A stretch of DNA of 64,000 nt. It comes from Fervidobacterium pennivorans. GTDB lineage: Bacteria; Thermotogota; Thermotogae; Thermotogales; Fervidobacteriaceae. A model generated the notes under the pieces. It searched no databases and was not told where the DNA came from. It saw only the letters and a list, made by a program, of their open reading frames with translations. The stretch spans positions 1,324,001 through 1,388,000 of the forward strand of contig NZ_CP011393.1 of assembly GCF_001644665.1 (NCBI RefSeq), in the 5' to 3' direction. Within the stretch, counting starts at the first letter, position 1, and every line of letters starts with the position of its first letter. Shown in pieces: positions 1-64,000 of this stretch. The position numbers and the translations under genes were made by a program.

Positions 1-1
1 A

Positions 2-76
2 GTAAAAAGGGTAGCAGATACTGAAAAGAAGTTTCTAAGAAACAAGAAAGGGGATGCCATGTGCGTAGAGAAATAA
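2..76 (+). CDS. Possible 3' end of the gene upstream of pstC (partial)
   Basis: One frame is open from the window edge to a TAA at 74-76, giving about 24 lysine-rich residues ending CVEK, and it overlaps the start of pstC by 16 bases. In pst operons the gene before pstC is usually pstS, the phosphate-binding protein, so this could be its tail. The fragment is too short to recognise and could be chance. Confidence 0.3.
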   Translation, partial: VKRVADTEKKFLRNKKGDAMCVEK

Positions 77-924
77 AAGATAAAACGCGAAAAGCTTTGA
101 TGGCAATATCTTCAGTCACAGCGATTGCTGCTCTCTTTGGAATATACTATTACCTTGTTAAAGAGTCGCTTCCAGCTATCCGCTCCGTTGGAGCGGAACT
201 CTTTTTATCTGACCAATGGTATCCCGTTTGGGAACCAGGAGAATATGGAATGAGAGCGCTAATTATAAATTCTTTGATTGTAACTGTATTAGGGACGTTA
301 TTGGTTGTTCCTGTTGCATATTTCATAGCCATCTATTTACATGGATTTGCAACGAAGAAGGAAAAATCAATTGTAAGGAGATTGATCGAGTATCTCTCAG
401 GTATACCGTCTGTAATCATTGCTTTTGTCTTTCTTACGTACCTCAGTCCCATTTTTCCGGCGATAGGTATATATTCTCCCCAGAATTTGTTACTTGCATT
501 AATAGGTCTGTTCTTTTTGACAATACCGATAAGTACCGTATTAATATTAGAATCCTTGGACAGTGTTCCAAAGGAACTAGAGGAAGCGAGCGCGGCGCTC
601 GGAGCACTCCCGTTGAAGACTTACATGAAGGTCACGACTAAAGCAGCACTGCCAGGTGTTATGAACGCAATAGTTTTAACGGCGAACAGGATAGTTGGCG
701 AGACGATTGTTGTGTTGCTCCTTGGTGGGGGTGCAGCTATGGTGCCTACAAAACTAACGGACCCGTTTAAGACATTGACAGCAGCTATTGCAAGTGAAAT
801 GCCGGAAGCTGCTAAATTTTCAATTCATTACAGCGCGTTATTCTTTGCAGGCTTGGTACTTGTAATCTTTTCAACGGTATTTGAACTCACATCGGTTATG
901 TTGTTAAGGAGGAGCCGAAGATGA
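61..924 (+). CDS. pstC: Phosphate ABC transporter permease PstC
   Basis: One of two inner-membrane permeases of the high-affinity phosphate importer PstSCAB. The 287 residues show an N-terminal membrane helix, a periplasmic segment with the PstC-like stretch WYPVWEPGEYGM (about residues 53-64), then a transport core with IEYLSGIPSVI and the EAA-type cytoplasmic loop LEEASAALGALPLKT. The start is GTG at 61 behind AAAGGGG; an ATG at 59 is in another frame. The stop overlaps the start of pstA (ATGA). PstC and PstA are homologous; this one is called PstC from its first position and the WxP segment. Confidence 0.9.
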   Translation: MRREIKDKTRKALMAISSVTAIAALFGIYYYLVKESLPAIRSVGAELFLSDQWYPVWEPGEYGMRALIINSLIVTVLGTLLVVPVAYFIAIYLHGFATKKEKSIVRRLIEYLSGIPSVIIAFVFLTYLSPIFPAIGIYSPQNLLLALIGLFFLTIPISTVLILESLDSVPKELEEASAALGALPLKTYMKVTTKAALPGVMNAIVLTANRIVGETIVVLLLGGGAAMVPTKLTDPFKTLTAAIASEMPEAAKFSIHYSALFFAGLVLVIFSTVFELTSVMLLRRSRR

Positions 925-1751
925 GAGAAATAGATAAATCACGTATCGCTGAAAACAGAAAGACAAGGCTTGCCCTACGAATTCTTACATACATTATTTC
1001 CTCACTTATCGTTGCTCTTTTCTTACTTGCGTTTGTGCCGGGGTTAAAATACTGGTCGTGGGAGTTTTTCACTCAATTCCCAAAGGAACGTATGACCGAT
1101 GGGGGTATATTTCCAGCCATTCTTGGTTCAATCTTACTAACCGTAACATCACTTGCGATAGCGATTCCACTTGGTGTGCTGTTGGGAATTGTGCTTTCGG
1201 AATATAATTTGACCTATATAAAGTTCGCAGTTACTATTTTGAGTGGTATACCTTCCGTTGTCTATGGACTTTTTGGATTGGGGTTGTTCTGTATCACAAT
1301 GAACATGAGAACTTCCATTTTAGCTGGTGCCTTAACACTATCTTTGATGGTCTTGCCGGTTATATCATCATCAGTTTACGAAGTGATGCAAGCAATTCCA
1401 AGAGAACTTAGAGAGGCTGCATATGCTTTGGGTGCTCGAAAGAGCGAAGTAATATTTGAAATGTTAGTCCCTTCAGTTAGAAACACCATCCTTACCGTTT
1501 CATTTGTCAGCGCGGGCCGCGTGATTGGTGAAACAGCACCGCTTATTCTTACCGCTGCTGTTTTTTATGCAACACAATTACCGAAAAGTCTTCTTTCTCC
1601 AGTTATGACGATGCCAACTCACATATATTTCTTGACCGCTGCATATGGAAGTAGTGCTCGATGGATGGCTGAAGGAACAGCTTCTGTTCTTATACTATTT
1701 ATAATTCTTGTCTACACAATAGCATTTATGTTCAGGAGGGAAAAGAAATGA
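921..1751 (+). CDS. pstA: Phosphate ABC transporter permease PstA
   Basis: Second permease of the Pst phosphate importer, 276 residues, about six membrane helices. It carries the PstA hallmark TDGGIFPAILGSI (about residues 53-65), the core LSGIPSVVYGLFGLG, and the ATPase-contacting loop LREAAYALGARKSEV. It starts at an ATGA overlap with pstC and ends in an ATGA overlap with pstB, so the three genes are translationally coupled. PstA pairs with PstC to form the channel energised by PstB. Confidence 0.92.
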   Translation: MREIDKSRIAENRKTRLALRILTYIISSLIVALFLLAFVPGLKYWSWEFFTQFPKERMTDGGIFPAILGSILLTVTSLAIAIPLGVLLGIVLSEYNLTYIKFAVTILSGIPSVVYGLFGLGLFCITMNMRTSILAGALTLSLMVLPVISSSVYEVMQAIPRELREAAYALGARKSEVIFEMLVPSVRNTILTVSFVSAGRVIGETAPLILTAAVFYATQLPKSLLSPVMTMPTHIYFLTAAYGSSARWMAEGTASVLILFIILVYTIAFMFRREKK

Positions 1752-2506
1752 CGGATACAGTGATTGAAATTAGGAATTTTAACGCTTATTATGGTGAGAA
1801 AATTGCTGTTAAGGATGCGAATTTGAAAATACAAAAGAACAAAATTACAGCAATAATGGGACCATCTGGTTGCGGTAAATCAACGTTGCTCAGAAGCATC
1901 AACAGGATAAATGACTTGATACCAGAGTTCAAAGTGCAAGGTGAGATACTATTTCACGATAAAAACATATACGACCCAGATGTTGATGTGTACACGCTCA
2001 GAAGAAGGATAGGGATGGTTTTCCAAAAACCAACGCCTTTTCCAATGTCTATCTTTGAGAACATTGCCTACGGCTTGAAATTGATAGGTGTAACCGATAA
2101 AAAGGAACTCAAAGAAAGGGTGCGTAATGCACTTGAGATGGCGGCTTTGTGGGATGAAGTTAAGGATGACCTTGAGAAAAGCGCTTTAAAACTGTCTGGT
2201 GGACAACAACAAAGACTTTGTATAGCGAGAACTATAGCAATAGAACCAGAAGTGATATTGTTTGATGAACCCACAAGTGCACTTGACCCGGTTGCTACGC
2301 AGAAAATAGAGGCTTTAATTGAAGAGCTTGCCGAGAAATTCACTATAGTCATTGTTACACATAATATAGGTCAGGCGTCGAGGATTTCAGATTACGTTGT
2401 CTTCATGTATCGTGGAGAGATAATTGAACAAAACGAAACTTCAAAGTTGTTAACCAATCCACAAAATGAAATCACTCAGCAGTTCCTTAGTGGTAAAATA
2501 GGATAA
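1748..2506 (+). CDS. pstB: Phosphate ABC transporter ATP-binding protein PstB
   Basis: Cytoplasmic ATPase that drives phosphate import. The 252 residues show Walker A GPSGCGKST (about 38-46), the PstB-typical RRRIGMVFQKPTPFPMSI Q-loop region, the signature LSGGQQQRL, Walker B VILFDEPTSALDP and the switch histidine in IVTHN. Its length is normal for PstB. It overlaps pstA by four bases and is followed 39 bases later by phoU, as in many pst operons. Confidence 0.97.
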   Translation: MTDTVIEIRNFNAYYGEKIAVKDANLKIQKNKITAIMGPSGCGKSTLLRSINRINDLIPEFKVQGEILFHDKNIYDPDVDVYTLRRRIGMVFQKPTPFPMSIFENIAYGLKLIGVTDKKELKERVRNALEMAALWDEVKDDLEKSALKLSGGQQQRLCIARTIAIEPEVILFDEPTSALDPVATQKIEALIEELAEKFTIVIVTHNIGQASRISDYVVFMYRGEIIEQNETSKLLTNPQNEITQQFLSGKIG

Positions 2507-2545
2507 ATAGGATAATGATAGATAATTATCAGGGGAGGAATAAAG

Positions 2546-3193
2546 ATGGTAGACGAAAGGCATCACTTTGAAAAGGAGTTTTCTATGCTTAGAGCTGAGC
2601 TTTCTAAGATGGTTTCGTTAGTCACAGATTCGATAGAAATGGCTTCTGTGGCATTCGAGAATGTGGACCGCTCAATCGCAAGAAAGATTTTAGAACTTGA
2701 CGATGAAATTGACGATCTCAACAGAGAGATTGAAAACCTTGTCATAGATATAATAGCAAGGTTTACACCTCTCGGAAAAGATTTGAGATATACAATCGCT
2801 GCAATGAAACTTGCTAACAATCTTGAAAGAATAGGGGACCATGCATGCAACTTCGCAGAGAAAACATTATGGATTTCGGACAACATGCCTGAATTCAAGC
2901 CCTCAGCCTTGGTAAAGCAAATGTTCGGAGAAGTTATCAATATGCTTCAGAAGACGGTTTTGGCGTTCTCGAGAAGGGACGTTGAACTTGCCATAGAAAC
3001 GTGGCGTATGGATGACGTTATTGACGATTTGGACAGAAAGGTTACAAACGATGTTGAAGGTTTCGAACCTCACACTTTGGTTTTGAACGTGCTTTTTGCA
3101 AGGGACTTAGAACGTGTTGCTGACCATTTGACTAACATATGTGAGGAGATAGTATTTATAGAAACAGGAAAGGAGCTAAAAAGCCTACTATGA
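2546..3193 (+). CDS. phoU: Phosphate signalling regulator PhoU
   Basis: PhoU links the state of the Pst transporter to the PhoR kinase and damps phosphate uptake. The 215-residue all-helical protein consists of two tandem PhoU repeats, each with an acidic metal-binding helix: ELDDEIDDLNREIE near residue 50 and RMDDVIDDLDRKV near residue 153, plus NLERIGDHACN and DLERVADHLTN. The start ATG follows AGGGGAGG. It sits between pstB and the response regulator and overlaps the latter (ATGA). Normal length for the family. Confidence 0.95.
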   Translation: MVDERHHFEKEFSMLRAELSKMVSLVTDSIEMASVAFENVDRSIARKILELDDEIDDLNREIENLVIDIIARFTPLGKDLRYTIAAMKLANNLERIGDHACNFAEKTLWISDNMPEFKPSALVKQMFGEVINMLQKTVLAFSRRDVELAIETWRMDDVIDDLDRKVTNDVEGFEPHTLVLNVLFARDLERVADHLTNICEEIVFIETGKELKSLL

Positions 3194-3885
3194 GGGTACT
3201 TGTTGTTGAGGATGAAAGGTTGCTTGCTGAAAATATAAGCAAGATGCTCAAAAGCGAAGGGTTTGAGGTTGAAATTGCATACAGTGTCTCTGATATGTAC
3301 AAAAAAATTGAGGTGTTCGAACCAGAACTAATTGTGCTCGATTTAATGCTACCTGATGGCAATGCGTTGAACGAAATCCAAGAGCTCAAGACTGAACTCC
3401 CAGAAGTTGGAATTATCATTATTTCCGCAAAGAACACCGATTTGGATAAGATAATAGGTATTGAACTTGGTGCGGATGACTACGTAGGTAAACCATTCAA
3501 CACAAGGGAACTTGTTGCCCGCGTGAAGGCGTTTTTTAGAAGAACAAAGGGATTAAAAGAGGTCATCCGTTACGGGAAACTTGAGATATATCCAGAAGAT
3601 TACACAGTTTTCTACGATGGTAAGAAAATAGAACTAACATCAAAGGAATTTGAAATTTTAAGACTCCTTGCTCAACGTCCAGATAGGGTATTCTCCAGAG
3701 AGCAGATTTTGGAGGAGTTGTGGAAGGACGATTTTGAAGTCTACGATAGAGTAATTGATGTTCATATAAACAGCCTGAGAAAGAAACTCGGGAAGAACTG
3801 GATAGTAACTGTCCGTGGAGTTGGATACAAATTCTCAAAGAAAGGGGACACAGCCCTTGAATCAGATGAATCCGACAGAGAATAA
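3190..3885 (+). CDS. phoB: OmpR/PhoB-family response regulator
   Basis: DNA-binding regulator expected to be phosphorylated by the kinase that follows. The receiver domain (about 1-115) has the acidic pair in VEDE, the phosphoacceptor Asp51 in LIVLDLMLPDG, and Lys in YVGKPFN. The winged helix (about 130-220) ends with DVHINSLRKKLG and VRGVGYKF. It overlaps phoU by four bases and the kinase reading frame by about 20. Position within the pst operon supports PhoB; autoregulation of the operon is inferred, and no pho box could be looked for upstream because the promoter lies outside the window. Confidence 0.88.
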   Translation: MRVLVVEDERLLAENISKMLKSEGFEVEIAYSVSDMYKKIEVFEPELIVLDLMLPDGNALNEIQELKTELPEVGIIIISAKNTDLDKIIGIELGADDYVGKPFNTRELVARVKAFFRRTKGLKEVIRYGKLEIYPEDYTVFYDGKKIELTSKEFEILRLLAQRPDRVFSREQILEELWKDDFEVYDRVIDVHINSLRKKLGKNWIVTVRGVGYKFSKKGDTALESDESDRE

Positions 3886-4870
3886 ATTATCACACGCTGA
3901 ATTAGCGACAAAGCTTCTGGACCATGTTCAGGAAGCGGTTTTTGTTTTAACCGGTTCAAAAATTACGTATGCGAACAAAAGAGCAAAAGAGTTTTTTGGA
4001 GAATGCGAAGGTTTGGATTTGTTTGAGCTTCTCATCTTAGAAAAAGGAACCTTGATTGTTGATGCGATACATTCGGACAATTTTGGAAACACCCTGGAAT
4101 TTGAGGATAGGGTTTTTTCTAGTAAAAAAGGTGGATGGGTCTATTTTCACATTACATATGTAAAAGAACTCTCCACCTTAATTCTTCGTGATATTACTCA
4201 AGAAAGAATTCTACAAGAAGCTAAGGACAATATGTCTGTTTTGATAGCCCACGAGCTCAAAAACCCGCTCGGAGTTTTGCTAAGCACGGTATCTGAGATG
4301 ATTGAGGACGAAGATGATGAGGAGAGATTAAAAAAGTTACTCGCAATTGAGAGGCAAGCACTCAGGCTTAAAAGAATTGTCGAACAGGTTGAGTATATAA
4401 CCAGGGCACAACTTGGACTTTACACACCTAAGCCTGTTCCAATTAATGTAAGAAGGTTAGTAGATACCGTTTTAGATGATGTAAAAGAGCTCGCCCAAAC
4501 AAAATCAATAAAGATTGAAAAGCATATAGATGTTGAAAAATTGGTGGCTGATGAGTTTATAATCAGGACTATATTGAAAAATCTTGTCTCCAACGCGGTT
4601 AAGTATTCTTTCGAAAATTCAAAGGTTATTATCAAAATTACTGAAGATTACATTTCTATCCGAGACTTTGGTGTTGGGATTCCTGAAGAAGAAATTCCAA
4701 AGATATTTAACAGATTTTACCGCACATCAACGGGTGTCAAAATGGCTTCGGGCTCGGGTCTGGGACTTGCCGTGGTTAAACACCTAGCAAATATTGCGAA
4801 TTACAGAATTGAAGTCAAATCTCAACACATGATTGGAACTGAATTTATTGTATATCTCCGTTCAGAATAG
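3866..4870 (+). CDS. phoR: Cytosolic PAS-containing sensor histidine kinase (PhoR-like)
   Basis: Partner kinase of the preceding PhoB-like regulator. About 334 residues: a PAS-like region (roughly 20-110), a HisKA domain with His129 in IAHELKNPLG, and an ATPase domain with N box LVSNAVKYS, G1 RDFGVGIP and G2 GSGLGLAVVKHL. No transmembrane segment is visible, unlike typical PhoR, so it should sense phosphate inside the cell or through Pst/PhoU. The frame is open back to a GTG at 3815, but ATG 3866 is preferred because it overlaps phoB by only 20 bases; its ribosome site is weak, fitting translational coupling. Confidence 0.85.
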   Translation: MNPTENKLSHAELATKLLDHVQEAVFVLTGSKITYANKRAKEFFGECEGLDLFELLILEKGTLIVDAIHSDNFGNTLEFEDRVFSSKKGGWVYFHITYVKELSTLILRDITQERILQEAKDNMSVLIAHELKNPLGVLLSTVSEMIEDEDDEERLKKLLAIERQALRLKRIVEQVEYITRAQLGLYTPKPVPINVRRLVDTVLDDVKELAQTKSIKIEKHIDVEKLVADEFIIRTILKNLVSNAVKYSFENSKVIIKITEDYISIRDFGVGIPEEEIPKIFNRFYRTSTGVKMASGSGLGLAVVKHLANIANYRIEVKSQHMIGTEFIVYLRSE

Positions 4871-4890
4871 TGTTTTTATGCTAAAAAATA

Positions 4891-4923
4891 AGCCAGAGAA
4901 AACACCCCTCTGGCTTTTTGTTT
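4891..4923 (+). terminator. Intrinsic terminator after phoR
   Basis: An 8-bp stem AGCCAGAG/CTCTGGCT with a 10-base loop is followed by a T-rich stretch 20 bases after the phoR stop. It closes the pst-pho operon. Confidence 0.85.
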
Positions 4924-4980
4924 TGAAGCGTTTAGAAAGGTTGATGAAGATATTAGTAAGTTTAAAACTCAATAAACAAT

Positions 4981-5008
4981 AAAAAGCCACCGCGAAGGTG
5001 GCTTTTTT
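4981..5008 (-). terminator. Bidirectional terminator between phoR and infB
   Basis: Stem AAAAAGCCACC/GGTGGCTTTTT with a five-base loop (GCGAA) has runs of A and T on both sides, so it can work on either strand. It lies 17 bases past the infB stop and most likely ends infB transcription; it also backs up the terminator at 4891. Confidence 0.85.
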
Positions 5009-5024
5009 GAATCAGTTTAACGCT

Positions 5025-7079
5025 TTAGTTATTTTCTTCCTTAGGTTCTTCGACAATAGCTGTCAACTTCCTTGGAACTTTCTTGATTATGTAGAATTCC
5101 AGCTCGTCCCCTTCTTTTATATCATCAAAATTCTGGAACTTTATACCACATTCCTGTGGAGCACTAATTTTGTTAACATCTTGTTGGTAATGTTTTAAGC
5201 TTTCTATTTTACCTTCGAAGACCAACGAGCCATTTCTGTATATCCTAACAAATCCGCTCTTGTCCACATATCCATCGTAAACTTGAACTCCTGCAACGTT
5301 TCCATATTTGTGTATTTTAAAGACCTTTTTAATCTCACCTGTTCCGGTCTTTTCTTCAACTTCTTCAGGCTCAAGCATACCTTCAAGAGCTGCTTTTAAG
5401 TCTTCGAGAAGTTTGTAGATGATAGTGTATGTTTTTATTTGAACGCCTTCTGATTCTGCTAATTTCGAAGATTGTGAATCGGCTTTTACTCTAAAACCAA
5501 GTATGATGGCTTCCGAAGCTGATGCAAGCATGACATCACTTGTGTTTATTGCACCTACTGCAGCGTGGACGATGTCTATATCAATTTCGTTTGTTCTAAG
5601 CTTTGCTATAGCATTTTGCAAAGCCTGGAGGGAGCCAACCGTATCTGCTTTCAAAATAAGTTTCAGTTCCTTCTTTTCGCCTTCTTGCATCTTTTTCAAA
5701 ATCTCTTCGAGTTTTATTTGTCTCTTCTTTCTCAACTCGCGTGCTTCGATTTCTCTTACCTTTTCTACAATTTCTTCAGCTTTTTCTTTTGATTCAACAA
5801 CGTAAATGATACTGTGCGGGTCTGGGAGTTCTTCGAAACCAACTATCATAACAGGAGTCGATGGTTCAGCTTGGTTTATGCGTTTTCCTTTGTCATCTAT
5901 GAGCGCTTTTACTTTTCCGTAAACCTTTCCAGCTACAACGTAGTCTCCCACTTTGAGTATACCATCTTTGACTATCGCATTTGCCACAGGTCCGTATCCC
6001 TTATCAAGGCGTGTTTCAATTGTTACAGCCCTTACAGGTTTATCAGGTATGCATCTTATATCTTGCATTTCAGCAACCAGGAGAATCATTTCAAGCAACG
6101 TATCAACATTCGTTCCGTTTCGTGCAGATATGGGGACAACGATTGTGTCTCCACCCCATTCTTCTGGTATGAGGTTCAATTTTGTTACCAAATCTTGTTT
6201 TGTGAGTTCAACATTTGCGTTTGGTTTATCTATCTTATTGATAGCTACAATAATCGGCACATTTGCAGATTTTGCATGGTTGTAAGCTTCTATCGTTTGG
6301 GGCATAACACCGTCATCTGCAGCGACTACGAGAACAACGATATCCGTTGCTTGAGCTCCTCTGGCTCGCATTTCTGTAAAGACTTCGTGTCCGGGAGTGT
6401 CGATGAATGTAATCTTCTTACCATTGACCACAACTTGGTAAGCACCAATACTTTGTGTAATTCCACCCTCTTCTTTTTCTGCTATTCTTGTCTTCCTTAT
6501 ATAGTCCAAAAGTGTGGTCTTACCATGGTCAACGTGACCCATCACAGTTACAACAGGGGGCCTTGGAACTAACTTTTCTTTATCTTGGTAAAGTATCTCA
6601 AATTGCCTCTTCAATTCATCGAGTGGGTTTTCCAGTTTGACTTCTTCTTTTCCTTGCTCCTCTTCAAATGTGAGGCGAACATCATACATCTTTGCAATTT
6701 TCTTTGCAAGCGATACAGAGATTGGTTGGCCAGGTCTGAGAACCTCACCTTTCATGAAGAAATCTTGGATAATTCTATTTTGCGGAACTTTTATCTTTTC
6801 CGCAAATTTGTCCAATTTTAGGTCTTCTTCTGTAATATGAACGGGAGGCTTTTTCGCCTCTACTTTTTCCTTTGTTGGTTCCCTTGATTTAGTTAATGTT
6901 ACATCTTCCTCCTCGTCGAGGGTTTCCTTGTAGATTTCAAGGAGGATATTCACAGTCTCTTCATCGATAAAACTCATGTGGCTCTTTACTTCAATACCAA
7001 GCTCCTCTAGTTCGTGGAGCAATTCTTTTGTATCCATGTCGAGTTGTTTTGCAAGTTCGTATACCCTTAGTCTTGCCAA
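5025..7079 (-). CDS. infB: Translation initiation factor IF-2
   Basis: GTPase that places initiator tRNA on the 30S subunit. About 684 residues: two short N-terminal IF2_N domains, the G domain from about residue 180 with G1 [10 protein letters not shown]3 DTPGHEVF and G4 NKID, then the beta-barrel and C-terminal initiator-tRNA domains. The frame is open to a GTG at 7088, but that GTG is part of the ribosome site GGGAGGTG; the start is therefore taken as TTG at 7079, giving [11 protein letters not shown], the beginning I recall for Thermotoga IF-2. It has its own promoter inside the end of the upstream gene. Confidence 0.96.
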
Positions 7080-7100
7080 AAAATCCACCTCCCGTTTAAC

Positions 7101-8102
7101 TCAAACTATATTATAACACACATTCTTTGGATTGTTCAATTCGTTTAACCAATTGAAAAAATCGTGTATTGAATCTTCAACTTTTCTGGGGGTGTATGGT
7201 ATTATAGATGAGATTTTCGCCTTTGAAAATGTGTAATTCAAACGCAATGTGTGTAGTGCATAAGGAACAAATTCAGTTGGTATTGAAAAGAGCAAATTAG
7301 CAATCAATGAAATTGCGCTGAGTATATCTCCAGAAGTGTCATCTAGTATCTTGAACGAATTAAGACCACATAGTTGCGGGAGCTTTGCAAAATCAATGTC
7401 GTTACCAGAGACTATGAAACGTTGCTTTGAAATTTTGCTGTAGCTATTTGATATAAGCAGGCTGTATAGTTTAACAATAGCATCGGCGACGTCTCGCACA
7501 TCGACGAAGTCAAATTTACCATTTACCGTATAACGCAATTTTCCAGTTTTATATTTCAACAGTACTCTTGAGAAATATGATAATTTGTAATCGTATGGTC
7601 CAAATATACCTGTTGGAAAGATGATAAAACCATCAAGACCTTCAGAAAATGCCTTTTCAACTTCTTTGGTGGCTATAGCCTTTGATTTTGCATAGTCCCC
7701 AACAACACGGGTTTCATCCACTGGTGTTTCTTCGGTTATTAAACTACCTTTTTCAACTTCAACAAACGCGTGAACACTGCTTACGTAAATCAACGGTATT
7801 TTCTTTTTCTTCGCAAGGTTTATAACATTTTTCGTTCCTCCAACGTTTACCGAATAGACCAGTTTCTTTTTGGCTGGGGTTATCGCTATAACTGAAGCGA
7901 GATGGAATATTGCATCAACATTTTCAAGTGCGTGTGAAAAATCTGAGCGCACGTCTGAATAGAAAACCTCCACTGGAACAAGTTGGAGTGGAAATAGAGT
8001 GTCACCTGGCTGAATCAAAACCCTAACCTTTTCACCTTTTTGGAGAAATTTCTTTACCAACACGTTTCCTAAATGACCGGTTGCACCTGTGATTAAGACC
8101 AT
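7101..8102 (-). CDS. NAD-dependent epimerase/dehydratase (extended SDR)
   Basis: A 333-residue extended short-chain dehydrogenase/reductase. The N-terminal Rossmann motif is TGATGHLGNVL (about residues 5-15); the catalytic pair is likely YAKSK near residue 136 with an upstream Ser in YVSSVHAF. The family acts on nucleotide sugars or flavonol-like carbonyl substrates, and the substrate cannot be read here. ATG at 8102 follows GAGGTGAT. It ends 21 bases before the infB start. The IS at 8127 now separates it from marR; before that insertion the two genes overlapped by 10 bases. Confidence 0.8.
   Translation of the reverse strand: MVLITGATGHLGNVLVKKFLQKGEKVRVLIQPGDTLFPLQLVPVEVFYSDVRSDFSHALENVDAIFHLASVIAITPAKKKLVYSVNVGGTKNVINLAKKKKIPLIYVSSVHAFVEVEKGSLITEETPVDETRVVGDYAKSKAIATKEVEKAFSEGLDGFIIFPTGIFGPYDYKLSYFSRVLLKYKTGKLRYTVNGKFDFVDVRDVADAIVKLYSLLISNSYSKISKQRFIVSGNDIDFAKLPQLCGLNSFKILDDTSGDILSAISLIANLLFSIPTEFVPYALHTLRLNYTFSKAKISSIIPYTPRKVEDSIHDFFNWLNELNNPKNVCYNIV
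7110..7118 (-). promoter_or_regulatory. Extended -10 promoter for infB
   Basis: On the minus strand TGTTATAAT (TGn plus perfect TATAAT) lies about 31 bases before the TTG start of infB, at the very end of the epimerase gene. No good -35 box is visible, as expected for an extended -10 promoter. Confidence 0.6.
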
Positions 8103-8118
8103 ATTTTATCACCTCTAT

Positions 8119-8972
8119 CAATCATTGATTTTGTTAACCAAAGGTATTGATAAATTTCAAAAATCATATTATCTTCTTAAATAGGGGACACCCCCCAATA
8201 TACTCTCAATAAGGAGGTATCCCGATATGGTTAATATCCAACCCAAATGCCCTCATTGCGGCTCTTCTAACTTCATCAAAAACGGTCATGATAAGTTCAA
8301 AAACCAAATCTTCTTTTGCAAAGACTGCAAGCGTTACTTTAAACTTACTTTCACCAAAAAACACAAACTTTTTTCTTTCCCTTACCCTCGTTGTGTTCAT
8401 TGTAACCATGTCATGGAAATTTACAAAATCCACTTTCTCTTCCTCAGCCTGTGCCTTTCAACTTTCATCCTTTCAAATTCTTCCGTTTCCCTATCTATAT
8501 CATTCTCAAAGCTTTCATCTTGTACTTCAAATACAACCTTTCTCTTCGTGCCATTAAAGCTTGCTTGAATATCAATGTCTCTCATGTCGCTATTTACAAA
8601 TGGATTATCAAGTTATCTTCTATTATTTCGCTTTTTGAGTTTGAGAATGTATTTAAAGTTCATGGTGATGAAGTCTAAATAGAGTTAATAACCGATGGAC
8701 TAAAAGCGTACGAGATAGCAGTAAAACTAAATTTTGATAATGTTGAGCACAGAGAAGTAAGACTAGGTAAAAACAACGAATGTGAATCGAAATTTTCGTT
8801 ATTTAAGATGTTTGTTAGAGCGAAAAGGAGCTTCAAGAAATTTAGCAACATACGGTACTATGTAAATGGTTTTTGTGTAGTAAGGAACCTATGCAAGTTA
8901 TATGAGAACGAAAATGAGATGATTACAGCTTTAGCTTCCATCATCATTACTAGTTAACAGCATCCAATCATT
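8119..8972 (+). mobile_element. Decayed IS6-like insertion sequence, copy C, with 8-bp target duplication
   Basis: The element spans 8127-8964 (838 bp). Its ends are imperfect inverted repeats sharing GTTAAC at the same offset (left GATTTTGTTAACC, right read inward GATGCTGTTAACT). It is flanked by a perfect 8-bp direct repeat CAATCATT at 8119-8126 and 8965-8972. Inside is a broken zinc-ribbon DDE transposase. Two shorter relatives lie at 23501-23888 and 48007-48395. The 8-bp duplication and transposase style fit the IS6 family; family placement is inference. Confidence 0.9.
8227..8957 (+). pseudogene. Broken zinc-ribbon DDE transposase
   Basis: The N-terminus MVNIQPKCPHCGSSNFIKNG with a CxxC...CxxC ribbon (CPHC, CKDC, then CVHC) is in one frame from 8227. 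The HTH-like part LSLRAIKACLNINVSHVAIY and the first catalytic Asp (VHGDEV, about 8661-8675) are in another frame. A stop at 8676 follows, and the same frame resumes with TDGLKAY (second Asp) and NNECESKF (Glu), ending FCVVRNLCK...IIITS at 8957. So there is one frameshift, and a block between the first and second catalytic Asp is missing. It cannot make active transposase. Confidence 0.85.
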
Positions 8973-9433
8973 TTGTATTCATTAAGCATTCTTGAGAGTC
9001 TTACCATAACATCAAAGCCGAGTTGGAGGTTGGAAAGTTCTTCTTTCGAAAGTAAGGATAGAATCTTGTTAAAAATATCTTCAAACGCTTTCAATAACTT
9101 TTTGTAAAGACTTTTTCCTTCATCAGATAGGACAATGTAAAAATGCCTTCTGTCTTCTTCAGATTGAATAGTTTTTATCACCCCTTTTTTGATGAGTGAT
9201 TTTGTGGCAATGCTAACTGCGGCTTTTGAAATATTCAGTTGCTTTGATAGTGTTCCATTGGAGACTTTATCAGACGTTGCGGAGAATAAAAAGACATAAA
9301 GCTCCGTTGTGCTCATACCTTCTAGCTCAGGTATCTCGGGTATGAGACTTACCATTCCAGTTACGATTTCAACGATATTTCTTAAGATGCTTTCTGGATT
9401 AAGAGAGTTATCTTCAAAATGTTTAAACTCCAC
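8954..9433 (-). CDS. MarR-family transcriptional regulator, C-terminus altered by IS
   Basis: A 159-residue winged-helix regulator: STTELYVFLFSATSDKVSNG, recognition region LNISKAAVSIATKSLIKKGV (about 70-89) and wing SEEDRRHFYIVLSDEGKSLY are typical of MarR proteins, which bind DNA as dimers and respond to small ligands. GTG at 9433 is preceded by AGGAGGTG. The last residues (GCC and the TAA) are supplied by the terminal repeat of the IS at 8127-8964. Removing the IS predicts an original tail DRGDKIWS and a stop overlapping the epimerase start. It is probably autoregulated; see the direct repeat at 9484. Confidence 0.85.
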   Translation of the reverse strand: MEFKHFEDNSLNPESILRNIVEIVTGMVSLIPEIPELEGMSTTELYVFLFSATSDKVSNGTLSKQLNISKAAVSIATKSLIKKGVIKTIQSEEDRRHFYIVLSDEGKSLYKKLLKAFEDIFNKILSLLSKEELSNLQLGFDVMVRLSRMLNEYKMIGCC

Positions 9434-9740
9434 TATCCCTCACCTCCTTAGTTACCTTGTAATCTATTGCCCATATATTTAGACCGTTTATTTTTTAAAT
9501 CGTTTAATTTTTTAACTATTTTTGACAAATGCATGCGTTACTATCGTTGGTTAGTCTATTCTTAGAACGAAAATATGTGATAGCTTTGTTTAGATTGCAA
9601 AAGTTTTGGTATGCTCGTTTTATCTTTCGAATCTTTGAGTATGCAATGTTTATAGTTTCACAAAAAGAGTACTAAAATTGATATGCTTCATAGAAACCTA
9701 ACTTTGCGACCTTAAGTATTTCAGAGGGGAGGGCTTTTTG
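9434..9740. other. Divergent intergenic region between marR and pckA
   Basis: About 307 AT-rich bases hold promoters for both directions but no gene. A TTGACA at 9522-9527 has no good -10 at proper spacing on the plus strand. TGGTATGCT near 9608-9616 and TGATATGCT near 9679-9687 resemble weak extended -10 boxes for pckA. The direct repeat at 9484-9516 is described separately. Confidence 0.4.
9484..9516. promoter_or_regulatory. Tandem direct repeat, candidate MarR operator
   Basis: Two adjacent copies of a 16-17 base unit, CCGTTTATTTTTTAAA (9484-9499) and TCGTTTAATTTTTTAAC (9500-9516), lie 51-83 bases upstream of the marR start in the marR/pckA intergenic region. Position suggests autoregulation by MarR; low complexity is a caution. 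Confidence 0.4.
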
Positions 9741-11372
9741 ATGTCGACCAAGGGAAGGTGGCAGTGGTCGGAGGTAAACAAGACAAATTTTTCTAAGATT
9801 AGGTCAACCATTGAAGCTGCGTTTTACGGTAACAACGTAGAGCTTTTAACATCGCGACGAGAGGCATACAAGAAAGCTATAAAATCGCCAGGGACCATAG
9901 TCACCGATTTGCCTGTCTACAAACCAGAATTGTTGAACTTAGATGAAGGAACTCGTATTCTTTTGTTCAACGATGGTGCAACCGTAGGTAGGTTTGCTGG
10001 TGCGAGGAAGATTATAGGGATGCCAGGGGTTAACGAGGATGCACTTGCAGAAGTACTCAGAGAAGCAGTTTATGGAACGCGTTACAGAAAGATGTATCAT
10101 GCTATTAGTTACACAGGATTACACGAAGACTTTATGGTTAAAAACCACATACTTATACCCGAAGGTTTTGAGAATACGGTGTATAACTGGCTTTTGAATT
10201 TCCAAGACCTAACGCCAGAGTATGCTGCTATGTATGAAAGGTCTAAATTTTTAAATGAGCCGGATATTTATATCTTCACAGACCCTGATTGGTCCCACCC
10301 TGATTTTCCCGGTGGACTTGCTCTCTTTGACCCAAAAAACAACTGCGCCGCGCTTTTAGGACTAAGGTATTTTGGTGAGTTTAAGAAGGGTACGCTTACA
10401 CTTGGGTGGTCTGTTGGGAATAGACAAGGTTACGTTGCTTGCCATGGGGGCTTGAAAAAATATGAGTTCGATGGGAAAAAATACGTTGCAGCATTCTTCG
10501 GGTTGTCAGGTTCAGGGAAATCCACACTAACGCACGCCAAACACAATGGAAAATACAAAATCACAATTGTTCACGATGATGCATTGGTGATAAATCTTGA
10601 AGACCTTTCATCAATAGCATTGGAACCTTCGTACTTCGATAAAACTTCTGATTATCCGTTAACAAGTGACGATAACAAATATTTACTGACAATCCAAAAT
10701 TGTGGTGCAACAGTTGACGAGCAAGGAAGAATTGTACCAGTTATGGAAGACATCAGAAATGGCAACGGAAGAGCGATAAAATCAAAGCTTTGGTCACCCA
10801 ACAGGGTTGACAAGATAGAAGAACCTGTTAACGCCATTTTCTGGATAATGAAAGACCCTGTGCTCCCACCAATTGTAAGGATAGAAGATCCCGTTCTTGC
10901 TTCAACGATGGGAGCAACTCTTGCAACCAAACGAACATCCGCTGAGAAACTACTTCCGGGTGTTGACCCTGAAGCACTTGTCTTTGAACCCTATGCCAAC
11001 CCGTTTAGGACTTATCCACTATCTGAAGACTATGAAAAGTTCAAGGTACTTTTTGAAAAAGGTGTAGAATGCTATATAATCAACACGGGATTTTATTTGA
11101 ATAAAAAGGTTCCAAAGGAGCTGACTCTAGAAATTTTAGAACTCATAGTCGAGCGAAAAGCTAACTTCGTTGACTGGTTCGGTGGCTTGAAAATATTAGA
11201 GATACCCGGCTTTGAAGTAAGAACTTCCGATTACGAATACAGAGAATTACTAAAAATTTCGTTCGAAAAAAGATTGGAATTTTTGAAGAACAAAGATGTC
11301 GAAAACCAAGGTTACGACAAGCTCCCAGAGGAGTGCAAGCTTTCTATCCAAAGCTTGATTGCTTATCTATAA
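9741..11372 (+). CDS. pckA: Phosphoenolpyruvate carboxykinase (ATP)
   Basis: Interconverts oxaloacetate and phosphoenolpyruvate using ATP/ADP, in gluconeogenesis or C4 metabolism. About 543 residues, the usual length for the ATP-dependent family. The kinase-1a P-loop is GLSGSGKST (about residues 253-261; many relatives have GTGKTT), followed by the kinase-2 region HDDALVINLED. ATG at 9741 follows GAGGGGAGGG at good spacing; a TTG directly before it (9738) is an alternative. It stands alone between marR and the peroxiredoxin. Confidence 0.9.
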   Translation: MSTKGRWQWSEVNKTNFSKIRSTIEAAFYGNNVELLTSRREAYKKAIKSPGTIVTDLPVYKPELLNLDEGTRILLFNDGATVGRFAGARKIIGMPGVNEDALAEVLREAVYGTRYRKMYHAISYTGLHEDFMVKNHILIPEGFENTVYNWLLNFQDLTPEYAAMYERSKFLNEPDIYIFTDPDWSHPDFPGGLALFDPKNNCAALLGLRYFGEFKKGTLTLGWSVGNRQGYVACHGGLKKYEFDGKKYVAAFFGLSGSGKSTLTHAKHNGKYKITIVHDDALVINLEDLSSIALEPSYFDKTSDYPLTSDDNKYLLTIQNCGATVDEQGRIVPVMEDIRNGNGRAIKSKLWSPNRVDKIEEPVNAIFWIMKDPVLPPIVRIEDPVLASTMGATLATKRTSAEKLLPGVDPEALVFEPYANPFRTYPLSEDYEKFKVLFEKGVECYIINTGFYLNKKVPKELTLEILELIVERKANFVDWFGGLKILEIPGFEVRTSDYEYRELLKISFEKRLEFLKNKDVENQGYDKLPEECKLSIQSLIAYL

Positions 11373-11445
11373 AGTATCAATTGTATCAAGTAACGAAGGA
11401 TAAGTATGGTAATCTTTTATTTACCGAAGAGTAACATTATTGAAA

Positions 11446-11473
11446 TTGATAATTTTTAGACTTAGTATAAAAT
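11446..11473 (+). promoter_or_regulatory. Promoter for peroxiredoxin gene
   Basis: TTGATA (11446-11451), 16-base spacer, TAAAAT (11468-11473), about 100 bases before the ATG at 11576. It is the best sigma-A-like pair in the pckA-peroxiredoxin gap. Confidence 0.5.
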
Positions 11474-11575
11474 AGGAATTGATATAAATGATTTTGAAGA
11501 AGAAAACTTTCCGGATATTGAGAAAGTGAAGAAGTGAAAAAGTATTATCAAAAAGTTTGCGAAGGAGGTGTTTTT

Positions 11576-12214
11576 ATGGGTTTTCCACTTATAGGTGATA
11601 AGGTTCCAGAATTTACGGCAAAAACTACGCATGGTGTAATAAACTTCCCGAAAGACTACGAGGGTAAGTGGGTTGTGCTTTTCAGCCATCCAGCAGACTT
11701 TACACCAGTTTGTACAACGGAATTTGTAGCCTTCCAGAAAAGGTATGAAGAGTTCAAGAAACTCAAGACGGAGCTTATAGGATTGAGCATTGACCAGGTT
11801 TTCTCACACATTAAGTGGGTGCAGTGGATAAAGGAGAAACTCGGTATTGAAATTCAGTTCCCGATAATTGCAGATGACAGAGGTCAGATTTCTGAACTCT
11901 TCGGTATGATTCATCCTGGGAAGGGCACGAACACGGTTAGAGCTGTCTTCATAATCGACCCGAAGGGTATTCTGAGGGCTATGCTTTACTACCCACAGGA
12001 GCTTGGAAGAAACATGGACGAGATTTTGAGAATGGTTAAGGGATTGCAGGTGAACGATGAACATGGTGTTGCACTTCCAGCAAATTGGCCAAATAACGAA
12101 TTGATAGGTGATGAGGTTATTATCCCACCTGCAACTGATTGTCAAACAGCCGCGAAAAGACCTCAAGAATACGACTGTTACGATTGGTGGTTCTGCCACA
12201 AGAAACTTAAGTAA
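11576..12214 (+). CDS. Peroxiredoxin of the archaeal thioredoxin-peroxidase type (Prx6 class)
   Basis: Thiol peroxidase that reduces peroxides, useful to an anaerobe exposed to oxygen. The 212 residues carry the peroxidatic Cys46 in [13 protein letters not shown], and a C-terminal tail with Cys189, Cys201 and Cys207 ([11 protein letters not shown]), the layout known from archaeal enzymes such as the Aeropyrum one, where tail cysteines resolve the sulfenic acid. The frame is open back to 11534, but ATG 11576 directly follows GGAGGTG at ideal spacing. Confidence 0.92.
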
Positions 12215-12232
12215 TCAACTCAATACAAAAAA

Positions 12233-12269
12233 AAGAAGCGGGGATGTAACCTCCCCGCTTCTTCTTCTT
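12233..12269 (+). terminator. Bidirectional terminator between peroxiredoxin and glgP
   Basis: A 12-bp perfect stem AAGAAGCGGGGA/TCCCCGCTTCTT with a seven-base loop, A-run before and T-rich run after. The genes converge here, so it serves both. Confidence 0.9.
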
Positions 12270-12301
12270 TACTCTCGTTTTTTGTCTAACACTTTACACT
12301 T

Positions 12302-14779
12302 TTACACTTTTTTGGTTTTCCAAATATCTCTTACATATTCTTCGATAGTCCTATCACTTGAAAATTTCCCACTTCTTGCTATGTTGAGTAGCGATTTTTT
12401 GTTCCATTCTGCCTTGTTTAAAAATAGTTCTTCGACCTTTTTGTGTGTTTGTTCGTATGCTTCGAAGTCTGCTAATACAAAGTATTGGTCTGGCATAGGT
12501 GCAAACTTACCGTAAAGCAGGTTTTCATATATATCTACAAAAAGTTCTGGATTGTCTTTGTTGAAGTAACCGTTTCTAATCATATCAAGAACTCTTCGTA
12601 TTTTTTCGTTTTCCAGATATATACCGAACGGGTTGTAGATACCTTTTCTTCTTGCTTCTTCTATCTCTTCCGCTTTCAGACCAAAGATAAATATGTTTTC
12701 CGCCCCAACTTCTTCAAGCATCTCCACATTAGCACCATCAAGAGTTCCTACGGTCAGTGCGCCGTTTAACATGAATTTCATATTTCCGGTTCCTGATGCT
12801 TCAAAGCCAGCTGTTGATATCTGCTCGCTCACATTAGCAGCTGGGATTATTATTTGTGCGGCAGAAACATTGTAATTTGGTATGAATACCACTTTTAACT
12901 GTTTGCTAACAACAGGGTCATTGTTCACAACGTCTGCAACGCTGTTGATAAGTTTGATTATCAACTTCGCCATCCTGTATCCTGGTGCAGCTTTACCTGC
13001 AAAGATAAACGTTCTCGGAACTTTCAAGTGTTTCCCTTCTTTGATTTCGTTGTAAAGATGTATTATATGCAGTATGTTCAAAAGTTGTCTTTTGTATTCG
13101 TGAATTCTTTTTACTTGAATATCAAAAAGCGAGGCTGGGTCCAATGTAACACTGAGTTTGTCTTGCACGTATTTTGCAAGTCTTTCTTTATTCCACATCT
13201 TTGCTTGGTCAAGTTTTTCTAAGAACTCAGAATCATCAAGAAAAGCTTCAAGCTTTCTAAGTTCATACAAGTCCACAATCCATTTATCGCCTATTGATTC
13301 GGTTATGAGTTTTGCTAGGGGTGGATTACATTCAAGCAACCATCTTCTCTGTGTTACACCATTTGTCTTGTTGTTGAATTTTTCCGGATACATCTCGTAG
13401 AAATCTTTTAGCACAGTTCTTTTAAGTATTTCTGTATGCAGTTCTGAAACACCATTTATGGAGAATGAGGCAATTGAGCAAAGGTTAGCCATTCTGACTT
13501 TCTTTATGTTCCCCTCTTCGAAAACAGACATATTAATTATTTTCTGCAAATCTCCATTGAATTTTTCACTGACATCTTTCAAAAACCTTGCGTTGATTTC
13601 CTCAATAATCTGATAATGCCTTGGCAACATATTTTGGAGTAACGGAGCTTCCCATTTTTCCAGAGCTTCGGGCATTACGGTGTGGTTTGTGTATGCTATT
13701 GTGTTCTTGACTATTTCCCAAGCTTCTTCCCAGCTGTATCCTTCTTCATCAAGGAGTATACGCATCAATTCTGGAATAGCTAATGTCGGGTGCGTGTCGT
13801 TGAGTTGGATAACCTCTGACTGTGAAAGGTTGCTCAAATCGTTACCAAACCTTCGTTTATGTCTTCTAATGATGTCTTGTATGGCTGCGCTTACAAAGAA
13901 ATATTCTTGTTTTAATCTTAGCTCCCTACCTTGGAAGAATGCATCATTTGGGTACAATACTTTTGATAACGTTTCAGCAAGATTTTTCTCATACAAGGCT
14001 TTTTCGTAGTTACCCTTTTCAAATTCTGCGAAATTAAATTCATTTATAGCTCTTGGTTGCCACAGCCTGAGTACAGAAACGATATCACTGTTGTAGCCTG
14101 TTATATATATATCGTAAGGAACAACTAAAACATCGTATGTGTCGACCCATCTGAATTTCAGATGTCCTTTCTCATCTATGTAGCTTTCGCTTCTTCCGAA
14201 GAATTTTACGGTCACCGCTTCTTCTGGTTTAGGAAATTCCCAAGGATAACCGTTCTTTTGCCAGTCATCTGGTAATTCTTTTTGGAATCCGTTTTCGATT
14301 TCTTGTTTGAATAATCCGTACTGATACCTTATTGTGTAACCAAAAGAAAGATAACCAAGTGTTGCTAACGAATCGAGAAAACACGCTGCAAGTCTACCAA
14401 GTCCTCCGTTACCAAGAGCTGCGTCTTCTTCGAGCATGGCAATTTCGTCAAGCGAAAGACCATATGAAGCAAGCAATTCTTTTACCTCATCTTCAACTTG
14501 TAAGTTGAGTATGTTGTTGTACAAAAGCCTTCCAATGAGGAACTCCATCGAAAGGTAATTTACAATTCGCAGGTCTTTTCTGTTTAGTATTACTTCTTCA
14601 GTATTCAACCACTTTTCCGCTACTAAATCCCTAATAGAATAGGATATGGCTAAGAATTTTTGAAGAAGTGTGGAATGTTCTTTGTGTTCTGCAAGTGTAT
14701 GGTTGAGATGGTATTCAAACTGTTTGGGAATTTCTAAGAACTTGCCATTTATATGTTTAGACTTCGCTGTTCTTGGCAC
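12302..14779 (-). CDS. glgP: Glycogen/maltodextrin phosphorylase
   Basis: GT35 alpha-glucan phosphorylase releasing glucose-1-phosphate from alpha-1,4-glucans; pyridoxal phosphate dependent and cytoplasmic. At 825 residues it has the family length. Visible signatures are GNGGLGRLAACFLDSLA (substrate and PLP region, about 125-141), HVKRIHEYKRQ-type KRIHEYKRQLLN, and the PLP-lysine motif EASGTGNMKFMLNGA near residue 660. It starts with GTG at 14779 behind GAGGGGTG. It has its own promoter and a palindrome in its leader, and stands apart from the upstream gene run. Confidence 0.95.
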   Translation of the reverse strand: MPRTAKSKHINGKFLEIPKQFEYHLNHTLAEHKEHSTLLQKFLAISYSIRDLVAEKWLNTEEVILNRKDLRIVNYLSMEFLIGRLLYNNILNLQVEDEVKELLASYGLSLDEIAMLEEDAALGNGGLGRLAACFLDSLATLGYLSFGYTIRYQYGLFKQEIENGFQKELPDDWQKNGYPWEFPKPEEAVTVKFFGRSESYIDEKGHLKFRWVDTYDVLVVPYDIYITGYNSDIVSVLRLWQPRAINEFNFAEFEKGNYEKALYEKNLAETLSKVLYPNDAFFQGRELRLKQEYFFVSAAIQDIIRRHKRRFGNDLSNLSQSEVIQLNDTHPTLAIPELMRILLDEEGYSWEEAWEIVKNTIAYTNHTVMPEALEKWEAPLLQNMLPRHYQIIEEINARFLKDVSEKFNGDLQKIINMSVFEEGNIKKVRMANLCSIASFSINGVSELHTEILKRTVLKDFYEMYPEKFNNKTNGVTQRRWLLECNPPLAKLITESIGDKWIVDLYELRKLEAFLDDSEFLEKLDQAKMWNKERLAKYVQDKLSVTLDPASLFDIQVKRIHEYKRQLLNILHIIHLYNEIKEGKHLKVPRTFIFAGKAAPGYRMAKLIIKLINSVADVVNNDPVVSKQLKVVFIPNYNVSAAQIIIPAANVSEQISTAGFEASGTGNMKFMLNGALTVGTLDGANVEMLEEVGAENIFIFGLKAEEIEEARRKGIYNPFGIYLENEKIRRVLDMIRNGYFNKDNPELFVDIYENLLYGKFAPMPDQYFVLADFEAYEQTHKKVEELFLNKAEWNKKSLLNIARSGKFSSDRTIEEYVRDIWKTKKV

Positions 14780-14839
14780 AGTTTTGCACCCCTCTTCAGT
14801 AACGTTCTTTATTTTCCCCGCTTTCTCTAAAGCTTTTTT

Positions 14840-14849
14840 GAACCGGTTC
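14840..14849. promoter_or_regulatory. Palindrome in the glgP leader, candidate LacI-type operator
   Basis: GAACCGGTTC is a perfect 10-bp palindrome with the central CG typical of LacI-family operators, located about 40 bases after the predicted glgP transcription start, where a repressor would block elongation. A lacI gene lies 3.3 kb upstream on the same strand; linking the two is inference. Confidence 0.4.
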
Positions 14850-14886
14850 CAATTCAGGTTCTAAAAAAAGCGAAAGACCAGGATAA

Positions 14887-14915
14887 AGTTTACACCAAAA
14901 ACTTGAAAAAGTCAA
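14887..14915 (-). promoter_or_regulatory. Sigma-A-type promoter of glgP
   Basis: On the minus strand TTGACT (14915-14910), a 17-base spacer, then TAAACT (14892-14887), about 108 bases upstream of the GTG start. It is the best -35/-10 pair in the 230-base gap that separates glgP from the gene run above it. Confidence 0.6.
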
Positions 14916-15009
14916 ATTAAGACCATAAATAACCGAATACTTGATGATATTTCACTTTACATCAATAAGCTTCTTTAATCTTATAAAACCTCAGATTTTT
15001 GAAATGCAA

Positions 15010-15519
15010 TTACATGAAGTAATCTGTTAATTCAGGATGGATTTCGAGTTCATAATCTTCGGAAATGAATTCACTATCAAAGTAAACTTCGAATAACCTT
15101 TTCAATGCCGCTTCGACGAGTTGGTTAAGTGTGTAATCTTTTGTGAGTTTGCTGTTCACAATAGCGTATATTTTATATTGGTCCATAACGACAGCAACAA
15201 TTGGTTTCGTTTCGTCAATTTCGATTATTTCCGTATCCACTACATGGAAGACTTTATCAATTACAATTGCAGATTGGTCGTCTTTTTCCATAAGCCATTC
15301 GATAGGGTTATCTGAGGCAAGGAATCCTGTTAACTTTATTGAGGGAGTTGCTTCAATGGGAGCGTAGAACTCGATACGGAAATTACCGTAATACTTACTG
15401 TTGACAGGTTTCAGTTCGATTTTTGTCTGTAATTTTGAGATTTGATTCACTATTTTAGTGAGATTGTTTTTCTCGTCTTTGTGTACGTATGTAACGTTTA
15501 CACCATCTAAGAACTTCAT
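15010..15519 (-). CDS. Hypothetical protein, 169 aa
   Basis: Not recognised. The protein is soluble, acidic (EIIEIDETKP, SEDYELEIHPEL), with no signal peptide, membrane helix or cysteine cluster; beta-strand-like stretches such as GNFRIEFYAPI and IVAVVMDQYKIYAIVN suggest an alpha/beta fold. ATG at 15519 sits behind AAAGGAGGAGAAAG, a strong ribosome site. It is the last gene of the run starting at cinA, 18 bases after the membrane hydrolase-like gene, so it is probably cotranscribed. Possibly lineage-specific. Confidence 0.75.
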   Translation of the reverse strand: MKFLDGVNVTYVHKDEKNNLTKIVNQISKLQTKIELKPVNSKYYGNFRIEFYAPIEATPSIKLTGFLASDNPIEWLMEKDDQSAIVIDKVFHVVDTEIIEIDETKPIVAVVMDQYKIYAIVNSKLTKDYTLNQLVEAALKRLFEVYFDSEFISEDYELEIHPELTDYFM

Positions 15520-15537
15520 TCTTTCTCCTCCTTTGGT

Positions 15538-16098
15538 TTAATACAATTTGAATATTTTGATAGGATTTTTGATATAATCAGCTATCATGTGGACCATAAC
15601 ACCAGAAAATGCACTGATTCCGAAAAATACAGCCAAACTGCTCTTTGGAGATGTAAATAAGTAAACCAAAAGACCGTAAATTGCGGCGAATGTTACTGAA
15701 TGTGCAAATCCTCTATGGGAAAATATGGGAAGTGACAGAAATAGATTGATGAGGCTGATACCTATCACCATTGATATAGCGACTGAGAGTGCTAATATAC
15801 CTTCTTTTGTAATTACACTCAGCTGTTGGATGGTAAGCAACTTTTGGTGTATAAACGCTGTGAAGACGTATATGCTAAACGCAAGTGAAATAGCTTTTGT
15901 AAAGTTTCTCAGAGGGGCATTAGAACTATCCAAATCGGGCAAGTCACTTCCAAGAATAAATACAGCATAGCTGATAGCAATTTCTATAGGTGTTGGGGAA
16001 AAGCTTTTGTTGAGAAATTTTGAGACCAGACCATATATCAGTAGAAAAGCAGGATATGAAATCATACCTATTCTCAGATGAGCTGTAAGGTTTGGCAT
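15538..16098 (-). CDS. YdjM/DUF457-type membrane-bound metal-dependent hydrolase
   Basis: A 186-residue inner-membrane protein with four or five hydrophobic helices. The family's histidine/aspartate positions are visible: N-terminal TAHLRIG, GSDLPDLDSS (about 52-61), SHRGFAHSVTF (about 128-138) and HMIADYI near the C-terminus. These residues are thought to bind metal as in related phospholipase-type hydrolases; the substrate is unknown. ATG 16098 follows GAGAGGG. It lies 16 bases after the M48 protease gene and 18 bases before the hypothetical gene, in one transcription unit. Confidence 0.75.
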   Translation of the reverse strand: MPNLTAHLRIGMISYPAFLLIYGLVSKFLNKSFSPTPIEIAISYAVFILGSDLPDLDSSNAPLRNFTKAISLAFSIYVFTAFIHQKLLTIQQLSVITKEGILALSVAISMVIGISLINLFLSLPIFSHRGFAHSVTFAAIYGLLVYLFTSPKSSLAVFFGISAFSGVMVHMIADYIKNPIKIFKLY

Positions 16099-16114
16099 AA
16101 TTTGAACCCTCTCT

Positions 16115-17062
16115 TTAAATTAGTTTGTTTTCTAAATGTTTTATTCGTTCTTCAATAGAAGGGTAAGTTCCCGATATGAAGTTCATTTTACCTTGCGCAT
16201 CTGCACAATTTGGATCGACGAAGAAGTGGTATCTTATAAATGAAAATTTCGTATCGAACTTATGGCAATTTTCCATTGCCTTGGAAAGTAGTTTAATCAT
16301 AACCTCTTTCCCAAGAATTTCTGCTGCAAAAAAGTCAGCATCGAATTCTTTCCTTACACTTACAAAGATGTTTGAAAGAAAACTCAAGGGAATAAATATA
16401 CTTGAAAAAGCCGCTATTGTAGCGTAAAGCGCTATACCGTTTGCAACCTTTTGCCTGTTTATTTTACCTTCATTCCAAATTTTTCGGAGTTTTGCTATCT
16501 TTTCACGTGACAGCTCGTAAATTAGCATTGGACTGCCAAATGTTCCACTTACTGTGGTCAGGTAATCCGTATCTTTGTGAATTATATGATAGAGTTCATG
16601 AAGAAATATAGCTTTCAACTCCTCGGGTTGCAATTTTTTCAATGCGCCGCTTGTGATGCAGATTGTATGTGTATGCTCTCCACGCCCAACAGAGAGTGTA
16701 TTAACAGAAGGAGAGTCTATAAGCATTAATTCTACGTCTGATTGTATATTCAAAGAAGTTTTTAACTCATTAAGCAAATCTTTTGTTGATTTTACTTCTG
16801 GTTCTATCGTTTTGTCATTGCTTTTGAGACGCATCAGCCTGATAATTATCTTATCAACAACGGATAAACCAAACAAAACCTGAAACAAGGAAAATAATCC
16901 AAAAATGATAGTAAAAACCACCATGGTTTTCAGCAGAGTGTCTAGAATAAGCCCAAGTAAAATGCACAATGTGATGAATATCACGATAACGATATACATA
17001 GAAATTTTATTTGATAGTTTTCGGTCTAGTTTTGTTTTTTTTATGTCGGATAATTTGGTCAT
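16115..17062 (-). CDS. M48-family membrane zinc metalloprotease (HtpX-like)
   Basis: Membrane-anchored peptidase probably involved in quality control of envelope proteins. The 315 residues begin with two hydrophobic helices (about 22-65), then carry the zinc motif HELYHIIHKDTDYL (HExxH, about residue 151) and the downstream third ligand region EFDADFFAAE near 240; two more hydrophobic segments follow the HExxH. Length and order match HtpX-like M48B peptidases. It sits 16 bases behind ddl with GGAAAGGAT as ribosome site, inside the cinA-to-hypothetical run. Confidence 0.85.
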   Translation of the reverse strand: MTKLSDIKKTKLDRKLSNKISMYIVIVIFITLCILLGLILDTLLKTMVVFTIIFGLFSLFQVLFGLSVVDKIIIRLMRLKSNDKTIEPEVKSTKDLLNELKTSLNIQSDVELMLIDSPSVNTLSVGRGEHTHTICITSGALKKLQPEELKAIFLHELYHIIHKDTDYLTTVSGTFGSPMLIYELSREKIAKLRKIWNEGKINRQKVANGIALYATIAAFSSIFIPLSFLSNIFVSVRKEFDADFFAAEILGKEVMIKLLSKAMENCHKFDTKFSFIRYHFFVDPNCADAQGKMNFISGTYPSIEERIKHLENKLI

Positions 17063-17078
17063 TTTTTCATCCTTTCCA

Positions 17079-18029
17079 CTATTTTTTGGTCAACCATTGT
17101 TCAAAAGGTGGATTTTTATACGCCTCAATAGCTATCGTATTCACTAATTCTTCAAAAGTGAGACCGTAGGCTTTGGCAGACATAGGTAAATCGCTCAGTT
17201 CGGTCATTCCGGGTAAAGTGTTCACCTCAAGGAAGTAGAAAGTTCCATTACTTACAATTCCATCAACTCGTGCGAAGTGTTTACAGCCGAGTTTTTTGTA
17301 TATGCTCAGAGCGATATCTTCAACCTTTTTTGTCATTTCCTCTCCGATTTGGGCTGGAATTATAAATTCCGTCATTCCATCTGTGTATTTGGCTTCATAA
17401 TCGTAGAAAAGCTTTTTTGGACGAAGTTCTAGAATGGGCAGAACCGTGGGTTTCCCTTCGATATCGATTATCGATACAGTTATTTCCGTACCATTTATGT
17501 ATTCTTGAACAATCATCTCACCATAATTATTGAATTCCAAAGTTAAAGCTTCTACGAGCTCTTTTTCCGAAAAGCAGATATGTGTTCCTATACTTGAACC
17601 TTCTTTTCTTGGTTTTATTACACAAGGCACCCCTACTATTTCTTTCACCCTTTGAATACCATTTTGAATGAACTCATTTTTTGGCAATAGGATAAATCTT
17701 GGGACGGAAGCGATATCCTGGACATAGAGATTGCAGATGTATTTGTCAAATGCGATAACACTTGTCTCCATACCCGAACCTGTGTAAGGTACCCCGATTG
17801 AATCGAGAATTGCTTGCAAGTGCCCATCCTCTCCGAAAGTGCCATGCAATATATTGAAAATGACATCGTACTTTCTAAGTTGATTTAAGTTATCCATAAA
17901 AGATAAAGTAAAGTCTATTTCATCTACTGTGTATCCAAAGTTTTTGAGTGCTTGAGCTATTCTTTTTCCACTTCTTATTGAGATTTCCCTCTCTCTTGAT
18001 ATTCCACCAAGCAGAACAGCTATTTTCAA
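17079..18029 (-). CDS. ddl: D-alanine--D-alanine ligase
   Basis: ATP-grasp ligase making the D-Ala-D-Ala end of the peptidoglycan precursor. The 316 residues start with the Ddl motif LLGGISREREISIRSG (about 6-21), followed by HGTFGEDGHLQ, the substrate/ATP region PRKEGSSIGTHI and the C-terminal FLEVNTLPGMTELSDLP. The start is TTG at 18029 behind GGAGG. It is 58 bases after lacI and 16 before the M48 gene. Normal length for the family. Confidence 0.95.
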   Translation of the reverse strand: MKIAVLLGGISREREISIRSGKRIAQALKNFGYTVDEIDFTLSFMDNLNQLRKYDVIFNILHGTFGEDGHLQAILDSIGVPYTGSGMETSVIAFDKYICNLYVQDIASVPRFILLPKNEFIQNGIQRVKEIVGVPCVIKPRKEGSSIGTHICFSEKELVEALTLEFNNYGEMIVQEYINGTEITVSIIDIEGKPTVLPILELRPKKLFYDYEAKYTDGMTEFIIPAQIGEEMTKKVEDIALSIYKKLGCKHFARVDGIVSNGTFYFLEVNTLPGMTELSDLPMSAKAYGLTFEELVNTIAIEAYKNPPFEQWLTKK

Positions 18030-18087
18030 TTCTCATCAACCTCCAGATATCTTAGAATATCTAGGCATCGTTGAGGATTATTGCCAA

Positions 18088-19089
18088 CTATGTACTTCTA
18101 ATTACCAGTTCTGGTTTCAATATGTATTTTTTCGGCTTTTCTTTGAGTTTTCCGGAAATTCGTTTTACCAACGTTTCTGCTGCCAGTCGCCCCATTTCCG
18201 CAATAGGTTGTCTCACAGTTGTAATTTCCAGAATTTGGGCAATTGGGAGGTCATCGAAACCACATACTCGGACATCCTCGCCAACTTTCAGCCCCATAGT
18301 CCTTGCAACTTCTATTATTGGAACTGCCAAGTAATCGGTTGTTGTGAATATAGCACAGCGTTTAAACCTGTAGAATATGCGTCGTGCGACTTCAAACGTG
18401 CTTTCCCAGTCCAGGGGAACGTAGTAAACTTTATCGATGCTTCTACCTTTTTTTTCGAGCGATTCTTGAAATCCTTCGAGACGTTCATCAAACACAGTGC
18501 TTTCAAGTTCGTGGGTCTTTCTATGCGTTACTACAAATATATCCATATCAAAATCTGCAAAGTAGTCTCCAGCAATAACTCCTCCATAGTAATTGTCAAC
18601 CATTATTGAATCATAATCGTCTGAGTCTTGTTCAATACATACAACAGGGGTTTGTGGTTTTATGATATTACTTAACACTTTGTCGACATTTACGGCATCG
18701 ACTATAAGCCCATCTGTGGAAAGAAGTATGTCGGAAGACCTCTTTAACGCCTCGTACTTCTTCTCGTTGTAAAGAGGATACAACAGTGAAGAATAACCGT
18801 ATTTGAATAGAACTTCATCAATGGCTGACATCAATATTTGGTAGAAGTCGCCCTTCATCTCAGGGGTTATAACGGTTATTAGCTGACTTGAACCAGTTGA
18901 TAATCTTCTTGCATGTGGGTTTGGAAAATACCCAAGGACTTTTATTGCTTCCAGTACCCTTTGCCTTGTGTGTTGATCAACATGAGGGCTGTTGTTAAGA
19001 ACTCTAGAGACAGTACCAACCCCAACTTTTGCATACTCTGCAACATCTTTTATGGTTACTCTTTGGAAACTTCTCTTTGTCTTAGCCAT
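18088..19089 (-). CDS. LacI-family transcriptional regulator
   Basis: A 333-residue regulator: N-terminal HTH VTIKDVAEYAKVGVGTVSRV (about 12-31) with hinge LNNSPHVDQHTR, then a periplasmic-binding-protein-like sensor domain ending VCGFDDLPIAQIL and TVRQPIAEMGRLA. Such regulators usually bind a sugar. ATG 19089 has ribosome site GAGGAGAGGG inside the end of cinA, which it overlaps by 34 bases. No transporter or glycosidase gene is adjacent; the nearest sugar gene on its strand is glgP, whose leader carries a LacI-like palindrome. Confidence 0.92.
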   Translation of the reverse strand: MAKTKRSFQRVTIKDVAEYAKVGVGTVSRVLNNSPHVDQHTRQRVLEAIKVLGYFPNPHARRLSTGSSQLITVITPEMKGDFYQILMSAIDEVLFKYGYSSLLYPLYNEKKYEALKRSSDILLSTDGLIVDAVNVDKVLSNIIKPQTPVVCIEQDSDDYDSIMVDNYYGGVIAGDYFADFDMDIFVVTHRKTHELESTVFDERLEGFQESLEKKGRSIDKVYYVPLDWESTFEVARRIFYRFKRCAIFTTTDYLAVPIIEVARTMGLKVGEDVRVCGFDDLPIAQILEITTVRQPIAEMGRLAAETLVKRISGKLKEKPKKYILKPELVIRST

Positions 19090-20303
19090 TCTAATATCCC
19101 TCTCCTCGCGATATCAAATGCAAGAAGCGTGCTTCTCTTTCTTATCATTTCCCTGTTTCCCCTCAAATGGTGTGTGATAGTGCGGGTAAATGAATCGGAT
19201 GAAAAGGCAAAGCAAACAGTTCCAACGGGCTTTGTTTCGGTCCCACCGCTCGGACCGGCTATTCCGGAAACGGCAATGGAGAAATCGCTGTTAAGAAGGA
19301 TTCTGACATTCTCTGCCATTGATTTTACGCATTCCTCACTTACAGCTCCATATGTGTTTATTATAGATTCCGGAACCTTTAATACGGAGGTCTTAACTTC
19401 ATTTGAATAAGCTATAACAGAACCTTTGTAAACTTTTGAAACCCCGGGGATATCGACGAATTTCGAAGAAATCATGCCACCAGTGCAAGACTCGGCGAAT
19501 GAGATAGTCAGGCTATTCTCGCTCAAAAGTTTGTAAACTACGTCTTCAATACTATCGTCATCGGTTGCATATACATGTTCGCCCAAGGCATTTAAAAGTT
19601 CAGAAGCAACCTTGTCTATCTCTTCTTTCAATTCTGTACTTCCGGTTAGTCTAACCTCGACACCTCTTTCATACGATGCCATCGTAGCAACCGTAATATT
19701 TGGGTTTGAATAGATGATGTCTTTATATTCGTTCATTAACACAGCTTCAGGAATTCCTAACGTCTTTATTCTTCTTGTATAAAGTGCATCATCAGTTTTT
19801 ATCGTTTGAGTAATGCTCTCAAAAATAGGTATCATTTCAGCGGGTGGACCTGGTAAAATGATTACGATTTTTCCGTTTAATTGTAACATTTGACCAGGTG
19901 CTGTTCCAACAGGGTTATCCAACACACTTGCACCTTCAATAACCATTGCTTGTTTTTTCACACTTTCAGGAGCTTTGCCGTAATATTTCAAAGCCCTTTC
20001 TACTAATTCTTGCGCAATTTTTTCATCTATAACAAGTTTGCATCCAAGAGCCTGAGCCATCGCTTCTCTTGTTAAATCGTCTTCAGTAGGTCCTAGTCCA
20101 CCAGTGGTTATAATCAAGTCTGCCTCGAGTAGACCTGCTTTGAATCTTTCAACGAGTATATCAAGTTTGTCAGGTAGAGTTTCTATGCGGACGACATAAT
20201 ATCCCAAAACTTTTAGTTTTTCACTTAGGTACTTCGAATTCGTATCTATAATAAGTCCCTCAACAAGTTCGTTACCTATTGAGAATATTATCGCGTTTCT
20301 CAA
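19056..20303 (-). CDS. cinA: CinA-family protein (nicotinamide-nucleotide amidase domain)
   Basis: Two-domain protein: an N-terminal MoaB-like COG1058 domain (GNELVEGLIIDTN, TTGGLGPTEDDLTRE, PGPPAEMIPIFE) and a C-terminal PncC-type NMN amidohydrolase domain (FAESCTGGMISSKFVDIPG, VSGIAGPSGGTETKPVGTV). Known roles are pyridine-nucleotide recycling and, in transformable bacteria, competence. The frame extends to a TTG at 20321, but TTG 20303 (MRNAIIFSIG) fits the GGGGGATG ribosome site and the family start; an ATG at 20309 is a third option. It overlaps lacI by 34 bases. Length about 415 residues. Confidence 0.92.
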   Translation of the reverse strand: MRNAIIFSIGNELVEGLIIDTNSKYLSEKLKVLGYYVVRIETLPDKLDILVERFKAGLLEADLIITTGGLGPTEDDLTREAMAQALGCKLVIDEKIAQELVERALKYYGKAPESVKKQAMVIEGASVLDNPVGTAPGQMLQLNGKIVIILPGPPAEMIPIFESITQTIKTDDALYTRRIKTLGIPEAVLMNEYKDIIYSNPNITVATMASYERGVEVRLTGSTELKEEIDKVASELLNALGEHVYATDDDSIEDVVYKLLSENSLTISFAESCTGGMISSKFVDIPGVSKVYKGSVIAYSNEVKTSVLKVPESIINTYGAVSEECVKSMAENVRILLNSDFSIAVSGIAGPSGGTETKPVGTVCFAFSSDSFTRTITHHLRGNREMIRKRSTLLAFDIARRGILEWLRQREVSKE

Positions 20304-20362
20304 ATACATCCCCCGCTTCAATTGGTGAGTAATTTAAAAAGAAACAAAAAGAGCCATTAAGA

Positions 20363-20371
20363 ATTATACCA
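20363..20371 (-). promoter_or_regulatory. Extended -10 promoter for the cinA operon
   Basis: Minus-strand TGGTATAAT, a perfect extended -10, about 60 bases before the cinA start. It overlaps the T-tract of the tRNA terminator at 20381, so one transcription unit stops where the next begins. Confidence 0.6.
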
Positions 20372-20374
20372 TAA

Positions 20375-20409
20375 AAAAAGAAAAGCTACACCTTGGGTGT
20401 AGCTTTTTG
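20375..20409 (-). terminator. Terminator of the tRNA unit
   Basis: Stem AGCTACACC/GGTGTAGCT (20384-20404) with a three-base loop. On the minus strand it is followed by TTTTCTTTTTTTAT, a strong U-tract, so it ends the tRNA-Ser/tRNA-Arg transcript; T residues on the other side make it bidirectional. Confidence 0.8.
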
Positions 20410-20433
20410 ACTCATTAAATTATCTGGCATATC

Positions 20434-20510
20434 TGGCGTGCCCGGCGGGACTTGAACCCACAACCTCCAGATCCGCAGTCTGACGCTCTATCCAGTTGAG
20501 CTACGGGCAC
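20434..20510 (-). tRNA. tRNA-Arg (anticodon GCG)
   Basis: Full cloverleaf on the minus strand: acceptor GTGCCCG/CGGGCAC, D-arm TAGCTCAACTGGATAGAGC, anticodon stem TCAGA/TCTGG with loop CTGCGGA, T-loop GTTCAAG, discriminator G and an encoded CCA (20436-20434). The anticodon GCG lies at 20476-20474 and reads CGC and probably CGU. Most bacteria use an A34 (ACG) tRNA here, so the G34 form is unusual. Confidence 0.93.
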
Positions 20511-20535
20511 GTCTTTTCTCTAACCATTCAAAAAT

Positions 20536-20565
20536 GGGTGATGAGACATTTGAAACTCATCACCC
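20536..20565 (-). terminator. Hairpin between the two tRNA genes
   Basis: A 10-bp perfect stem GGGTGATGAG/CTCATCACCC with a 10-base loop, followed on the minus strand by ATTTTTG. It looks like a weak terminator after tRNA-Ser or a processing element; if read through, tRNA-Arg is made from the same transcript. Confidence 0.6.
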
Positions 20566-20577
20566 AAACTTTCTTTG

Positions 20578-20667
20578 TGGCGGAGAGAGAGGGATTCGAA
20601 CCCTCGGTGGAGAAACCTCCACACTTGCTTAGCAGGCAAGCGCCTTCGACCACTCGGCCATCTCTCC
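20578..20667 (-). tRNA. tRNA-Ser (anticodon GCT)
   Basis: Class II tRNA with a long variable arm on the minus strand: acceptor GGAGAGA/TCTCTCC, D-arm TGGCCGAGTGGTCGAAGGC, anticodon stem-loop around CTGCTAA with anticodon GCT (AGC/AGU codons), variable arm GTGGAGGTTTCTCCAC, T-loop GGTTCGAATCC, discriminator G and encoded CCA. Confidence 0.95.
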
Positions 20668-20705
20668 GCATAATCATAACTAATTAGTAGTATCTTTGCG
20701 TTAAG

Positions 20706-20733
20706 ATTGTACCACATACTATAAAAATTTCAA
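20706..20733 (-). promoter_or_regulatory. Promoter of the tRNA-Ser/tRNA-Arg unit
   Basis: Minus strand TTGAAA (20733-20728), 16-base spacer, TACAAT (20711-20706), about 38 bases before the 5' end of tRNA-Ser. A TTGACA slightly upstream offers an alternative -35. Confidence 0.55.
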
Positions 20734-20759
20734 GGGGTAAAGTGTCAAAGAAGAAGTTG

Positions 20760-20768
20760 TGGTATAAT
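20760..20768 (+). promoter_or_regulatory. Extended -10 promoter for the 20817 gene
   Basis: TGGTATAAT at 20760-20768 with no good -35, about 48 bases before the ATG at 20817. It lies back to back with the tRNA promoter. Confidence 0.6.
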
Positions 20769-20816
20769 TAAAACAATGGCTGATATTACTTAAATAAATG
20801 CAGGAGGGGAAAAACT

Positions 20817-21548
20817 ATGGAGTTTCGAAAATACACTGTTTTGCCAGAACTTTCTTATTTTTCTTTCACTAAGTTATTTGCTCTTTTAATTTTGTCGCTC
20901 TTTATCTATGTTTACGCATATACAAATTCGTTTGCCGATTGGTATGGTTTATCTTACATTAAACCTTCCTTAGTAGCACAAAAGTTTGTAGATAATTCTG
21001 CTCATGAATTGACACCTTTTGACAACTTAGTTGTCTATTATTCATTCGAATCAAATGCAAATCCCAGGGACCCATTGATAATTTCTAGTGGGTTCACTCT
21101 GAAGAGTACAGTTTTTAACCATTTACCGATATCTCCAATAAGGTACAGTGTTGTTGGAGCAAGTTATGATGTTTCTGCAAAGCTGATAGAAACGTTAATC
21201 GGTAACATGAAAAAAGGTATCATTTTAGGTTTTTCAGGAAAGTTAGGTATAAATTATGAAACGGTAAGTCTGCTCGTAGGAAGCTCCCGAAATTTTGATG
21301 ATTTTACAACGAGTGATTTAAAACACTACAATACTGCATCAATTATAAACCTAATTGGCTCAGCGGAACTTTTCGTTCAATTACCAATGGATTTTAAACA
21401 CTTTCCGGATTTGTTAGTGTATGTTGGATACAACATAGGTGCAAGCCTTTTTGGACCATTTACAGCGAACTTCGAATATATCGAAGGAGAATATGAAAGG
21501 GCATTTAGTAACATCTCTTTCGGATTGGCTGTACGTTACAAGTTCTAG
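20817..21548 (+). CDS. Hypothetical exported protein, possible outer-membrane beta-barrel
   Basis: Not assignable to a named family. The 243 residues begin with a long n-region and hydrophobic core (about 17-40, ending near YTNSFA) that could be a signal peptide or anchor. The mature part alternates polar and hydrophobic residues and ends FGLAVRYKF, a C-terminal Phe after alternating residues, as in outer-membrane barrel proteins. That would place it in the toga. ATG 20817 follows AGGAGGGG. It stands before an ABC-2 permease gene. Confidence 0.65.
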   Translation: MEFRKYTVLPELSYFSFTKLFALLILSLFIYVYAYTNSFADWYGLSYIKPSLVAQKFVDNSAHELTPFDNLVVYYSFESNANPRDPLIISSGFTLKSTVFNHLPISPIRYSVVGASYDVSAKLIETLIGNMKKGIILGFSGKLGINYETVSLLVGSSRNFDDFTTSDLKHYNTASIINLIGSAELFVQLPMDFKHFPDLLVYVGYNIGASLFGPFTANFEYIEGEYERAFSNISFGLAVRYKF

Positions 21549-21590
21549 CTTCTTACTTATTGGTCGGACAATGGTCAAGGGTGAGTGTAA

Positions 21591-22706
21591 ATGCGCTTGC
21601 TTACATTGGAGTTTAAAAGAGTTATCTCACGTCCTATTACATACATAGTTCTATTAGGCTTACCGATAATTTTTATCTTACTCGGTACTGCATTTTTTAA
21701 TTCATTTGGTACAGATAGTTTGAAAATAGGGGTTTATAGCGAAGACAAGTCACCACTTTCTAAATTCACCGTGGGAGTTGTTATGTCTTTGTTCCATGGA
21801 GGGACAATTCAATACGTCGGTCCAGATTATATTGAAAAACTTAAGAACGGGGAACTTAATGCAGTCGTTATAATCCCTAGTGATTTCACTACATCCTTGT
21901 TTTCGGCAAGGCAGACGGAAATTAGGTATGTCCCAAGTCCTGTTGATACGCAACTTTCAGCAGCAGCTTATCTTGTTTTTAAAAAGCTTTTTGAAGATTT
22001 AAGTGGCGGACCATTTTTCAATCCCAAAGTGCTCCAACAGATGTACACTTCATCGAGTGTGCCTGCTCCAAAACTTGTCACGGACAAAGAAGTGAGTTTT
22101 AGTCAAGTATTCGCACCAAGTTTGATTCTTTTGATAACCATGTTTGCTGGAATGTTGATAGGTGCAGCAAGTGTGGCTAGTGACAAAGAACGTGGTCTAT
22201 TTTTGTATTATTCTATTGGAAAAATAAAGCCTTACCATTATTACCTTGCTAAGTTCACGACTACTTTTCTTATATCTTTCGTTGCGGGTTTGGTTTCCTA
22301 CTTTGTCTTTCTGATAAATGGTTTTTCCATAAGCGTTATAGTTATCTTAACTGTCATTTTATCAAATGCCCTGTTTCATACTGCTTTAGGAATAACGATA
22401 TCGTCATTTTCTCAAAACACTATGTCATCAAATCTTATTGCCGCAATTTTGGGAGTTTTGTTGCTTTTCTCGAGCGGTTCGTTAATGCCTGTATCATCTT
22501 TACCAGAGTTAGGAAAGAAGATTTTGAATTTTGTCCCAATATATAAATCAGTCTACTTACTTCGCATGGCACAGCTTTTTTCAATAAAGGACGATTTCAA
22601 AGTTTTGATTACTAAAAATCTTTTTCTTTCGATCATAGGCGCCTCTATTTTTGGCGCATTATCAATTGTGTGCATTAAAAAAGAGTTTTCACCAAAAAAG
22701 AGTTAA
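21591..22706 (+). CDS. ABC-2 family transporter permease (orphan)
   Basis: A 371-residue membrane protein of the ABC-2/YhgE kind: an N-terminal helix (LITYIVLLGLPIIFILLGTAFF region, about 16-37), a large extracytoplasmic domain (about 40-175), then five C-terminal helices including LILLITMFAGMLIGAASVASDKERGLFLYY-type core. These subunits export drugs, lipids or polymers with a separate ATPase, but no ATPase gene is adjacent. ATG 21591 follows GGGTGAG. Function is therefore unknown; the neighbours are other envelope genes. Confidence 0.75.
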   Translation: MRLLTLEFKRVISRPITYIVLLGLPIIFILLGTAFFNSFGTDSLKIGVYSEDKSPLSKFTVGVVMSLFHGGTIQYVGPDYIEKLKNGELNAVVIIPSDFTTSLFSARQTEIRYVPSPVDTQLSAAAYLVFKKLFEDLSGGPFFNPKVLQQMYTSSSVPAPKLVTDKEVSFSQVFAPSLILLITMFAGMLIGAASVASDKERGLFLYYSIGKIKPYHYYLAKFTTTFLISFVAGLVSYFVFLINGFSISVIVILTVILSNALFHTALGITISSFSQNTMSSNLIAAILGVLLLFSSGSLMPVSSLPELGKKILNFVPIYKSVYLLRMAQLFSIKDDFKVLITKNLFLSIIGASIFGALSIVCIKKEFSPKKS

Positions 22707-22765
22707 CAATTTGAGAAAAGATAAAAATACTAAGCATAAAAGAATGAAAAGACGGAGGGATAACC

Positions 22766-23449
22766 TTGGGAGAGATGGTAAAACTGATTTTTGTGCTATT
22801 GTTGGTAGTTTTAGTTGTTATCATTTCAGTAAATTCTAAGAGGCAAATTCCGTGGGATTGGCAGATTTCTCAGCACGTTAGTGAAAGTTCCGATACTTTA
22901 GCTCCAACCATTGCACAAAGCGTGCAATCCGAAAGTTCAGAAAAAGTTTCACAATCTCCAACAGCCTCAGAAACTTACACTCAATCCACAAGTTCTCAAT
23001 TTAGCCTGCAAGACGCAGCTGGACAGACCGGATACACTGGCGACACAGAAAACTCAACGACCGCTGCCGAGACTTACGAGGTAAATAATACAACGGGCAC
23101 ACTGTTGATACCACTTGTGACTACCGCAACGGAAACTACCAACATGACGGCTTTGGACATATATAATGAATTGAAAGAAGTTGAACAGGCTGCTAGGAAA
23201 TATATAAGTGGAGGTTTTAAGATATCAACTCTCAATTCGCAGTCGATTTATTCCAAGGGTTACATGAGTGATTATTTGGCAAATAGATACGAAGTTGGTT
23301 ACAAGCTTTACGGAGAGGGGTACACCATATTCATTAAAACAAAGTATGAAATTCCCGTTAATGTTTTGGAAGAACTTGCGGGGAAACCTAATATTCGGTT
23401 GGATGGGCAAAGTGTGGTGTATGAGTTTTGGATAAGGGCGTACAGATAA
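22766..23449 (+). CDS. Membrane-anchored Ser/Thr-rich protein of unknown function
   Basis: The N-terminus VKLIFVLLLVVLVVIISVNS is a single uncleaved-looking anchor. Residues about 35-125 form a low-complexity Ser/Thr/Glu/Gln linker (SESSDT, QSESSEK, SQSPTASETYT). The C-terminal 95 residues (TALDIYNELKEVEQAARKYI onward) look folded. No family recognised. The start is TTG at 22766 behind CGGAGGGA; ATG 22775 is an alternative. It is 59 bases after the permease gene and may be cotranscribed with it. Confidence 0.65.
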   Translation: MGEMVKLIFVLLLVVLVVIISVNSKRQIPWDWQISQHVSESSDTLAPTIAQSVQSESSEKVSQSPTASETYTQSTSSQFSLQDAAGQTGYTGDTENSTTAAETYEVNNTTGTLLIPLVTTATETTNMTALDIYNELKEVEQAARKYISGGFKISTLNSQSIYSKGYMSDYLANRYEVGYKLYGEGYTIFIKTKYEIPVNVLEELAGKPNIRLDGQSVVYEFWIRAYR

Positions 23450-23492
23450 TGATAGATGATAATTCATGGTAAAAGTGGGAGTCAGGACACAT

Positions 23493-23896
23493 TCCTATGG
23501 GATAGTGTTAACTTGTAGTGATGAAAGAGTGTAAGTGTGAAAGAATGAGATTGATATTACCGTTGTGCGTTTTCCAAAGATTCTTCACTACACAAAAGCC
23601 TTAGATTTACCACAAGAAGTGCATTTGGGATAAGGGAAAGAGAAGTTTTTGTGTTTGTGAGAATGGGAAAGTTTGAAGGAATGATGGCAGAGTTTGCAAA
23701 GGAATTGTTGGTTACCGTATTTGTCATGACCGTTTTTGTATAAGCTGGTGGAACCGCATTTTGGACAAGAGAGCGTTGAGTTGTTCATATCGGGATACCT
23801 CCTTTGTCAAGAGATGGTTGGGGGGTGTCCCCTCTTTAAAGGATAATGCGGTTTTTGGAAAGTTTCAATACTTTTAGTTAACATTATCTCCTATGG
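23493..23896 (-). mobile_element. Internally deleted IS6-like element, copy A, with 8-bp target duplication
   Basis: The element is 23501-23888 (388 bp), flanked by perfect 8-bp repeats TCCTATGG at 23493-23500 and 23889-23896. Inverted ends are GATAGTGTTAACT and GATAATGTTAACT. Reading on the minus strand, it keeps the conserved leader GGGGACACCCCCC, the zinc-ribbon start of the transposase and then, directly after codon 64, the last 28 codons in another frame. Copy B at 48007-48395 has the same junction. It inserted just upstream of the cotH ribosome site. Confidence 0.93.
23588..23788 (-). CDS. Zinc-ribbon fragment of deleted transposase, 66 aa
   Basis: The open frame encodes only the N-terminal ribbon: CPKCGSTSLYKNG, CKLCHHSF and PYPKCTSCGKSKAFV, then a TAG created at the deletion junction. 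It has an AAAGGAGG ribosome site, so it could be translated. Compared with copy B, all five changed codons alter the amino acid, which argues for drift rather than a selected function. Best seen as a transposase remnant. Confidence 0.5.
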   Translation of the reverse strand: MNNSTLSCPKCGSTSLYKNGHDKYGNQQFLCKLCHHSFKLSHSHKHKNFSFPYPKCTSCGKSKAFV

Positions 23897-23911
23897 AAAG
23901 GGGGAAGCAAA

Positions 23912-25492
23912 ATGAAAAGCAAAGTAATTTTTGCAACTGTTTTAGTTGTATTGGTTGCGGCAATAGGTTATTCCCAGCTTATTATTTCCCATGAATCAGG
24001 ATTTTACGAGAGCCCATTCCAAGTGGAAATCAAATCAACGGTCGGTGGGCGTATCTACTATACCATGGATGGTACAGACCCAGCCGTTGGTAATCAAGGG
24101 ACTATTGAGTATGAAAGAGCGATACCTATAGTTGAACGATATGATAACACGCTCATTTATATTCCAACGTCTCCCTTATATTGGAAAACACCTGAAGGAG
24201 AATTCAAAAAAGCAACCGTTCTAAAGATTGTCGAGGTTGTGAATGGAAAAGTTACCGATAGTGCCGTCAGAACATACTTTGTAGGAATACACCACGACTT
24301 ACCAGTTGTTTCTATAATCACAGACCCGTCAAACCTTTTTGATGAAGAAAAGGGTATTTACGTTCCTGGTAAACTCTTTGATCCCACGAACCCTGAGTGG
24401 AGCGGTAACTACCACCAAAGGGGAAGCGATTGGGAAAGAAAGGCTATTATGGAATATTTTGAAAATGGAAAACTTGTTTACCGAACAGAGGTAGGCTTAA
24501 GGATCCATGGCGAATACACTCGGAATTTCCCGATAAAATCTCTCAGACTATATGCGAGAAACAAAGAAGGAGAGTTCACCTATCCGTTCTTTGGAAGGAA
24601 AGGTTACAAAAAGCTTATTTTGAGAAACTCTGGCAACGATTGGGAAGCAACGTATATTCGAGATTCAGCAGTCCAAGAAATCTTCAAGGGATTAAATTTT
24701 GATACACAGGATAATTATCCAGTTGTTCATTACATCAATGGAGAATACTGGGGTATAAGCTATTTAATGGAGTATTATGATCAAAGATACCTGCAAGTAA
24801 AACACGGGGTCAATGAGAAAAACACGGTGATTATAAATGGTGATTTGAGTATACAAGATGGAAAAGAAGGTGACCAAGAAAGTTTTGTCAGACTCGCCAA
24901 GTTTGTTAGGGACAACGACTTATCAAAACTTGAAAATTATTCGTATGTTGCGAATATGATAGATATTGACAGCTATATAGACTACAAAATTGCTGAAATC
25001 ATAGCGGCAAACATGGACTGGCCAGGTAATAACGAGCGGATGTGGCGAGTTTTGAAACCTGAAGACAAGCCGTTTGGGGATGGTAAATGGAGATGGATGA
25101 TGTACGACATGGACCTTTCCTTCTGGGAGCCAACGCATAACACATTAAAAGTTGCAATGTATGGTGACCCAAATGTTTGGGATACTGTAACAATGGGCGA
25201 AACGTCTACACTTCTTTTCAGAAAGCTATTAGAAAATGAAGAGTTTAGGAAGAGATTTTTGGAAAGGTTCGAATATATACTCAACGTCGTATTTGATGAG
25301 AATAGGGTTGTAAAAATCATAGACGAACATGCAGATCGAATAAAGGCAGAGATAGCCTTGCATTCCAGACGTTGGGGAAAGCCGGAAATAGATAATTGGG
25401 AAAGTGAAATAGAGTGGATGAAAGAGTTTGCAAGAGAACGGAAGAACTATATAAGAGAATACTTAAACGAGATTTTTAGAATTGGAAAGTGA
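23912..25492 (+). CDS. CotH-family kinase-like protein with N-terminal CHB/HEX domain
   Basis: Secreted or surface protein of 526 residues. A signal peptide (about 1-20, VLVVLVAAIGYS) is followed by a chitobiase/hexosaminidase C-terminal-like domain (YYTMDGTDPAVGN region, about 25-110) and then a CotH domain with LRNSGNDWEATYIRDSAVQE, YLMEYYDQRYLQVKHG and the metal-binding-like MYDMDLSFW. CotH proteins were named from Bacillus spores, where they phosphorylate coat proteins, but they are widespread in non-sporulating bacteria and often act on surface or secreted proteins. ATG 23912 behind AAAGGGGG. The IS copy A lies 24 bases upstream. Confidence 0.85.
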   Translation: MKSKVIFATVLVVLVAAIGYSQLIISHESGFYESPFQVEIKSTVGGRIYYTMDGTDPAVGNQGTIEYERAIPIVERYDNTLIYIPTSPLYWKTPEGEFKKATVLKIVEVVNGKVTDSAVRTYFVGIHHDLPVVSIITDPSNLFDEEKGIYVPGKLFDPTNPEWSGNYHQRGSDWERKAIMEYFENGKLVYRTEVGLRIHGEYTRNFPIKSLRLYARNKEGEFTYPFFGRKGYKKLILRNSGNDWEATYIRDSAVQEIFKGLNFDTQDNYPVVHYINGEYWGISYLMEYYDQRYLQVKHGVNEKNTVIINGDLSIQDGKEGDQESFVRLAKFVRDNDLSKLENYSYVANMIDIDSYIDYKIAEIIAANMDWPGNNERMWRVLKPEDKPFGDGKWRWMMYDMDLSFWEPTHNTLKVAMYGDPNVWDTVTMGETSTLLFRKLLENEEFRKRFLERFEYILNVVFDENRVVKIIDEHADRIKAEIALHSRRWGKPEIDNWESEIEWMKEFARERKNYIREYLNEIFRIGK

Positions 25493-25723
25493 TTTAATTA
25501 ACAAACAAATACGCAATTACTCTGTTTTACCGTTTAGTTGCTTGTTTTACAGTGATTTTTCGTATAACATTACCCAGGAAAATTATAAAATGGTTATTGA
25601 AAAGTCGTTTGCAAGAACTAATACCACTATTCCTTGCACAAGATGGAAAATTGCAGCAAACAGATTCATTTCCCTCAACTTGGTAAGTTCACCATTTTTC
25701 ATCTTAATACCCCTTTTCGTATG

Positions 25724-28063
25724 TTATATCTCCGGAGGAGTGACCTGCACAACCCAATCCCCCGGATATTTGGTTTTGATTTCACTAATTAAATTAACAA
25801 CTTTAGATACATTTGTGGTTTTAACAAAGAACTGATAACGATATTTGTTCGCAACTTTAAATACGGGGTGCTCAGAAGGGCCAAGTATTTCTATATACAG
25901 CTCTTCTGCGTTGAGAATTTCGTTGTAAACGGCGTCGATGGTTTCTCTGGCTATTTCTTCTGATTGGTTTGAATACATAACATGCACAATATCTGCGAAT
26001 GGAGGATAATTCAATTCTCTTCTTAACGACAATTCACGCTCGTAATAACCTATAACATCCTGTGCACTTGCGTAAACAATTACGGGATTGTTCGGGTCGT
26101 AGGTTTGTATGATAGCTTTGCCTTTTTCTTTTCTCCCAGCTCTACCAATGACTTGGACAAGGAGTTGAAAAGTTCTTAATGGAGCGTTTATATCAGGATA
26201 AGATATCAACGCATCGACGTCAACGATTCCAACGAGACCTATTCGATAGATATCCAGTCCTTTTGTTATCATCTTCGTCCCTGTAACGATTTCCAATTTT
26301 CCTTCTCTTAAAGCTTCGAGGACTTTTTTCAGTTTTTCAGGAGTGTCAATAATTTCTGCATCTATTCGTCCAATATTTTTACCAGGGAAGAGTTCCCTGA
26401 GTTCTCTTTCTATCTTTTCAGTCCCTGTGCCTTTGTCTGTGAATAGTTGAGAGCCACAAACTGGGCACATATTCGGAACACCTTTTTCCAAACCGCACAG
26501 ATGACATTTCAGCTTTTCGGAATCGGAGTGGTAAGTCATGGAGACATCGCAGTTGTCACATTTCACGGTGTGACCACATACGGCACATTGGACCCTTGAA
26601 AATCCTTTTCGACGGGTGAATATCAAAGCTGACATGCCCTTGTTTAGAACGTTTGTAATTTCTTCGTGAAGTGTCTTAGATATCGAAGGAGTCACTTTCT
26701 TTTCTTTCCTCATGTCGATGATTTCAACTTCTGGTAATTCTACGTTGAATCTCTTTGTGAGAACGTGGAATTTGTAGAGCCCATCCTTTGCAAGTTTGTA
26801 GGTTTCAAGATGTGGAGTTGCAGAGCCAAATATAACGGTTACTGGAAAGTGATGTAGTATCTTTCTCACATCGTAATATGGCTCACTGTTGTTGTAGTAT
26901 CCTTCGTCTTGTTCTTCATCAACAACGACAAGTTTTAAATTCTTCAAGGGAACGAAGAGGGCACTGCGCGGACCAACGAGGATGTTTATTTCCCCTTTTA
27001 CTGCTTTTGACCATATTTCTACCCTTTTTGCGTCTGTCTGATAGCTGTGATACACCGCGATGGGGATATCTGGAAAGTGTTTTCGCAGTCTTGCAATGGT
27101 TTGTTCTGTTAATGATATCTCTGGCACAAGGTAAATCACATTACCAAAGTTCAGTGCGTGTTTAATAACATCTAAATAAACCTCTGTTTTTCCGCTTCCT
27201 GTAGGACCAAAAAGTAGGTGTTTTAAATGCGTTTTTCGGTCGTTTAATTCTTCTAAGATATTTTCTACGGCTTTGTGCTGTTCGTCCGTTAGCTTTCTTT
27301 TGCTGCTAAGTTGTTCAGTTGTTTCGTTTGGAATTGGTTGTTCTGTTATTTCAACAACACCTTTATTTTTTAGTTGCACTAAAACACTTTTATCTATACC
27401 TTCGCCTTCCAAGTCGCTCAGTATTTCATCGACGGTTGATACTCCTTTTAAAAGCAAATAGTTTACAACTACCGATTGTTTTGAAGTCAATCGTAACTTT
27501 GCCAATTCTTCTGGGGAAGCTAAAAGCTTTACAAATTCTTCTTTGCCCCTTGGTCTTGGCTTTTTAGTTTCGAAATCGCGGAAAATTCTAACCAGCCCAT
27601 TTTCGATGTACTCTTTTGCCTTGCTCATTTTCCTAAATTCTTCGTATTTCATCTTTGGAAGGTTAAACAACGGGTTAGCACTTTCAACAAATAGCGTGAA
27701 GTATTTGTCAAAACTGGGAGGGAATGATAAGTCGAACAACCGACCTATTGGATAACCCAGAGAAAGTGCACAGTCGATAAATGCATTTAGTCGGACACTA
27801 TCTATGAATGAAATATAGTCACAACGTTCAATGATTTTCGGTACCTTAGATGAATTCAATCCTATTTTCTCATAGTCAATAAGTTCTTTTATGTTACTCT
27901 CCCATATTTTTTCAATACTCTCAAACTTTTGAACCACATACGCCAAAGTCTTTTTATTTCTAAAAGATACCACAACCCTTTCTCCAAGGGTTATGTTTTC
28001 AGCGGAAGAGTATACGAACATCTTGTTCTCCGAGTAATTCGATATTGCTACAACGTAATACAT
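25724..28063 (-). CDS. priA: Primosomal replication restart helicase PriA
   Basis: 3'-5' DNA helicase that reloads the replisome at stalled forks. The 779 residues contain an N-terminal DNA-binding region, helicase motif I GPTGSGKTEVY (about 290), motif II DEEQDEGYYN (the DEExH-type box), GSATPHLETY, and a zinc-binding insert with CAVCGHTVKCDNC and CHLCGLEKGVPNMCPVC, followed by TKMITKGLD and VIGRAGRKEKG. ATG 28063 behind AGGAGC. It starts 36 bases after the metF-like gene, so the two are probably cotranscribed. Confidence 0.95.
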   Translation of the reverse strand: MYYVVAISNYSENKMFVYSSAENITLGERVVVSFRNKKTLAYVVQKFESIEKIWESNIKELIDYEKIGLNSSKVPKIIERCDYISFIDSVRLNAFIDCALSLGYPIGRLFDLSFPPSFDKYFTLFVESANPLFNLPKMKYEEFRKMSKAKEYIENGLVRIFRDFETKKPRPRGKEEFVKLLASPEELAKLRLTSKQSVVVNYLLLKGVSTVDEILSDLEGEGIDKSVLVQLKNKGVVEITEQPIPNETTEQLSSKRKLTDEQHKAVENILEELNDRKTHLKHLLFGPTGSGKTEVYLDVIKHALNFGNVIYLVPEISLTEQTIARLRKHFPDIPIAVYHSYQTDAKRVEIWSKAVKGEINILVGPRSALFVPLKNLKLVVVDEEQDEGYYNNSEPYYDVRKILHHFPVTVIFGSATPHLETYKLAKDGLYKFHVLTKRFNVELPEVEIIDMRKEKKVTPSISKTLHEEITNVLNKGMSALIFTRRKGFSRVQCAVCGHTVKCDNCDVSMTYHSDSEKLKCHLCGLEKGVPNMCPVCGSQLFTDKGTGTEKIERELRELFPGKNIGRIDAEIIDTPEKLKKVLEALREGKLEIVTGTKMITKGLDIYRIGLVGIVDVDALISYPDINAPLRTFQLLVQVIGRAGRKEKGKAIIQTYDPNNPVIVYASAQDVIGYYERELSLRRELNYPPFADIVHVMYSNQSEEIARETIDAVYNEILNAEELYIEILGPSEHPVFKVANKYRYQFFVKTTNVSKVVNLISEIKTKYPGDWVVQVTPPEI

Positions 28064-28099
28064 CGTTACCTGCTCCTTTTGTTTGACTCTCTTGTTTTT

Positions 28100-28987
28100 T
28101 TAATACTGCGAAACTACTGCATCCGAAATTGTCTTTATCGTTTCCATTTTCTTTGTTGTGGAAGTGAGGTAAAAGCCATGGACATATGGTGCAAGCTTTT
28201 CAATTATGGAGATGCATTGATGAATTGAGTATTGTTCTAAATGTGCATCATTTTTTTGACGGAAGTATTCTTTTGGAACGAAGACGCCTGGGACTTTTGA
28301 GTAATGTTCAAGTTGTTGAAAGGATTCAAAAACCATGAGAGCGATGTAGATTTTAGTTCTTCTGAAAAGTTCTTCAGCTTCAGATTTTTCAAATAATTTT
28401 AAAATAGTCTCGGAATTGAAGATAGGTTGCGAGACGAAAAATTGGCATCCATTCTGCATTTTGAGTTCCATTCTTTCCAATGTCTGATTCAAATCTTTCT
28501 CAAATGGGCTGAAGACACCTCCCGCATTGAACGAGAAAGAACCAAAGATTTTCAAACCTGCGAGGTCTTCACCCTTTTCGTTCAGTAGTTTTGTTAGTTT
28601 GAACACATCGTATATACTAAAATCTTCAATACTCGATGAAAACGGATAGGTTCCAACCCTTGGGTCATCTCCGGAGAGAATCAAGAGATTCTTAATACCA
28701 AGCATGTGTGCAGCGATTAAATCACCTTCTATTCGAATTGCATTTCTCGTAGTTCGTGAAAAATGCATCAGCACCTCTAATCCCATTTCTACCAGCATAT
28801 GAGCAGGTGCTATGGGAGATACCCTTGCACTTCCCATAGGTAAATCTGTGACCGCAATTATTTGAGCTCCTTGTTCTACAGCTTCTTTGCAGAAAGCTAA
28901 GTATTTGTCTGGGTTCGTTCCCCTTGGAGGAAGTGTCTCTAGAATAAACCGATAAGCAAAAAATTCGGTTTTATTTGTTTCATCCAT
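28100..28987 (-). CDS. Methylenetetrahydrofolate reductase (MetF-like)
   Basis: A 295-residue TIM-barrel flavoprotein of the MTHFR family, reducing 5,10-methylene- to 5-methyl-tetrahydrofolate for methionine synthesis or one-carbon flow. Family features are the N-terminal glutamate in FILETLPPRGTNPDKY, IIAVTDLPMGSARVSPIAPA, LLILSGDDPRVG (the GDDP segment typical of MetF) and QFFVSQPIFNSET. ATG 28987 follows GAGGTG. It precedes priA. The family call is firm; the exact physiological electron donor is not visible. Confidence 0.85.
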   Translation of the reverse strand: MDETNKTEFFAYRFILETLPPRGTNPDKYLAFCKEAVEQGAQIIAVTDLPMGSARVSPIAPAHMLVEMGLEVLMHFSRTTRNAIRIEGDLIAAHMLGIKNLLILSGDDPRVGTYPFSSSIEDFSIYDVFKLTKLLNEKGEDLAGLKIFGSFSFNAGGVFSPFEKDLNQTLERMELKMQNGCQFFVSQPIFNSETILKLFEKSEAEELFRRTKIYIALMVFESFQQLEHYSKVPGVFVPKEYFRQKNDAHLEQYSIHQCISIIEKLAPYVHGFYLTSTTKKMETIKTISDAVVSQY

Positions 28988-29027
28988 ATGGTAACACCTC
29001 GAGTACTAAGAGTGGGGAAAAATCTAA

Positions 29028-29939
29028 TTAGTTTTCACAAATAAGCTTTCTGGTTGTTTCTGATAAGTATGCTTTTACAATATTGTATTCCCTCTTTCTG
29101 AGTTTTTCTAAAAGATACTTTTTCAGAAGTCTTGGCTCCTTTGTTACCTCATACCCTTTCAAGAAATAGTTTTCATCTTTTTCAAGATAGTACATAATTT
29201 CATAGTATTCTGGCAGGCGGTTGCTTACATTTTCCATTTTTGCGCGTAAAAGATTTTCAAGGTCTTGTCTTACAACACCTTTCGGAATACCTGTTCTCAA
29301 ATAGTTGTAAATAGTCAAGCAGGATTCTATGTCGTTAATATTCCTGGACTTTGCAATCTGTTCTTCAAAATAATTTTCTATGTCTTCGAATGCTTGGCCG
29401 GCGTAAAGGGCAATATCCATGTGGGGGTCCTTTTGCAACATCCGGAGGTATTTCATATTCTCCTCGACATCAATACCGTGTGTTACGTATGTGACAAGTT
29501 TCTGAGTAACGGCCTTCTTTTCAGTTGTGTCTCCAATAATAATAATTGTTTTCACCGGGAGAACTGATTTTACAGTTTCGTCGATATTTAGCCGGATCTC
29601 CGGTGGTAGTGGTATGTTGAAGAAGTCTTCAATTTCTTCATTTTTCAAAGGGATAAAGAATAGCCAGGATAGTGGATAAGCTAACACGAAAAGAACAACT
29701 TCCGGTAAATTTTTTCGCTCGATGTAAAAAAGAACTGCAGAAATGAGTATGACGATAAGGTTCTCTAAGCGGAATCCATAAAAAAGTATGGAGAAAAGGT
29801 TAATGAAAACTATAATTAGGTTGGTACCCGAAATTATTTTAGAGCTTAATTGTTGGTGTTTGTTAATAGAATTCTTTCTGATATTTCTCATCTCTCCGGA
29901 CCCTTTGAAATCTGCATTTTTAACATACCTCGATTTCAT
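29028..29939 (-). CDS. pelE: PelE-like membrane protein of a Pel-type polysaccharide cluster
   Basis: A 303-residue protein with two or three membrane helices (about 33-100: IISGTNLIIVFINLFSILFY, LIVILISAVLFYI, VVLFVLAYPLSWLFFIP) and a soluble helical C-terminus with repeated antiparallel-helix pairs (VEENMKYLRMLQKDPHMDIALYAG..., NDIESCLTIYNYLRTG), as in PelE, which has membrane helices plus TPRs. The start ATG overlaps the pelD-like stop by 20 bases. The call rests on this architecture and on the gene order G-D-E; sequence alone is weak. Confidence 0.55.
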   Translation of the reverse strand: MKSRYVKNADFKGSGEMRNIRKNSINKHQQLSSKIISGTNLIIVFINLFSILFYGFRLENLIVILISAVLFYIERKNLPEVVLFVLAYPLSWLFFIPLKNEEIEDFFNIPLPPEIRLNIDETVKSVLPVKTIIIIGDTTEKKAVTQKLVTYVTHGIDVEENMKYLRMLQKDPHMDIALYAGQAFEDIENYFEEQIAKSRNINDIESCLTIYNYLRTGIPKGVVRQDLENLLRAKMENVSNRLPEYYEIMYYLEKDENYFLKGYEVTKEPRLLKKYLLEKLRKREYNIVKAYLSETTRKLICEN

Positions 29940-31191
29940 ATTTATTGATCAACCTCTCAAGTATTTTTGCCTTTCCTTGAGCGTCGCAGACAGCTAAGAG
30001 GGCTCTTAGGACAATTTTACCATTTGTAGGGTATGCTACTAGCACATCGGATTTTCTGAAAGTGTTTACTATGGAGTTGTGGTATTCGGATTTGTAGGTT
30101 ATACATAATTCCTCATAAGGTATGCCAAATCTTTCTTTTCGTTTCTCGAAGACTTTCTTCTTTTTAATGTAGTAATTTTCGTCCCAAGTTCCGTCTGGTT
30201 TTTTGTAGACTTCTTCCAGAGCTCTCTCTTCTTGCAGTATTGTCCTGACGTTTGCATACAACCAACCTGCAACAGCACTTATGTATTTTACAAGAGTTTC
30301 TGAAAACTTTTCTGGCGAAACATCTTCAACGACGAAAACACCAAAGGCATTTGATTTTTCACCAATTACCACGGCAAACCAAGGTTCGAAGGAAGTTATA
30401 TCTGCTTTCATTATAACTTTGGGAAGCGTTGAATATCCGTTTTGAAGAGCATCGTAAATGACACTGGATTTTGTTGCATCGAGCGAATTTGGTAGTCTTT
30501 TCTGACCTATGCCAGCTACATACCTCATGAAGTTCCCCTCGCAGCGGTAGAGATGAAGATTTTCGAGTTCGAAGAACTCAGCGATAATTTCGACAGCCCT
30601 CGTAAGCATTTCATCCACATCTAGTATTTCCAATTCTCTAAGCCTTTCAAGTAAAACTATCAATCCTTCACCTTCAAAGTAAATTCTCATTTGCAATTGA
30701 GAGATGACTACTCTCATATCGCCTATAGCAGAAAGTAGCTTCTGGTTTTCCAGCTCCAGTCTTTTCTTATCGTTTTGTAAATCTCTAATCTTTTTATTAA
30801 GCATCTCACCAACAACTCCAATTATGAGTCCAACAACAATGGTAAAAATTGAAACGGTATTTAAACTCAGTCCACCAATGTTTTGCACTTGTTTGAAAAG
30901 TGTTAGTAGCAGTAACTGGAATATCGAAATCGATACTAAGAAAGGCAGTAACCCATATCTTGCGGACCATATGAAGATGAAGGCAACAAGAAAAACAATT
31001 GTAACTGAAGAGCTTATAACAGAAGTGAGGTGCAAGGTAATCACTATAGCAAATGATATTATCAGTTCCAACAGTTGGAACAAAAAGCTTTTCAAGTTTG
31101 TAAAGTTGTTTTTTTGAATGAGTTTTTTCAATGCTTTGTTATTCCATAGTTTGGGAGTCTTATGTTTTCCTGTATCATTCAGTTTCTTCAA
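29920..31191 (-). CDS. pelD: PelD-like c-di-GMP receptor with GAF and degenerate GGDEF domains
   Basis: A 423-residue membrane protein: four hydrophobic helices (about 38-135), a short coiled coil (KIRDLQNDKKRLELENQKLL), a GAF domain (about 175-315) and a degenerate GGDEF domain (about 330-423). Near the end FRKSDVLVAYPTNGK aligns with the usual LRxxD...RYGGDEF: the I-site RxxD is kept (Arg379, Asp382), while YPTNGK replaces GGDEF. This is the hallmark of PelD, which switches on Pel polymer synthesis when c-di-GMP binds. It overlaps pelG by 17 bases and pelE by 20. Confidence 0.82.
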   Translation of the reverse strand: MKKLNDTGKHKTPKLWNNKALKKLIQKNNFTNLKSFLFQLLELIISFAIVITLHLTSVISSSVTIVFLVAFIFIWSARYGLLPFLVSISIFQLLLLTLFKQVQNIGGLSLNTVSIFTIVVGLIIGVVGEMLNKKIRDLQNDKKRLELENQKLLSAIGDMRVVISQLQMRIYFEGEGLIVLLERLRELEILDVDEMLTRAVEIIAEFFELENLHLYRCEGNFMRYVAGIGQKRLPNSLDATKSSVIYDALQNGYSTLPKVIMKADITSFEPWFAVVIGEKSNAFGVFVVEDVSPEKFSETLVKYISAVAGWLYANVRTILQEERALEEVYKKPDGTWDENYYIKKKKVFEKRKERFGIPYEELCITYKSEYHNSIVNTFRKSDVLVAYPTNGKIVLRALLAVCDAQGKAKILERLINKYEIEVC

Positions 31192-32587
31192 AATATTTGT
31201 TTTCGTGGATAATCACCTGCCTTAAAGGAAGAGATAGTCTGTTTCGTATGAACTCAAAGTGGAGCAAATCTTTGTATACGGCTCTGAATTTTGTCCAGCT
31301 GTAAATCACTGCTATGATGAATCCTATAGCAAATCCAATACCGGGGAAACGTATGATAGTTAACATCGAGAATACGAAGTTAACCGTGAATGCGATTATG
31401 GAAGCATACATAGGAATATCTGGCAAATCAAAGTAATGAGCAATCAGTGAAACGTAGAGAAAAATACCGTTCGCTGCAGCTCCCACAATACCAAATCTTA
31501 AGGCTTTAAGACCATAATCGTTTAACAACAAAGCTTTTGCAAAAGGACCCGAGAGTATTAAGCCAGAAAGCATAAAAGCGAATTGGACTGAAAGAATGAG
31601 TTTTGTGGTTGCGTATAAGTTATTATCGAGTGTTTCTTTGGCGAGCTTGATATATGTAAGTGTGCGATTTTCTTCTATCGATTGGTAGAAAGCCCTGTAA
31701 TTAAAGTAGAAATCAGTTTCTAAGTTCAGCACAAAGAGTGTCAGCGTTGGGACAATAAAGAGATAAGAAATGAACATAGGGATATCATACTGAGGAGCAA
31801 AAATGAAACCTTTTGAAATTGAGTATTTGAAATAAGACCATGCGATGAAATCGTCTATCCAGGCTGCCATATAAGTTATGAAACCCGAAACGGCTTGTTT
31901 TTTGTATTTTTTTACGGCTTCCAGGAATAGAAGTTTGGTCTCTTTGGAAGGTTTCACAACAAACAAATAGCGCCTTATAAACAACTGGAGCATTGAAGCT
32001 ATAAACATCAGTCCGAAGTTGTAACCCAAATAAGAAAAGTATTCGCCTCTAAATTTAAAAAGATAAACACTTCCAAACAGACTCAGCAGACTTCCGAATA
32101 AAAAACTGAGTACAACAGGAGTAAAAACCCTTATTGCCGTTATGAAAATGACTTGTACCCAAATGATTGTCAAACTTGTTAGAGAATATGAAAACAGAAA
32201 TATTTTCCAAAGCTCTGTAATTTTATTTATTAGGAAGAAGACAGTTAGGAAAGTTGCGGAAGAAAAGACTGCATATCCAAGAGATGAAATGTAAAGCCCA
32301 TATATTTTTTCGAATTCCTTTTTGTAGATTAAATCCGCTAGAAACCTCGTTACAGAAGTGGAAACACTGCCGAAGATTATCGTGGAAAAGATAAACGTGT
32401 ATATGATTGCCGAAATAAAGAACGGTATCTCATTTTGCGGAATGAGTAATTGAATAACAACAAGAGTGACAGAAGACATTATCCAAGGTCCAGCACTAAC
32501 ATTTGCTGAATAAAAGAAACTGAATATATCAGAAAAAAAAGAGTTTTTACTTAACAATTTGTTGAGTTCAAAACCAATCCCCGCCAT
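31175..32587 (-). CDS. pelG: PelG-like polysaccharide export/synthesis membrane protein
   Basis: A 470-residue polytopic protein with about twelve hydrophobic helices and the characteristic PelG opening MAGIGFELNKLLSKNSF, followed by SANVSAGPWIMSSVTLVV. PelG resembles flippases of the MATE/PST type and works with PelD, PelE and the glycosyltransferase PelF in making the Pel exopolysaccharide. It heads the overlapping trio G-D-E on the minus strand. ATG 32587 behind AAGGGG. No pelF, pelA, pelB or pelC is within this window. Confidence 0.85.
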   Translation of the reverse strand: MAGIGFELNKLLSKNSFFSDIFSFFYSANVSAGPWIMSSVTLVVIQLLIPQNEIPFFISAIIYTFIFSTIIFGSVSTSVTRFLADLIYKKEFEKIYGLYISSLGYAVFSSATFLTVFFLINKITELWKIFLFSYSLTSLTIIWVQVIFITAIRVFTPVVLSFLFGSLLSLFGSVYLFKFRGEYFSYLGYNFGLMFIASMLQLFIRRYLFVVKPSKETKLLFLEAVKKYKKQAVSGFITYMAAWIDDFIAWSYFKYSISKGFIFAPQYDIPMFISYLFIVPTLTLFVLNLETDFYFNYRAFYQSIEENRTLTYIKLAKETLDNNLYATTKLILSVQFAFMLSGLILSGPFAKALLLNDYGLKALRFGIVGAAANGIFLYVSLIAHYFDLPDIPMYASIIAFTVNFVFSMLTIIRFPGIGFAIGFIIAVIYSWTKFRAVYKDLLHFEFIRNRLSLPLRQVIIHENKYFEETE

Positions 32588-32624
32588 ATTTACCCCTTTT
32601 TAGGAAATTATTGGTTACATAGAA

Positions 32625-32633
32625 ATTATAACA
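32625..32633 (-). promoter_or_regulatory. Extended -10 promoter for pelG-pelD-pelE
   Basis: Minus-strand TGTTATAAT, about 38 bases before the pelG start; the -35 region (TTTTAT) is poor. It lies directly downstream of the hairpin at 32657. Confidence 0.55.
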
Positions 32634-32649
32634 CAATGTGTGCATAAAT

Positions 32650-32681
32650 AAAAAATACCCCCGGTCCATTATCCGGGGGGT
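32650..32681 (-). terminator. Terminator-like hairpin upstream of pelG
   Basis: GC-rich stem ACCCCCGG/CCGGGGGT (32657-32681) with loop TCCATTAT; on the minus strand it is followed by ATTTTTTATTT. No gene on that strand lies upstream for over 300 bases, so it either ends an unannotated small RNA or acts as an attenuator in a longer pelG leader. Next to it is the perfect inverted repeat TTGAAAAAGTTTTTCAA (32683-32699). Confidence 0.6.
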
Positions 32682-32910
32682 CTTGAAAAAGTTTTTCAAC
32701 TCTTCCAAGGGGGGATAGGGGGGTCGCTGCACATATATTATCAGATATGTAAGGTAAAGTTTCAAGTATCGCAGTGTTAATGGAATGATACGGTTAGTTC
32801 AAATTCATGTTTAGATAAACTAGGTTTGAAGGTTTCGCATGGGTTTTTAACCATTTTTGGGAACAACCTATGTGTTGTTAAGTATAAATGTAGGCACGCG
32901 CCATATAAGT

Positions 32911-32939
32911 TTGCATTGAAATTTGTTTTGGTGTATAAT
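32911..32939 (+). promoter_or_regulatory. Promoter of the RnfB-like/dprA/panC gene run
   Basis: TTGCAT (32911-32916), exactly 17 bases, then perfect TATAAT (32934-32939). It is one of the best -35/-10 pairs in the window and precedes the start at 33022 by about 80 bases. Confidence 0.65.
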
Positions 32940-33021
32940 AATTAAAAAACACAGTAGGTTAAGCTTGCTTTTTTTCGAACATTTTCCATTATTATTTCAT
33001 ATATATTCGGAGGTGAACGGT

Positions 33022-33303
33022 GTGGTGGTCGTTTACTCGGCAGTCCTGCTTGGAGGACTAGGTTTTGCTTTTGGGTTGTTTCTTTCATATGTTTCTGAAA
33101 AGTTCAAAGTCGAAGAGGACCCAACGGTCAAGCTCATTTTAGAGGCTTTACCTGGAATAAATTGTGGTGCATGTGGTTATCCTGGATGCGAAGGTTACGC
33201 CAAAGCTATCGCCAAAGGAGATAAGCCTGATAAATGTTTGCCAGGTAAAAAGTCTGGAGTTGAAGAAAAAATCAGGCAGATACTTAGTCAGAAAAATAAC
33301 TAA
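33022..33303 (+). CDS. Small RnfB-like iron-sulfur protein, N-terminal domain only
   Basis: The protein has 93 residues: one N-terminal membrane helix (about 3-24, GGLGFAFGLFLSYV) followed by the RnfB-type Fe-S domain with Cys48, Cys51, Cys56 and Cys72 (INCGACGYPGCEGYAKAI ... KCLPG). In RnfB this domain is followed by two ferredoxin clusters; they are absent here, and no other rnf gene is near. The longer frame from 32923 would include the promoter; GTG 33022 lies eight bases after GGAGG. Role in electron transfer is inferred; partner unknown. Confidence 0.8.
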   Translation: MVVVYSAVLLGGLGFAFGLFLSYVSEKFKVEEDPTVKLILEALPGINCGACGYPGCEGYAKAIAKGDKPDKCLPGKKSGVEEKIRQILSQKNN

Positions 33304-33363
33304 CTGCTGATTTCTGGAACGTTTTGCTAAAAATTAGAACCTATATATCTTGGGGGATAGGGG

Positions 33364-34374
33364 ATGGGGTTGGATACTTCGCTGAGTATTGTTGCACTTT
33401 CTAAGGTTTTTAAGAAGAATATTACGCAGATAGAGCAATATCTGCATTATGAGCCAACAATCTTTGAAGATTTTGAGAACTCCTCGCGGGAATTTTCAGA
33501 ACTGATTACCAGATTGTCGATTTATTTGCGTGAAACAGGTACTAAGCTGATAACTTACTGGGATGAAGAGTATCCTCAATCGTTAAAGAACATACCGGAC
33601 CCTCCGGTATGTTTATTTGTTAAAGGAAAATGGGAGTATTTGTCGTATAATCTTTTCGCAGTTGTTGGAACGCGTAAGATGACTAGCTACGGCAAACAGG
33701 TAACAGAAAGATTTGTTAGCGAAATTTCAAAACATTTTGTAATCGTGAGCGGTATGGCTTACGGAGTTGATACCATAGCACATTCGAGTGCTTTAAGGTT
33801 GAACAGACCTACCATTGCTGTGCTTGGATGTGGCGTGGATGTGGTGTATCCTAAATCAAATAAGATGCTTTACGAACAAATAATAGATAACGGGTGCGTA
33901 GTTAGCGAATATCTGCCTTGGGAATCGCCTAAGAAATTCACATTTGTAGAGAGAAATAGAATAATATCTGGTCTTTCGGTAGGTGTATTGGTCACCGAAG
34001 CTGGTGTTGAAAGTGGTGCGCTCATAACGGCAAAGTACGCTATTGAACAAGGAAGAGATGTTTTTGCAGTTCCAGGAGATATCTTTAGAACAACTTCTCA
34101 GGGGACAAATTACCTTATTAAAAGCGGAGCCTTTGTTGCAACCGAACCTTCTGATATACTTGAATACTACGGCTTTAAAGACCACAGAAAGATAGTTGAA
34201 CTGACGGATGATGAAGCTCAAATCTTCGGTGCCATTGAAAGTGAGGTAACAATAGAAGAAATGTCAGAAAAACTAAATGTCCCAATCTCGCAAGTTATGC
34301 TCATTTTAACGACTTTGGAGCTCAAAGGTCTTGTTTACAGGACAGAACGCAATACGTATGCAAGGGCTAGGTAA
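33364..34374 (+). CDS. dprA: DNA-processing protein DprA
   Basis: Loads RecA on incoming single-stranded DNA during natural transformation and protects it. The 336 residues hold the Rossmann-like DprA core: VVGTRKMTSYGKQVTERF (about 100-117), VSGMAYGVDTIAHSSAL, VLGCGVDVVYPKSN, FVERNRIISGLS and the SGALITAKYAIEQGRDVFAVPG stretch, then a C-terminal winged helix (VTIEEMSEKLNVPISQVMLI). ATG 33364 behind GGGGGATAGGGG. With the CinA-family protein elsewhere in this window it hints at competence, though cinA in many bacteria has only a metabolic role. Confidence 0.93.
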   Translation: MGLDTSLSIVALSKVFKKNITQIEQYLHYEPTIFEDFENSSREFSELITRLSIYLRETGTKLITYWDEEYPQSLKNIPDPPVCLFVKGKWEYLSYNLFAVVGTRKMTSYGKQVTERFVSEISKHFVIVSGMAYGVDTIAHSSALRLNRPTIAVLGCGVDVVYPKSNKMLYEQIIDNGCVVSEYLPWESPKKFTFVERNRIISGLSVGVLVTEAGVESGALITAKYAIEQGRDVFAVPGDIFRTTSQGTNYLIKSGAFVATEPSDILEYYGFKDHRKIVELTDDEAQIFGAIESEVTIEEMSEKLNVPISQVMLILTTLELKGLVYRTERNTYARAR

Positions 34375-34476
34375 ACATTAAAAACGGTGTAATAAAACGC
34401 ACGCCAATATGCGGCGGTAATATCGAATATCGATTGTTCGAGATGTTTTTGCGAACGTATGGAAGGAGGCGAAAAT

Positions 34477-35319
34477 ATGCGCCTTGTTCACACAATAGCG
34501 GAAATGAAGAAGATAGTGAACGATATCTTGAAAAGCGGCAAAAGTATAGGTTTTGTGCCTACAATGGGATATCTTCACAAAGGACATTTGAGTTTGGTGG
34601 AAGCCGCACGCAAGGAGAACGATGTTGTTGTTGTCAGTATATTTGTCAATCCGACACAGTTTGGACCAAATGAGGATTACAGCAGGTATCCGCGTGACCT
34701 CGAGAGAGATTTGAGATTGCTGGAGCCCATAGGTGTAGACTATGTTTTCAATCCATCCGTTGAGGAAATGTACCCAGCTATGTATTCAACATACGTCGAG
34801 GAAGTTGAACTTTCAAAGTATCTGTGCGGTGCAAGTAGGCCTGGGCATTTCAGAGGAGTTTGTACCGTTGTGACAAAGCTTTTTAACATAGTGAAACCAA
34901 CGAAGGCTTATTTCGGTCAAAAGGATGCCCAGCAGTTCAGAGTTTTGAAAAGAATGGTAAGGGATTTGAATATGGATGTTGAGATGATAGAGATGCCCAT
35001 CGTTCGGGAAGAAGATGGGCTGGCTATGTCTTCGAGGAACGTATATTTAAATCCAGAAGAAAGAAAAGAAGCAACGAGGTTGTATAAATCACTTTTGAAA
35101 GCTAAAGAGCTTATCGAATCTGGGGAACGTGATGTACAGAAAATAAAAAGCGAAATGTTAAAAATACTTGACCATCCACTTTTAAAGGTTGATTACGTAG
35201 AGGTAGTTGATGAAGAAACGTTGCGACCAGTTGAAAAAATAGAGAGGAAAGTCATTGTGGCTCTTGCAGTTTTTGTTGGTAAGGCAAGGTTGATAGACAA
35301 CATGATTTTTGAAGGTTAA
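34477..35319 (+). CDS. panC: Pantothenate synthetase
   Basis: Joins pantoate and beta-alanine using ATP, the last step to vitamin B5. The 280 residues carry the nucleotidyltransferase HxGH motif in [17 protein letters not shown] (about 26-42), [18 protein letters not shown], the pantoate-binding [14 protein letters not shown] and GQKDAQQ, and the KMSKS-like [11 protein letters not shown] 34477 follows GGAGG, and the frame upstream to 34459 is ignored. It is followed 33 bases later by the GH31 gene. Confidence 0.96.
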
Positions 35320-35352
35320 TACAAATAAGCTTTAGCTAGGGAGGTTTTGAAG

Positions 35353-37521
35353 TTGATATATAAGATAGTCTACGGAAAAGCTGATGCAGAAAGTTTTGCA
35401 GTGTTAGGTAAGTACGCAAATAAGATTCCGACGGCGAAACCTGAGGAATTTGAATCACTTTTCAAAGATTTATATGCTCAACTTGAAGTACACGATGGTC
35501 AAGAGTTCTTCGTTTTGAAAAGACAATATCATTCTGATGGATACTTCTTTGGCTTTGGTGATAAAGTAGGTCCAATTGATAGAAATGGGCGAAGATACAC
35601 ATTCTGGAATACGGATAATTTCACACACCATCCAAGTGCAGATCCACTTTACAAATCGTTCCCGTTTTACATTTACGTCTCAAAGGATTTAAATACTAAA
35701 TACGGTTGTTTCACGGACTATCCGGGGTATTTGGAAATAGACTTGAATTTGAATAACGATAATACCCTTACTTTTAAGTCGAAAGGTAAAGGATTTGCCC
35801 AGTATATAATCGTCGAGGATTCAATAAAACAGATTTTAAAGCAGTATCTAAAACTGACGGGTAGAAATATAGCGTTCCCTATTTGGGCTTTTGGATATCA
35901 ACAATCGAGATGGAGTTATTTCAACGAGAATGAAGTTTTGGATATTGCTAAAAAGTTCAGAGAGAAAAAAATCCCTTGCGATGTGATTTATCTTGATATA
36001 GACTATATGGAAAAATACAAAGTATTTACTTGGAGCAGGGAGAACTTCCCAAACTACAAAAATATGCTAGAATCACTCCACAAAGATGGATTTAAAGTTG
36101 TGTCAATTCTTGACCCTGGTGTAAAGGTGGAAAAAGGATATTTCGCATTTGAAGAAGGGAAGAATAATTACTTTTTAAAAGACAATACTGGCAAAGATTT
36201 TGAAGGCGCTGTTTGGCCTGGAAGGGTTAGATTCCCTGATTTTTTGAACAAAAACGTTAGAAATTGGTGGGCTAAGAATGCGAAGAAGTATTTAAACGAC
36301 GGTGTGGATGGTTTTTGGAACGATATGAACGAGATAGCAATATTCGCCGCGGAAAAAGATTTGGAAGAGGCAAGGGAAAAGTTAAGAGATGCAAAACTGG
36401 AAAATGGCATAGACCTTGCGAGTATGTTAGGTTCCATCGGCGAAATTGGACGCAGAGGACACGGGGAGGATATCCTACATCTTGATGGAACACCGCACTG
36501 GAAAGTGAAGAATGCATATGGATTGAACATGGTGCGTGCAACATCTGAGATGCTCCAGAAAGAGAATAAAAGGCTGTTTTTGATAACTCGCGCGGCGTAT
36601 TCCGGCATCCAGAGATACGGTGGTGTGTGGACCGGTGATAACCACAGTTGGTGGGAGCATATTCTCCAAGAGATAATAAGGTTGAATTCACTTAGTCTTT
36701 CAGGCGTATTTTACAGCGGATGTGATGTCGGTGGGTTTGGCGGAGATGTGAATGCACAACTACTTATTAGATTCATGGAGTTTGGACTATTTACTCCAAT
36801 GTTTAGGAATCATTCGGCAATCGGAACAAGAAGGCAAGAACCCTGGGCATTCGGACCAGAAGTAGAAGAGATAATAAGAGAAATAATAAAATGGAGATAC
36901 AAACTCATCCCATACATTTACACACAATACATGTTTGGTGTTCTCAAAAACATACCCCTCATAAGACCTCTATTTTACGATTTTGAACAGCTTGAAGCTT
37001 TCAACATTGAGGATGAGTATTTATTTGGAACAGATATCTTGGTTGCTCCTGTATACCGACCAAACATCCAAAAACGTTTGGTTTGGTTGCCAAGAACAAG
37101 TATTGGAATTTTTGATGGGAAAGTTTACAAAAAAGGATGGAATATAGTAGATACGCCCATTCATTACATTCCGGCGTTCCAGATTAGCAACTCGGCAATA
37201 CCGATGGTTGAACCTACGGATTACGTTGACTTATCAAAAGTTGATAAGGTCTATTGGAAAGTGTTTAAAACATCCCAGAAATCAAAAGTTGTTGGTTATT
37301 TCTACGAAGATGATGGCACATCACTTGACTACAAAAGAGGTGTTTACAACTTAAAACAAGTCATAATAAAGAACGGATATTTAGAAATCAAAACGCCGAA
37401 CAACAAATTTCCAGTAAGAGAACGCGAATGGGAATTTGAGATTGTTGACCAGAAGGGTAATGCTAAGGAAGTTAGTGTAGTGGTGAGTAGTGATGGAGAA
37501 TATAGGATTCCAATCGAGTGA
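35353..37521 (+). CDS. GH31 alpha-glucosidase-family enzyme
   Basis: A glycoside hydrolase of family 31, about 722 residues, no signal peptide, so cytoplasmic. Seen are the N-terminal beta-sandwich, the barrel start WAFGYQQSRWSYFNENE, VIYLDIDYMEKY, the catalytic nucleophile Asp in DGFWNDMNEIAIF (about residue 324), TRAAYSGIQRYGGVWTGDN (acid/base region) and FRNHSAIGTRRQEPW. The family includes alpha-glucosidases and alpha-xylosidases; substrate is not certain. TTG 35353 lies eight bases after GGGAGG, whereas TTG 35347 is too close. xseA overlaps its end by about 30 bases. Confidence 0.9.
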   Translation: MIYKIVYGKADAESFAVLGKYANKIPTAKPEEFESLFKDLYAQLEVHDGQEFFVLKRQYHSDGYFFGFGDKVGPIDRNGRRYTFWNTDNFTHHPSADPLYKSFPFYIYVSKDLNTKYGCFTDYPGYLEIDLNLNNDNTLTFKSKGKGFAQYIIVEDSIKQILKQYLKLTGRNIAFPIWAFGYQQSRWSYFNENEVLDIAKKFREKKIPCDVIYLDIDYMEKYKVFTWSRENFPNYKNMLESLHKDGFKVVSILDPGVKVEKGYFAFEEGKNNYFLKDNTGKDFEGAVWPGRVRFPDFLNKNVRNWWAKNAKKYLNDGVDGFWNDMNEIAIFAAEKDLEEAREKLRDAKLENGIDLASMLGSIGEIGRRGHGEDILHLDGTPHWKVKNAYGLNMVRATSEMLQKENKRLFLITRAAYSGIQRYGGVWTGDNHSWWEHILQEIIRLNSLSLSGVFYSGCDVGGFGGDVNAQLLIRFMEFGLFTPMFRNHSAIGTRRQEPWAFGPEVEEIIREIIKWRYKLIPYIYTQYMFGVLKNIPLIRPLFYDFEQLEAFNIEDEYLFGTDILVAPVYRPNIQKRLVWLPRTSIGIFDGKVYKKGWNIVDTPIHYIPAFQISNSAIPMVEPTDYVDLSKVDKVYWKVFKTSQKSKVVGYFYEDDGTSLDYKRGVYNLKQVIIKNGYLEIKTPNNKFPVREREWEFEIVDQKGNAKEVSVVVSSDGEYRIPIE

Positions 37522-38974
37522 ACCTTTGAATTTTGAAACACTAAGAGATTTTGTGGAATACGTACATAGCAAGCTTAAGGAAACAAACATCTTGTCACAA
37601 AGATACAGGTTTGTTGCTGATGTTGTTAAGGTAAAACCATACAATGGGGCATTGTATATAACCGTTTCCCAAGAAGGAACGGATGGGAAAAAGTTTGAGC
37701 TTACAGTTATCGTATGGAAGCATCTTCTGAAAGGGATTATGAGCTACCTTTACTCTTTTGGAGTTAGAGATATTTACGATTTAGAGCACAAAAAATGGGA
37801 GTTTCAAGGAAGGCTTTCTTTTTATCCAGACAGATTCCAGTTCAGTTTTTGGGCCGATTCAATCGCACCACAAGGTGAATCCGATATATTGAAAAGGCGA
37901 CAGAGAATAAGGGAAGAATTAAGAAGGCAAGGCTTGTTAATGGAAGTGACACATGAACTTTCAGAGTTGGAACCAATCAGACTGATAGCAGTGATTACAT
38001 CAAAAACCGCACAAGGCTATTTTGATTTTCTTTCTAACCTCTTAGTTCCGGATGTCTATCGGCCTGTTATACATCTATATGAATCCTCAATGCAGGGTGT
38101 TTCTACAGCGCAAGAGGTTATCGCTGCCTTGAATAGAATCGAACTTTTCTGCAGAACAAACAACGTGAGATACGACGTAATAGCCATAATCAGAGGTGGC
38201 GGAGGACCAAGTGATTTGATGTTTTTTGACGATTTAGAACTCGCCGTTCGAATAGCTTACATGAATAAATATATCCCCGTTTTGACCGGAATTGGTCACG
38301 AGAAAGACGAGACCGTGGCAGATTACGTTGCTTGGAGACGCTTTCCCACTCCTACGGCGGTGGCAAAGGAAATCTCAAACCAGTTGAAAGGTTATATCGA
38401 CGATATGGAGCAAAGCTACAGAGAACTAAGCCAAAAAGTAAGTGCTGTTGTTGGAGTAACTGAAGCCAAGATTCAGTCAGGAATTTTTAACGTATTGAGT
38501 GATGCATTTAAAAACAACGTATCAATATCTATTCGGGATATAAAAGAGTATGCCAGATATCTCATAAGTAAGGTAAGTTTATCTGAACTCGAGAGTAGAA
38601 TCTCTTTTGATTTTGTAAACAACGTTTCGAGGAAATTGGATTCAAAGTTCTCCGAGTTAGAACAATTAATCGCTAATTCATTGCACGCAATGAGTAAGGA
38701 CCTTTCGGTTAATATAGAGCGAAAGACAAGTGAATTGAAAAGTTTTGAAAACATATCTGCCGTTATGGATAAGAATTATTTGTCATTCTACAATAAAACA
38801 GAACAGATGAAAATGGAACTCGAAAGTATTGGGGAACCTTTGAAAGCGTTAGCCGTTGGTGGGGCACTAATTACGAAAAGCGGCGAGATAGTGAATAGTG
38901 TAAAACAAATAAGAAGTGAAGACGTTATTAAGATAAATTTCGTAGATGGTCAGGTCACTTCAAAGGTAATTTGA
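37490..38974 (+). CDS. xseA: Exodeoxyribonuclease VII large subunit
   Basis: Catalytic subunit of the single-strand-specific exonuclease VII. The 494 residues start with an OB-fold-like nucleic-acid-binding region and contain the family core YRPVIHLYESSMQGV, VIAIIRGGGGPSDLMFFDD, VLTGIGHEKDETVADYVAWR and FPTPTAVAKEIS, then a long coiled coil (about 305-450). GTG 37490 or ATG 37493 is the start; both lie within the end of the GH31 gene, indicating coupling. The small subunit gene follows 54 bases later. Confidence 0.92.
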   Translation: MMENIGFQSSEPLNFETLRDFVEYVHSKLKETNILSQRYRFVADVVKVKPYNGALYITVSQEGTDGKKFELTVIVWKHLLKGIMSYLYSFGVRDIYDLEHKKWEFQGRLSFYPDRFQFSFWADSIAPQGESDILKRRQRIREELRRQGLLMEVTHELSELEPIRLIAVITSKTAQGYFDFLSNLLVPDVYRPVIHLYESSMQGVSTAQEVIAALNRIELFCRTNNVRYDVIAIIRGGGGPSDLMFFDDLELAVRIAYMNKYIPVLTGIGHEKDETVADYVAWRRFPTPTAVAKEISNQLKGYIDDMEQSYRELSQKVSAVVGVTEAKIQSGIFNVLSDAFKNNVSISIRDIKEYARYLISKVSLSELESRISFDFVNNVSRKLDSKFSELEQLIANSLHAMSKDLSVNIERKTSELKSFENISAVMDKNYLSFYNKTEQMKMELESIGEPLKALAVGGALITKSGEIVNSVKQIRSEDVIKINFVDGQVTSKVI

Positions 38975-39028
38975 AATAGCTTGCAACTTCTCAGGATGAT
39001 CCACAGTCAAAAGGGAGGGCTTAGAAAG

Positions 39029-39301
39029 ATGAAGACTACAGAAACATTTGATATCGAAAAGATACTTGCGTTAAGTGAGGAAGAAATCAACAAACTAACA
39101 TTTAAGGAACTCATGCAACTTATTGATATGATTAAAAACTACTTTATCTCCTCGGAATTGGATATAGAGAAGCAGATAGAACTTTATGCAAAGGCTATAT
39201 TGCTTCTCACAAGAGCGAGGGAGAAACTTATCGCAATCAAAAAACAAAAAGAGGAAATAGATAAGAAATACGAGGAATTTTTGAAAAGCGTTGAAGAATA
39301 A
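39029..39301 (+). CDS. xseB: Exodeoxyribonuclease VII small subunit
   Basis: The 90-residue helical protein follows xseA. The pattern FKELMQLIDMIKNYFISSELDIEKQIELYAKAILLLTRAREKL matches the XseB two-helix fold (normally about 60-80 residues). The call rests on this pattern plus position. ATG 39029 follows GGGAGGG; the frame is open to 38981 but without a ribosome site. Confidence 0.8.
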   Translation: MKTTETFDIEKILALSEEEINKLTFKELMQLIDMIKNYFISSELDIEKQIELYAKAILLLTRAREKLIAIKKQKEEIDKKYEEFLKSVEE

Positions 39302-39387
39302 GATATTTAAGATATTCGGAATAATTCGAGCGCAATGCTGAATAATGATGTATCTAGTAGCAGGTGAGAGAGAATAGGAGGGAGCAT

Positions 39388-40119
39388 ATGCACGAAAAGA
39401 CGGATAAGAATTTCTTCAAAAAGTTTCCAATTCTTTATGTCTTGGTTTTCGCCATCGGTCTTATTTTACTTTTCTTGGATTTCTCATTTCTATCGTTCCT
39501 CAGTGATTATATGACCATTGTCGATTTCACAAAAATGGGGATAAGCATCATTTTGATAGCTTCCAGCATCTTTGAAATCATTGTTTATCTTTTCAGCTTT
39601 GTTCCTCTCTCAAGGTATGACAGGAATTTTGAAGAATTAAAAGCGCTTGTTACTAACCAAATTAGAGAGAAAGGTCAGACAATCCTTGGTGAATTTCTTT
39701 CATTCCGTCCATGGATGACGGATGAATACTTTGTAAAATCCAAACATGGCGTGCCAAAGTATTTTTATCCGGTCTATTATGTTATAATTTCCATTGCCAA
39801 CAATGTGCTATACATCAATGAAGTTCGTTTTGATATCTTTCATAGGGCCTATCACACCGTTGGTTACAATGTAATACCTTTGAAATCTATTCTCTCGGCA
39901 GGTTTTATGCAGGATAGAATTCTTTTCTCCACACTTTCTGGTGAAGATTCTTCAACTGCCTATTTTTTGGAGATTAGGACCCTAAGTGGAGTTGTTAAGG
40001 TCCCAATATTTGAAGAAGAAGTAACTAACAAATTTGGGGATATTAACAATATCCGTGACGAAACTATCAACAAACTAACGATTATTGTTCAAACACTTAC
40101 TCAACAAAAATCAAATTGA
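39388..40119 (+). CDS. Hypothetical membrane protein, 243 aa
   Basis: Not recognised. Two hydrophobic helices in the N-terminal half (about 14-38 ILYVLVFAIGLILLFLDFSFL and 50-75 MGISIILIASSIFEIIVYLF) are followed by a cytoplasmic-looking domain with beta-strand stretches (NNVLYINEVRFDIFHRAYHTVG, DSSTAYFLEIRTLSGVVKVPIF) that recall PH-like bacterial domains, though this is only a visual impression. ATG 39388 behind AGGAGGGA. It is the last gene before the Opp operon promoter. Confidence 0.65.
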   Translation: MHEKTDKNFFKKFPILYVLVFAIGLILLFLDFSFLSFLSDYMTIVDFTKMGISIILIASSIFEIIVYLFSFVPLSRYDRNFEELKALVTNQIREKGQTILGEFLSFRPWMTDEYFVKSKHGVPKYFYPVYYVIISIANNVLYINEVRFDIFHRAYHTVGYNVIPLKSILSAGFMQDRILFSTLSGEDSSTAYFLEIRTLSGVVKVPIFEEEVTNKFGDINNIRDETINKLTIIVQTLTQQKSN

Positions 40120-40263
40120 GAACCACCATACAAAACTTTCTAACGATGAGTATACTTGCTTTTATGGAGAATTAGCTTCATTTTTTTGAGAAAGCAGTCG
40201 TAAAACTTATCAATTAAGCTAAAAAAATCAATTCTAGGGAACTTGTAAGTTACAACCAAATTG

Positions 40264-40272
40264 TGGTATAAT
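40264..40272 (+). promoter_or_regulatory. Extended -10 promoter of the first Opp operon
   Basis: TGGTATAAT at 40264-40272, with TTGTAA (40243-40248) 18 bases upstream as possible -35. The leader to the TTG start at 40368 is about 90 bases. The rest of the 40120-40367 gap shows no gene. Confidence 0.6.
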
Positions 40273-40367
40273 ATGTATCAGTCAAATTTGAGTACATATC
40301 TCCAACGGCTTTAATCTGACTTAAATGAATTTCTTAAAGATAAAGCATTGAAGGAGGACTGGTAGAT

Positions 40368-41369
40368 TTGGACCCCATTCTTAGTGTTAGGAACTTGAGC
40401 ACATGGTTTTACCTTGAAGAAGGAGTTCTTAAAGCAGTCAACGATGTTTCATTTGATTTGTCTGAAAACGAAGTTTTGGGGATTGTTGGTGAGACGGGTT
40501 CCGGAAAAAGTATTACAGTTAGAAGCATCATGAGACTTATTCACCATCCTGGTAAAATTGTGAACGGTCAGATTATATACAGAGGCCGTGGAAGAGAAGA
40601 AGATATTGTAAAGATGGACGAGGATGAACTTACCGAAATCCGAGGTAAAGAGATATCAATGATTTTCCAAGACCCACTTACATCTTTGAACCCACTTTAC
40701 ACGATTGGCGACCAGTTAATGGAAACGATTATTCAACACCAACATGTTGACAGAGCAACAGCGTGGAAACTTGCAGTTGAGATGTTAAGGAAAGTTCAAA
40801 TTCCTGAACCGGAAAAGAGAATGAACTCGTATCCTTTTGAGTTTAGTGGAGGGATGAAACAGAGGGTTGTTATTGCTATTGCTCTTTCTTGTAATCCGAA
40901 GATACTTATAGCTGACGAGCCAACAACGGCACTTGATGTCACCATACAGGCACAAGTTCTTGAATTGATGAAAGACCTTCAAAAAGAATTGAAGACGGGA
41001 ACAATTTTCATCACCCACGACCTTGGGGTTATTTCTGCAATGGCTGACAGGGTTATGGTAATGTACGGTGGAAGGCAGATGGAATTAGCACCTGCAGAAG
41101 ATTTGTTCCACAAGCCGATGCATCCATATACCAATATGCTCTTGAAATCTATCCCAAGGGTTGACATAAAGCAAGACAAATTAGAATCGATACCAGGTCA
41201 ACCACCGAGAATGATAGATGTTCCCGAAGTTTGTCCATTTGCGCCAAGATGTCCAAGAAGACTTGATAAGTGCGCGAAAGAATTGCCACCATTTGCAGAA
41301 CTTGAACCAGGGCACTTTGCCAGATGCTTTAACCCAGTAGAAGTCGGAGGGGATATAAATGCCAAGTAA
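40368..41369 (+). CDS. Opp/Dpp-type ABC transporter ATPase (OppD-like)
   Basis: First gene of a peptide/oligosaccharide importer operon in the unusual order D-F-A-B-C. The 333 residues show Walker A GETGSGKSI (about 39-47), signature FSGGMKQRVVIA, Walker B ILIADEPTTALDVT, the switch His in ITHDLG, and the OppD C-terminal extension with Cys residues (CPFAPRCPRRLDKC), which in some relatives binds an Fe-S cluster. TTG start at 40368 behind AAGGAGG. It overlaps the next gene by 11 bases. Confidence 0.9.
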   Translation: MDPILSVRNLSTWFYLEEGVLKAVNDVSFDLSENEVLGIVGETGSGKSITVRSIMRLIHHPGKIVNGQIIYRGRGREEDIVKMDEDELTEIRGKEISMIFQDPLTSLNPLYTIGDQLMETIIQHQHVDRATAWKLAVEMLRKVQIPEPEKRMNSYPFEFSGGMKQRVVIAIALSCNPKILIADEPTTALDVTIQAQVLELMKDLQKELKTGTIFITHDLGVISAMADRVMVMYGGRQMELAPAEDLFHKPMHPYTNMLLKSIPRVDIKQDKLESIPGQPPRMIDVPEVCPFAPRCPRRLDKCAKELPPFAELEPGHFARCFNPVEVGGDINAK

Positions 41370-42357
41370 TGAAGTAGTTATCAGAGTCCAGAACTTAAAA
41401 AAATACTTCCCTATATACAAAGGTTTTCTTGTCAAAAAGCATGTTGCAGATGTTAAAGCCGTTGATGAAGTTTCTTTTGAAGTCAAGAGGGGCGAAACGT
41501 TTGCTCTTGTGGGTGAATCCGGATGTGGAAAGACAACAACGGCAAGAGTCATGCTAAGACTTATTGATCCAACGGATGGAAAAATAGAAATAATGGGAAC
41601 TGATATTTCCAGATTGTCGAGAGAAGAACTCTTGCCTTTCAGAAGAAAGATGCAGATAGTATTCCAGAACCCAATTGGTTCTTTGAACCCGAGGATGACG
41701 GTTGGACAGATTTTGACAGAACCAATGTTGTTCCATAAGATAGTTAATTCAAAGGAAGAAGCTGACCAAAAAGCTATAGAGCTTTTGAGAATGGTTGGTT
41801 TGAAACCATTTCACATGGATAGGTATCCACACCAATTCAGCGGTGGTCAGAAACAAAGGATAGCTATTGCAAGGGCACTTAGTGTTGATCCAGAGATAAT
41901 ATACTTAGATGAACCAACATCGGCGCTTGATGTCTCTGTTCAGGCTCAGATTGTCAATTTGCTTTTGAAGTTCCAAGAAGAACTTGGGTTGACATATGTG
42001 TTCATCTCTCACAACCTTGCACTTGTTAGGTTTATTAGCCACCAAGTTGCGGTTATGTATTTGGGTAAGATTGTTGAGATGGGAGATGTAAACGAAGTGT
42101 TCGATAATCCTGTTCATCCATACACAAAGGCACTGCTGTCAGCTTCACCAATTCCAGACCCAGCTATTGAGAAGAAAAGGAAAAGAATCATCCTTACGGG
42201 AAACGTTCCGAGTCCGATAGCAAGACCAAGTGGTTGTTTCTTCCATCCGAGATGTCCATTCAGAATGCCTATTTGTGAGAAAGAATATCCAGAGATGAAA
42301 TTTGTTTCTTCAAACCACCAGGCTGCTTGCCACCTGGTAGATAAAAGGGAGGTGTAG
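41359..42357 (+). CDS. Opp/Dpp-type ABC transporter ATPase (OppF-like)
   Basis: Second ATPase of the importer, 332 residues. Walker [10 protein letters not shown] (about 54-62), IVFQNPIGSLNPRMTVG, signature FSGGQKQRIAIA, Walker B IIYLDEPTSALDVS and FISHNLALV are visible, with the C-terminal CFFHPRCPFRMPICEKEYPE Cys-rich tail. It starts inside the end of the OppD gene (ATG 41359 behind GGAGGGG) and is followed two bases later by the binding-protein gene, so the three are tightly coupled. Confidence 0.9.
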   Translation: MPSNEVVIRVQNLKKYFPIYKGFLVKKHVADVKAVDEVSFEVKRGETFALVGESGCGKTTTARVMLRLIDPTDGKIEIMGTDISRLSREELLPFRRKMQIVFQNPIGSLNPRMTVGQILTEPMLFHKIVNSKEEADQKAIELLRMVGLKPFHMDRYPHQFSGGQKQRIAIARALSVDPEIIYLDEPTSALDVSVQAQIVNLLLKFQEELGLTYVFISHNLALVRFISHQVAVMYLGKIVEMGDVNEVFDNPVHPYTKALLSASPIPDPAIEKKRKRIILTGNVPSPIARPSGCFFHPRCPFRMPICEKEYPEMKFVSSNHQAACHLVDKREV

Positions 42358-42359
42358 GT

Positions 42360-44093
42360 ATGAGGAAGGTTCTCGTGTCGCTTTTGTTAACTCTTGTTGT
42401 TTTCTTTGTATTTGCTAACTACCTTGGTTACGACGCAACAGGTAAGAAGGGTGGAACACTCATTCTTCCAACATTGAGCGGTCCAAGAACATGTAACGAC
42501 ACAGTGTCCAAGGAAACAAGCTCATCCGATGTTATTGCTATGTTCATGAGTTGGGGTGGAACACTTATCGAAAGGTCCGCTATCGACGGAAAGTTCTACC
42601 CGGCACTTGCGGAAAAATGGGACGGTCCAAGGCTAACAAAAGACGGTGGTATGGAAATTATTTGGTATCTCAGAAAAGGCGTAAAGTGGAGCGATGGTGA
42701 ACCATTCGATGCAGATGATGTCGTATTCACGCTCAACGAAATCTATACAAACCCTGACATCCCAAGCTCATTCAAAGATGTTATAAGAAGTACAAACGGA
42801 TATCTACCAAAAGCCACAAAGATCAACGACTACACTGTCAGAATGTACTACCCAGAGCCATTCAGGCTAGCTCTCAGATACCTTGGTGGAATGTACATAT
42901 TCCCAAAACACAAGGCAGAAAGCTGGGTAAAGAATAAGAAATTTGCAGAGTTCTGGACAGTTGATGCAATCAACAAGAAAGAAATCGTTGGATTGGGACC
43001 ATTCATTCCTGTTGAATACGTGCCAGACCAATACGTAAGGTTTGTTGCAAACCCGAACTACTGGAAGAAGACAAAAGACGGAGTTCAGCTTCCATTCTTG
43101 AAAGAAGTTGTATACAAGATAATTTCGTCCCAAGATGCACAGAAACTCGCATTTGAAAAAGGTGAAATTGACATCTATTCACCAAGAGGAACAGAATTCA
43201 ACTACTTCAAAGAAAACGAAAAGAAATTCAACATCACAGTTCTTGCATACGGTCCAGCATATGGTACACAATTCATCACATTCAACTGGAACAACAAAGA
43301 TGCAGCAAAGAGAGAATGGTTCAGAAATGTCCACTTCAGGAAAGCAGTTGCATACGCAATGGACAAGAAAAAGATGATCGATACACTCTTCAACGGACTT
43401 GCAGTTGAACAATGGTCACCAGTTTCCATGGCATCACCATACTACAATGAAAAAGTCACAGTTAAATACCCGTACGACCTCAACAAAGCAAGAGCAGAAC
43501 TCAAACTTGGTGGCTTTAGCTGGGACAAGAACGGAAGACTCATCGACAGCAAAGGCAGACCTGTGAAATTCGTAATTGAAACAAATGCTGGTAACACGGT
43601 TAGGGAAGGTATGGGTAACATCATTACGGCTGCTCTCAAACAACTTGGTATGGACGTTACATTCGTTCCTGGTGACTTCAACACACTTGTTAACAGAATG
43701 CTGAACGTTGGTGACTGGGATGCAATCATCATTGGTTTGACTGGTTCTGATGAACCACAAGGTGGTAGGAACGTTTGGGCAGTTGAAGGTTCACTCCACT
43801 TCTGGAACCTTTCACCGAAGGTTGCTGACTGGGTTGAACCAAATGCCTACAGTGTCCCAGACTTTGAAAAGGAAATTGATAAGATATTCGCAGAAAACGT
43901 CAGAATTCTTGACGATAACGTCGTAAAAGACTACTGGTCGAAATTCCAGAAAATTGCATCCGAAAACTTACCACTTATCTACACAGTTAACTCACTCAGG
44001 CTCTTTGCATGGAGGAACACTGTTAAGAACGTCAAGATTACACTGCTTGGCGGAACAACATGGAACCTTGATTGGCTCTGGAAAGAAGAATAA
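42360..44093 (+). CDS. Family 5 extracellular solute-binding protein
   Basis: Substrate-capturing lipoprotein-like or secreted protein of the importer, 577 residues. A signal peptide (about 1-19, VLVSLLLTLVVFFVFA) precedes the SBP_bac_5 fold with YLRKGVKWSDGEPFDADDVVFTL (about 98-120) and VHFRKAVAYAMDKKKMID (about 325-342). In Thermotogota this family binds peptides as well as beta-linked oligosaccharides, so the ligand is open. Codon use is strongly biased to C-ending codons (ttc, aac, atc) compared with its neighbours, suggesting high expression. A terminator follows. Confidence 0.9.
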   Translation: MRKVLVSLLLTLVVFFVFANYLGYDATGKKGGTLILPTLSGPRTCNDTVSKETSSSDVIAMFMSWGGTLIERSAIDGKFYPALAEKWDGPRLTKDGGMEIIWYLRKGVKWSDGEPFDADDVVFTLNEIYTNPDIPSSFKDVIRSTNGYLPKATKINDYTVRMYYPEPFRLALRYLGGMYIFPKHKAESWVKNKKFAEFWTVDAINKKEIVGLGPFIPVEYVPDQYVRFVANPNYWKKTKDGVQLPFLKEVVYKIISSQDAQKLAFEKGEIDIYSPRGTEFNYFKENEKKFNITVLAYGPAYGTQFITFNWNNKDAAKREWFRNVHFRKAVAYAMDKKKMIDTLFNGLAVEQWSPVSMASPYYNEKVTVKYPYDLNKARAELKLGGFSWDKNGRLIDSKGRPVKFVIETNAGNTVREGMGNIITAALKQLGMDVTFVPGDFNTLVNRMLNVGDWDAIIIGLTGSDEPQGGRNVWAVEGSLHFWNLSPKVADWVEPNAYSVPDFEKEIDKIFAENVRILDDNVVKDYWSKFQKIASENLPLIYTVNSLRLFAWRNTVKNVKITLLGGTTWNLDWLWKEE

Positions 44094-44114
44094 TTTTATC
44101 AAGTTGTTATTCTC

Positions 44115-44148
44115 GGGCGGGCTTTCGCCCGCCCATTATTAGATTTTT
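44115..44148 (+). terminator. Intercistronic terminator between binding-protein and permease genes
   Basis: Perfect GGGCGGGC/GCCCGCCC stem (44115-44134) with a four-base loop, then ATTATTAGATTTTTT. Placed inside the operon, it would let the binding protein be made in excess over the permeases. Confidence 0.8.
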
Positions 44149-44237
44149 TGTGGTCTGATACTTTTGTAAGTGTTTCTCTCATACATCAAATTGTGAAAGG
44201 TATGCTAAAAAGATGAACAAGGGAGAGGTGAACTGGG

Positions 44238-45203
44238 TTGATAAAATACATCGCACGCAGGCTTATCATAATGTTGCCAGAGTTGTGGATAATAACAATC
44301 ATAGTATTTGCACTCATACAATTATCGCCTGGAACTTTCTTAGACCAGTACAAACTTGATCCATCAGTTTCGCAAGAGACACTTAAAGCTATGGAAAAAG
44401 AACTTGGGTTAGACAAACCAGCCATTGTTCAGTATTTTTACTGGCTCGGTAAGGTAGTTAGAGGTGACTTTGGTTATTCGTTCTATTACAGAAGACCTGT
44501 TGCTTCGCTTATAGGCGAACGTTTACTTGGAACATTTGTTTTGTCACTCTACTCGTTTGTCTTATCATGGATTATAGGCGTTGTTTTAGGTATTGTGTCG
44601 GCATTGAAGAAATACACACTTACCGACAAGATTCTCACAGTTGTTGCGTTCAGTGGACTCGCACTTCCAGGCTTCTTCCTTGCACTTGTGCTTTTATATA
44701 TGGCTGCACGTACTGGTTGGTTCCCAATCGGTGGTATGTACAGTCCGGAAACATCTCGACTCGACGTATGGAATGCGTTTAAAGATATCTTCTGGAGAAT
44801 GCAATTACCAGCTTTTACATTGACCTTCGGTGGTTTCGCAGGTTTGATGAGATATATGAGAGGTTCATTGCTTGATGTTCTTAATGAAGACTACGTTGAA
44901 TTTGCTCGAGCGAAAGGAATGCCCGAAAGGGTTGTTATATACAAACATGCTTTAAGAAATGCTATCAATCCGTTGATTACGATGTTTGGTTATAGCCTTT
45001 CTGGTTTGTTGAGCGGTGCTGTCATTACTGAAACTATCTTCTCCTGGCCAGGACTCGGTAGGTTGACATATCAAGCATTGTTGCAAAAAGATTACTACGT
45101 TGTCATGGCGAGTACTGTTATCGGAACCGTTTTGCTTGTTTTAGGAAACCTTGTTGGCGACATACTACTTGCGGCGGTTGACCCGCGCATTAGATACGAG
45201 TAA
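44238..45203 (+). CDS. Opp-type ABC transporter permease (OppB-like)
   Basis: A 321-residue inner-membrane permease with six helices. The N-terminus YIARRLIIMLPELWIITIIVF and FIQLSPG-type ALIQLSPGTF match OppB/DppB; the ATPase-contacting loop is EDYVEFARAKGMPERVVIYKHALRNAINP (central part at about residue 220-240), and VITETIFSWPGLGRL follows. TTG 44238 behind GGGAGAGGTG. It lies 145 bases after the binding-protein gene, beyond the terminator, and is coupled to the second permease 18 bases later. Confidence 0.9.
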   Translation: MIKYIARRLIIMLPELWIITIIVFALIQLSPGTFLDQYKLDPSVSQETLKAMEKELGLDKPAIVQYFYWLGKVVRGDFGYSFYYRRPVASLIGERLLGTFVLSLYSFVLSWIIGVVLGIVSALKKYTLTDKILTVVAFSGLALPGFFLALVLLYMAARTGWFPIGGMYSPETSRLDVWNAFKDIFWRMQLPAFTLTFGGFAGLMRYMRGSLLDVLNEDYVEFARAKGMPERVVIYKHALRNAINPLITMFGYSLSGLLSGAVITETIFSWPGLGRLTYQALLQKDYYVVMASTVIGTVLLVLGNLVGDILLAAVDPRIRYE

Positions 45204-45221
45204 TGAGGGAGGCTTTGAGAT

Positions 45222-46937
45222 ATGGCTGAAGATAAAAAGAAAAACATTAATCAAGTTCCTCAGGACAATACTAACAATACCGTTGAGAGTACAGAAGGTA
45301 TAGACTTCGAAGAAGTTTACCTTACGCGTGGTCAACTGATGTGGCGAGCTTTCAAGAAAAACAAGCTTGCAATGTTCGGTATGTGGGTTCTCATTATCAT
45401 GTACATTGCCATGATTTTTGCAGACTTTCTGGCACCATATGACCCATTTAAGCAGAATTTGAACCACTCTTTGAAGAAACCTACAACTGTCATGATGAAA
45501 TATAGCGTTCCGGACCTCAAAATAACGATGGCTCCGTATGTGCTTCCAGAAGTTAGTTATATTGATAAACTGGACTACACTCAGAATTTTAAGACCATGC
45601 TATTTCCGAGTAGGATAAAAGTCAAACTAAACGATGGCACAGAACTCGCAATAATTGATAAACATGTTGTTGAGATGAAAGAGGATGGCAAAATTGTACC
45701 GAAATACCTTCCGAAGGGAAGGAAACTCGATGAGAAATTCATTCTTGCAGAATCGATAAAACTAGTTGTCAGAACAATTGGTTATGCCCAAGTGGACGGT
45801 CAATGGGTGCAGTATAAAGATGAGACAGAAGATTTGGATGCACTCGTATTTGGAGTAGATAACAAGATATTGGAGCAGGGTAGGAACGAAAGGGTAACAA
45901 ATTCAAGAACAGCAAGGTCTTTTGTAGCACAAAATGAAGGGTGGAAGTTTGGATTCTACGCAACAAACGAACAAGAAGCTATGGAACGTTTGACTGCTGT
46001 AAAGCTTGAGCAAGAACTTGTGGGTATCAAGTACTATGACTCAGATTTTAACGAACATGAAATATCGCTTGATGAAGCAAAAATATTGTCTTATGATTAC
46101 AAATTCTACCCTATAAAATGGTTTGTCAAATCTTGGGGACCTGATAGAACAGACCCAGAAAGGGTAGGTTATCTATTCTGGATTATCCCGCTTCACTACC
46201 ACTTGTTTGGAGTAGACAACTACGATAACAACGAATATGTGTCGATAAACATATTCGGTGCAGATAGGTACGGTAGGGATGTTTGGAGCAGAATTATATT
46301 CGCATCACGTGTTTCATTGACGATAGGTTTCATTGGTTTGTTTGTTACATTGACGCTCTCGCTCTTCTTTGGAGCGCTCGCAGGGTTCTATGGCGGAATA
46401 GTTGATGAAGTTATCATGAGGTTCTGTGAAATATTAATGGCAATACCAGGATTCTACCTGTTACTCTTGTTACGTGCAGTTCTTCCAATAGACTTACCAA
46501 GTTCCCAGACATACATGCTATTGATATTCATCCTTGCATTCCTTGGTTGGCCCGGTAGGGCAAGGATTATCAGGGGACAAATTCTGGCGGAAAGACAAAG
46601 AGAGTATGTTGAAGCAGCAATCGCGCTTGGGTTCCCAGATACACGTATTATGTGGAGACACATCATACCAAACCTTGCAACGTACATTATCGTAAGTTCA
46701 ACACTTTCAATACCAGGTTACATCCTTGGTGAGGCAGGTCTTTCATACCTTGGACTCGGAATTAGAGAACCATCTGCATCGTGGGGTAATATGCTAACTG
46801 CCGCACAGGATGTTTACATACTCGAAAAGGCTCCTTGGTTACTCATCCCAGGTGCGTTCATATTCATCGTGGTTCTTGCGTTTAACTTTGTTGGTGATGG
46901 TCTCAGAGATGCATTTGACCCAAGAGCACTCGGGTAA
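45222..46937 (+). CDS. Opp-type ABC transporter permease (OppC-like) with large extracytoplasmic insert
   Basis: At 571 residues this is almost twice the usual OppC length of about 300. The first helix (WVLIIMYIAMIFADFLAPYDP, about 54-74) is normal, but the conserved FGADRYGRDVWSRIIF, normally about 30 residues later, comes only at about residue 345. In between lies an insert of about 260 charged, soluble residues, including a short aromatic stretch YLFWIIPLHYHLFG just before the motif. The rest is standard: EAAIALGFPDTRI (EAA loop) and LGEAGLSYLGLGI. The frame is intact with neighbour-like codon use, so the insert is real. Confidence 0.9.
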   Translation: MAEDKKKNINQVPQDNTNNTVESTEGIDFEEVYLTRGQLMWRAFKKNKLAMFGMWVLIIMYIAMIFADFLAPYDPFKQNLNHSLKKPTTVMMKYSVPDLKITMAPYVLPEVSYIDKLDYTQNFKTMLFPSRIKVKLNDGTELAIIDKHVVEMKEDGKIVPKYLPKGRKLDEKFILAESIKLVVRTIGYAQVDGQWVQYKDETEDLDALVFGVDNKILEQGRNERVTNSRTARSFVAQNEGWKFGFYATNEQEAMERLTAVKLEQELVGIKYYDSDFNEHEISLDEAKILSYDYKFYPIKWFVKSWGPDRTDPERVGYLFWIIPLHYHLFGVDNYDNNEYVSINIFGADRYGRDVWSRIIFASRVSLTIGFIGLFVTLTLSLFFGALAGFYGGIVDEVIMRFCEILMAIPGFYLLLLLRAVLPIDLPSSQTYMLLIFILAFLGWPGRARIIRGQILAERQREYVEAAIALGFPDTRIMWRHIIPNLATYIIVSSTLSIPGYILGEAGLSYLGLGIREPSASWGNMLTAAQDVYILEKAPWLLIPGAFIFIVVLAFNFVGDGLRDAFDPRALG

Positions 46938-46956
46938 TTTAATAAAAAATTGTAAG

Positions 46957-46986
46957 AAAAAGTGGCGGTTTTCCCGCCACTTTTTT
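46957..46986 (+). terminator. Bidirectional terminator after the first Opp operon
   Basis: Stem AAAAAGTGGCGG/CCGCCACTTTTT with a five-base loop and flanking A and T runs. It closes the Opp operon and also the convergent GH130 gene. Confidence 0.9.
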
Positions 46987-47008
46987 ACTTATTTACTTAC
47001 CGCATCTT

Positions 47009-47983
47009 TCAATTTTCATACTTTAACCAATCGACAATCTCTTGCACATAGCCAAAAGCGAGTGCAACGACCGTATCAGCAGCACCGTAATAAATAGCGA
47101 GACGCCCCGTATCCCCATCAACAAGACAGGCAACTGGAAATACAACATTCGGAACATCTCCAACACATTCGTAAAGAGTTTGTGGTGAGAGCAAATACGA
47201 TTTCGAGCGTTTAATAACCTTCCATGGCTTATCAAGGTCTAGTAAGGCTGCACCAAAACTGTAAACATATCCGTTGCAAGAGAGTAAAACCCCGTGGTAA
47301 AAAAGCAACCATCCTTCGCTTGTTTCTATAGGTGCAGGACCTGCCCCGATTTTCAGTGATTGCCAAGGTGTGTAACCGGCACCCATGACAAATCTATGTA
47401 CGCCCCAATGAACCATGTCTGGACTTTCACTGTAAAAAATATCGCCGAAAGGGGTATGACCGTTATCCGAAGGCCTGCTTAGCATTGCGTATTTCCCGTT
47501 AATCTTGCGTGGAAAGAGAACACCATTTCTGCTAAACGGTAGAAAAGCGTTCTCAATTTGATAAAATTTCTCAAAATCAAAGGTATATCCAACCCCTATT
47601 GTTGGTCCGTGGTATCCGTTACACCAAGTAATCCAGTATCTATCTTCAATAAAAACTACACGTGGGTCATATTTGTATTCACTTTCTACCGGTTCGCGGG
47701 TTTCTTGTATAAATTCAATGGGTTTATCGTCTATCTCCCAGTTAATCCCATCCTTACTAAAACCTCTACGTATGTTCATCCTTCTTTGTTTATCGTCTAC
47801 TCTAAAAACACCAGCAAATCCTTCTTTGAAGGGCACAACCGCACTGTTGAAGATGCTGTTAGAATCTTTCGCTTGGTCTCTTCGGATGATTGGGTTTTTT
47901 GAATATCTCCAAACAACGTTGCTGCAACCTTCTGGCCTATCCTCCCACGGGATATTAGGCAAGCTTTGGGTAAGTATCTTCAT
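47009..47983 (-). CDS. GH130 beta-mannoside phosphorylase-family enzyme
   Basis: A 324-residue five-bladed-propeller enzyme of family GH130, which cleaves beta-mannosides (for example mannosyl-glucose or manno-oligosaccharides) with phosphate. Seen are NPIIRRDQ (substrate region), [26 protein letters not shown] with the conserved acid Asp, [17 protein letters not shown] (phosphate-binding Arg/Lys) and [22 protein letters not shown] 47983 has ribosome site GGAGG. The deleted IS copy B sits 23 bases upstream, cutting it off from the GH5 gene and the operon promoter. Confidence 0.88.
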
Positions 47984-47999
47984 ATAAATCCCTCCAATT

Positions 48000-48402
48000 T
48001 TTCAAAGATAATGTTAACTAAAAGTATTGAAACTTTCCAAAAACCGCATTATCCTTATAAAGAGGGGACACCCCCCAACCAACTCTCGACAAAAGAGGTA
48101 TCCCGATATGAACAACTCAACGCTCTCTTGTCCAAAATGCGGTTCCACCAGCTTATACAAAAACGGTCATGACAAATACGGTAACCAACAATTCCTTTGC
48201 AAACTCTGCCATCATTTTTTCAAAGTTTCCCATTCTCACAAACGCAAAAACTTCCCTTTCCCTTATCCCAAATGCCCTTCTTGTGGTAAATCTAAGGCTT
48301 TTGTGTAGTGAAGAATCTTTGGAAAACGCACAATGGTAATATCAATCTCATTCTTTCACACTTACACTCTTTCATCACTACAAGTTAACACTATCTTTCA
48401 AA
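48000..48402 (+). mobile_element. Internally deleted IS6-like element, copy B, with 7-bp target duplication
   Basis: The element is 48007-48395 (389 bp), flush with direct repeats TTTCAAA (48000-48006 and 48396-48402). Ends, leader (GGGGACACCCCCC) and deletion junction match copy A at 23501-23888; the two are near-identical apart from scattered substitutions and one indel. Junction: ...TCTAAGGC/TTTTGTGTAG near 48298-48306, where the zinc-ribbon frame meets the C-terminal frame FCVVKNLWK...SFITTS. Confidence 0.92.
48108..48308 (+). CDS. Zinc-ribbon fragment of deleted transposase, 66 aa (copy B)
   Basis: The same 66-residue remnant as in copy A, with the three CxxC pairs CPKC, CKLC and CPSC and a stop made by the deletion junction. 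It differs from copy A at five residues (for example HHFFKV for HHSFKL), with no synonymous change. Its ribosome site AAAAGAGG is weaker than in copy A. Probably not a functional gene. Confidence 0.45.
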   Translation: MNNSTLSCPKCGSTSLYKNGHDKYGNQQFLCKLCHHFFKVSHSHKRKNFPFPYPKCPSCGKSKAFV

Positions 48403-48415
48403 TAAAATCCTTCAT

Positions 48416-49498
48416 TTACTCTTTGCCTGTGCCAACCACAGCTGTTGCCAATGGTTCGATCCAGTTTTGAGACCATTTATCGTATATGCCAAATCCTGCA
48501 CAAAATTCCCAATACGCGTATGAAAATCCAAATTCTTCCGCCATTTTTCTCACACTTTCGGTCCACTTAACCCTTGAGTCCATGTCTGCTTTTGAATAAG
48601 CACCGAATTCACCAAGAAAGATTGGCACGTTATTTTGCTTTGCCCAGTCACTCACGTATTTGAAATGACTTCTGATTTGGTTAATTTCCCATTCCTCGCC
48701 ATTCCACTTAACCCAAACAGGTGGGATGGGATTAACCCATTCGGCACCCTGATGTGTGAATTTGAAAGGTTCGTAGTAATGGAAGGAGACTATGATGCGT
48801 TTGTCGTTGACTAATTTTAGACTTCTCACTGCGCTATAGTGTGCCCAGTTTGGAGCATCGATAATGACAATCCGGGTTGGATTGCTCTCCCTGATAACTT
48901 TGAGCACTTTTGGATAAAGTTCGTTCCATTTTTCAGCTGTCAAATTCTGAGCAGGCTCGTTGTAGATTTCAAAGAACAGATTTTCCGGGTAATCTTTAAA
49001 GAATTTTGCAATCTGTCTCCAAATTTCCACCAAGACATTGCCGTATTTATCCGGTTCTTGATAAAGTTCTTCAAAATGGTGCGTATTGATGATTACTGTT
49101 AGATTATTCTCAAGAGCCCTATCGACAACATGCTTAACTCTTTCGAGAAAATTCCTGTCAATATCATATGGTGGCTTTTCGGATATATGTGCTGACCATC
49201 TTATGGGAATCCTAACAGAATCAAATCCCCTTTTCTTTATTATCTCAAAATATTCATCCTCAATTCTTACTCCCCAAGCTCCTTCGAAAGGAGCTTCTAA
49301 AGCATTTCCAATATTTACTCCTTTACCTATAATTTTGTTGTATTCAAGTGCTGAGTTGCTATCACTTTCAGCAACTGACTGATCCATGCTATTCACTCCT
49401 TTGTTTGGTTCATTTTTTCCACACTGAGTGGATGAGATTAGGAGCATAACAAGAAACAGGATGCAAATAAGAACATATCTGAAGTGTCTTTCTACCAT
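48416..49498 (-). CDS. GH5 endoglucanase/mannanase, exported
   Basis: Family 5 glycosidase of 360 residues. It starts with a hydrophobic export segment (YVLICILFLVMLLISSTQC, about 7-25; a Cys there could be a lipoprotein site, although the preceding residues are not a canonical lipobox), then GKGVNIGNALEAPFEGAWG, SVRIPIRWSAHI, NTHHFEEL, acid/base Glu in FEIYNEPAQN (about 179) and nucleophile Glu in FLGEFGAYS (about 296). It resembles the Thermotoga Cel5A-type enzymes acting on beta-glucan and glucomannan. ATG 49498 is chosen because the GTG at 49507 is part of the GAGGTG ribosome site. Confidence 0.9.
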   Translation of the reverse strand: MVERHFRYVLICILFLVMLLISSTQCGKNEPNKGVNSMDQSVAESDSNSALEYNKIIGKGVNIGNALEAPFEGAWGVRIEDEYFEIIKKRGFDSVRIPIRWSAHISEKPPYDIDRNFLERVKHVVDRALENNLTVIINTHHFEELYQEPDKYGNVLVEIWRQIAKFFKDYPENLFFEIYNEPAQNLTAEKWNELYPKVLKVIRESNPTRIVIIDAPNWAHYSAVRSLKLVNDKRIIVSFHYYEPFKFTHQGAEWVNPIPPVWVKWNGEEWEINQIRSHFKYVSDWAKQNNVPIFLGEFGAYSKADMDSRVKWTESVRKMAEEFGFSYAYWEFCAGFGIYDKWSQNWIEPLATAVVGTGKE

Positions 49499-49526
49499 AC
49501 TACTCACCTCTTATAAATCAAACTCT

Positions 49527-50543
49527 TCACTTTACAACAGCATTTGAAATGTTCTTTACCGACGCACGTTCAACAATTTTTGTTGGAAGAACAACGTTTC
49601 GATGTATCTTCGGTCCTGTTCCTAGGATTCTTTCGATGAGAAGTTGTGCAGCCGTTTGTCCCATTTCCCACCTTGGTTGATGTATTGTTGTTAGTGGTGG
49701 ATACAAAAATTCCGAGTATGGGGCGTTATCAAAACCAATTATCGATACATCTTCTGGAATAGAGAGGCCTAATTCTCTCAAAGCTCGCATCGCACCTATC
49801 GCTGACCAGTCGTTTATGCAGAAGACTGCGGTGAAATTCTTTCCATACTTTTTCAAATGGTTCATAACTCCTTCATAACCATGTTCTGGTTCGTATCCTT
49901 CATTTTCGCTGAAATAGATTTCTACATCTTTGTGCCTTTCCAAGAACTTTTTTATCCCTTTTTCCCTTTGCACAGCTGCAGGTGAATAATGAGGACCTCT
50001 CAAGAAGAGAATCTTTCTGTGACCATTTTGGTAAAGGTATTTTAACGCAGTTAGGGCACCTGAAATGTTGTCTATATTCACCGAGTCGCATAGTATTTCT
50101 TCAATATAATAATCAAGAGCTACAATTGGTACACCACTTTTGATGAATGGTTCAATGTAGTTTAAACCACCTAGGAGTTCGCAAAGGATAACTCCATCGA
50201 TTTTTCTTTTGAAAAACTGGTCAAGAACATGCTTTTCCACTTCTGGCATCATTTTTGGAACAGATACCATCACTTCAAAATTATGCTTGCTTGCGTAATC
50301 TTCGATTGCCATAGCGATTTCATTGTAATGATACCCTCTTAAATCAGGCAATAAGACACCTATTGTGTATAACAAATCCGATGCCTTCCGTAAAGAAGGC
50401 ATCGGTTTATAGCCTAGATGTTTGATTGCCCGAAGTACCTTCCTTCGAGTATCTTCACTGACATTTTTCGCACCATTTAATACCCTTGAAACCGTAGCAA
50501 TTGAAACACCTGCTTCCCTAGCAACGTCAAAAATGTTGGGCAT
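49527..50543 (-). CDS. LacI-family regulator of the beta-glycan operon
   Basis: A 338-residue LacI-type repressor: HTH PNIFDVAREAGVSIATVSRV (about 2-21), hinge LNGAKNVSEDTRRKVLRAIK, sensor domain with IIGFDNAPYSEFLYPPLTTI and QPRWEMGQTAAQLL. It lies between the GH1 and GH5 genes, 32 bases after GH1 and about 29 before the GH5 start, so it is part of the operon it likely controls. Ligand presumably an oligosaccharide or its breakdown product. A palindrome suited to a dimeric regulator lies before the operon at 57583. Confidence 0.92.
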   Translation of the reverse strand: MPNIFDVAREAGVSIATVSRVLNGAKNVSEDTRRKVLRAIKHLGYKPMPSLRKASDLLYTIGVLLPDLRGYHYNEIAMAIEDYASKHNFEVMVSVPKMMPEVEKHVLDQFFKRKIDGVILCELLGGLNYIEPFIKSGVPIVALDYYIEEILCDSVNIDNISGALTALKYLYQNGHRKILFLRGPHYSPAAVQREKGIKKFLERHKDVEIYFSENEGYEPEHGYEGVMNHLKKYGKNFTAVFCINDWSAIGAMRALRELGLSIPEDVSIIGFDNAPYSEFLYPPLTTIHQPRWEMGQTAAQLLIERILGTGPKIHRNVVLPTKIVERASVKNISNAVVK

Positions 50544-50575
50544 TCAAACACCCCTTAACTATTTTCATTGGTTTC

Positions 50576-51973
50576 TTAGAATTTCATCAAATTGTAAGGG
50601 TCGTATCCTTTGAACTGGTCTATACTTCTTGTCCTTGCGATTTCTCTGAAGACATACATCGAAGGTCTGGGGATATAAGTTTTCTTTTCCAAATCCGTAT
50701 AAGCAAGTCCGAACCTTTTACTGTAACCTTTTGCCCACTCGTAATTGTCAACTATCGACCAGTGTAAATATCCTCGTACATCAACACCTTCGTTCATCGC
50801 TTTCTCAACAGCATAAAGGTGTGAGATAATTACTTGTGAGCGGTATTTGTCTTTCTCGTCGGCGATACCATTCTCTGTTACTATCAATGGTTTATTATAT
50901 CTTTCATGTATAGCTTTGAGCAAATAGTAGAGCCCTTCAGGATATATCTCCCATCCGAATTCACTTGCTGGCCTTCCTGAAAGTGCAAGACCGCCTTCTG
51001 GACAAGCGTATCCGAAACCTCTAACTGTATACCAGTTAAGCTCGAAGTCTTGGAACTTAATAGGGGTAGGTAATTTGTCAATGACGGAGCGAGTGTAATA
51101 GTTAACCCCGATATAGTCGGTTTTATCCTTCACCTGATCCATGTAATTCCAGTTTGCAAGCCACATTGCATTTTCAAAAATCCCTTTATCGTTTGGTTCC
51201 ACCGTGTCGAACCACGTAAATGAGTAGATAACTCCAACTGGTTTGTCGGAGTGTTTTTTGATAGCATCGTAAGCTAAATTATGTGCCATAGCTTGATTTT
51301 TGAGGCTCTTGATATACCATTCTGGACTGAAATAACTTGGTGGGAAACCTGCCATTATTTGGAAGTATCCAAGTTGTGCTACAACGTGTGGTTCATTCAT
51401 ACTTGACCAATAGTCAACAATGTTACTGAATTTCCATGCAATATATTCTGCATATTTTGCGAATTCTTTTGGAGTATTATCACTTACCCAGCCGAGCTTA
51501 TCTGTTGGTTTGCCTTTGCGCACCGCGAGCGGATCATGGATCCAGAGTGGTAGTGTGAAATGATTCAAATTGACAAAAACCTTTAGGCCTTTTGCCTTCA
51601 TATCTTCCATTATTCTTCTATAATGTTCAACAGCTTCTTTATTTGCAATCTCGTCCAATTTTTCGAGCATCCCTTCGCCAAAAGGAATCTCTTTTGTAGA
51701 ACTTGGGAATATTCTCGACCATTCGATACCAATTCTTAAAGTATCCATTCCAAAATCGACTGCAAGTTGGTGGATTTTTTCGTAGTTTCTCCAATACCAA
51801 GCACCGTTTTCTGGTAAATCACCACTCACAATACCATTTAAAAGATTTTCAAGGTCTCTAACCCAGACAAACCAATCGGTCTGAGTATCGAGCTCTTTAA
51901 CTTCATTCGGATTCCCCATTTCGAACTGGAATCCGGAAAGTGACGCACCGAACATAAACGACTTTGGAAACAC
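50576..51973 (-). CDS. GH1 beta-glycosidase of the archaeal type
   Basis: Cytoplasmic family 1 enzyme of 465 residues. Its opening (FPKSFMFGASLSGFQFEMG, TDWFVWVRDLENL, GIVSGDLPENGAWYWRNY) matches Sulfolobus LacS and Pyrococcus beta-mannosidase/beta-glucosidase enzymes rather than ordinary bacterial GH1, which lack this insertion. Acid/base Glu lies in WSSMNEPHV (about 193) and the nucleophile in LIVTENGIAD (about 366). It hydrolyses imported beta-gluco- or beta-manno-oligosaccharides. ATG 51973 follows GGAGGGAT, 40 bases after the transporter ATPase gene. Confidence 0.93.
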   Translation of the reverse strand: MFPKSFMFGASLSGFQFEMGNPNEVKELDTQTDWFVWVRDLENLLNGIVSGDLPENGAWYWRNYEKIHQLAVDFGMDTLRIGIEWSRIFPSSTKEIPFGEGMLEKLDEIANKEAVEHYRRIMEDMKAKGLKVFVNLNHFTLPLWIHDPLAVRKGKPTDKLGWVSDNTPKEFAKYAEYIAWKFSNIVDYWSSMNEPHVVAQLGYFQIMAGFPPSYFSPEWYIKSLKNQAMAHNLAYDAIKKHSDKPVGVIYSFTWFDTVEPNDKGIFENAMWLANWNYMDQVKDKTDYIGVNYYTRSVIDKLPTPIKFQDFELNWYTVRGFGYACPEGGLALSGRPASEFGWEIYPEGLYYLLKAIHERYNKPLIVTENGIADEKDKYRSQVIISHLYAVEKAMNEGVDVRGYLHWSIVDNYEWAKGYSKRFGLAYTDLEKKTYIPRPSMYVFREIARTRSIDQFKGYDPYNLMKF

Positions 51974-52012
51974 AAAAATCCCTCCTATAAATCAAAAGTA
52001 AGTATTGCAACA

Positions 52013-52933
52013 CTACACCTTAACACATGCAACTTGATGGTTATCTTCAACTTCTTTCAAAACGACGTTTTTGCAATTTGTATCACCGAGAGGGCATCTG
52101 TCGTAGAACTTACAAAAACCATTTGGCACAATTTTTCCTTCAAGCGCAATTTGCGATTTGGCCCATTTCTTGTGTACTGTCGGAACAGATTCCAAAAGCA
52201 TTTTCGTGTATGGATGAAGTGGATTGTTGAAAACTTTCTCAGTTGAGCCGTACTCCATTATGGAACCTCTGTAGAGTATAACGGTCTTGTCGCTTGTGTA
52301 GTAACCAAGTGAAAGGTCGTGAGTGATGAAAAGTACGGAGAGACCCGTTTCCTTTAGTTTGATAAGAGTGTTCAGAACATCTATCCTTGTCGAAGCATCA
52401 AGCATGCTAATAATTTCATCAGCGACCAAAAATTTTGTTTCCATCAAAAGTGCCCTTGCTATTAATAGTCTTTGTAATTGACCTCCACTCAACTGATGTG
52501 GGAACTTGCCAAGTATTTCTTTTGGATTTAAACCTATGTAAGATATGACTTCCTCGACGCGATTTCGCCATTCGTTCTGACTCGTTGAAGCATAAAATTC
52601 TTCTCTGACCATTTCAAATACGCGGTCAATTTTGAAGATTGGGTTATACGAACTGTACGGGTCCTGAAAAACCCCTTGAACGTGCCGATAGTATTCCTTT
52701 AGATTTTTGAACGATGAAATATCTATACCGTTGTAAAGAATCTTACCACTGGTTGGTTTTATAAGCTTCAAAATCAGCTTCCCAATAGTGGTTTTTCCAC
52801 TACCGCTTTCACCTATGAGTGAGACGATTTCGTTGTCCTCTATTTTAAATGTCACGTTGTCAACTGCGTAGAACTTTTCTCTGCCAAAAGCCCCAACGGA
52901 ATAAGCCTTTGATAAATTAACAATCTCAAGCAT
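52013..52933 (-). CDS. Oligosaccharide ABC transporter ATPase (OppF-like)
   Basis: Second ATPase of the minus-strand importer, 306 residues. Walker A GESGSGKTT (about 40-48), QGVFQDPYSSYNP, signature LSGGQLQRLLIA, FLVADEIISMLDAS (Walker B with an unusual IISM in place of PTSA), and FITHDLSLG. The C-terminal Cys tail FYDRCPLGDTNCKN is present. It overlaps the OppD gene by eight bases. Confidence 0.9.
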   Translation of the reverse strand: MLEIVNLSKAYSVGAFGREKFYAVDNVTFKIEDNEIVSLIGESGSGKTTIGKLILKLIKPTSGKILYNGIDISSFKNLKEYYRHVQGVFQDPYSSYNPIFKIDRVFEMVREEFYASTSQNEWRNRVEEVISYIGLNPKEILGKFPHQLSGGQLQRLLIARALLMETKFLVADEIISMLDASTRIDVLNTLIKLKETGLSVLFITHDLSLGYYTSDKTVILYRGSIMEYGSTEKVFNNPLHPYTKMLLESVPTVHKKWAKSQIALEGKIVPNGFCKFYDRCPLGDTNCKNVVLKEVEDNHQVACVKV

Positions 52934-53882
52934 TTGGTTTCACCTTCCAACAGTATGCAACGTGGTCCTTTTCCGCTTCTACTTTCTGAGGTTCTTCATC
53001 GCACTGAGGACCTCTTAACGGGCAACGTTCCTTGAATCTGCACCCAGTTGGAGGATTGAGAAGCTGAGGTGGTTGACCTGGAATACCTGAGAGCAACCTT
53101 TCTGTGTGTCGAACACCAACTTCCGGTAAAGAATTCAAAAGCATCTTTGTGTAAGGATGTAAAGGATTTTCTATTAGCTGCTGAGTAGTTCCTATCTCTG
53201 CAACCTTTCCGGCGTACATGACCATTATCCTATCGGCTATTTGATAGAGCACCGACAAGTCGTGGGTAATAAATATCAGAGACTTCACAATTCCATCGTC
53301 TTTAAAACCTTTAATCATCAGACAAACTGCCTTTTGGGAGGAGACATCCAGAGCAGAAGTTACCTCATCGGCTATCAGAAGCGAAGGATTAAGCAAAGTA
53401 GATATTACCATAACCAGCCTTTGTTTCATACCACCGGAAAGTTCTATTGGGTACATTTTTAGAACTCGCTCGCTGAGATTCACATATTTCAATCTCTCGA
53501 TTAATCTCTCCATGATGTTATCAGGTTCTATCCCCCTGCTAATTAATACCTCTTTTATGTACGTTCCTATTTTCCTTGTTGGATTCAGCGCATCCATTGC
53601 GTATTGAGGAATGATCGAGAGCTTTTTAAACCTGAATTCGTTCATCTTCTCAAAGTCGTTAATTGGCAAACGTTCGTCGTCTAATTCAACGTTACCTCCG
53701 AAATAATTCAACGGTGGTTTCAACAATACCAAGCCGTTGCCAAGTGTGGATTTTCCGCAACCAGATTCACCAGCAAGGCCCAGTATTTCTCCATCTCTAA
53801 CATCAAAAGTAACATCATCAACAGCTTTGACATACCCTTTCAAGGTCTTGTAGTAGAGTTTCAGATTCTCAACTTTTAGCAT
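52926..53882 (-). CDS. Oligosaccharide ABC transporter ATPase (OppD-like)
   Basis: First ATPase of the minus-strand importer, 318 residues. Walker [24 protein letters not shown], signature [27 protein letters not shown] and [11 protein letters not shown] are visible, with the C-terminal [19 protein letters not shown] extension. The frame is open back to 53912, but ATG 53882 follows GAGGGAG; the ribosome site lies between this start and the stop of the permease gene at 53926. Confidence 0.9.
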
Positions 53883-53925
53883 CGGTATCACAACTCCCTC
53901 ATCCAAATGCAACTTGTTTTTGCTT

Positions 53926-54771
53926 TTACATCTCTCTTAGTCTTGGGTTGAATACTTCGTCTAATCCGGTATTCATAAAATAGAGTGCACCAACTATCAA
54001 AGTAATTACAAGTCCAGGTGGTATTGCCCACCACCAAATACCGAGCTGGATTGCGTTCCAAAGAACCGCGTTCTGCAGCATTAATCCTATCGATATGCCT
54101 TTTGTTGGACCAAGCCCTATAAAATCTAAGCCGACTGCTGCAAGTATGGCTCCTCCAAATTGAAGAATAAATACCATAAAGACATATGACATCATGTTAG
54201 GCATAATCTCATAGAGTATTATTTTTAGATGACTCCTCCCGGTAATTCTGGCTAGATTCACGTATTCCCTAGCTTTTAAAGACAAGGTCTGTGCTCGCAC
54301 CGCCCTTGCGGTCCATGGCCATGCGGTTAGTCCAATGATGACACTCTCTATAAAAATTCCTCTGTATGGCAGATACGAAGCCACTATAATCAACAACGCC
54401 AACGTTGGAATAACAAGTAAAATGTTTGTAATCATCATTAATACTTCATCGAACAACCCACTTTCGTATCCAGCCAAAAATCCGACAACCAAACCAATTA
54501 AAGTTGCCAATCCGCCTCCGAAAAAACCAATGAAAAACGAAGACCTCAATCCATGTACCAACTGCGTGAAAACATCTTGCCCAAACGTAGTTGTTCCAAG
54601 CCAATAATCTTTGCTGGGCGGTTGATAGCCAGGACCAACGTATTCTAGTGGGTCTTTGTACTTGGAAATATACGGGCCAATTATCGCCAAAATCAAGAAG
54701 AAAAGAACAAGTGAAAATCCTATCCTCAACTTTTTATTCCTAAATGCGAAAAACAAGATTTCACGCATCAT
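53926..54771 (-). CDS. Oligosaccharide ABC transporter permease (OppC-like)
   Basis: A 281-residue permease with the normal OppC plan: first helix (about 16-35), short loop to LGTTTFGQDVFTQLVHGLRSS, EAA loop YVNLARITGRSHLKIILYEI and LAAVGLDFIGLG. It lacks the long insert of the plus-strand OppC at 45222, which makes a direct contrast within this window. It overlaps the OppB gene by four bases (ATGA). Confidence 0.9.
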   Translation of the reverse strand: MMREILFFAFRNKKLRIGFSLVLFFLILAIIGPYISKYKDPLEYVGPGYQPPSKDYWLGTTTFGQDVFTQLVHGLRSSFFIGFFGGGLATLIGLVVGFLAGYESGLFDEVLMMITNILLVIPTLALLIIVASYLPYRGIFIESVIIGLTAWPWTARAVRAQTLSLKAREYVNLARITGRSHLKIILYEIMPNMMSYVFMVFILQFGGAILAAVGLDFIGLGPTKGISIGLMLQNAVLWNAIQLGIWWWAIPPGLVITLIVGALYFMNTGLDEVFNPRLREM

Positions 54772-55757
54772 ATCTCACCACCGTATGAATACCGGATACG
54801 CGGATCAAGCGCCATATAGACAAGGTCAACAGTAAAGTTAGCAATCAAAACACCGATTATTATAAAAAGAAAACATCCTTGAATGAGGAAATAGTCTTGA
54901 TTTAGTATTGCTTGGGTGAGTATGTAACCGATTCCTGGATATGAAAAAACCACTTCCGTTGTTACTTGTCCAGCTATCACAGTTCCAAGTTGCAATGCTA
55001 AGCCTGTTACCTGAGGTAGTATAGCATTTCTAAATGCGTACTTTCTAATTAATTTTCGACTCGCACCGAGAGTTTCAAGATATCTTACATAATTTGCTTC
55101 AAGCTCGTAAATAACCAAATTCCTCATCCCTATTGCCCATCCGCCAAGTTGGACTATGAACAACGAAAGGAAAGGTAAAACCCAGTGCTTAAGATAATCC
55201 GAAATGAAAACCCAAGAAAGATGAGGTCTAAGGGCAAAACTGTACGCCCCAGCTATTGGAAACCATCTGAGCACAACACCCAAAAAGTAAGCAAGCAAAA
55301 TCCCAAGCCAAAGGTATGGTGCTCCGGTGATAAAATACATAACAGGTAACATCACAGAATCTAACCTCTTCCTTCTTGCAGCAACTGCGCCAAGTGTATT
55401 TCCGACAAACCAGCTTGCCAAAATCGAAGGTATGAGAATACCAAGGGAATACGGAAGAGCACTTTTCAAAACATCGAGCACAGGCTTTGGATACAAATAT
55501 ATACTTATGCCTAAATCACCCTTGAAAAACGCTATCCAAAAGTTGATGTACTGCTTCCACATAGGTAGGTCCAATCCAAATGCCTTTGTCAAGTAACTAT
55601 AAACCACCTTTGCAGATTCTGGTAGCGTAGCAAATCGCGAGACTAAAACAAGTATAGGATTCCCAGGCATGAGCCTGGGAATCAACCAATCTATAGTAAC
55701 TGCAAATACGAAGGTAAGGAGATAAACAAAGATTTTCATCCTCAGATACTTTTTCAT
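54768..55757 (-). CDS. Oligosaccharide ABC transporter permease (OppB-like)
   Basis: A 329-residue permease with six helices. N-terminus FVYLLTFVFAVTIDWLIPRLMPGNP matches the OppB start; the central loop YLETLGASRKLIRKYAFRNAILPQ is the EAA motif, followed by GQVTTEVVFSYPGIGYIL. ATG 55757 behind AAGAGGTG, 79 bases after the binding-protein gene. With the OppC-like protein it forms the channel. Confidence 0.9.
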   Translation of the reverse strand: MKKYLRMKIFVYLLTFVFAVTIDWLIPRLMPGNPILVLVSRFATLPESAKVVYSYLTKAFGLDLPMWKQYINFWIAFFKGDLGISIYLYPKPVLDVLKSALPYSLGILIPSILASWFVGNTLGAVAARRKRLDSVMLPVMYFITGAPYLWLGILLAYFLGVVLRWFPIAGAYSFALRPHLSWVFISDYLKHWVLPFLSLFIVQLGGWAIGMRNLVIYELEANYVRYLETLGASRKLIRKYAFRNAILPQVTGLALQLGTVIAGQVTTEVVFSYPGIGYILTQAILNQDYFLIQGCFLFIIIGVLIANFTVDLVYMALDPRIRYSYGGEI

Positions 55758-55836
55758 CTAATACACCTCTTAAGAATTCAAAGTCTTTTTCGTTTGCACT
55801 TAACTCACACTATTGGTATTTTCTACGCTAATAGGA

Positions 55837-57516
55837 CTATTTACTTGTAATTCCTATAAGCATCAGTACTCCGCCAGTTTGCCATCTTCCGCCCCAGGTT
55901 ACTGGGTATGCATATGGATTCTTTTCACTTGGCCAATTCTTCCAAACCTGAGTACTTGCCTGGAACCACATACCATTATACCAAAGTGGTATTGCTGGCA
56001 TATCTTTCAAGAAGATTTCAGCAATTTGTTCAACTATCTTCTTGTTAGCGGCAATATCTTCCATAGGAGTAGAATTCAGTTGTGTTATTAAATCAAAGAG
56101 TTTTGGATTGTTGTACCTTCCGAAGTTACCATTGTACATGTATTTATCAAAGTTAGAGTTGAAGAGCCAGTTAAACATTGTCCATGGTGAGACACTCATT
56201 TGTGAGTTGAAGTTGTTAATTGCCATGTCAAAGTTACCACTTGTTAAGTCTTCCCAATATTTACTGAAATCTGGGAACTGAGCTTCAGCATTGATACCTA
56301 CGGCTCGTAGTTGCGATGCTATAAGCTTAATTGACTCCATCCAATCGGTCCAACCGAATGGAACAATGATAGAGACTTTAAACTTGCTACCATCGGGCGC
56401 TTCCCTGTAACCATCTTTATTGATATCTTTGTATCCTGCTTTATCGAGTAAATCCTTTGCTATTTTTGGATCATACTTGAAGCCAAATTGTTTTACAGCA
56501 TTTTCTGGATAGTATTTCATCCAACCTTTGATTGGCAAGAATCCAACGGGGTTACTTGGCAATACCTGACCTTCAAAGACAGTTCGGCAAATAATGTTGG
56601 GATCTATTGCATATGCCATAGCCCTTCTAAGGTTAGGATCGTTCAAAGGTTTCTTTGTGGTGTTGATAAACAAGAAAGCGGTGTTATCAGAGAGCATATA
56701 GGGTTCTTTTGCAAACCAAGTGTGGATGTCTGAATATGTTTTCTTCAGCGTTGGAACACCTGGTAGGAAGAAGTTTGAAATATCCAATTCACCTTTCATT
56801 ATCATTCCAAGTGCTACGTTGTTGCTCAGAACTCTTAAATAAACTATCCTTTTTGGTTTTGGTTGCCCGAAGATCTTGTTGCCCCACCAGTTATCGTTTC
56901 TTAGATAAACCATTCTGTCATCGGAATATGTTTCAGGCATGTAAGGTCCTGTGCCTATCGCCTTTTCGTTTGCACCTGTTAAAATCTCGTCCTTTGACAT
57001 CTTTGACCATATATGTTCTGGGATAATTGGTAGTTGGTACAACTGGTAGTTCCATTCGTGATATCTTGGAGATGAGAATGTGAATACTACGGTATAATCG
57101 TCAGGTGTATCAACCTTTGCAATCCAATTCCACAGATAGCTGTAGGAAATCTCAGGTATCTTCTTTGCAAGTTCAAGTGTAAACTTTACATCTTTCGAAG
57201 TGAATGGCATCCCGTCATGCCATGTAACTCCTTTTCTAAGTTTAATCTCGAAAGAGTTTTTCGATGTCCACTTTCCACTTTCTGCAAGCCAAGGAATTAG
57301 TTCATCCTTAAGTGGGTCGTATCCATACAGCGTTTCGTAAATTAACCCAACAGTTCCTGTAACCGCATTCCACGGAGTGATTGGGTTCCAGTTTGATGGT
57401 GGTGCCCACAAACCTCCGCCTGCATACAACGTTTCATCACGTTTGTAAACAACATCCGCAAATATGACTGTTGTCAATACAACCGCGAAAAGTGCTAACA
57501 GGAAAAACCTTTTCAT
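55837..57516 (-). CDS. Family 5 solute-binding protein for beta-linked oligosaccharides
   Basis: Binding protein of the minus-strand importer and first gene of the operon, 559 residues. Signal peptide (about 1-20, FFLLALFAVVLTTVIFA), then LRKGVTWHDGMPFTSKDVKFTL (about 93-114) and PNLRRAMAYAIDPNII (about 302-317), standard SBP_bac_5 landmarks. Linked GH1, GH5 and GH130 genes argue for an oligosaccharide rather than peptide ligand, as known for related transporters in Thermotoga and Pyrococcus. ATG 57516 behind AGGAGGGG. Confidence 0.9.
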   Translation of the reverse strand: MKRFFLLALFAVVLTTVIFADVVYKRDETLYAGGGLWAPPSNWNPITPWNAVTGTVGLIYETLYGYDPLKDELIPWLAESGKWTSKNSFEIKLRKGVTWHDGMPFTSKDVKFTLELAKKIPEISYSYLWNWIAKVDTPDDYTVVFTFSSPRYHEWNYQLYQLPIIPEHIWSKMSKDEILTGANEKAIGTGPYMPETYSDDRMVYLRNDNWWGNKIFGQPKPKRIVYLRVLSNNVALGMIMKGELDISNFFLPGVPTLKKTYSDIHTWFAKEPYMLSDNTAFLFINTTKKPLNDPNLRRAMAYAIDPNIICRTVFEGQVLPSNPVGFLPIKGWMKYYPENAVKQFGFKYDPKIAKDLLDKAGYKDINKDGYREAPDGSKFKVSIIVPFGWTDWMESIKLIASQLRAVGINAEAQFPDFSKYWEDLTSGNFDMAINNFNSQMSVSPWTMFNWLFNSNFDKYMYNGNFGRYNNPKLFDLITQLNSTPMEDIAANKKIVEQIAEIFLKDMPAIPLWYNGMWFQASTQVWKNWPSEKNPYAYPVTWGGRWQTGGVLMLIGITSK

Positions 57517-57582
57517 ACCAACCCCTCCTACATAAATGATTTGCCCAAAAGGGCGGGGATGTTATCCGCTGGTATTTTATTT

Positions 57583-57598
57583 ATGTAAATATTTACAT
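57583..57598. promoter_or_regulatory. 16-bp palindrome upstream of the beta-glycan operon
   Basis: ATGTAAATATTTACAT is a perfect palindrome, 67-82 bases before the start of the binding-protein gene. It is a likely operator, perhaps for the LacI regulator in the same operon, although a central CG usual for LacI sites is missing. Confidence 0.5.
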
Positions 57599-57777
57599 TC
57601 ATACTCTTGATAAGTCTTTAAATTTTGTTTCATATGATAATTTTGTGTAGAGCCATTGCGAAATATATTTTTCTGAAAATATTCACATATTTATGCCTTT
57701 TGTTAGTCTCACGAACAAAATCCTCTAGACTTTTTGGAATTCTTTCAAAAAACTATTGCAAAATTTGAAAAGATTAG

Positions 57778-57786
57778 TGGTATAAT
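57778..57786 (+). promoter_or_regulatory. Extended -10 promoter of the 57868 gene
   Basis: TGGTATAAT at 57778-57786 with no good -35 at 17 bases (TTGCAA is 19 away), about 82 bases before the ATG. Confidence 0.6.
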
Positions 57787-57867
57787 ATACAAGTGAGTAA
57801 GTTTCGGCTTAGTAGAATAATTTTTTTTGAAGCAGGATTTCAATCACAACCAAAGGGGGGAGATTAC

Positions 57868-60800
57868 ATGCGGAAAGTTTTCCTATGGGTACTTATTATT
57901 CTCACCATTGTTTCCACTATAGCGTTCTCTCAAGTAACGTATTCAACACCGTTAGCAAGGTTTTACTACGAAGTGAAAGCACTACTTGAAAATCCAAACG
58001 TTGATATTAGAGAAGCACTTGAATCATTACTTCAAAAGTATGAACCTGTTGTTGAACCAATCTTACCTCCAGGCGAGTACGAAGAGTACAGTCTTAGGTT
58101 GTCTGAGCTTGACAAAGCGCTGTTAGAAAACGGGATATGGATTACAAGGGCAACTGTTGAAATCTTCAACCAGGAAATCGTTGAAGGTCCCTTCCTTTTG
58201 AATTACGACAGAGAGACGGGTCAAGCGACAGGTTTGATAACAAAACTGAAGGCTGGTAAATACAATGTTATCGTCAAAGTCTTTGGGTTGGTTGATAAGA
58301 AGGATGAACGAATTGTTGCGTATGGTCGAAGAGATGGAGTAGAAGTTGTAAGAGATAGGATTTCTTTAGCAAATATTCCGCTTAATGTCCTTGTGGGTTC
58401 TGGTGGAGTTCTTATCAACGCCCTTATAGATTTCCAGAACACAGAGTTCATTCCAGGTGAAATTGAAAATGCGGAACCCACCAACGGCGCTACGGATGTG
58501 TTGCCTAATGTAACTTTATCTTGGTCTTCGCAACGAGCGAAGATGTATGATATTTACTTTGGAGAAGAAGGAAGTCTGCAGTTGATTGAAAAGAACTACT
58601 TTGACAATAAATACGAAGTCAAAAACCTTAAACCATCGACAACTTATCAATGGAAAATTGTAGCCAAGAATGCCTTTGGCGAAACCGAGAGCCCTGTTTT
58701 CACGTTCAGAATAGGCGATGCCCCAACTGTGCCAGAAAATCCTGTTCCATACGACGGTGCACAGAAGATTTGGATTGAACCACGCTTAATGTGGCGAGCA
58801 GAAAGAGCAGCAAGCTACGATGTTTACCTTGGAAAATCACCGGACGAATTACAACTTATTGCAACTGTTGATGAACCGGAATACGATACGCAACGACTCG
58901 AACTCGGAACGGTTTATTACTGGAAAGTCGTAGCAAAGAATGCCTACGGAGAGACGGAAGGGCCAGTGTGGAGATTCTCCACAGGTGACGTTCCAACAAA
59001 ACCCGAACTTGCCGAACCGAAAGGTGAGAAAGTATGGCTCCTGCCAGCGTTCAAATGGACAAGCGAAGATGCGAAAGAATACGAGGTGTATCTTGGTAAG
59101 GAAATGGATAAACTCGAACTCGTAGCTACAACTACAGAAGCTGAATTTACCTTGCCATACGAATTACCTATGGACACAACATTCTTCTGGAAAGTAGTTG
59201 CAAAGAACGAATTTGGAACAAACGAAAGCGACGTAGAAATGTTCAAAACTGGTAAAGCCCCAGAGTTTGTTCAGATTGTAAGCCCACTTGATGGAGAGGA
59301 AGATGTCTGGAAAGACCCAGAACTTAGCTGGAAATTTGAATGTGCTGATGTGTATGATGTGTACCTTGGAAAAGAATCGACAGAATTGGAACTTGTCGCA
59401 GAGGATGCTACAAGCAATACACTCGTTGTGAAAGACCTCGAACTTGGGACAACGTATTACTGGAAAGTTGTTGGAAAGAACAGATTCGGACAAGCAGAAA
59501 GTCCGATAGTTAAATTCACTGTTGGAAATGTTCCAGCAACTCCATTCAATCCAGAACCAGTTGATGGTGCTGTTGATCAATTCAACAACTTAGTGTTGAG
59601 GTGGGAAAGTGCAAAAGCTGATGCATATGACCTCTACTTGGGATTCTCAGAAGATGCACTTGAACTTTATTTGGAAAATATCAAAGAGAGTGCGGTTGAG
59701 GTTTTGAACTTACTGTTTGGAACAACATATTACTGGAAAGTTGTTGCAAAGAATAGATTTGGCAACACAGAAGGACCTGTTTGGAAATTTACAACAGGTC
59801 AGGTCCCAGAACAACCAAGAGCTGTTTATCCAGAAAATGGAGCGAAAGAAGTTCCTGTTGATGTGACACTCAAGTGGGTCAGTGAAAGAGCAGAAGAATT
59901 CGAACTCTACTTCGGAACAGTTAAATTGGATCTTGTTGACAAACTTGAAACAAATGAGTACACGTTACCACGGCTCCATTTCGGAACTGAATACAAATGG
60001 AAAGTTGTTGCAAAGAACATATTCGGAGAAGTTGAAAGTGAAGTATTTACGTTTAGGACAAAACTTCCAACAATTCAAAAGCAAGAAGTTTTAGGTGGAG
60101 CTGGTCAAGATACTTCAAGAAGAATTATTAAGACAGCTGATGGAGGATATATACTTGTTGCAAGCACACAGTCCAGCAAACTTCCAGAGTTCAAAGGTGA
60201 GTCCGACATACTTGTGGTGAAATTGACAAAAGAACTCGATGTTGAATGGATGAAACTACTTGGTGGAGCTGGCTGGGATGAAGCAGCGGATGTCAAGGAA
60301 GTCGAGGATGGATATATCGTTCTTGGATACACATTATCGAAAGAAATCGCCAGTCAAGTTAACAAAGGCGGATGGGATTACTTGCTCGCAAAACTTGACA
60401 AAGAAGGCAATACCAAATGGCTCAAACTCTATGGTGGTACAGGTAACGATATACCATCGAGAGTTATTGTAACGTCCGAAGGCGGATTCCTTATCGCTGG
60501 TACAACGAACTCAGTGAATGGTGATACTGGTGGAAATATCGGAACATGGGATAGCTGGTTACTTAAACTTGATGCAGAAGGTAATATTGTAGCAAGCAAA
60601 ACATTTGGTGGCTTAGATAGGGATAAAGCAGTTGATGTTATTGAACTTGAAGATGGATACCTTGTAGCGAATGTCACGTACTCGCTCGAAGGTAACATAC
60701 CATACAACCACGGAACATCTGATATCTGGTTGTTCAAAGTAAGCAAGGACCTCAAAGATATAACACTTAACAAGGCTTACGGTGGAACTGACCAAGATGA

Positions 60801-61263
60801 AGTTTCAAGAATCATTAAGACAAACGATGGTAACTTCTTGATAGTTGGATACACCACATCCGTCGATGGTGATATCCAAGTAAATGCGGGCTTCTGGGAC
60901 ATACTCATAGCAAAAATTGATCCGAAAGGTGGAATCATATGGCTCAAGACATTCGGAGGTTCTGAAGAAGACATTGCATACGCAGCCGCAGAATTCCCAG
61001 ATGGTGGATTTGCAATAGCTGGATACACACTCTCGAAAGTCGATGATCAAAAAGGTGCTGCTGATATCTGGTTAATTGACATAGATAACGATGGTAACCT
61101 TAGATGGTCTAAGGCATACGGCGGTAGCTTGGCTGACTATGCGAATGATGCGTTTATAGACGAAGACGGAACAATAATAATTTTAGGTACATCTTTCTCA
61201 AGAAACGGAGACATCGGTAAGAACATAGGCGGTAGCGACGTTTGGATATTTAAAGTAAAATAA
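57868..61263 (+). CDS. Large secreted protein: six Fn3-like repeats plus seven-repeat propeller-like domain
   Basis: About 1131 residues. Signal peptide (about 1-22, LWVLIILTIVSTIAFS), a unique region (about 23-198), six repeats of about 90 residues (starts near 200, 290, 380, 468, 559, 650), each ending like TTYYWKVVAKNRFGNTEGPV, which is an Fn3-like pattern, then seven repeats of about 57 residues (741 to the end) with consensus GG..xD.a..i..t.DGG...G.T.S..GD......D.wl.KlD..G...W.K. Seven such units fit a beta-propeller. Likely a cell-surface or toga-associated binding protein; ligand unknown. ATG 57868 follows GGGGGGAG; the frame upstream is ignored. Confidence 0.88.
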   Translation: MRKVFLWVLIILTIVSTIAFSQVTYSTPLARFYYEVKALLENPNVDIREALESLLQKYEPVVEPILPPGEYEEYSLRLSELDKALLENGIWITRATVEIFNQEIVEGPFLLNYDRETGQATGLITKLKAGKYNVIVKVFGLVDKKDERIVAYGRRDGVEVVRDRISLANIPLNVLVGSGGVLINALIDFQNTEFIPGEIENAEPTNGATDVLPNVTLSWSSQRAKMYDIYFGEEGSLQLIEKNYFDNKYEVKNLKPSTTYQWKIVAKNAFGETESPVFTFRIGDAPTVPENPVPYDGAQKIWIEPRLMWRAERAASYDVYLGKSPDELQLIATVDEPEYDTQRLELGTVYYWKVVAKNAYGETEGPVWRFSTGDVPTKPELAEPKGEKVWLLPAFKWTSEDAKEYEVYLGKEMDKLELVATTTEAEFTLPYELPMDTTFFWKVVAKNEFGTNESDVEMFKTGKAPEFVQIVSPLDGEEDVWKDPELSWKFECADVYDVYLGKESTELELVAEDATSNTLVVKDLELGTTYYWKVVGKNRFGQAESPIVKFTVGNVPATPFNPEPVDGAVDQFNNLVLRWESAKADAYDLYLGFSEDALELYLENIKESAVEVLNLLFGTTYYWKVVAKNRFGNTEGPVWKFTTGQVPEQPRAVYPENGAKEVPVDVTLKWVSERAEEFELYFGTVKLDLVDKLETNEYTLPRLHFGTEYKWKVVAKNIFGEVESEVFTFRTKLPTIQKQEVLGGAGQDTSRRIIKTADGGYILVASTQSSKLPEFKGESDILVVKLTKELDVEWMKLLGGAGWDEAADVKEVEDGYIVLGYTLSKEIASQVNKGGWDYLLAKLDKEGNTKWLKLYGGTGNDIPSRVIVTSEGGFLIAGTTNSVNGDTGGNIGTWDSWLLKLDAEGNIVASKTFGGLDRDKAVDVIELEDGYLVANVTYSLEGNIPYNHGTSDIWLFKVSKDLKDITLNKAYGGTDQDEVSRIIKTNDGNFLIVGYTTSVDGDIQVNAGFWDILIAKIDPKGGIIWLKTFGGSEEDIAYAAAEFPDGGFAIAGYTLSKVDDQKGAADIWLIDIDNDGNLRWSKAYGGSLADYANDAFIDEDGTIIILGTSFSRNGDIGKNIGGSDVWIFKVK

Positions 61264-61282
61264 AAACTCTGTTCAAAAATCC

Positions 61283-61318
61283 AAACTCGGCGCTCGAAAG
61301 GGCGCCGAGTTTCTTGTT
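61283..61318 (+). terminator. Terminator after the large repeat protein
   Basis: Perfect 11-bp stem AAACTCGGCGC/GCGCCGAGTTT (61283-61312) with an eight-base loop, followed by TTTCTTGTTCT. Confidence 0.85.
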
Positions 61319-61339
61319 CTAGAAATCTCAAAAAACATC

Positions 61340-61368
61340 TTGAAAAATTCGCGTTTAAATGATAAAAT
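61340..61368 (+). promoter_or_regulatory. Promoter of tRNA-Leu
   Basis: TTGAAA (61340-61345), 17-base spacer, TAAAAT (61363-61368), 20 bases before the 5' end of the tRNA. Confidence 0.65.
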
Positions 61369-61388
61369 AACATACGCTCAGGGTTAGT

Positions 61389-61477
61389 GCCGAGGTGGCG
61401 GAATTGGCAGACGCGGTTGACTCAAAATCAACAGGGGTTTAAACCCCGTGCGGGTTCAAGTCCCGCCCTCGGCACCA
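61389..61477 (+). tRNA. tRNA-Leu (anticodon CAA)
   Basis: Class II tRNA: acceptor GCCGAGG/CCTCGGC, D-arm TGGCGGAATTGGCAGACGC, anticodon stem GTTGA/TCAAC with loop CTCAAAA (anticodon CAA at 61423-61425, codon UUG), variable arm GGGGTTTAAACCCCG, T-loop GGTTCAAGTCC, discriminator A and encoded CCA. Confidence 0.96.
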
Positions 61478-61485
61478 AAAAGCAA

Positions 61486-61518
61486 AAGCGGTGGGAATTT
61501 TCCCACCGCTTCTTTTTT
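61486..61518 (+). terminator. Bidirectional terminator between tRNA-Leu and flagellin
   Basis: Stem AAGCGGTGGGAA/TTCCCACCGCTT with a two-base loop and a T-run after it; A residues before it allow it to end the convergent flagellin transcript too. Confidence 0.88.
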
Positions 61519-61535
61519 ACTTATTGGAGCTATGG

Positions 61536-62339
61536 CTATCCAAGAAGTCTTAGAACATTCTGTGCGTTCACATTAGACTGCCCAAGTATACCTGCTGTTG
61601 CTTGCTGCTGGAGTCTTGTTCTAATCCATTCCATAACGCCACGTGCCATATCTGTGTCTGTTAAAACACTCACGGAGGAGGTGAGGTTTAACATAGTGTT
61701 GCTAAGTTCCCGTGCCGCCCCTTCCAGCCGGTTCGTCACGCTACCAACATAACTTCTCGTATTTGAAACAGTTTCTATCGCTCTATCAAGAGCTTTTAAT
61801 GCATTTTGAGCATTTTCGGTGCTGTTGAGATTTACATTCTCAAGTCCAAGAGACTTAATGTCCATGCCCGGGAGGGTAACTTTCATCTGTTGCCCTTCAT
61901 TCGGACCAAGTTGCACTTGCATATTTCTTATATCACCGCCTAAAACCCTTCTGTTATTATAAGTAGTCTGTTCAACCACCCTGTTTATCCCTTGAGCCAG
62001 CTGAGAAAATTCCTGTTGAAGTGCTGCACGGTCACTTTCCGAAAGCGTGCCATTTGAAGCTTGAACTGCGAGCTCTCTCATTCTTTGAAGATTGTTTGAA
62101 ATGCTTTGAAGACCACCTTCTGCAACATTCATAACCCCGATTGCGTTGTACGTACTTGCCATAGCTTCACGATAACCGTTGATTTGTGAGCGAATACGCT
62201 CAGCTATCGCTCCGAAAGCTACACTTTGCTGAATAGGTATCGTTGCCTGTGCCAAGCTTTGCACTTGCCTGTTTTGTTGGGTTTGCAAATTTTGAAGATA
62301 CCTAATAGCCCACATTCCAACGTTGTTGTTAATCCGCAT
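61536..62339 (-). CDS. Short, divergent flagellin
   Basis: A 267-residue flagellin with only the conserved D0/D1 ends and no variable outer domains. Clear flagellin features are MNVAEGGLQSISNNLQRMRELAVQASNGTLS, YNNRRVLGG, and the C-terminal QQQATAGILGQSNVNAQNVLRLLG. The first 45 residues depart from the rule: the usual LSSGLRIN...DDAAG segment is replaced by SLAQATIPIQQSVAFGAIA. It may be a minor filament protein or a specialised paralogue. ATG 62339 lies seven bases after GGGAGGG, whereas ATG 62345 abuts the ribosome site. Confidence 0.87.
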   Translation of the reverse strand: MRINNNVGMWAIRYLQNLQTQQNRQVQSLAQATIPIQQSVAFGAIAERIRSQINGYREAMASTYNAIGVMNVAEGGLQSISNNLQRMRELAVQASNGTLSESDRAALQQEFSQLAQGINRVVEQTTYNNRRVLGGDIRNMQVQLGPNEGQQMKVTLPGMDIKSLGLENVNLNSTENAQNALKALDRAIETVSNTRSYVGSVTNRLEGAARELSNTMLNLTSSVSVLTDTDMARGVMEWIRTRLQQQATAGILGQSNVNAQNVLRLLG

Positions 62340-62561
62340 TACCATCCCTCCCTACAGGCATGGACGGAAAAATAAGCATAACCAAAAGTCAGTATCTTAA
62401 TCGAGCCAGTGCCTTTTTTTCCTACTCATTATATTAGACCACACATATGCGGAAATCGTTCAAAAGATTTTTGTAAATCTCCAGTCATGATGATAGGACT
62501 TATAACTTTGGGAAAAGAAGAATAAATTGTCAAACAGTGAAAGACAAGGGGGAATACTCAG

Positions 62562-63932
62562 ATGTCAGACTTCCCAGAATTATCACAACTTACGGAACTA
62601 ATAACACAAGGGAGATTCTCCGAAGCCAAGCAAATAGTAGAAAAGCTACCAGATATTGTTCAGAAAGAAAACGCTTTTGGCATGATATATTACTACGAAG
62701 GTAAGCTTGATGATGCAATAGAGCATTTCAAAAAAGCAGTTGAAATAGACCCCATCAATTCCGATGTTCTTTTCAATTACGGGAAAGCCTTGTTTGATAA
62801 GAAAGACTACAAGGAAGCTTGGCGTTATCTATTACGCATTCACAATAAAGACTGGGCAGTATACGATTTGCTTGGAGATACACAGATTGTCCAAGGAAAC
62901 ATTCCAATGGCACTTTACTATTACAGAAAAGCGGCAGAAATTTTACCACTTGAAGAGATGAAGAAAAAATATCTTGAATACAAAAAGCAATACCATCAAG
63001 ATGTAAATATAGCGATTCTTTGCTTGCCAGGTCTTGATAATTTTATCCGTGACATCGCTGACATATTGGGAGAGGTGTATAACGTAAAACTCGTTGTATC
63101 AGCGAACGGTAACAAAATAGTGCAGGCGTACGAATGGGCAGATATCGTCTGGTTAGAATGGGCAAATGAATTAGCGGTGGAAGTGACGAATAAGTTGGAA
63201 AAGAAAGGGAAAAAGATAATATGTAGGCTGCATAGTTATGAGGCACTAACCAATGCCTTTCTGTCTAAGATTTTTTGGGATAAGGTGGACGCTATTGTTT
63301 TAGTTGCTGAGCACATGAAAGACGTTATAAGAATGTATCACCCCGACGTTTATAAGAGGATTGAAGCCAAAATCAAAGTTATCCACAATGGGTTAAATTT
63401 GGAAAGATTTAAGTACAAGCCCAGGACAAGGGGATACAACATTGCAGTAGTAGCTCACATAAATTACAAAAAGGATCCAACAATGTGGTTACAAATTATG
63501 GGATTACTGAAAAAAATTGATCCGAGATACAATCTATCAATTGCGGGTGATTTCCAGGATTACAGGTATCATCTTTACTTTCATTACTTTATTGAAGAGG
63601 CAGGCTTGCGAGACAATGTAAAGTTACTCGGTCATGTTAACAATATTGAAGAATTCTTGGAAGATAAGAATTACGTGCTATCAACGAGTGTGCATGAAAG
63701 TTTTGGATATAACATAGCAGAAGCAATGGCTGTTGGTATAAAACCTGTCGTTCATAATTTTTATGGTGCTAAGACGTTATGGATGGAAGATACTTTGTTC
63801 AATTTTATCGAGGAGATCCCACAAATTCTTGAATTTGATTACAGGAGTGAAGTCTATAGAACTTTTGTCGAGGAAAATTATTCCTTTGAGAAACAGATAA
63901 GGCAAATTGAGGATGTTCTTTTAAAGGTTTGA
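62562..63932 (+). CDS. TPR-containing GT4-type glycosyltransferase
   Basis: A 456-residue cytoplasmic protein. Residues about 1-145 form TPR-like repeats (GMIYYYEGKLDDAIEHFKKA, FNYGKALFDKKDYKEAWRYL, YYRKAAEILP). The rest is a GT-B glycosyltransferase with VIHNGLNLERFKYKP (about 278-292), KLLGHVNNIEEFL and the nucleotide-sugar-binding STSVHESFGYNIAEAMAVG (about 371-389, the E-x7-E region). It is divergently placed next to a flagellin gene, so flagellin or another surface protein is a plausible acceptor; a TPR domain often selects protein substrates. ATG 62562 follows AAGGGGGAA. Confidence 0.85.
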   Translation: MSDFPELSQLTELITQGRFSEAKQIVEKLPDIVQKENAFGMIYYYEGKLDDAIEHFKKAVEIDPINSDVLFNYGKALFDKKDYKEAWRYLLRIHNKDWAVYDLLGDTQIVQGNIPMALYYYRKAAEILPLEEMKKKYLEYKKQYHQDVNIAILCLPGLDNFIRDIADILGEVYNVKLVVSANGNKIVQAYEWADIVWLEWANELAVEVTNKLEKKGKKIICRLHSYEALTNAFLSKIFWDKVDAIVLVAEHMKDVIRMYHPDVYKRIEAKIKVIHNGLNLERFKYKPRTRGYNIAVVAHINYKKDPTMWLQIMGLLKKIDPRYNLSIAGDFQDYRYHLYFHYFIEEAGLRDNVKLLGHVNNIEEFLEDKNYVLSTSVHESFGYNIAEAMAVGIKPVVHNFYGAKTLWMEDTLFNFIEEIPQILEFDYRSEVYRTFVEENYSFEKQIRQIEDVLLKV

Positions 63933-63967
63933 AGCATTTTATATTCGTAAACTTAAACTCTCTTCTG

Positions 63968-63998
63968 GCGGTTCTTTAGTTTCCCACTAAAGAACCGC
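63968..63998 (+). terminator. Terminator after the glycosyltransferase gene (window edge)
   Basis: A 13-bp perfect stem GCGGTTCTTTAGT/ACTAAAGAACCGC with a five-base loop, 36 bases after the stop. The window ends before any T-run can be seen. Confidence 0.65.
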
Positions 63999-64000
63999 TA

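Follow-up and report, generated by a model that had tools for sequence, protein, structure and literature searches.

The genes for Pel, a polysaccharide of biofilms, usually form a single operon, an arrangement that is not biochemically required. In Fervidobacterium pennivorans, three overlapping genes resembling pelG, pelD and pelE stand apart from the glycosyltransferase gene pelF, raising the question of whether they are half of a Pel system, a remnant of one or the partner of another glycosyltransferase. The genes lie in a window of 64,000 nucleotides (G000:C1:1324001-1388000), which is the whole stretch of DNA analyzed, in a genome of 2.06 Mb on one contig; coordinates refer to the window unless prefixed by C1. 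A preliminary description considered the system partial. The evidence presented here makes it very probable that the trio belongs to a complete, c-di-GMP-gated, Gram-positive-type Pel machine that is dispersed over the Fervidobacterium chromosome.

Identity of the three genes

The trio consists of the following genes, named in the preliminary description in the order G-D-E.

31175..32587, minus strand: pelG, PelG-family polysaccharide exporter of 470 aa (PF16933)
29920..31191, minus strand: pelD, four TM helices, coiled coil, GAF and degenerate GGDEF domains, with an RxxD I-site (R379xxD382)
29028..29939, minus strand: pelE, N-terminal membrane helices and a helical-repeat domain

The open reading frame coordinates, which are confirmed, give minus-strand overlaps of 17 bp between pelG and pelD and 20 bp between pelD and pelE. 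The PelG assignment rests on a Pfam profile search, in which PF16933 matched at E=1.1e-103 over 443 of the 470 residues and neither MATE nor any other family was found. PelG shares 54-71% identity with the PelG proteins of Fervidobacterium and its sister genus, at which distance synonymous sites are saturated.

Identification of PelD relied on structure. Sequence searches returned a weak, sub-threshold GAF_3 match, and a sequence-profile comparison with the PDB did not reach PelD structures, which the fold search did reach. The AlphaFold2 model, derived from 20 Thermotogota sequences (pLDDT 82), contains, besides four TM helices at the N terminus, a coiled coil and both a GAF and a degenerate GGDEF domain. 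In a Foldseek comparison with the whole PDB, the Pseudomonas aeruginosa PelD structures, including c-di-GMP complexes, took the first six places, with 4etz matched at E=4e-9. R379 and D382 of the c-di-GMP I-site are invariant in all 35 Thermotogota PelD sequences and are among only nine invariant residues besides the start; the GGDEF motif itself is not kept in the domain bearing the I-site. The ligand is plausibly made in the cell, as the genome has 17 GGDEF-domain matches.

The weakest label of the three is pelE. The protein had no match in the family library and none outside the phylum at the thresholds used, and its all-helical model (pLDDT 80) of membrane helices and a repeat domain gave no confident match in the PDB, where helical-repeat noise was led by 14-3-3 proteins. 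A PelE homologue adjoins pelD in every relative read with a complete pelD. Architecture and neighborhood are as expected for the inner-membrane TPR protein, with a confident structural match absent.

All three genes are full length. Compared with genomes G001, G003 and G008, the trio displays dN of 0.22-0.47 with saturated synonymous differences, a pattern indicating that the genes are intact and under constraint, not decaying.

Remaining Pel genes in the genome

Genes for PelF, a PelA deacetylase and a GH114/GH191 hydrolase are present in the same genome, contrary to the description of the system as partial and in agreement with its suggestion that PelF might lie elsewhere. A genome search for PelF and PelA found the two side by side. 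The pelF gene at C1:502087, ∼850 kb from the trio, encodes a PF11997 (DUF3492) domain (E=3e-75) and a GT4 domain. Downstream of pelF and overlapping it is pelA_DA, which encodes a 741-aa DUF2194 protein (E=1.7e-167). This protein matches the Bacillus cereus PelADA structure 9zau at E=1.4e-36 and keeps the active-site motifs DD, HxxxH, Arg and HPDD, as compared with the residues reported for PelADA (PMC13254593). A third locus at C1:235181 encodes a TM1410-like GH114/GH191 hydrolase (E=1e-33 to TM1410) with equivalents of the catalytic Asp156/Glu225 (PMC12054363). TmGH191 showed no activity on fungal GAG, while one other GH191 enzyme cleaves Pel (PMC12054363). A cotH-family gene, a known accessory gene of Pel loci (PMC7112168), lies 3.5 kb from the trio.

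23912..25492, plus strand: cotH-family gene (PF08757, E=1.8e-62)

The Pel genes of this genome are therefore spread over three loci and not one operon. No pelB- or pelC-like genes were recognized in any of the pel clusters read.

Distribution and gene-order history

Pel operons in Thermotogae have been reported earlier (PMC7112194). Profile cut-offs for PelG, PelF and DUF2194 were applied to 103 Thermotogota genomes, of which 40, 41 and 35, respectively, passed. PelF is present in all 40 genomes with PelG; this co-occurrence, together with PelF in the genome itself, leaves the proposed need for another glycosyltransferase without a basis. The distance between the two genes is <6 kb in 27 of 34 genomes with comparable positions, and the seven genomes in which they are apart are exactly the seven Fervidobacterium among the 34.

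Outside Fervidobacterium, the prevailing layouts are D-E-x-F-G-A_DA(-GH191) and A_DA-G-D-E with a convergent F. The sister genus, represented by genome G010, has a contiguous cotH-slyD-pelF-pelA_DA-pelG-pelD-pelE-5'-nucleotidase arrangement. In Fervidobacterium, slyD-pelF-pelA_DA and the 5'-nucleotidase gene are still together, with a DUF155 gene between, and G-D-E is placed between the rnfB-like gene and metF-priA. Because A_DA-G-D-E is adjacent in distant lineages, the split is the derived state. These gene orders indicate that one contiguous cluster was broken up in Fervidobacterium and that pelGDE moved as a block. The suggestion of a different polymer in Thermotogota finds no sign here, as the clusters of relatives are orthologous pel clusters.

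Genome G078, from another family, harbors a contiguous pelF-G-D-E set, with PelF and PelD nested inside the Fervidobacterium radiation, and has no match to the DUF2194 deacetylase in the entire genome. A test for a single clade of Fervidobacterium pel genes gave p=0.003 for PelF, p=0.0125 for PelD and p=0.21 for PelG, a mixed result due to G078 falling inside Fervidobacterium. Either re-assembly after transfer or repeated splitting would account for G078.

Pel is dispensable, since G005 and G006 lack both pelG and pelF and the trio is broken in G002. In the latter genome, the 3' end of pelG, the whole of pelD and the beginning of pelE have given way to an IscB-type gene (RRXRR and HNH; L081 6741-8015) with a deletion, and pelF and pelA_DA remain intact. 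In G009, pelG is split over two frames.

Copy number and gene content vary elsewhere in the phylum. Three Thermotoga genomes (L065, L066 and L067) have two tandem pelG-D-E plus pelF sets arranged around one pelA_DA and one GH191 gene. G072-G074 (L075, L076) have pelD-E-x-F-G and no DUF2194 match above the cut-off genome-wide; in the two of these that were read, G072 and G073, the neighbors of pelG encode a GTPase and a PLD-like protein.

Insertion site and probable recent exchange

The flanking genes are as first described, with a metF-like gene downstream and a divergent gene for an RnfB-like Fe-S protein upstream.

25724..28063, minus strand: priA, 36 bp downstream of metF
28100..28987, minus strand: metF-like gene (PF02219, MTHFR, E=3e-23), 40 bp downstream of pelE
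32625..32633, minus strand: extended -10 (TGtTATAAT), read directly from the sequence
32650..32730, minus strand: sRNA-like gene with a C-rich single-stranded 5' end, a 12-bp hairpin and an intrinsic terminator
32923..33303, plus strand: RnfB-like Fe-S protein gene (PF04060, E=4e-13), true start probably near 33013

The order pelE-metF recurs in G001, G002, G003, G004 and G008, and the metF-like gene is probably co-transcribed with pelE. A priA homologue follows metF in the other Fervidobacterium; priA is not part of Pel. The extended -10 likely drives pelG; G001, G002, G007 and G008 have similar TATAAT-like sites in the corresponding position. In the pel-less G005, the rnfB-like gene, the sRNA-like element and metF are together with the trio absent between them, which places the landing site of pelGDE between the rnfB-like gene/sRNA-like element and metF. 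The G005 arrangement is probably a secondary loss, as the whole Pel pathway is absent from that genome. In G003, the rnfB-like gene is separated from the sRNA-like element by an IS240-type DDE transposase gene (L049 7149-8087).

The trio is included in a tract that is nearly identical to its counterpart in another Fervidobacterium species, G004.

25590..34403: tract of ∼8.8 kb with ∼99.5% identity to G004

Sliding identity and a mismatch map reveal sharp edges, and the right flank has 83-94% identity to G004. Between the same two genomes, pelF/pelA_DA display dS of 0.33-0.45. Recent homologous exchange between species would most simply have carried priA-metF-pelEDG-rnfB-dprA.

A small RNA-like gene upstream of pelG

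In Fervidobacterium, the pelGDE block lies directly behind the sRNA-like element. Preceded by its own -35/-10-like boxes, the element (32730-32650, minus strand) has the 5' part GCAGCGACCCCCCUAUCCCCCC, followed by the 12-bp hairpin and the intrinsic terminator. Its predicted fold (-28.8 kcal/mol, z -3.3) is due to the hairpin and terminator. All eight Fervidobacterium having the element, as well as three other genera, share an identical sequence over its first 28 nt. When the 103 Thermotogota genomes were searched with a covariance model, 24 had the element, always in exactly one copy, including 18 of the 20 genomes of the family; the 21-nt core is matched perfectly in 18 genomes, and its reversed control is matched in no genome. 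Changes on both sides are seen in 6 of 12 hairpin pairs, a number reached by 0 of 500 shuffles, with the count leaning towards the model to which the alignment was fitted. No Rfam family was matched above the gathering cut-off.

The element, consisting of CAGCGACCCCCCTATCCCCCC, the covarying hairpin and a terminator, has varying contexts among these 24 genomes, with neighbors that include rnfB-like/pelG or metF, dnaB, an nfn-type reductase gene and a spoIIE-type phosphatase gene. A role as a riboswitch or attenuator of pel was considered and rejected, as the element occurs without pel in G005 and beside dnaB, nfn-type and spoIIE-type genes elsewhere. Conservation in two families whatever the neighbors indicates that the element is independent of pel. 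Regulation of pel by the element is possible and not indicated, since pelG apparently has a separate extended -10 just behind the terminator.

These features are consistent with a gene for a trans-acting sRNA whose seed is C-rich. There is a good probability that it represents a new trans-acting sRNA family of Thermotogales, single copy, with a 5' single-stranded CAGCGACCCCCCUAUCCCCCC seed, a covarying hairpin and a varying terminator; the CAGCGACCCCCCUAUCCCCCC seed is a possible anti-Shine-Dalgarno sequence. The gene is apparently undescribed. In T. maritima, 12-13 putative ncRNAs have been reported (PMC3636130). If true, the assignment adds a conserved member to the few regulatory RNAs known from the phylum.

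Alternative explanations

The physical separation of the two halves invites the explanation that the trio is uncoupled from PelF and serves another glycosyltransferase and polymer, with pelF-pelA_DA making something else. The trio and pelF are apart, with different neighbors, in all seven Fervidobacterium, and the G002 genome has lost its trio while retaining pelF and pelA_DA. However, PelG and PelF share their gains and losses, both being absent from G005 and G006, and all other Fervidobacterium carrying Pel keep the two halves intact and conserved, making such uncoupling improbable. The absence of the trio from G005 and G006 and its damage in G002 and G009 would also be expected if a Pel operon had been lost and the trio were its decaying remains. 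This explanation is disfavored and has a very small probability, as the three genes are full length with dN far under the saturated dS and the PelD I-site is invariant; likewise, the combination of an absent PelF with a decayed trio is not what the genome contains.

PelG is a multi-pass protein and belongs to a broad flippase superfamily, so that 31175-32587 might be read as a generic MATE/Wzx-type flippase beside genes labeled PelD and PelE by coincidence. This reading has a negligible probability and is refuted by PF16933 as the sole match along the whole length of PelG, by the PelD structures returned in the fold search and by the linkage to pelF/pelA conserved in relatives. The assignment of the open reading frame to another MATE-like family, as entertained in the preliminary description, fails on the same profile search.

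Proposed function and relation to known Pel systems

The complete but dispersed Pel machine is the preferred explanation. The analysis establishes homology, co-occurrence, gene-order history and the conservation of active-site and ligand-binding residues; complex assembly, c-di-GMP gating, polymer identity and export across the toga are inferred. The trio would supply the membrane and regulatory components of a Pel synthase-exporter of Gram-positive type, in which PelG would export the polymer, PelD would sense c-di-GMP via its I-site and PelE may act as a helical-repeat membrane partner. PelF, a GT4 enzyme, would polymerize GalNAc, PelA_DA would deacetylate the polymer, which in Pel systems consists of alpha-1,4 GalN/GalNAc, and the unlinked GH191-type hydrolase would trim it. 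The cluster was once contiguous in the family and was later split in Fervidobacterium, with pelGDE moving between the sRNA-like gene and metF. What seemed to be half a system thus becomes a complete, dispersed pathway, and Fervidobacterium provides a natural test of whether operon co-expression is needed for Pel assembly. New in this analysis are the scattering of the pel genes, the relocation of pelGDE as a block, the link of TM1410 to a Pel cluster and the sRNA-like gene.

The T. maritima TM1410 region (L064) consists of pelA_DA-G-D-E, a convergent pelF and a GH191 gene (12348-13319) divergent from pelA_DA; the GH191 protein of G090 is identical to TM_1410 at 323 of 323 residues. TM1410, an orphan GH191 enzyme, hence gains a Pel context beside the pelA deacetylase, which makes Pel in a partially deacetylated form, and not fungal GAG, its candidate substrate. 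In contrast with the dispersed genes of Fervidobacterium, those of T. maritima are contiguous.

The pelDEADAFG operon of B. cereus ATCC 10987 (PMC7112168) is alike in PelD, PelE, PelA_DA, PelF and PelG and in having a separate hydrolase; it is likewise without pelB/pelC, and cotH is an accessory gene in related loci. It differs from the Fervidobacterium system, which occupies three chromosomal sites, has a GH191-type (TM1410-like) hydrolase and a PelD without the N-terminal epimerase domain, and belongs to a thermophile with a toga. The pelABCDEFG operon of P. aeruginosa is alike in the PelD fold and I-site, PelG, PelF and PelE architecture, whereas its PelA is a hydrolase-deacetylase fusion accompanied by PelB and PelC; neither this fusion nor B/C is seen in the clusters read here.
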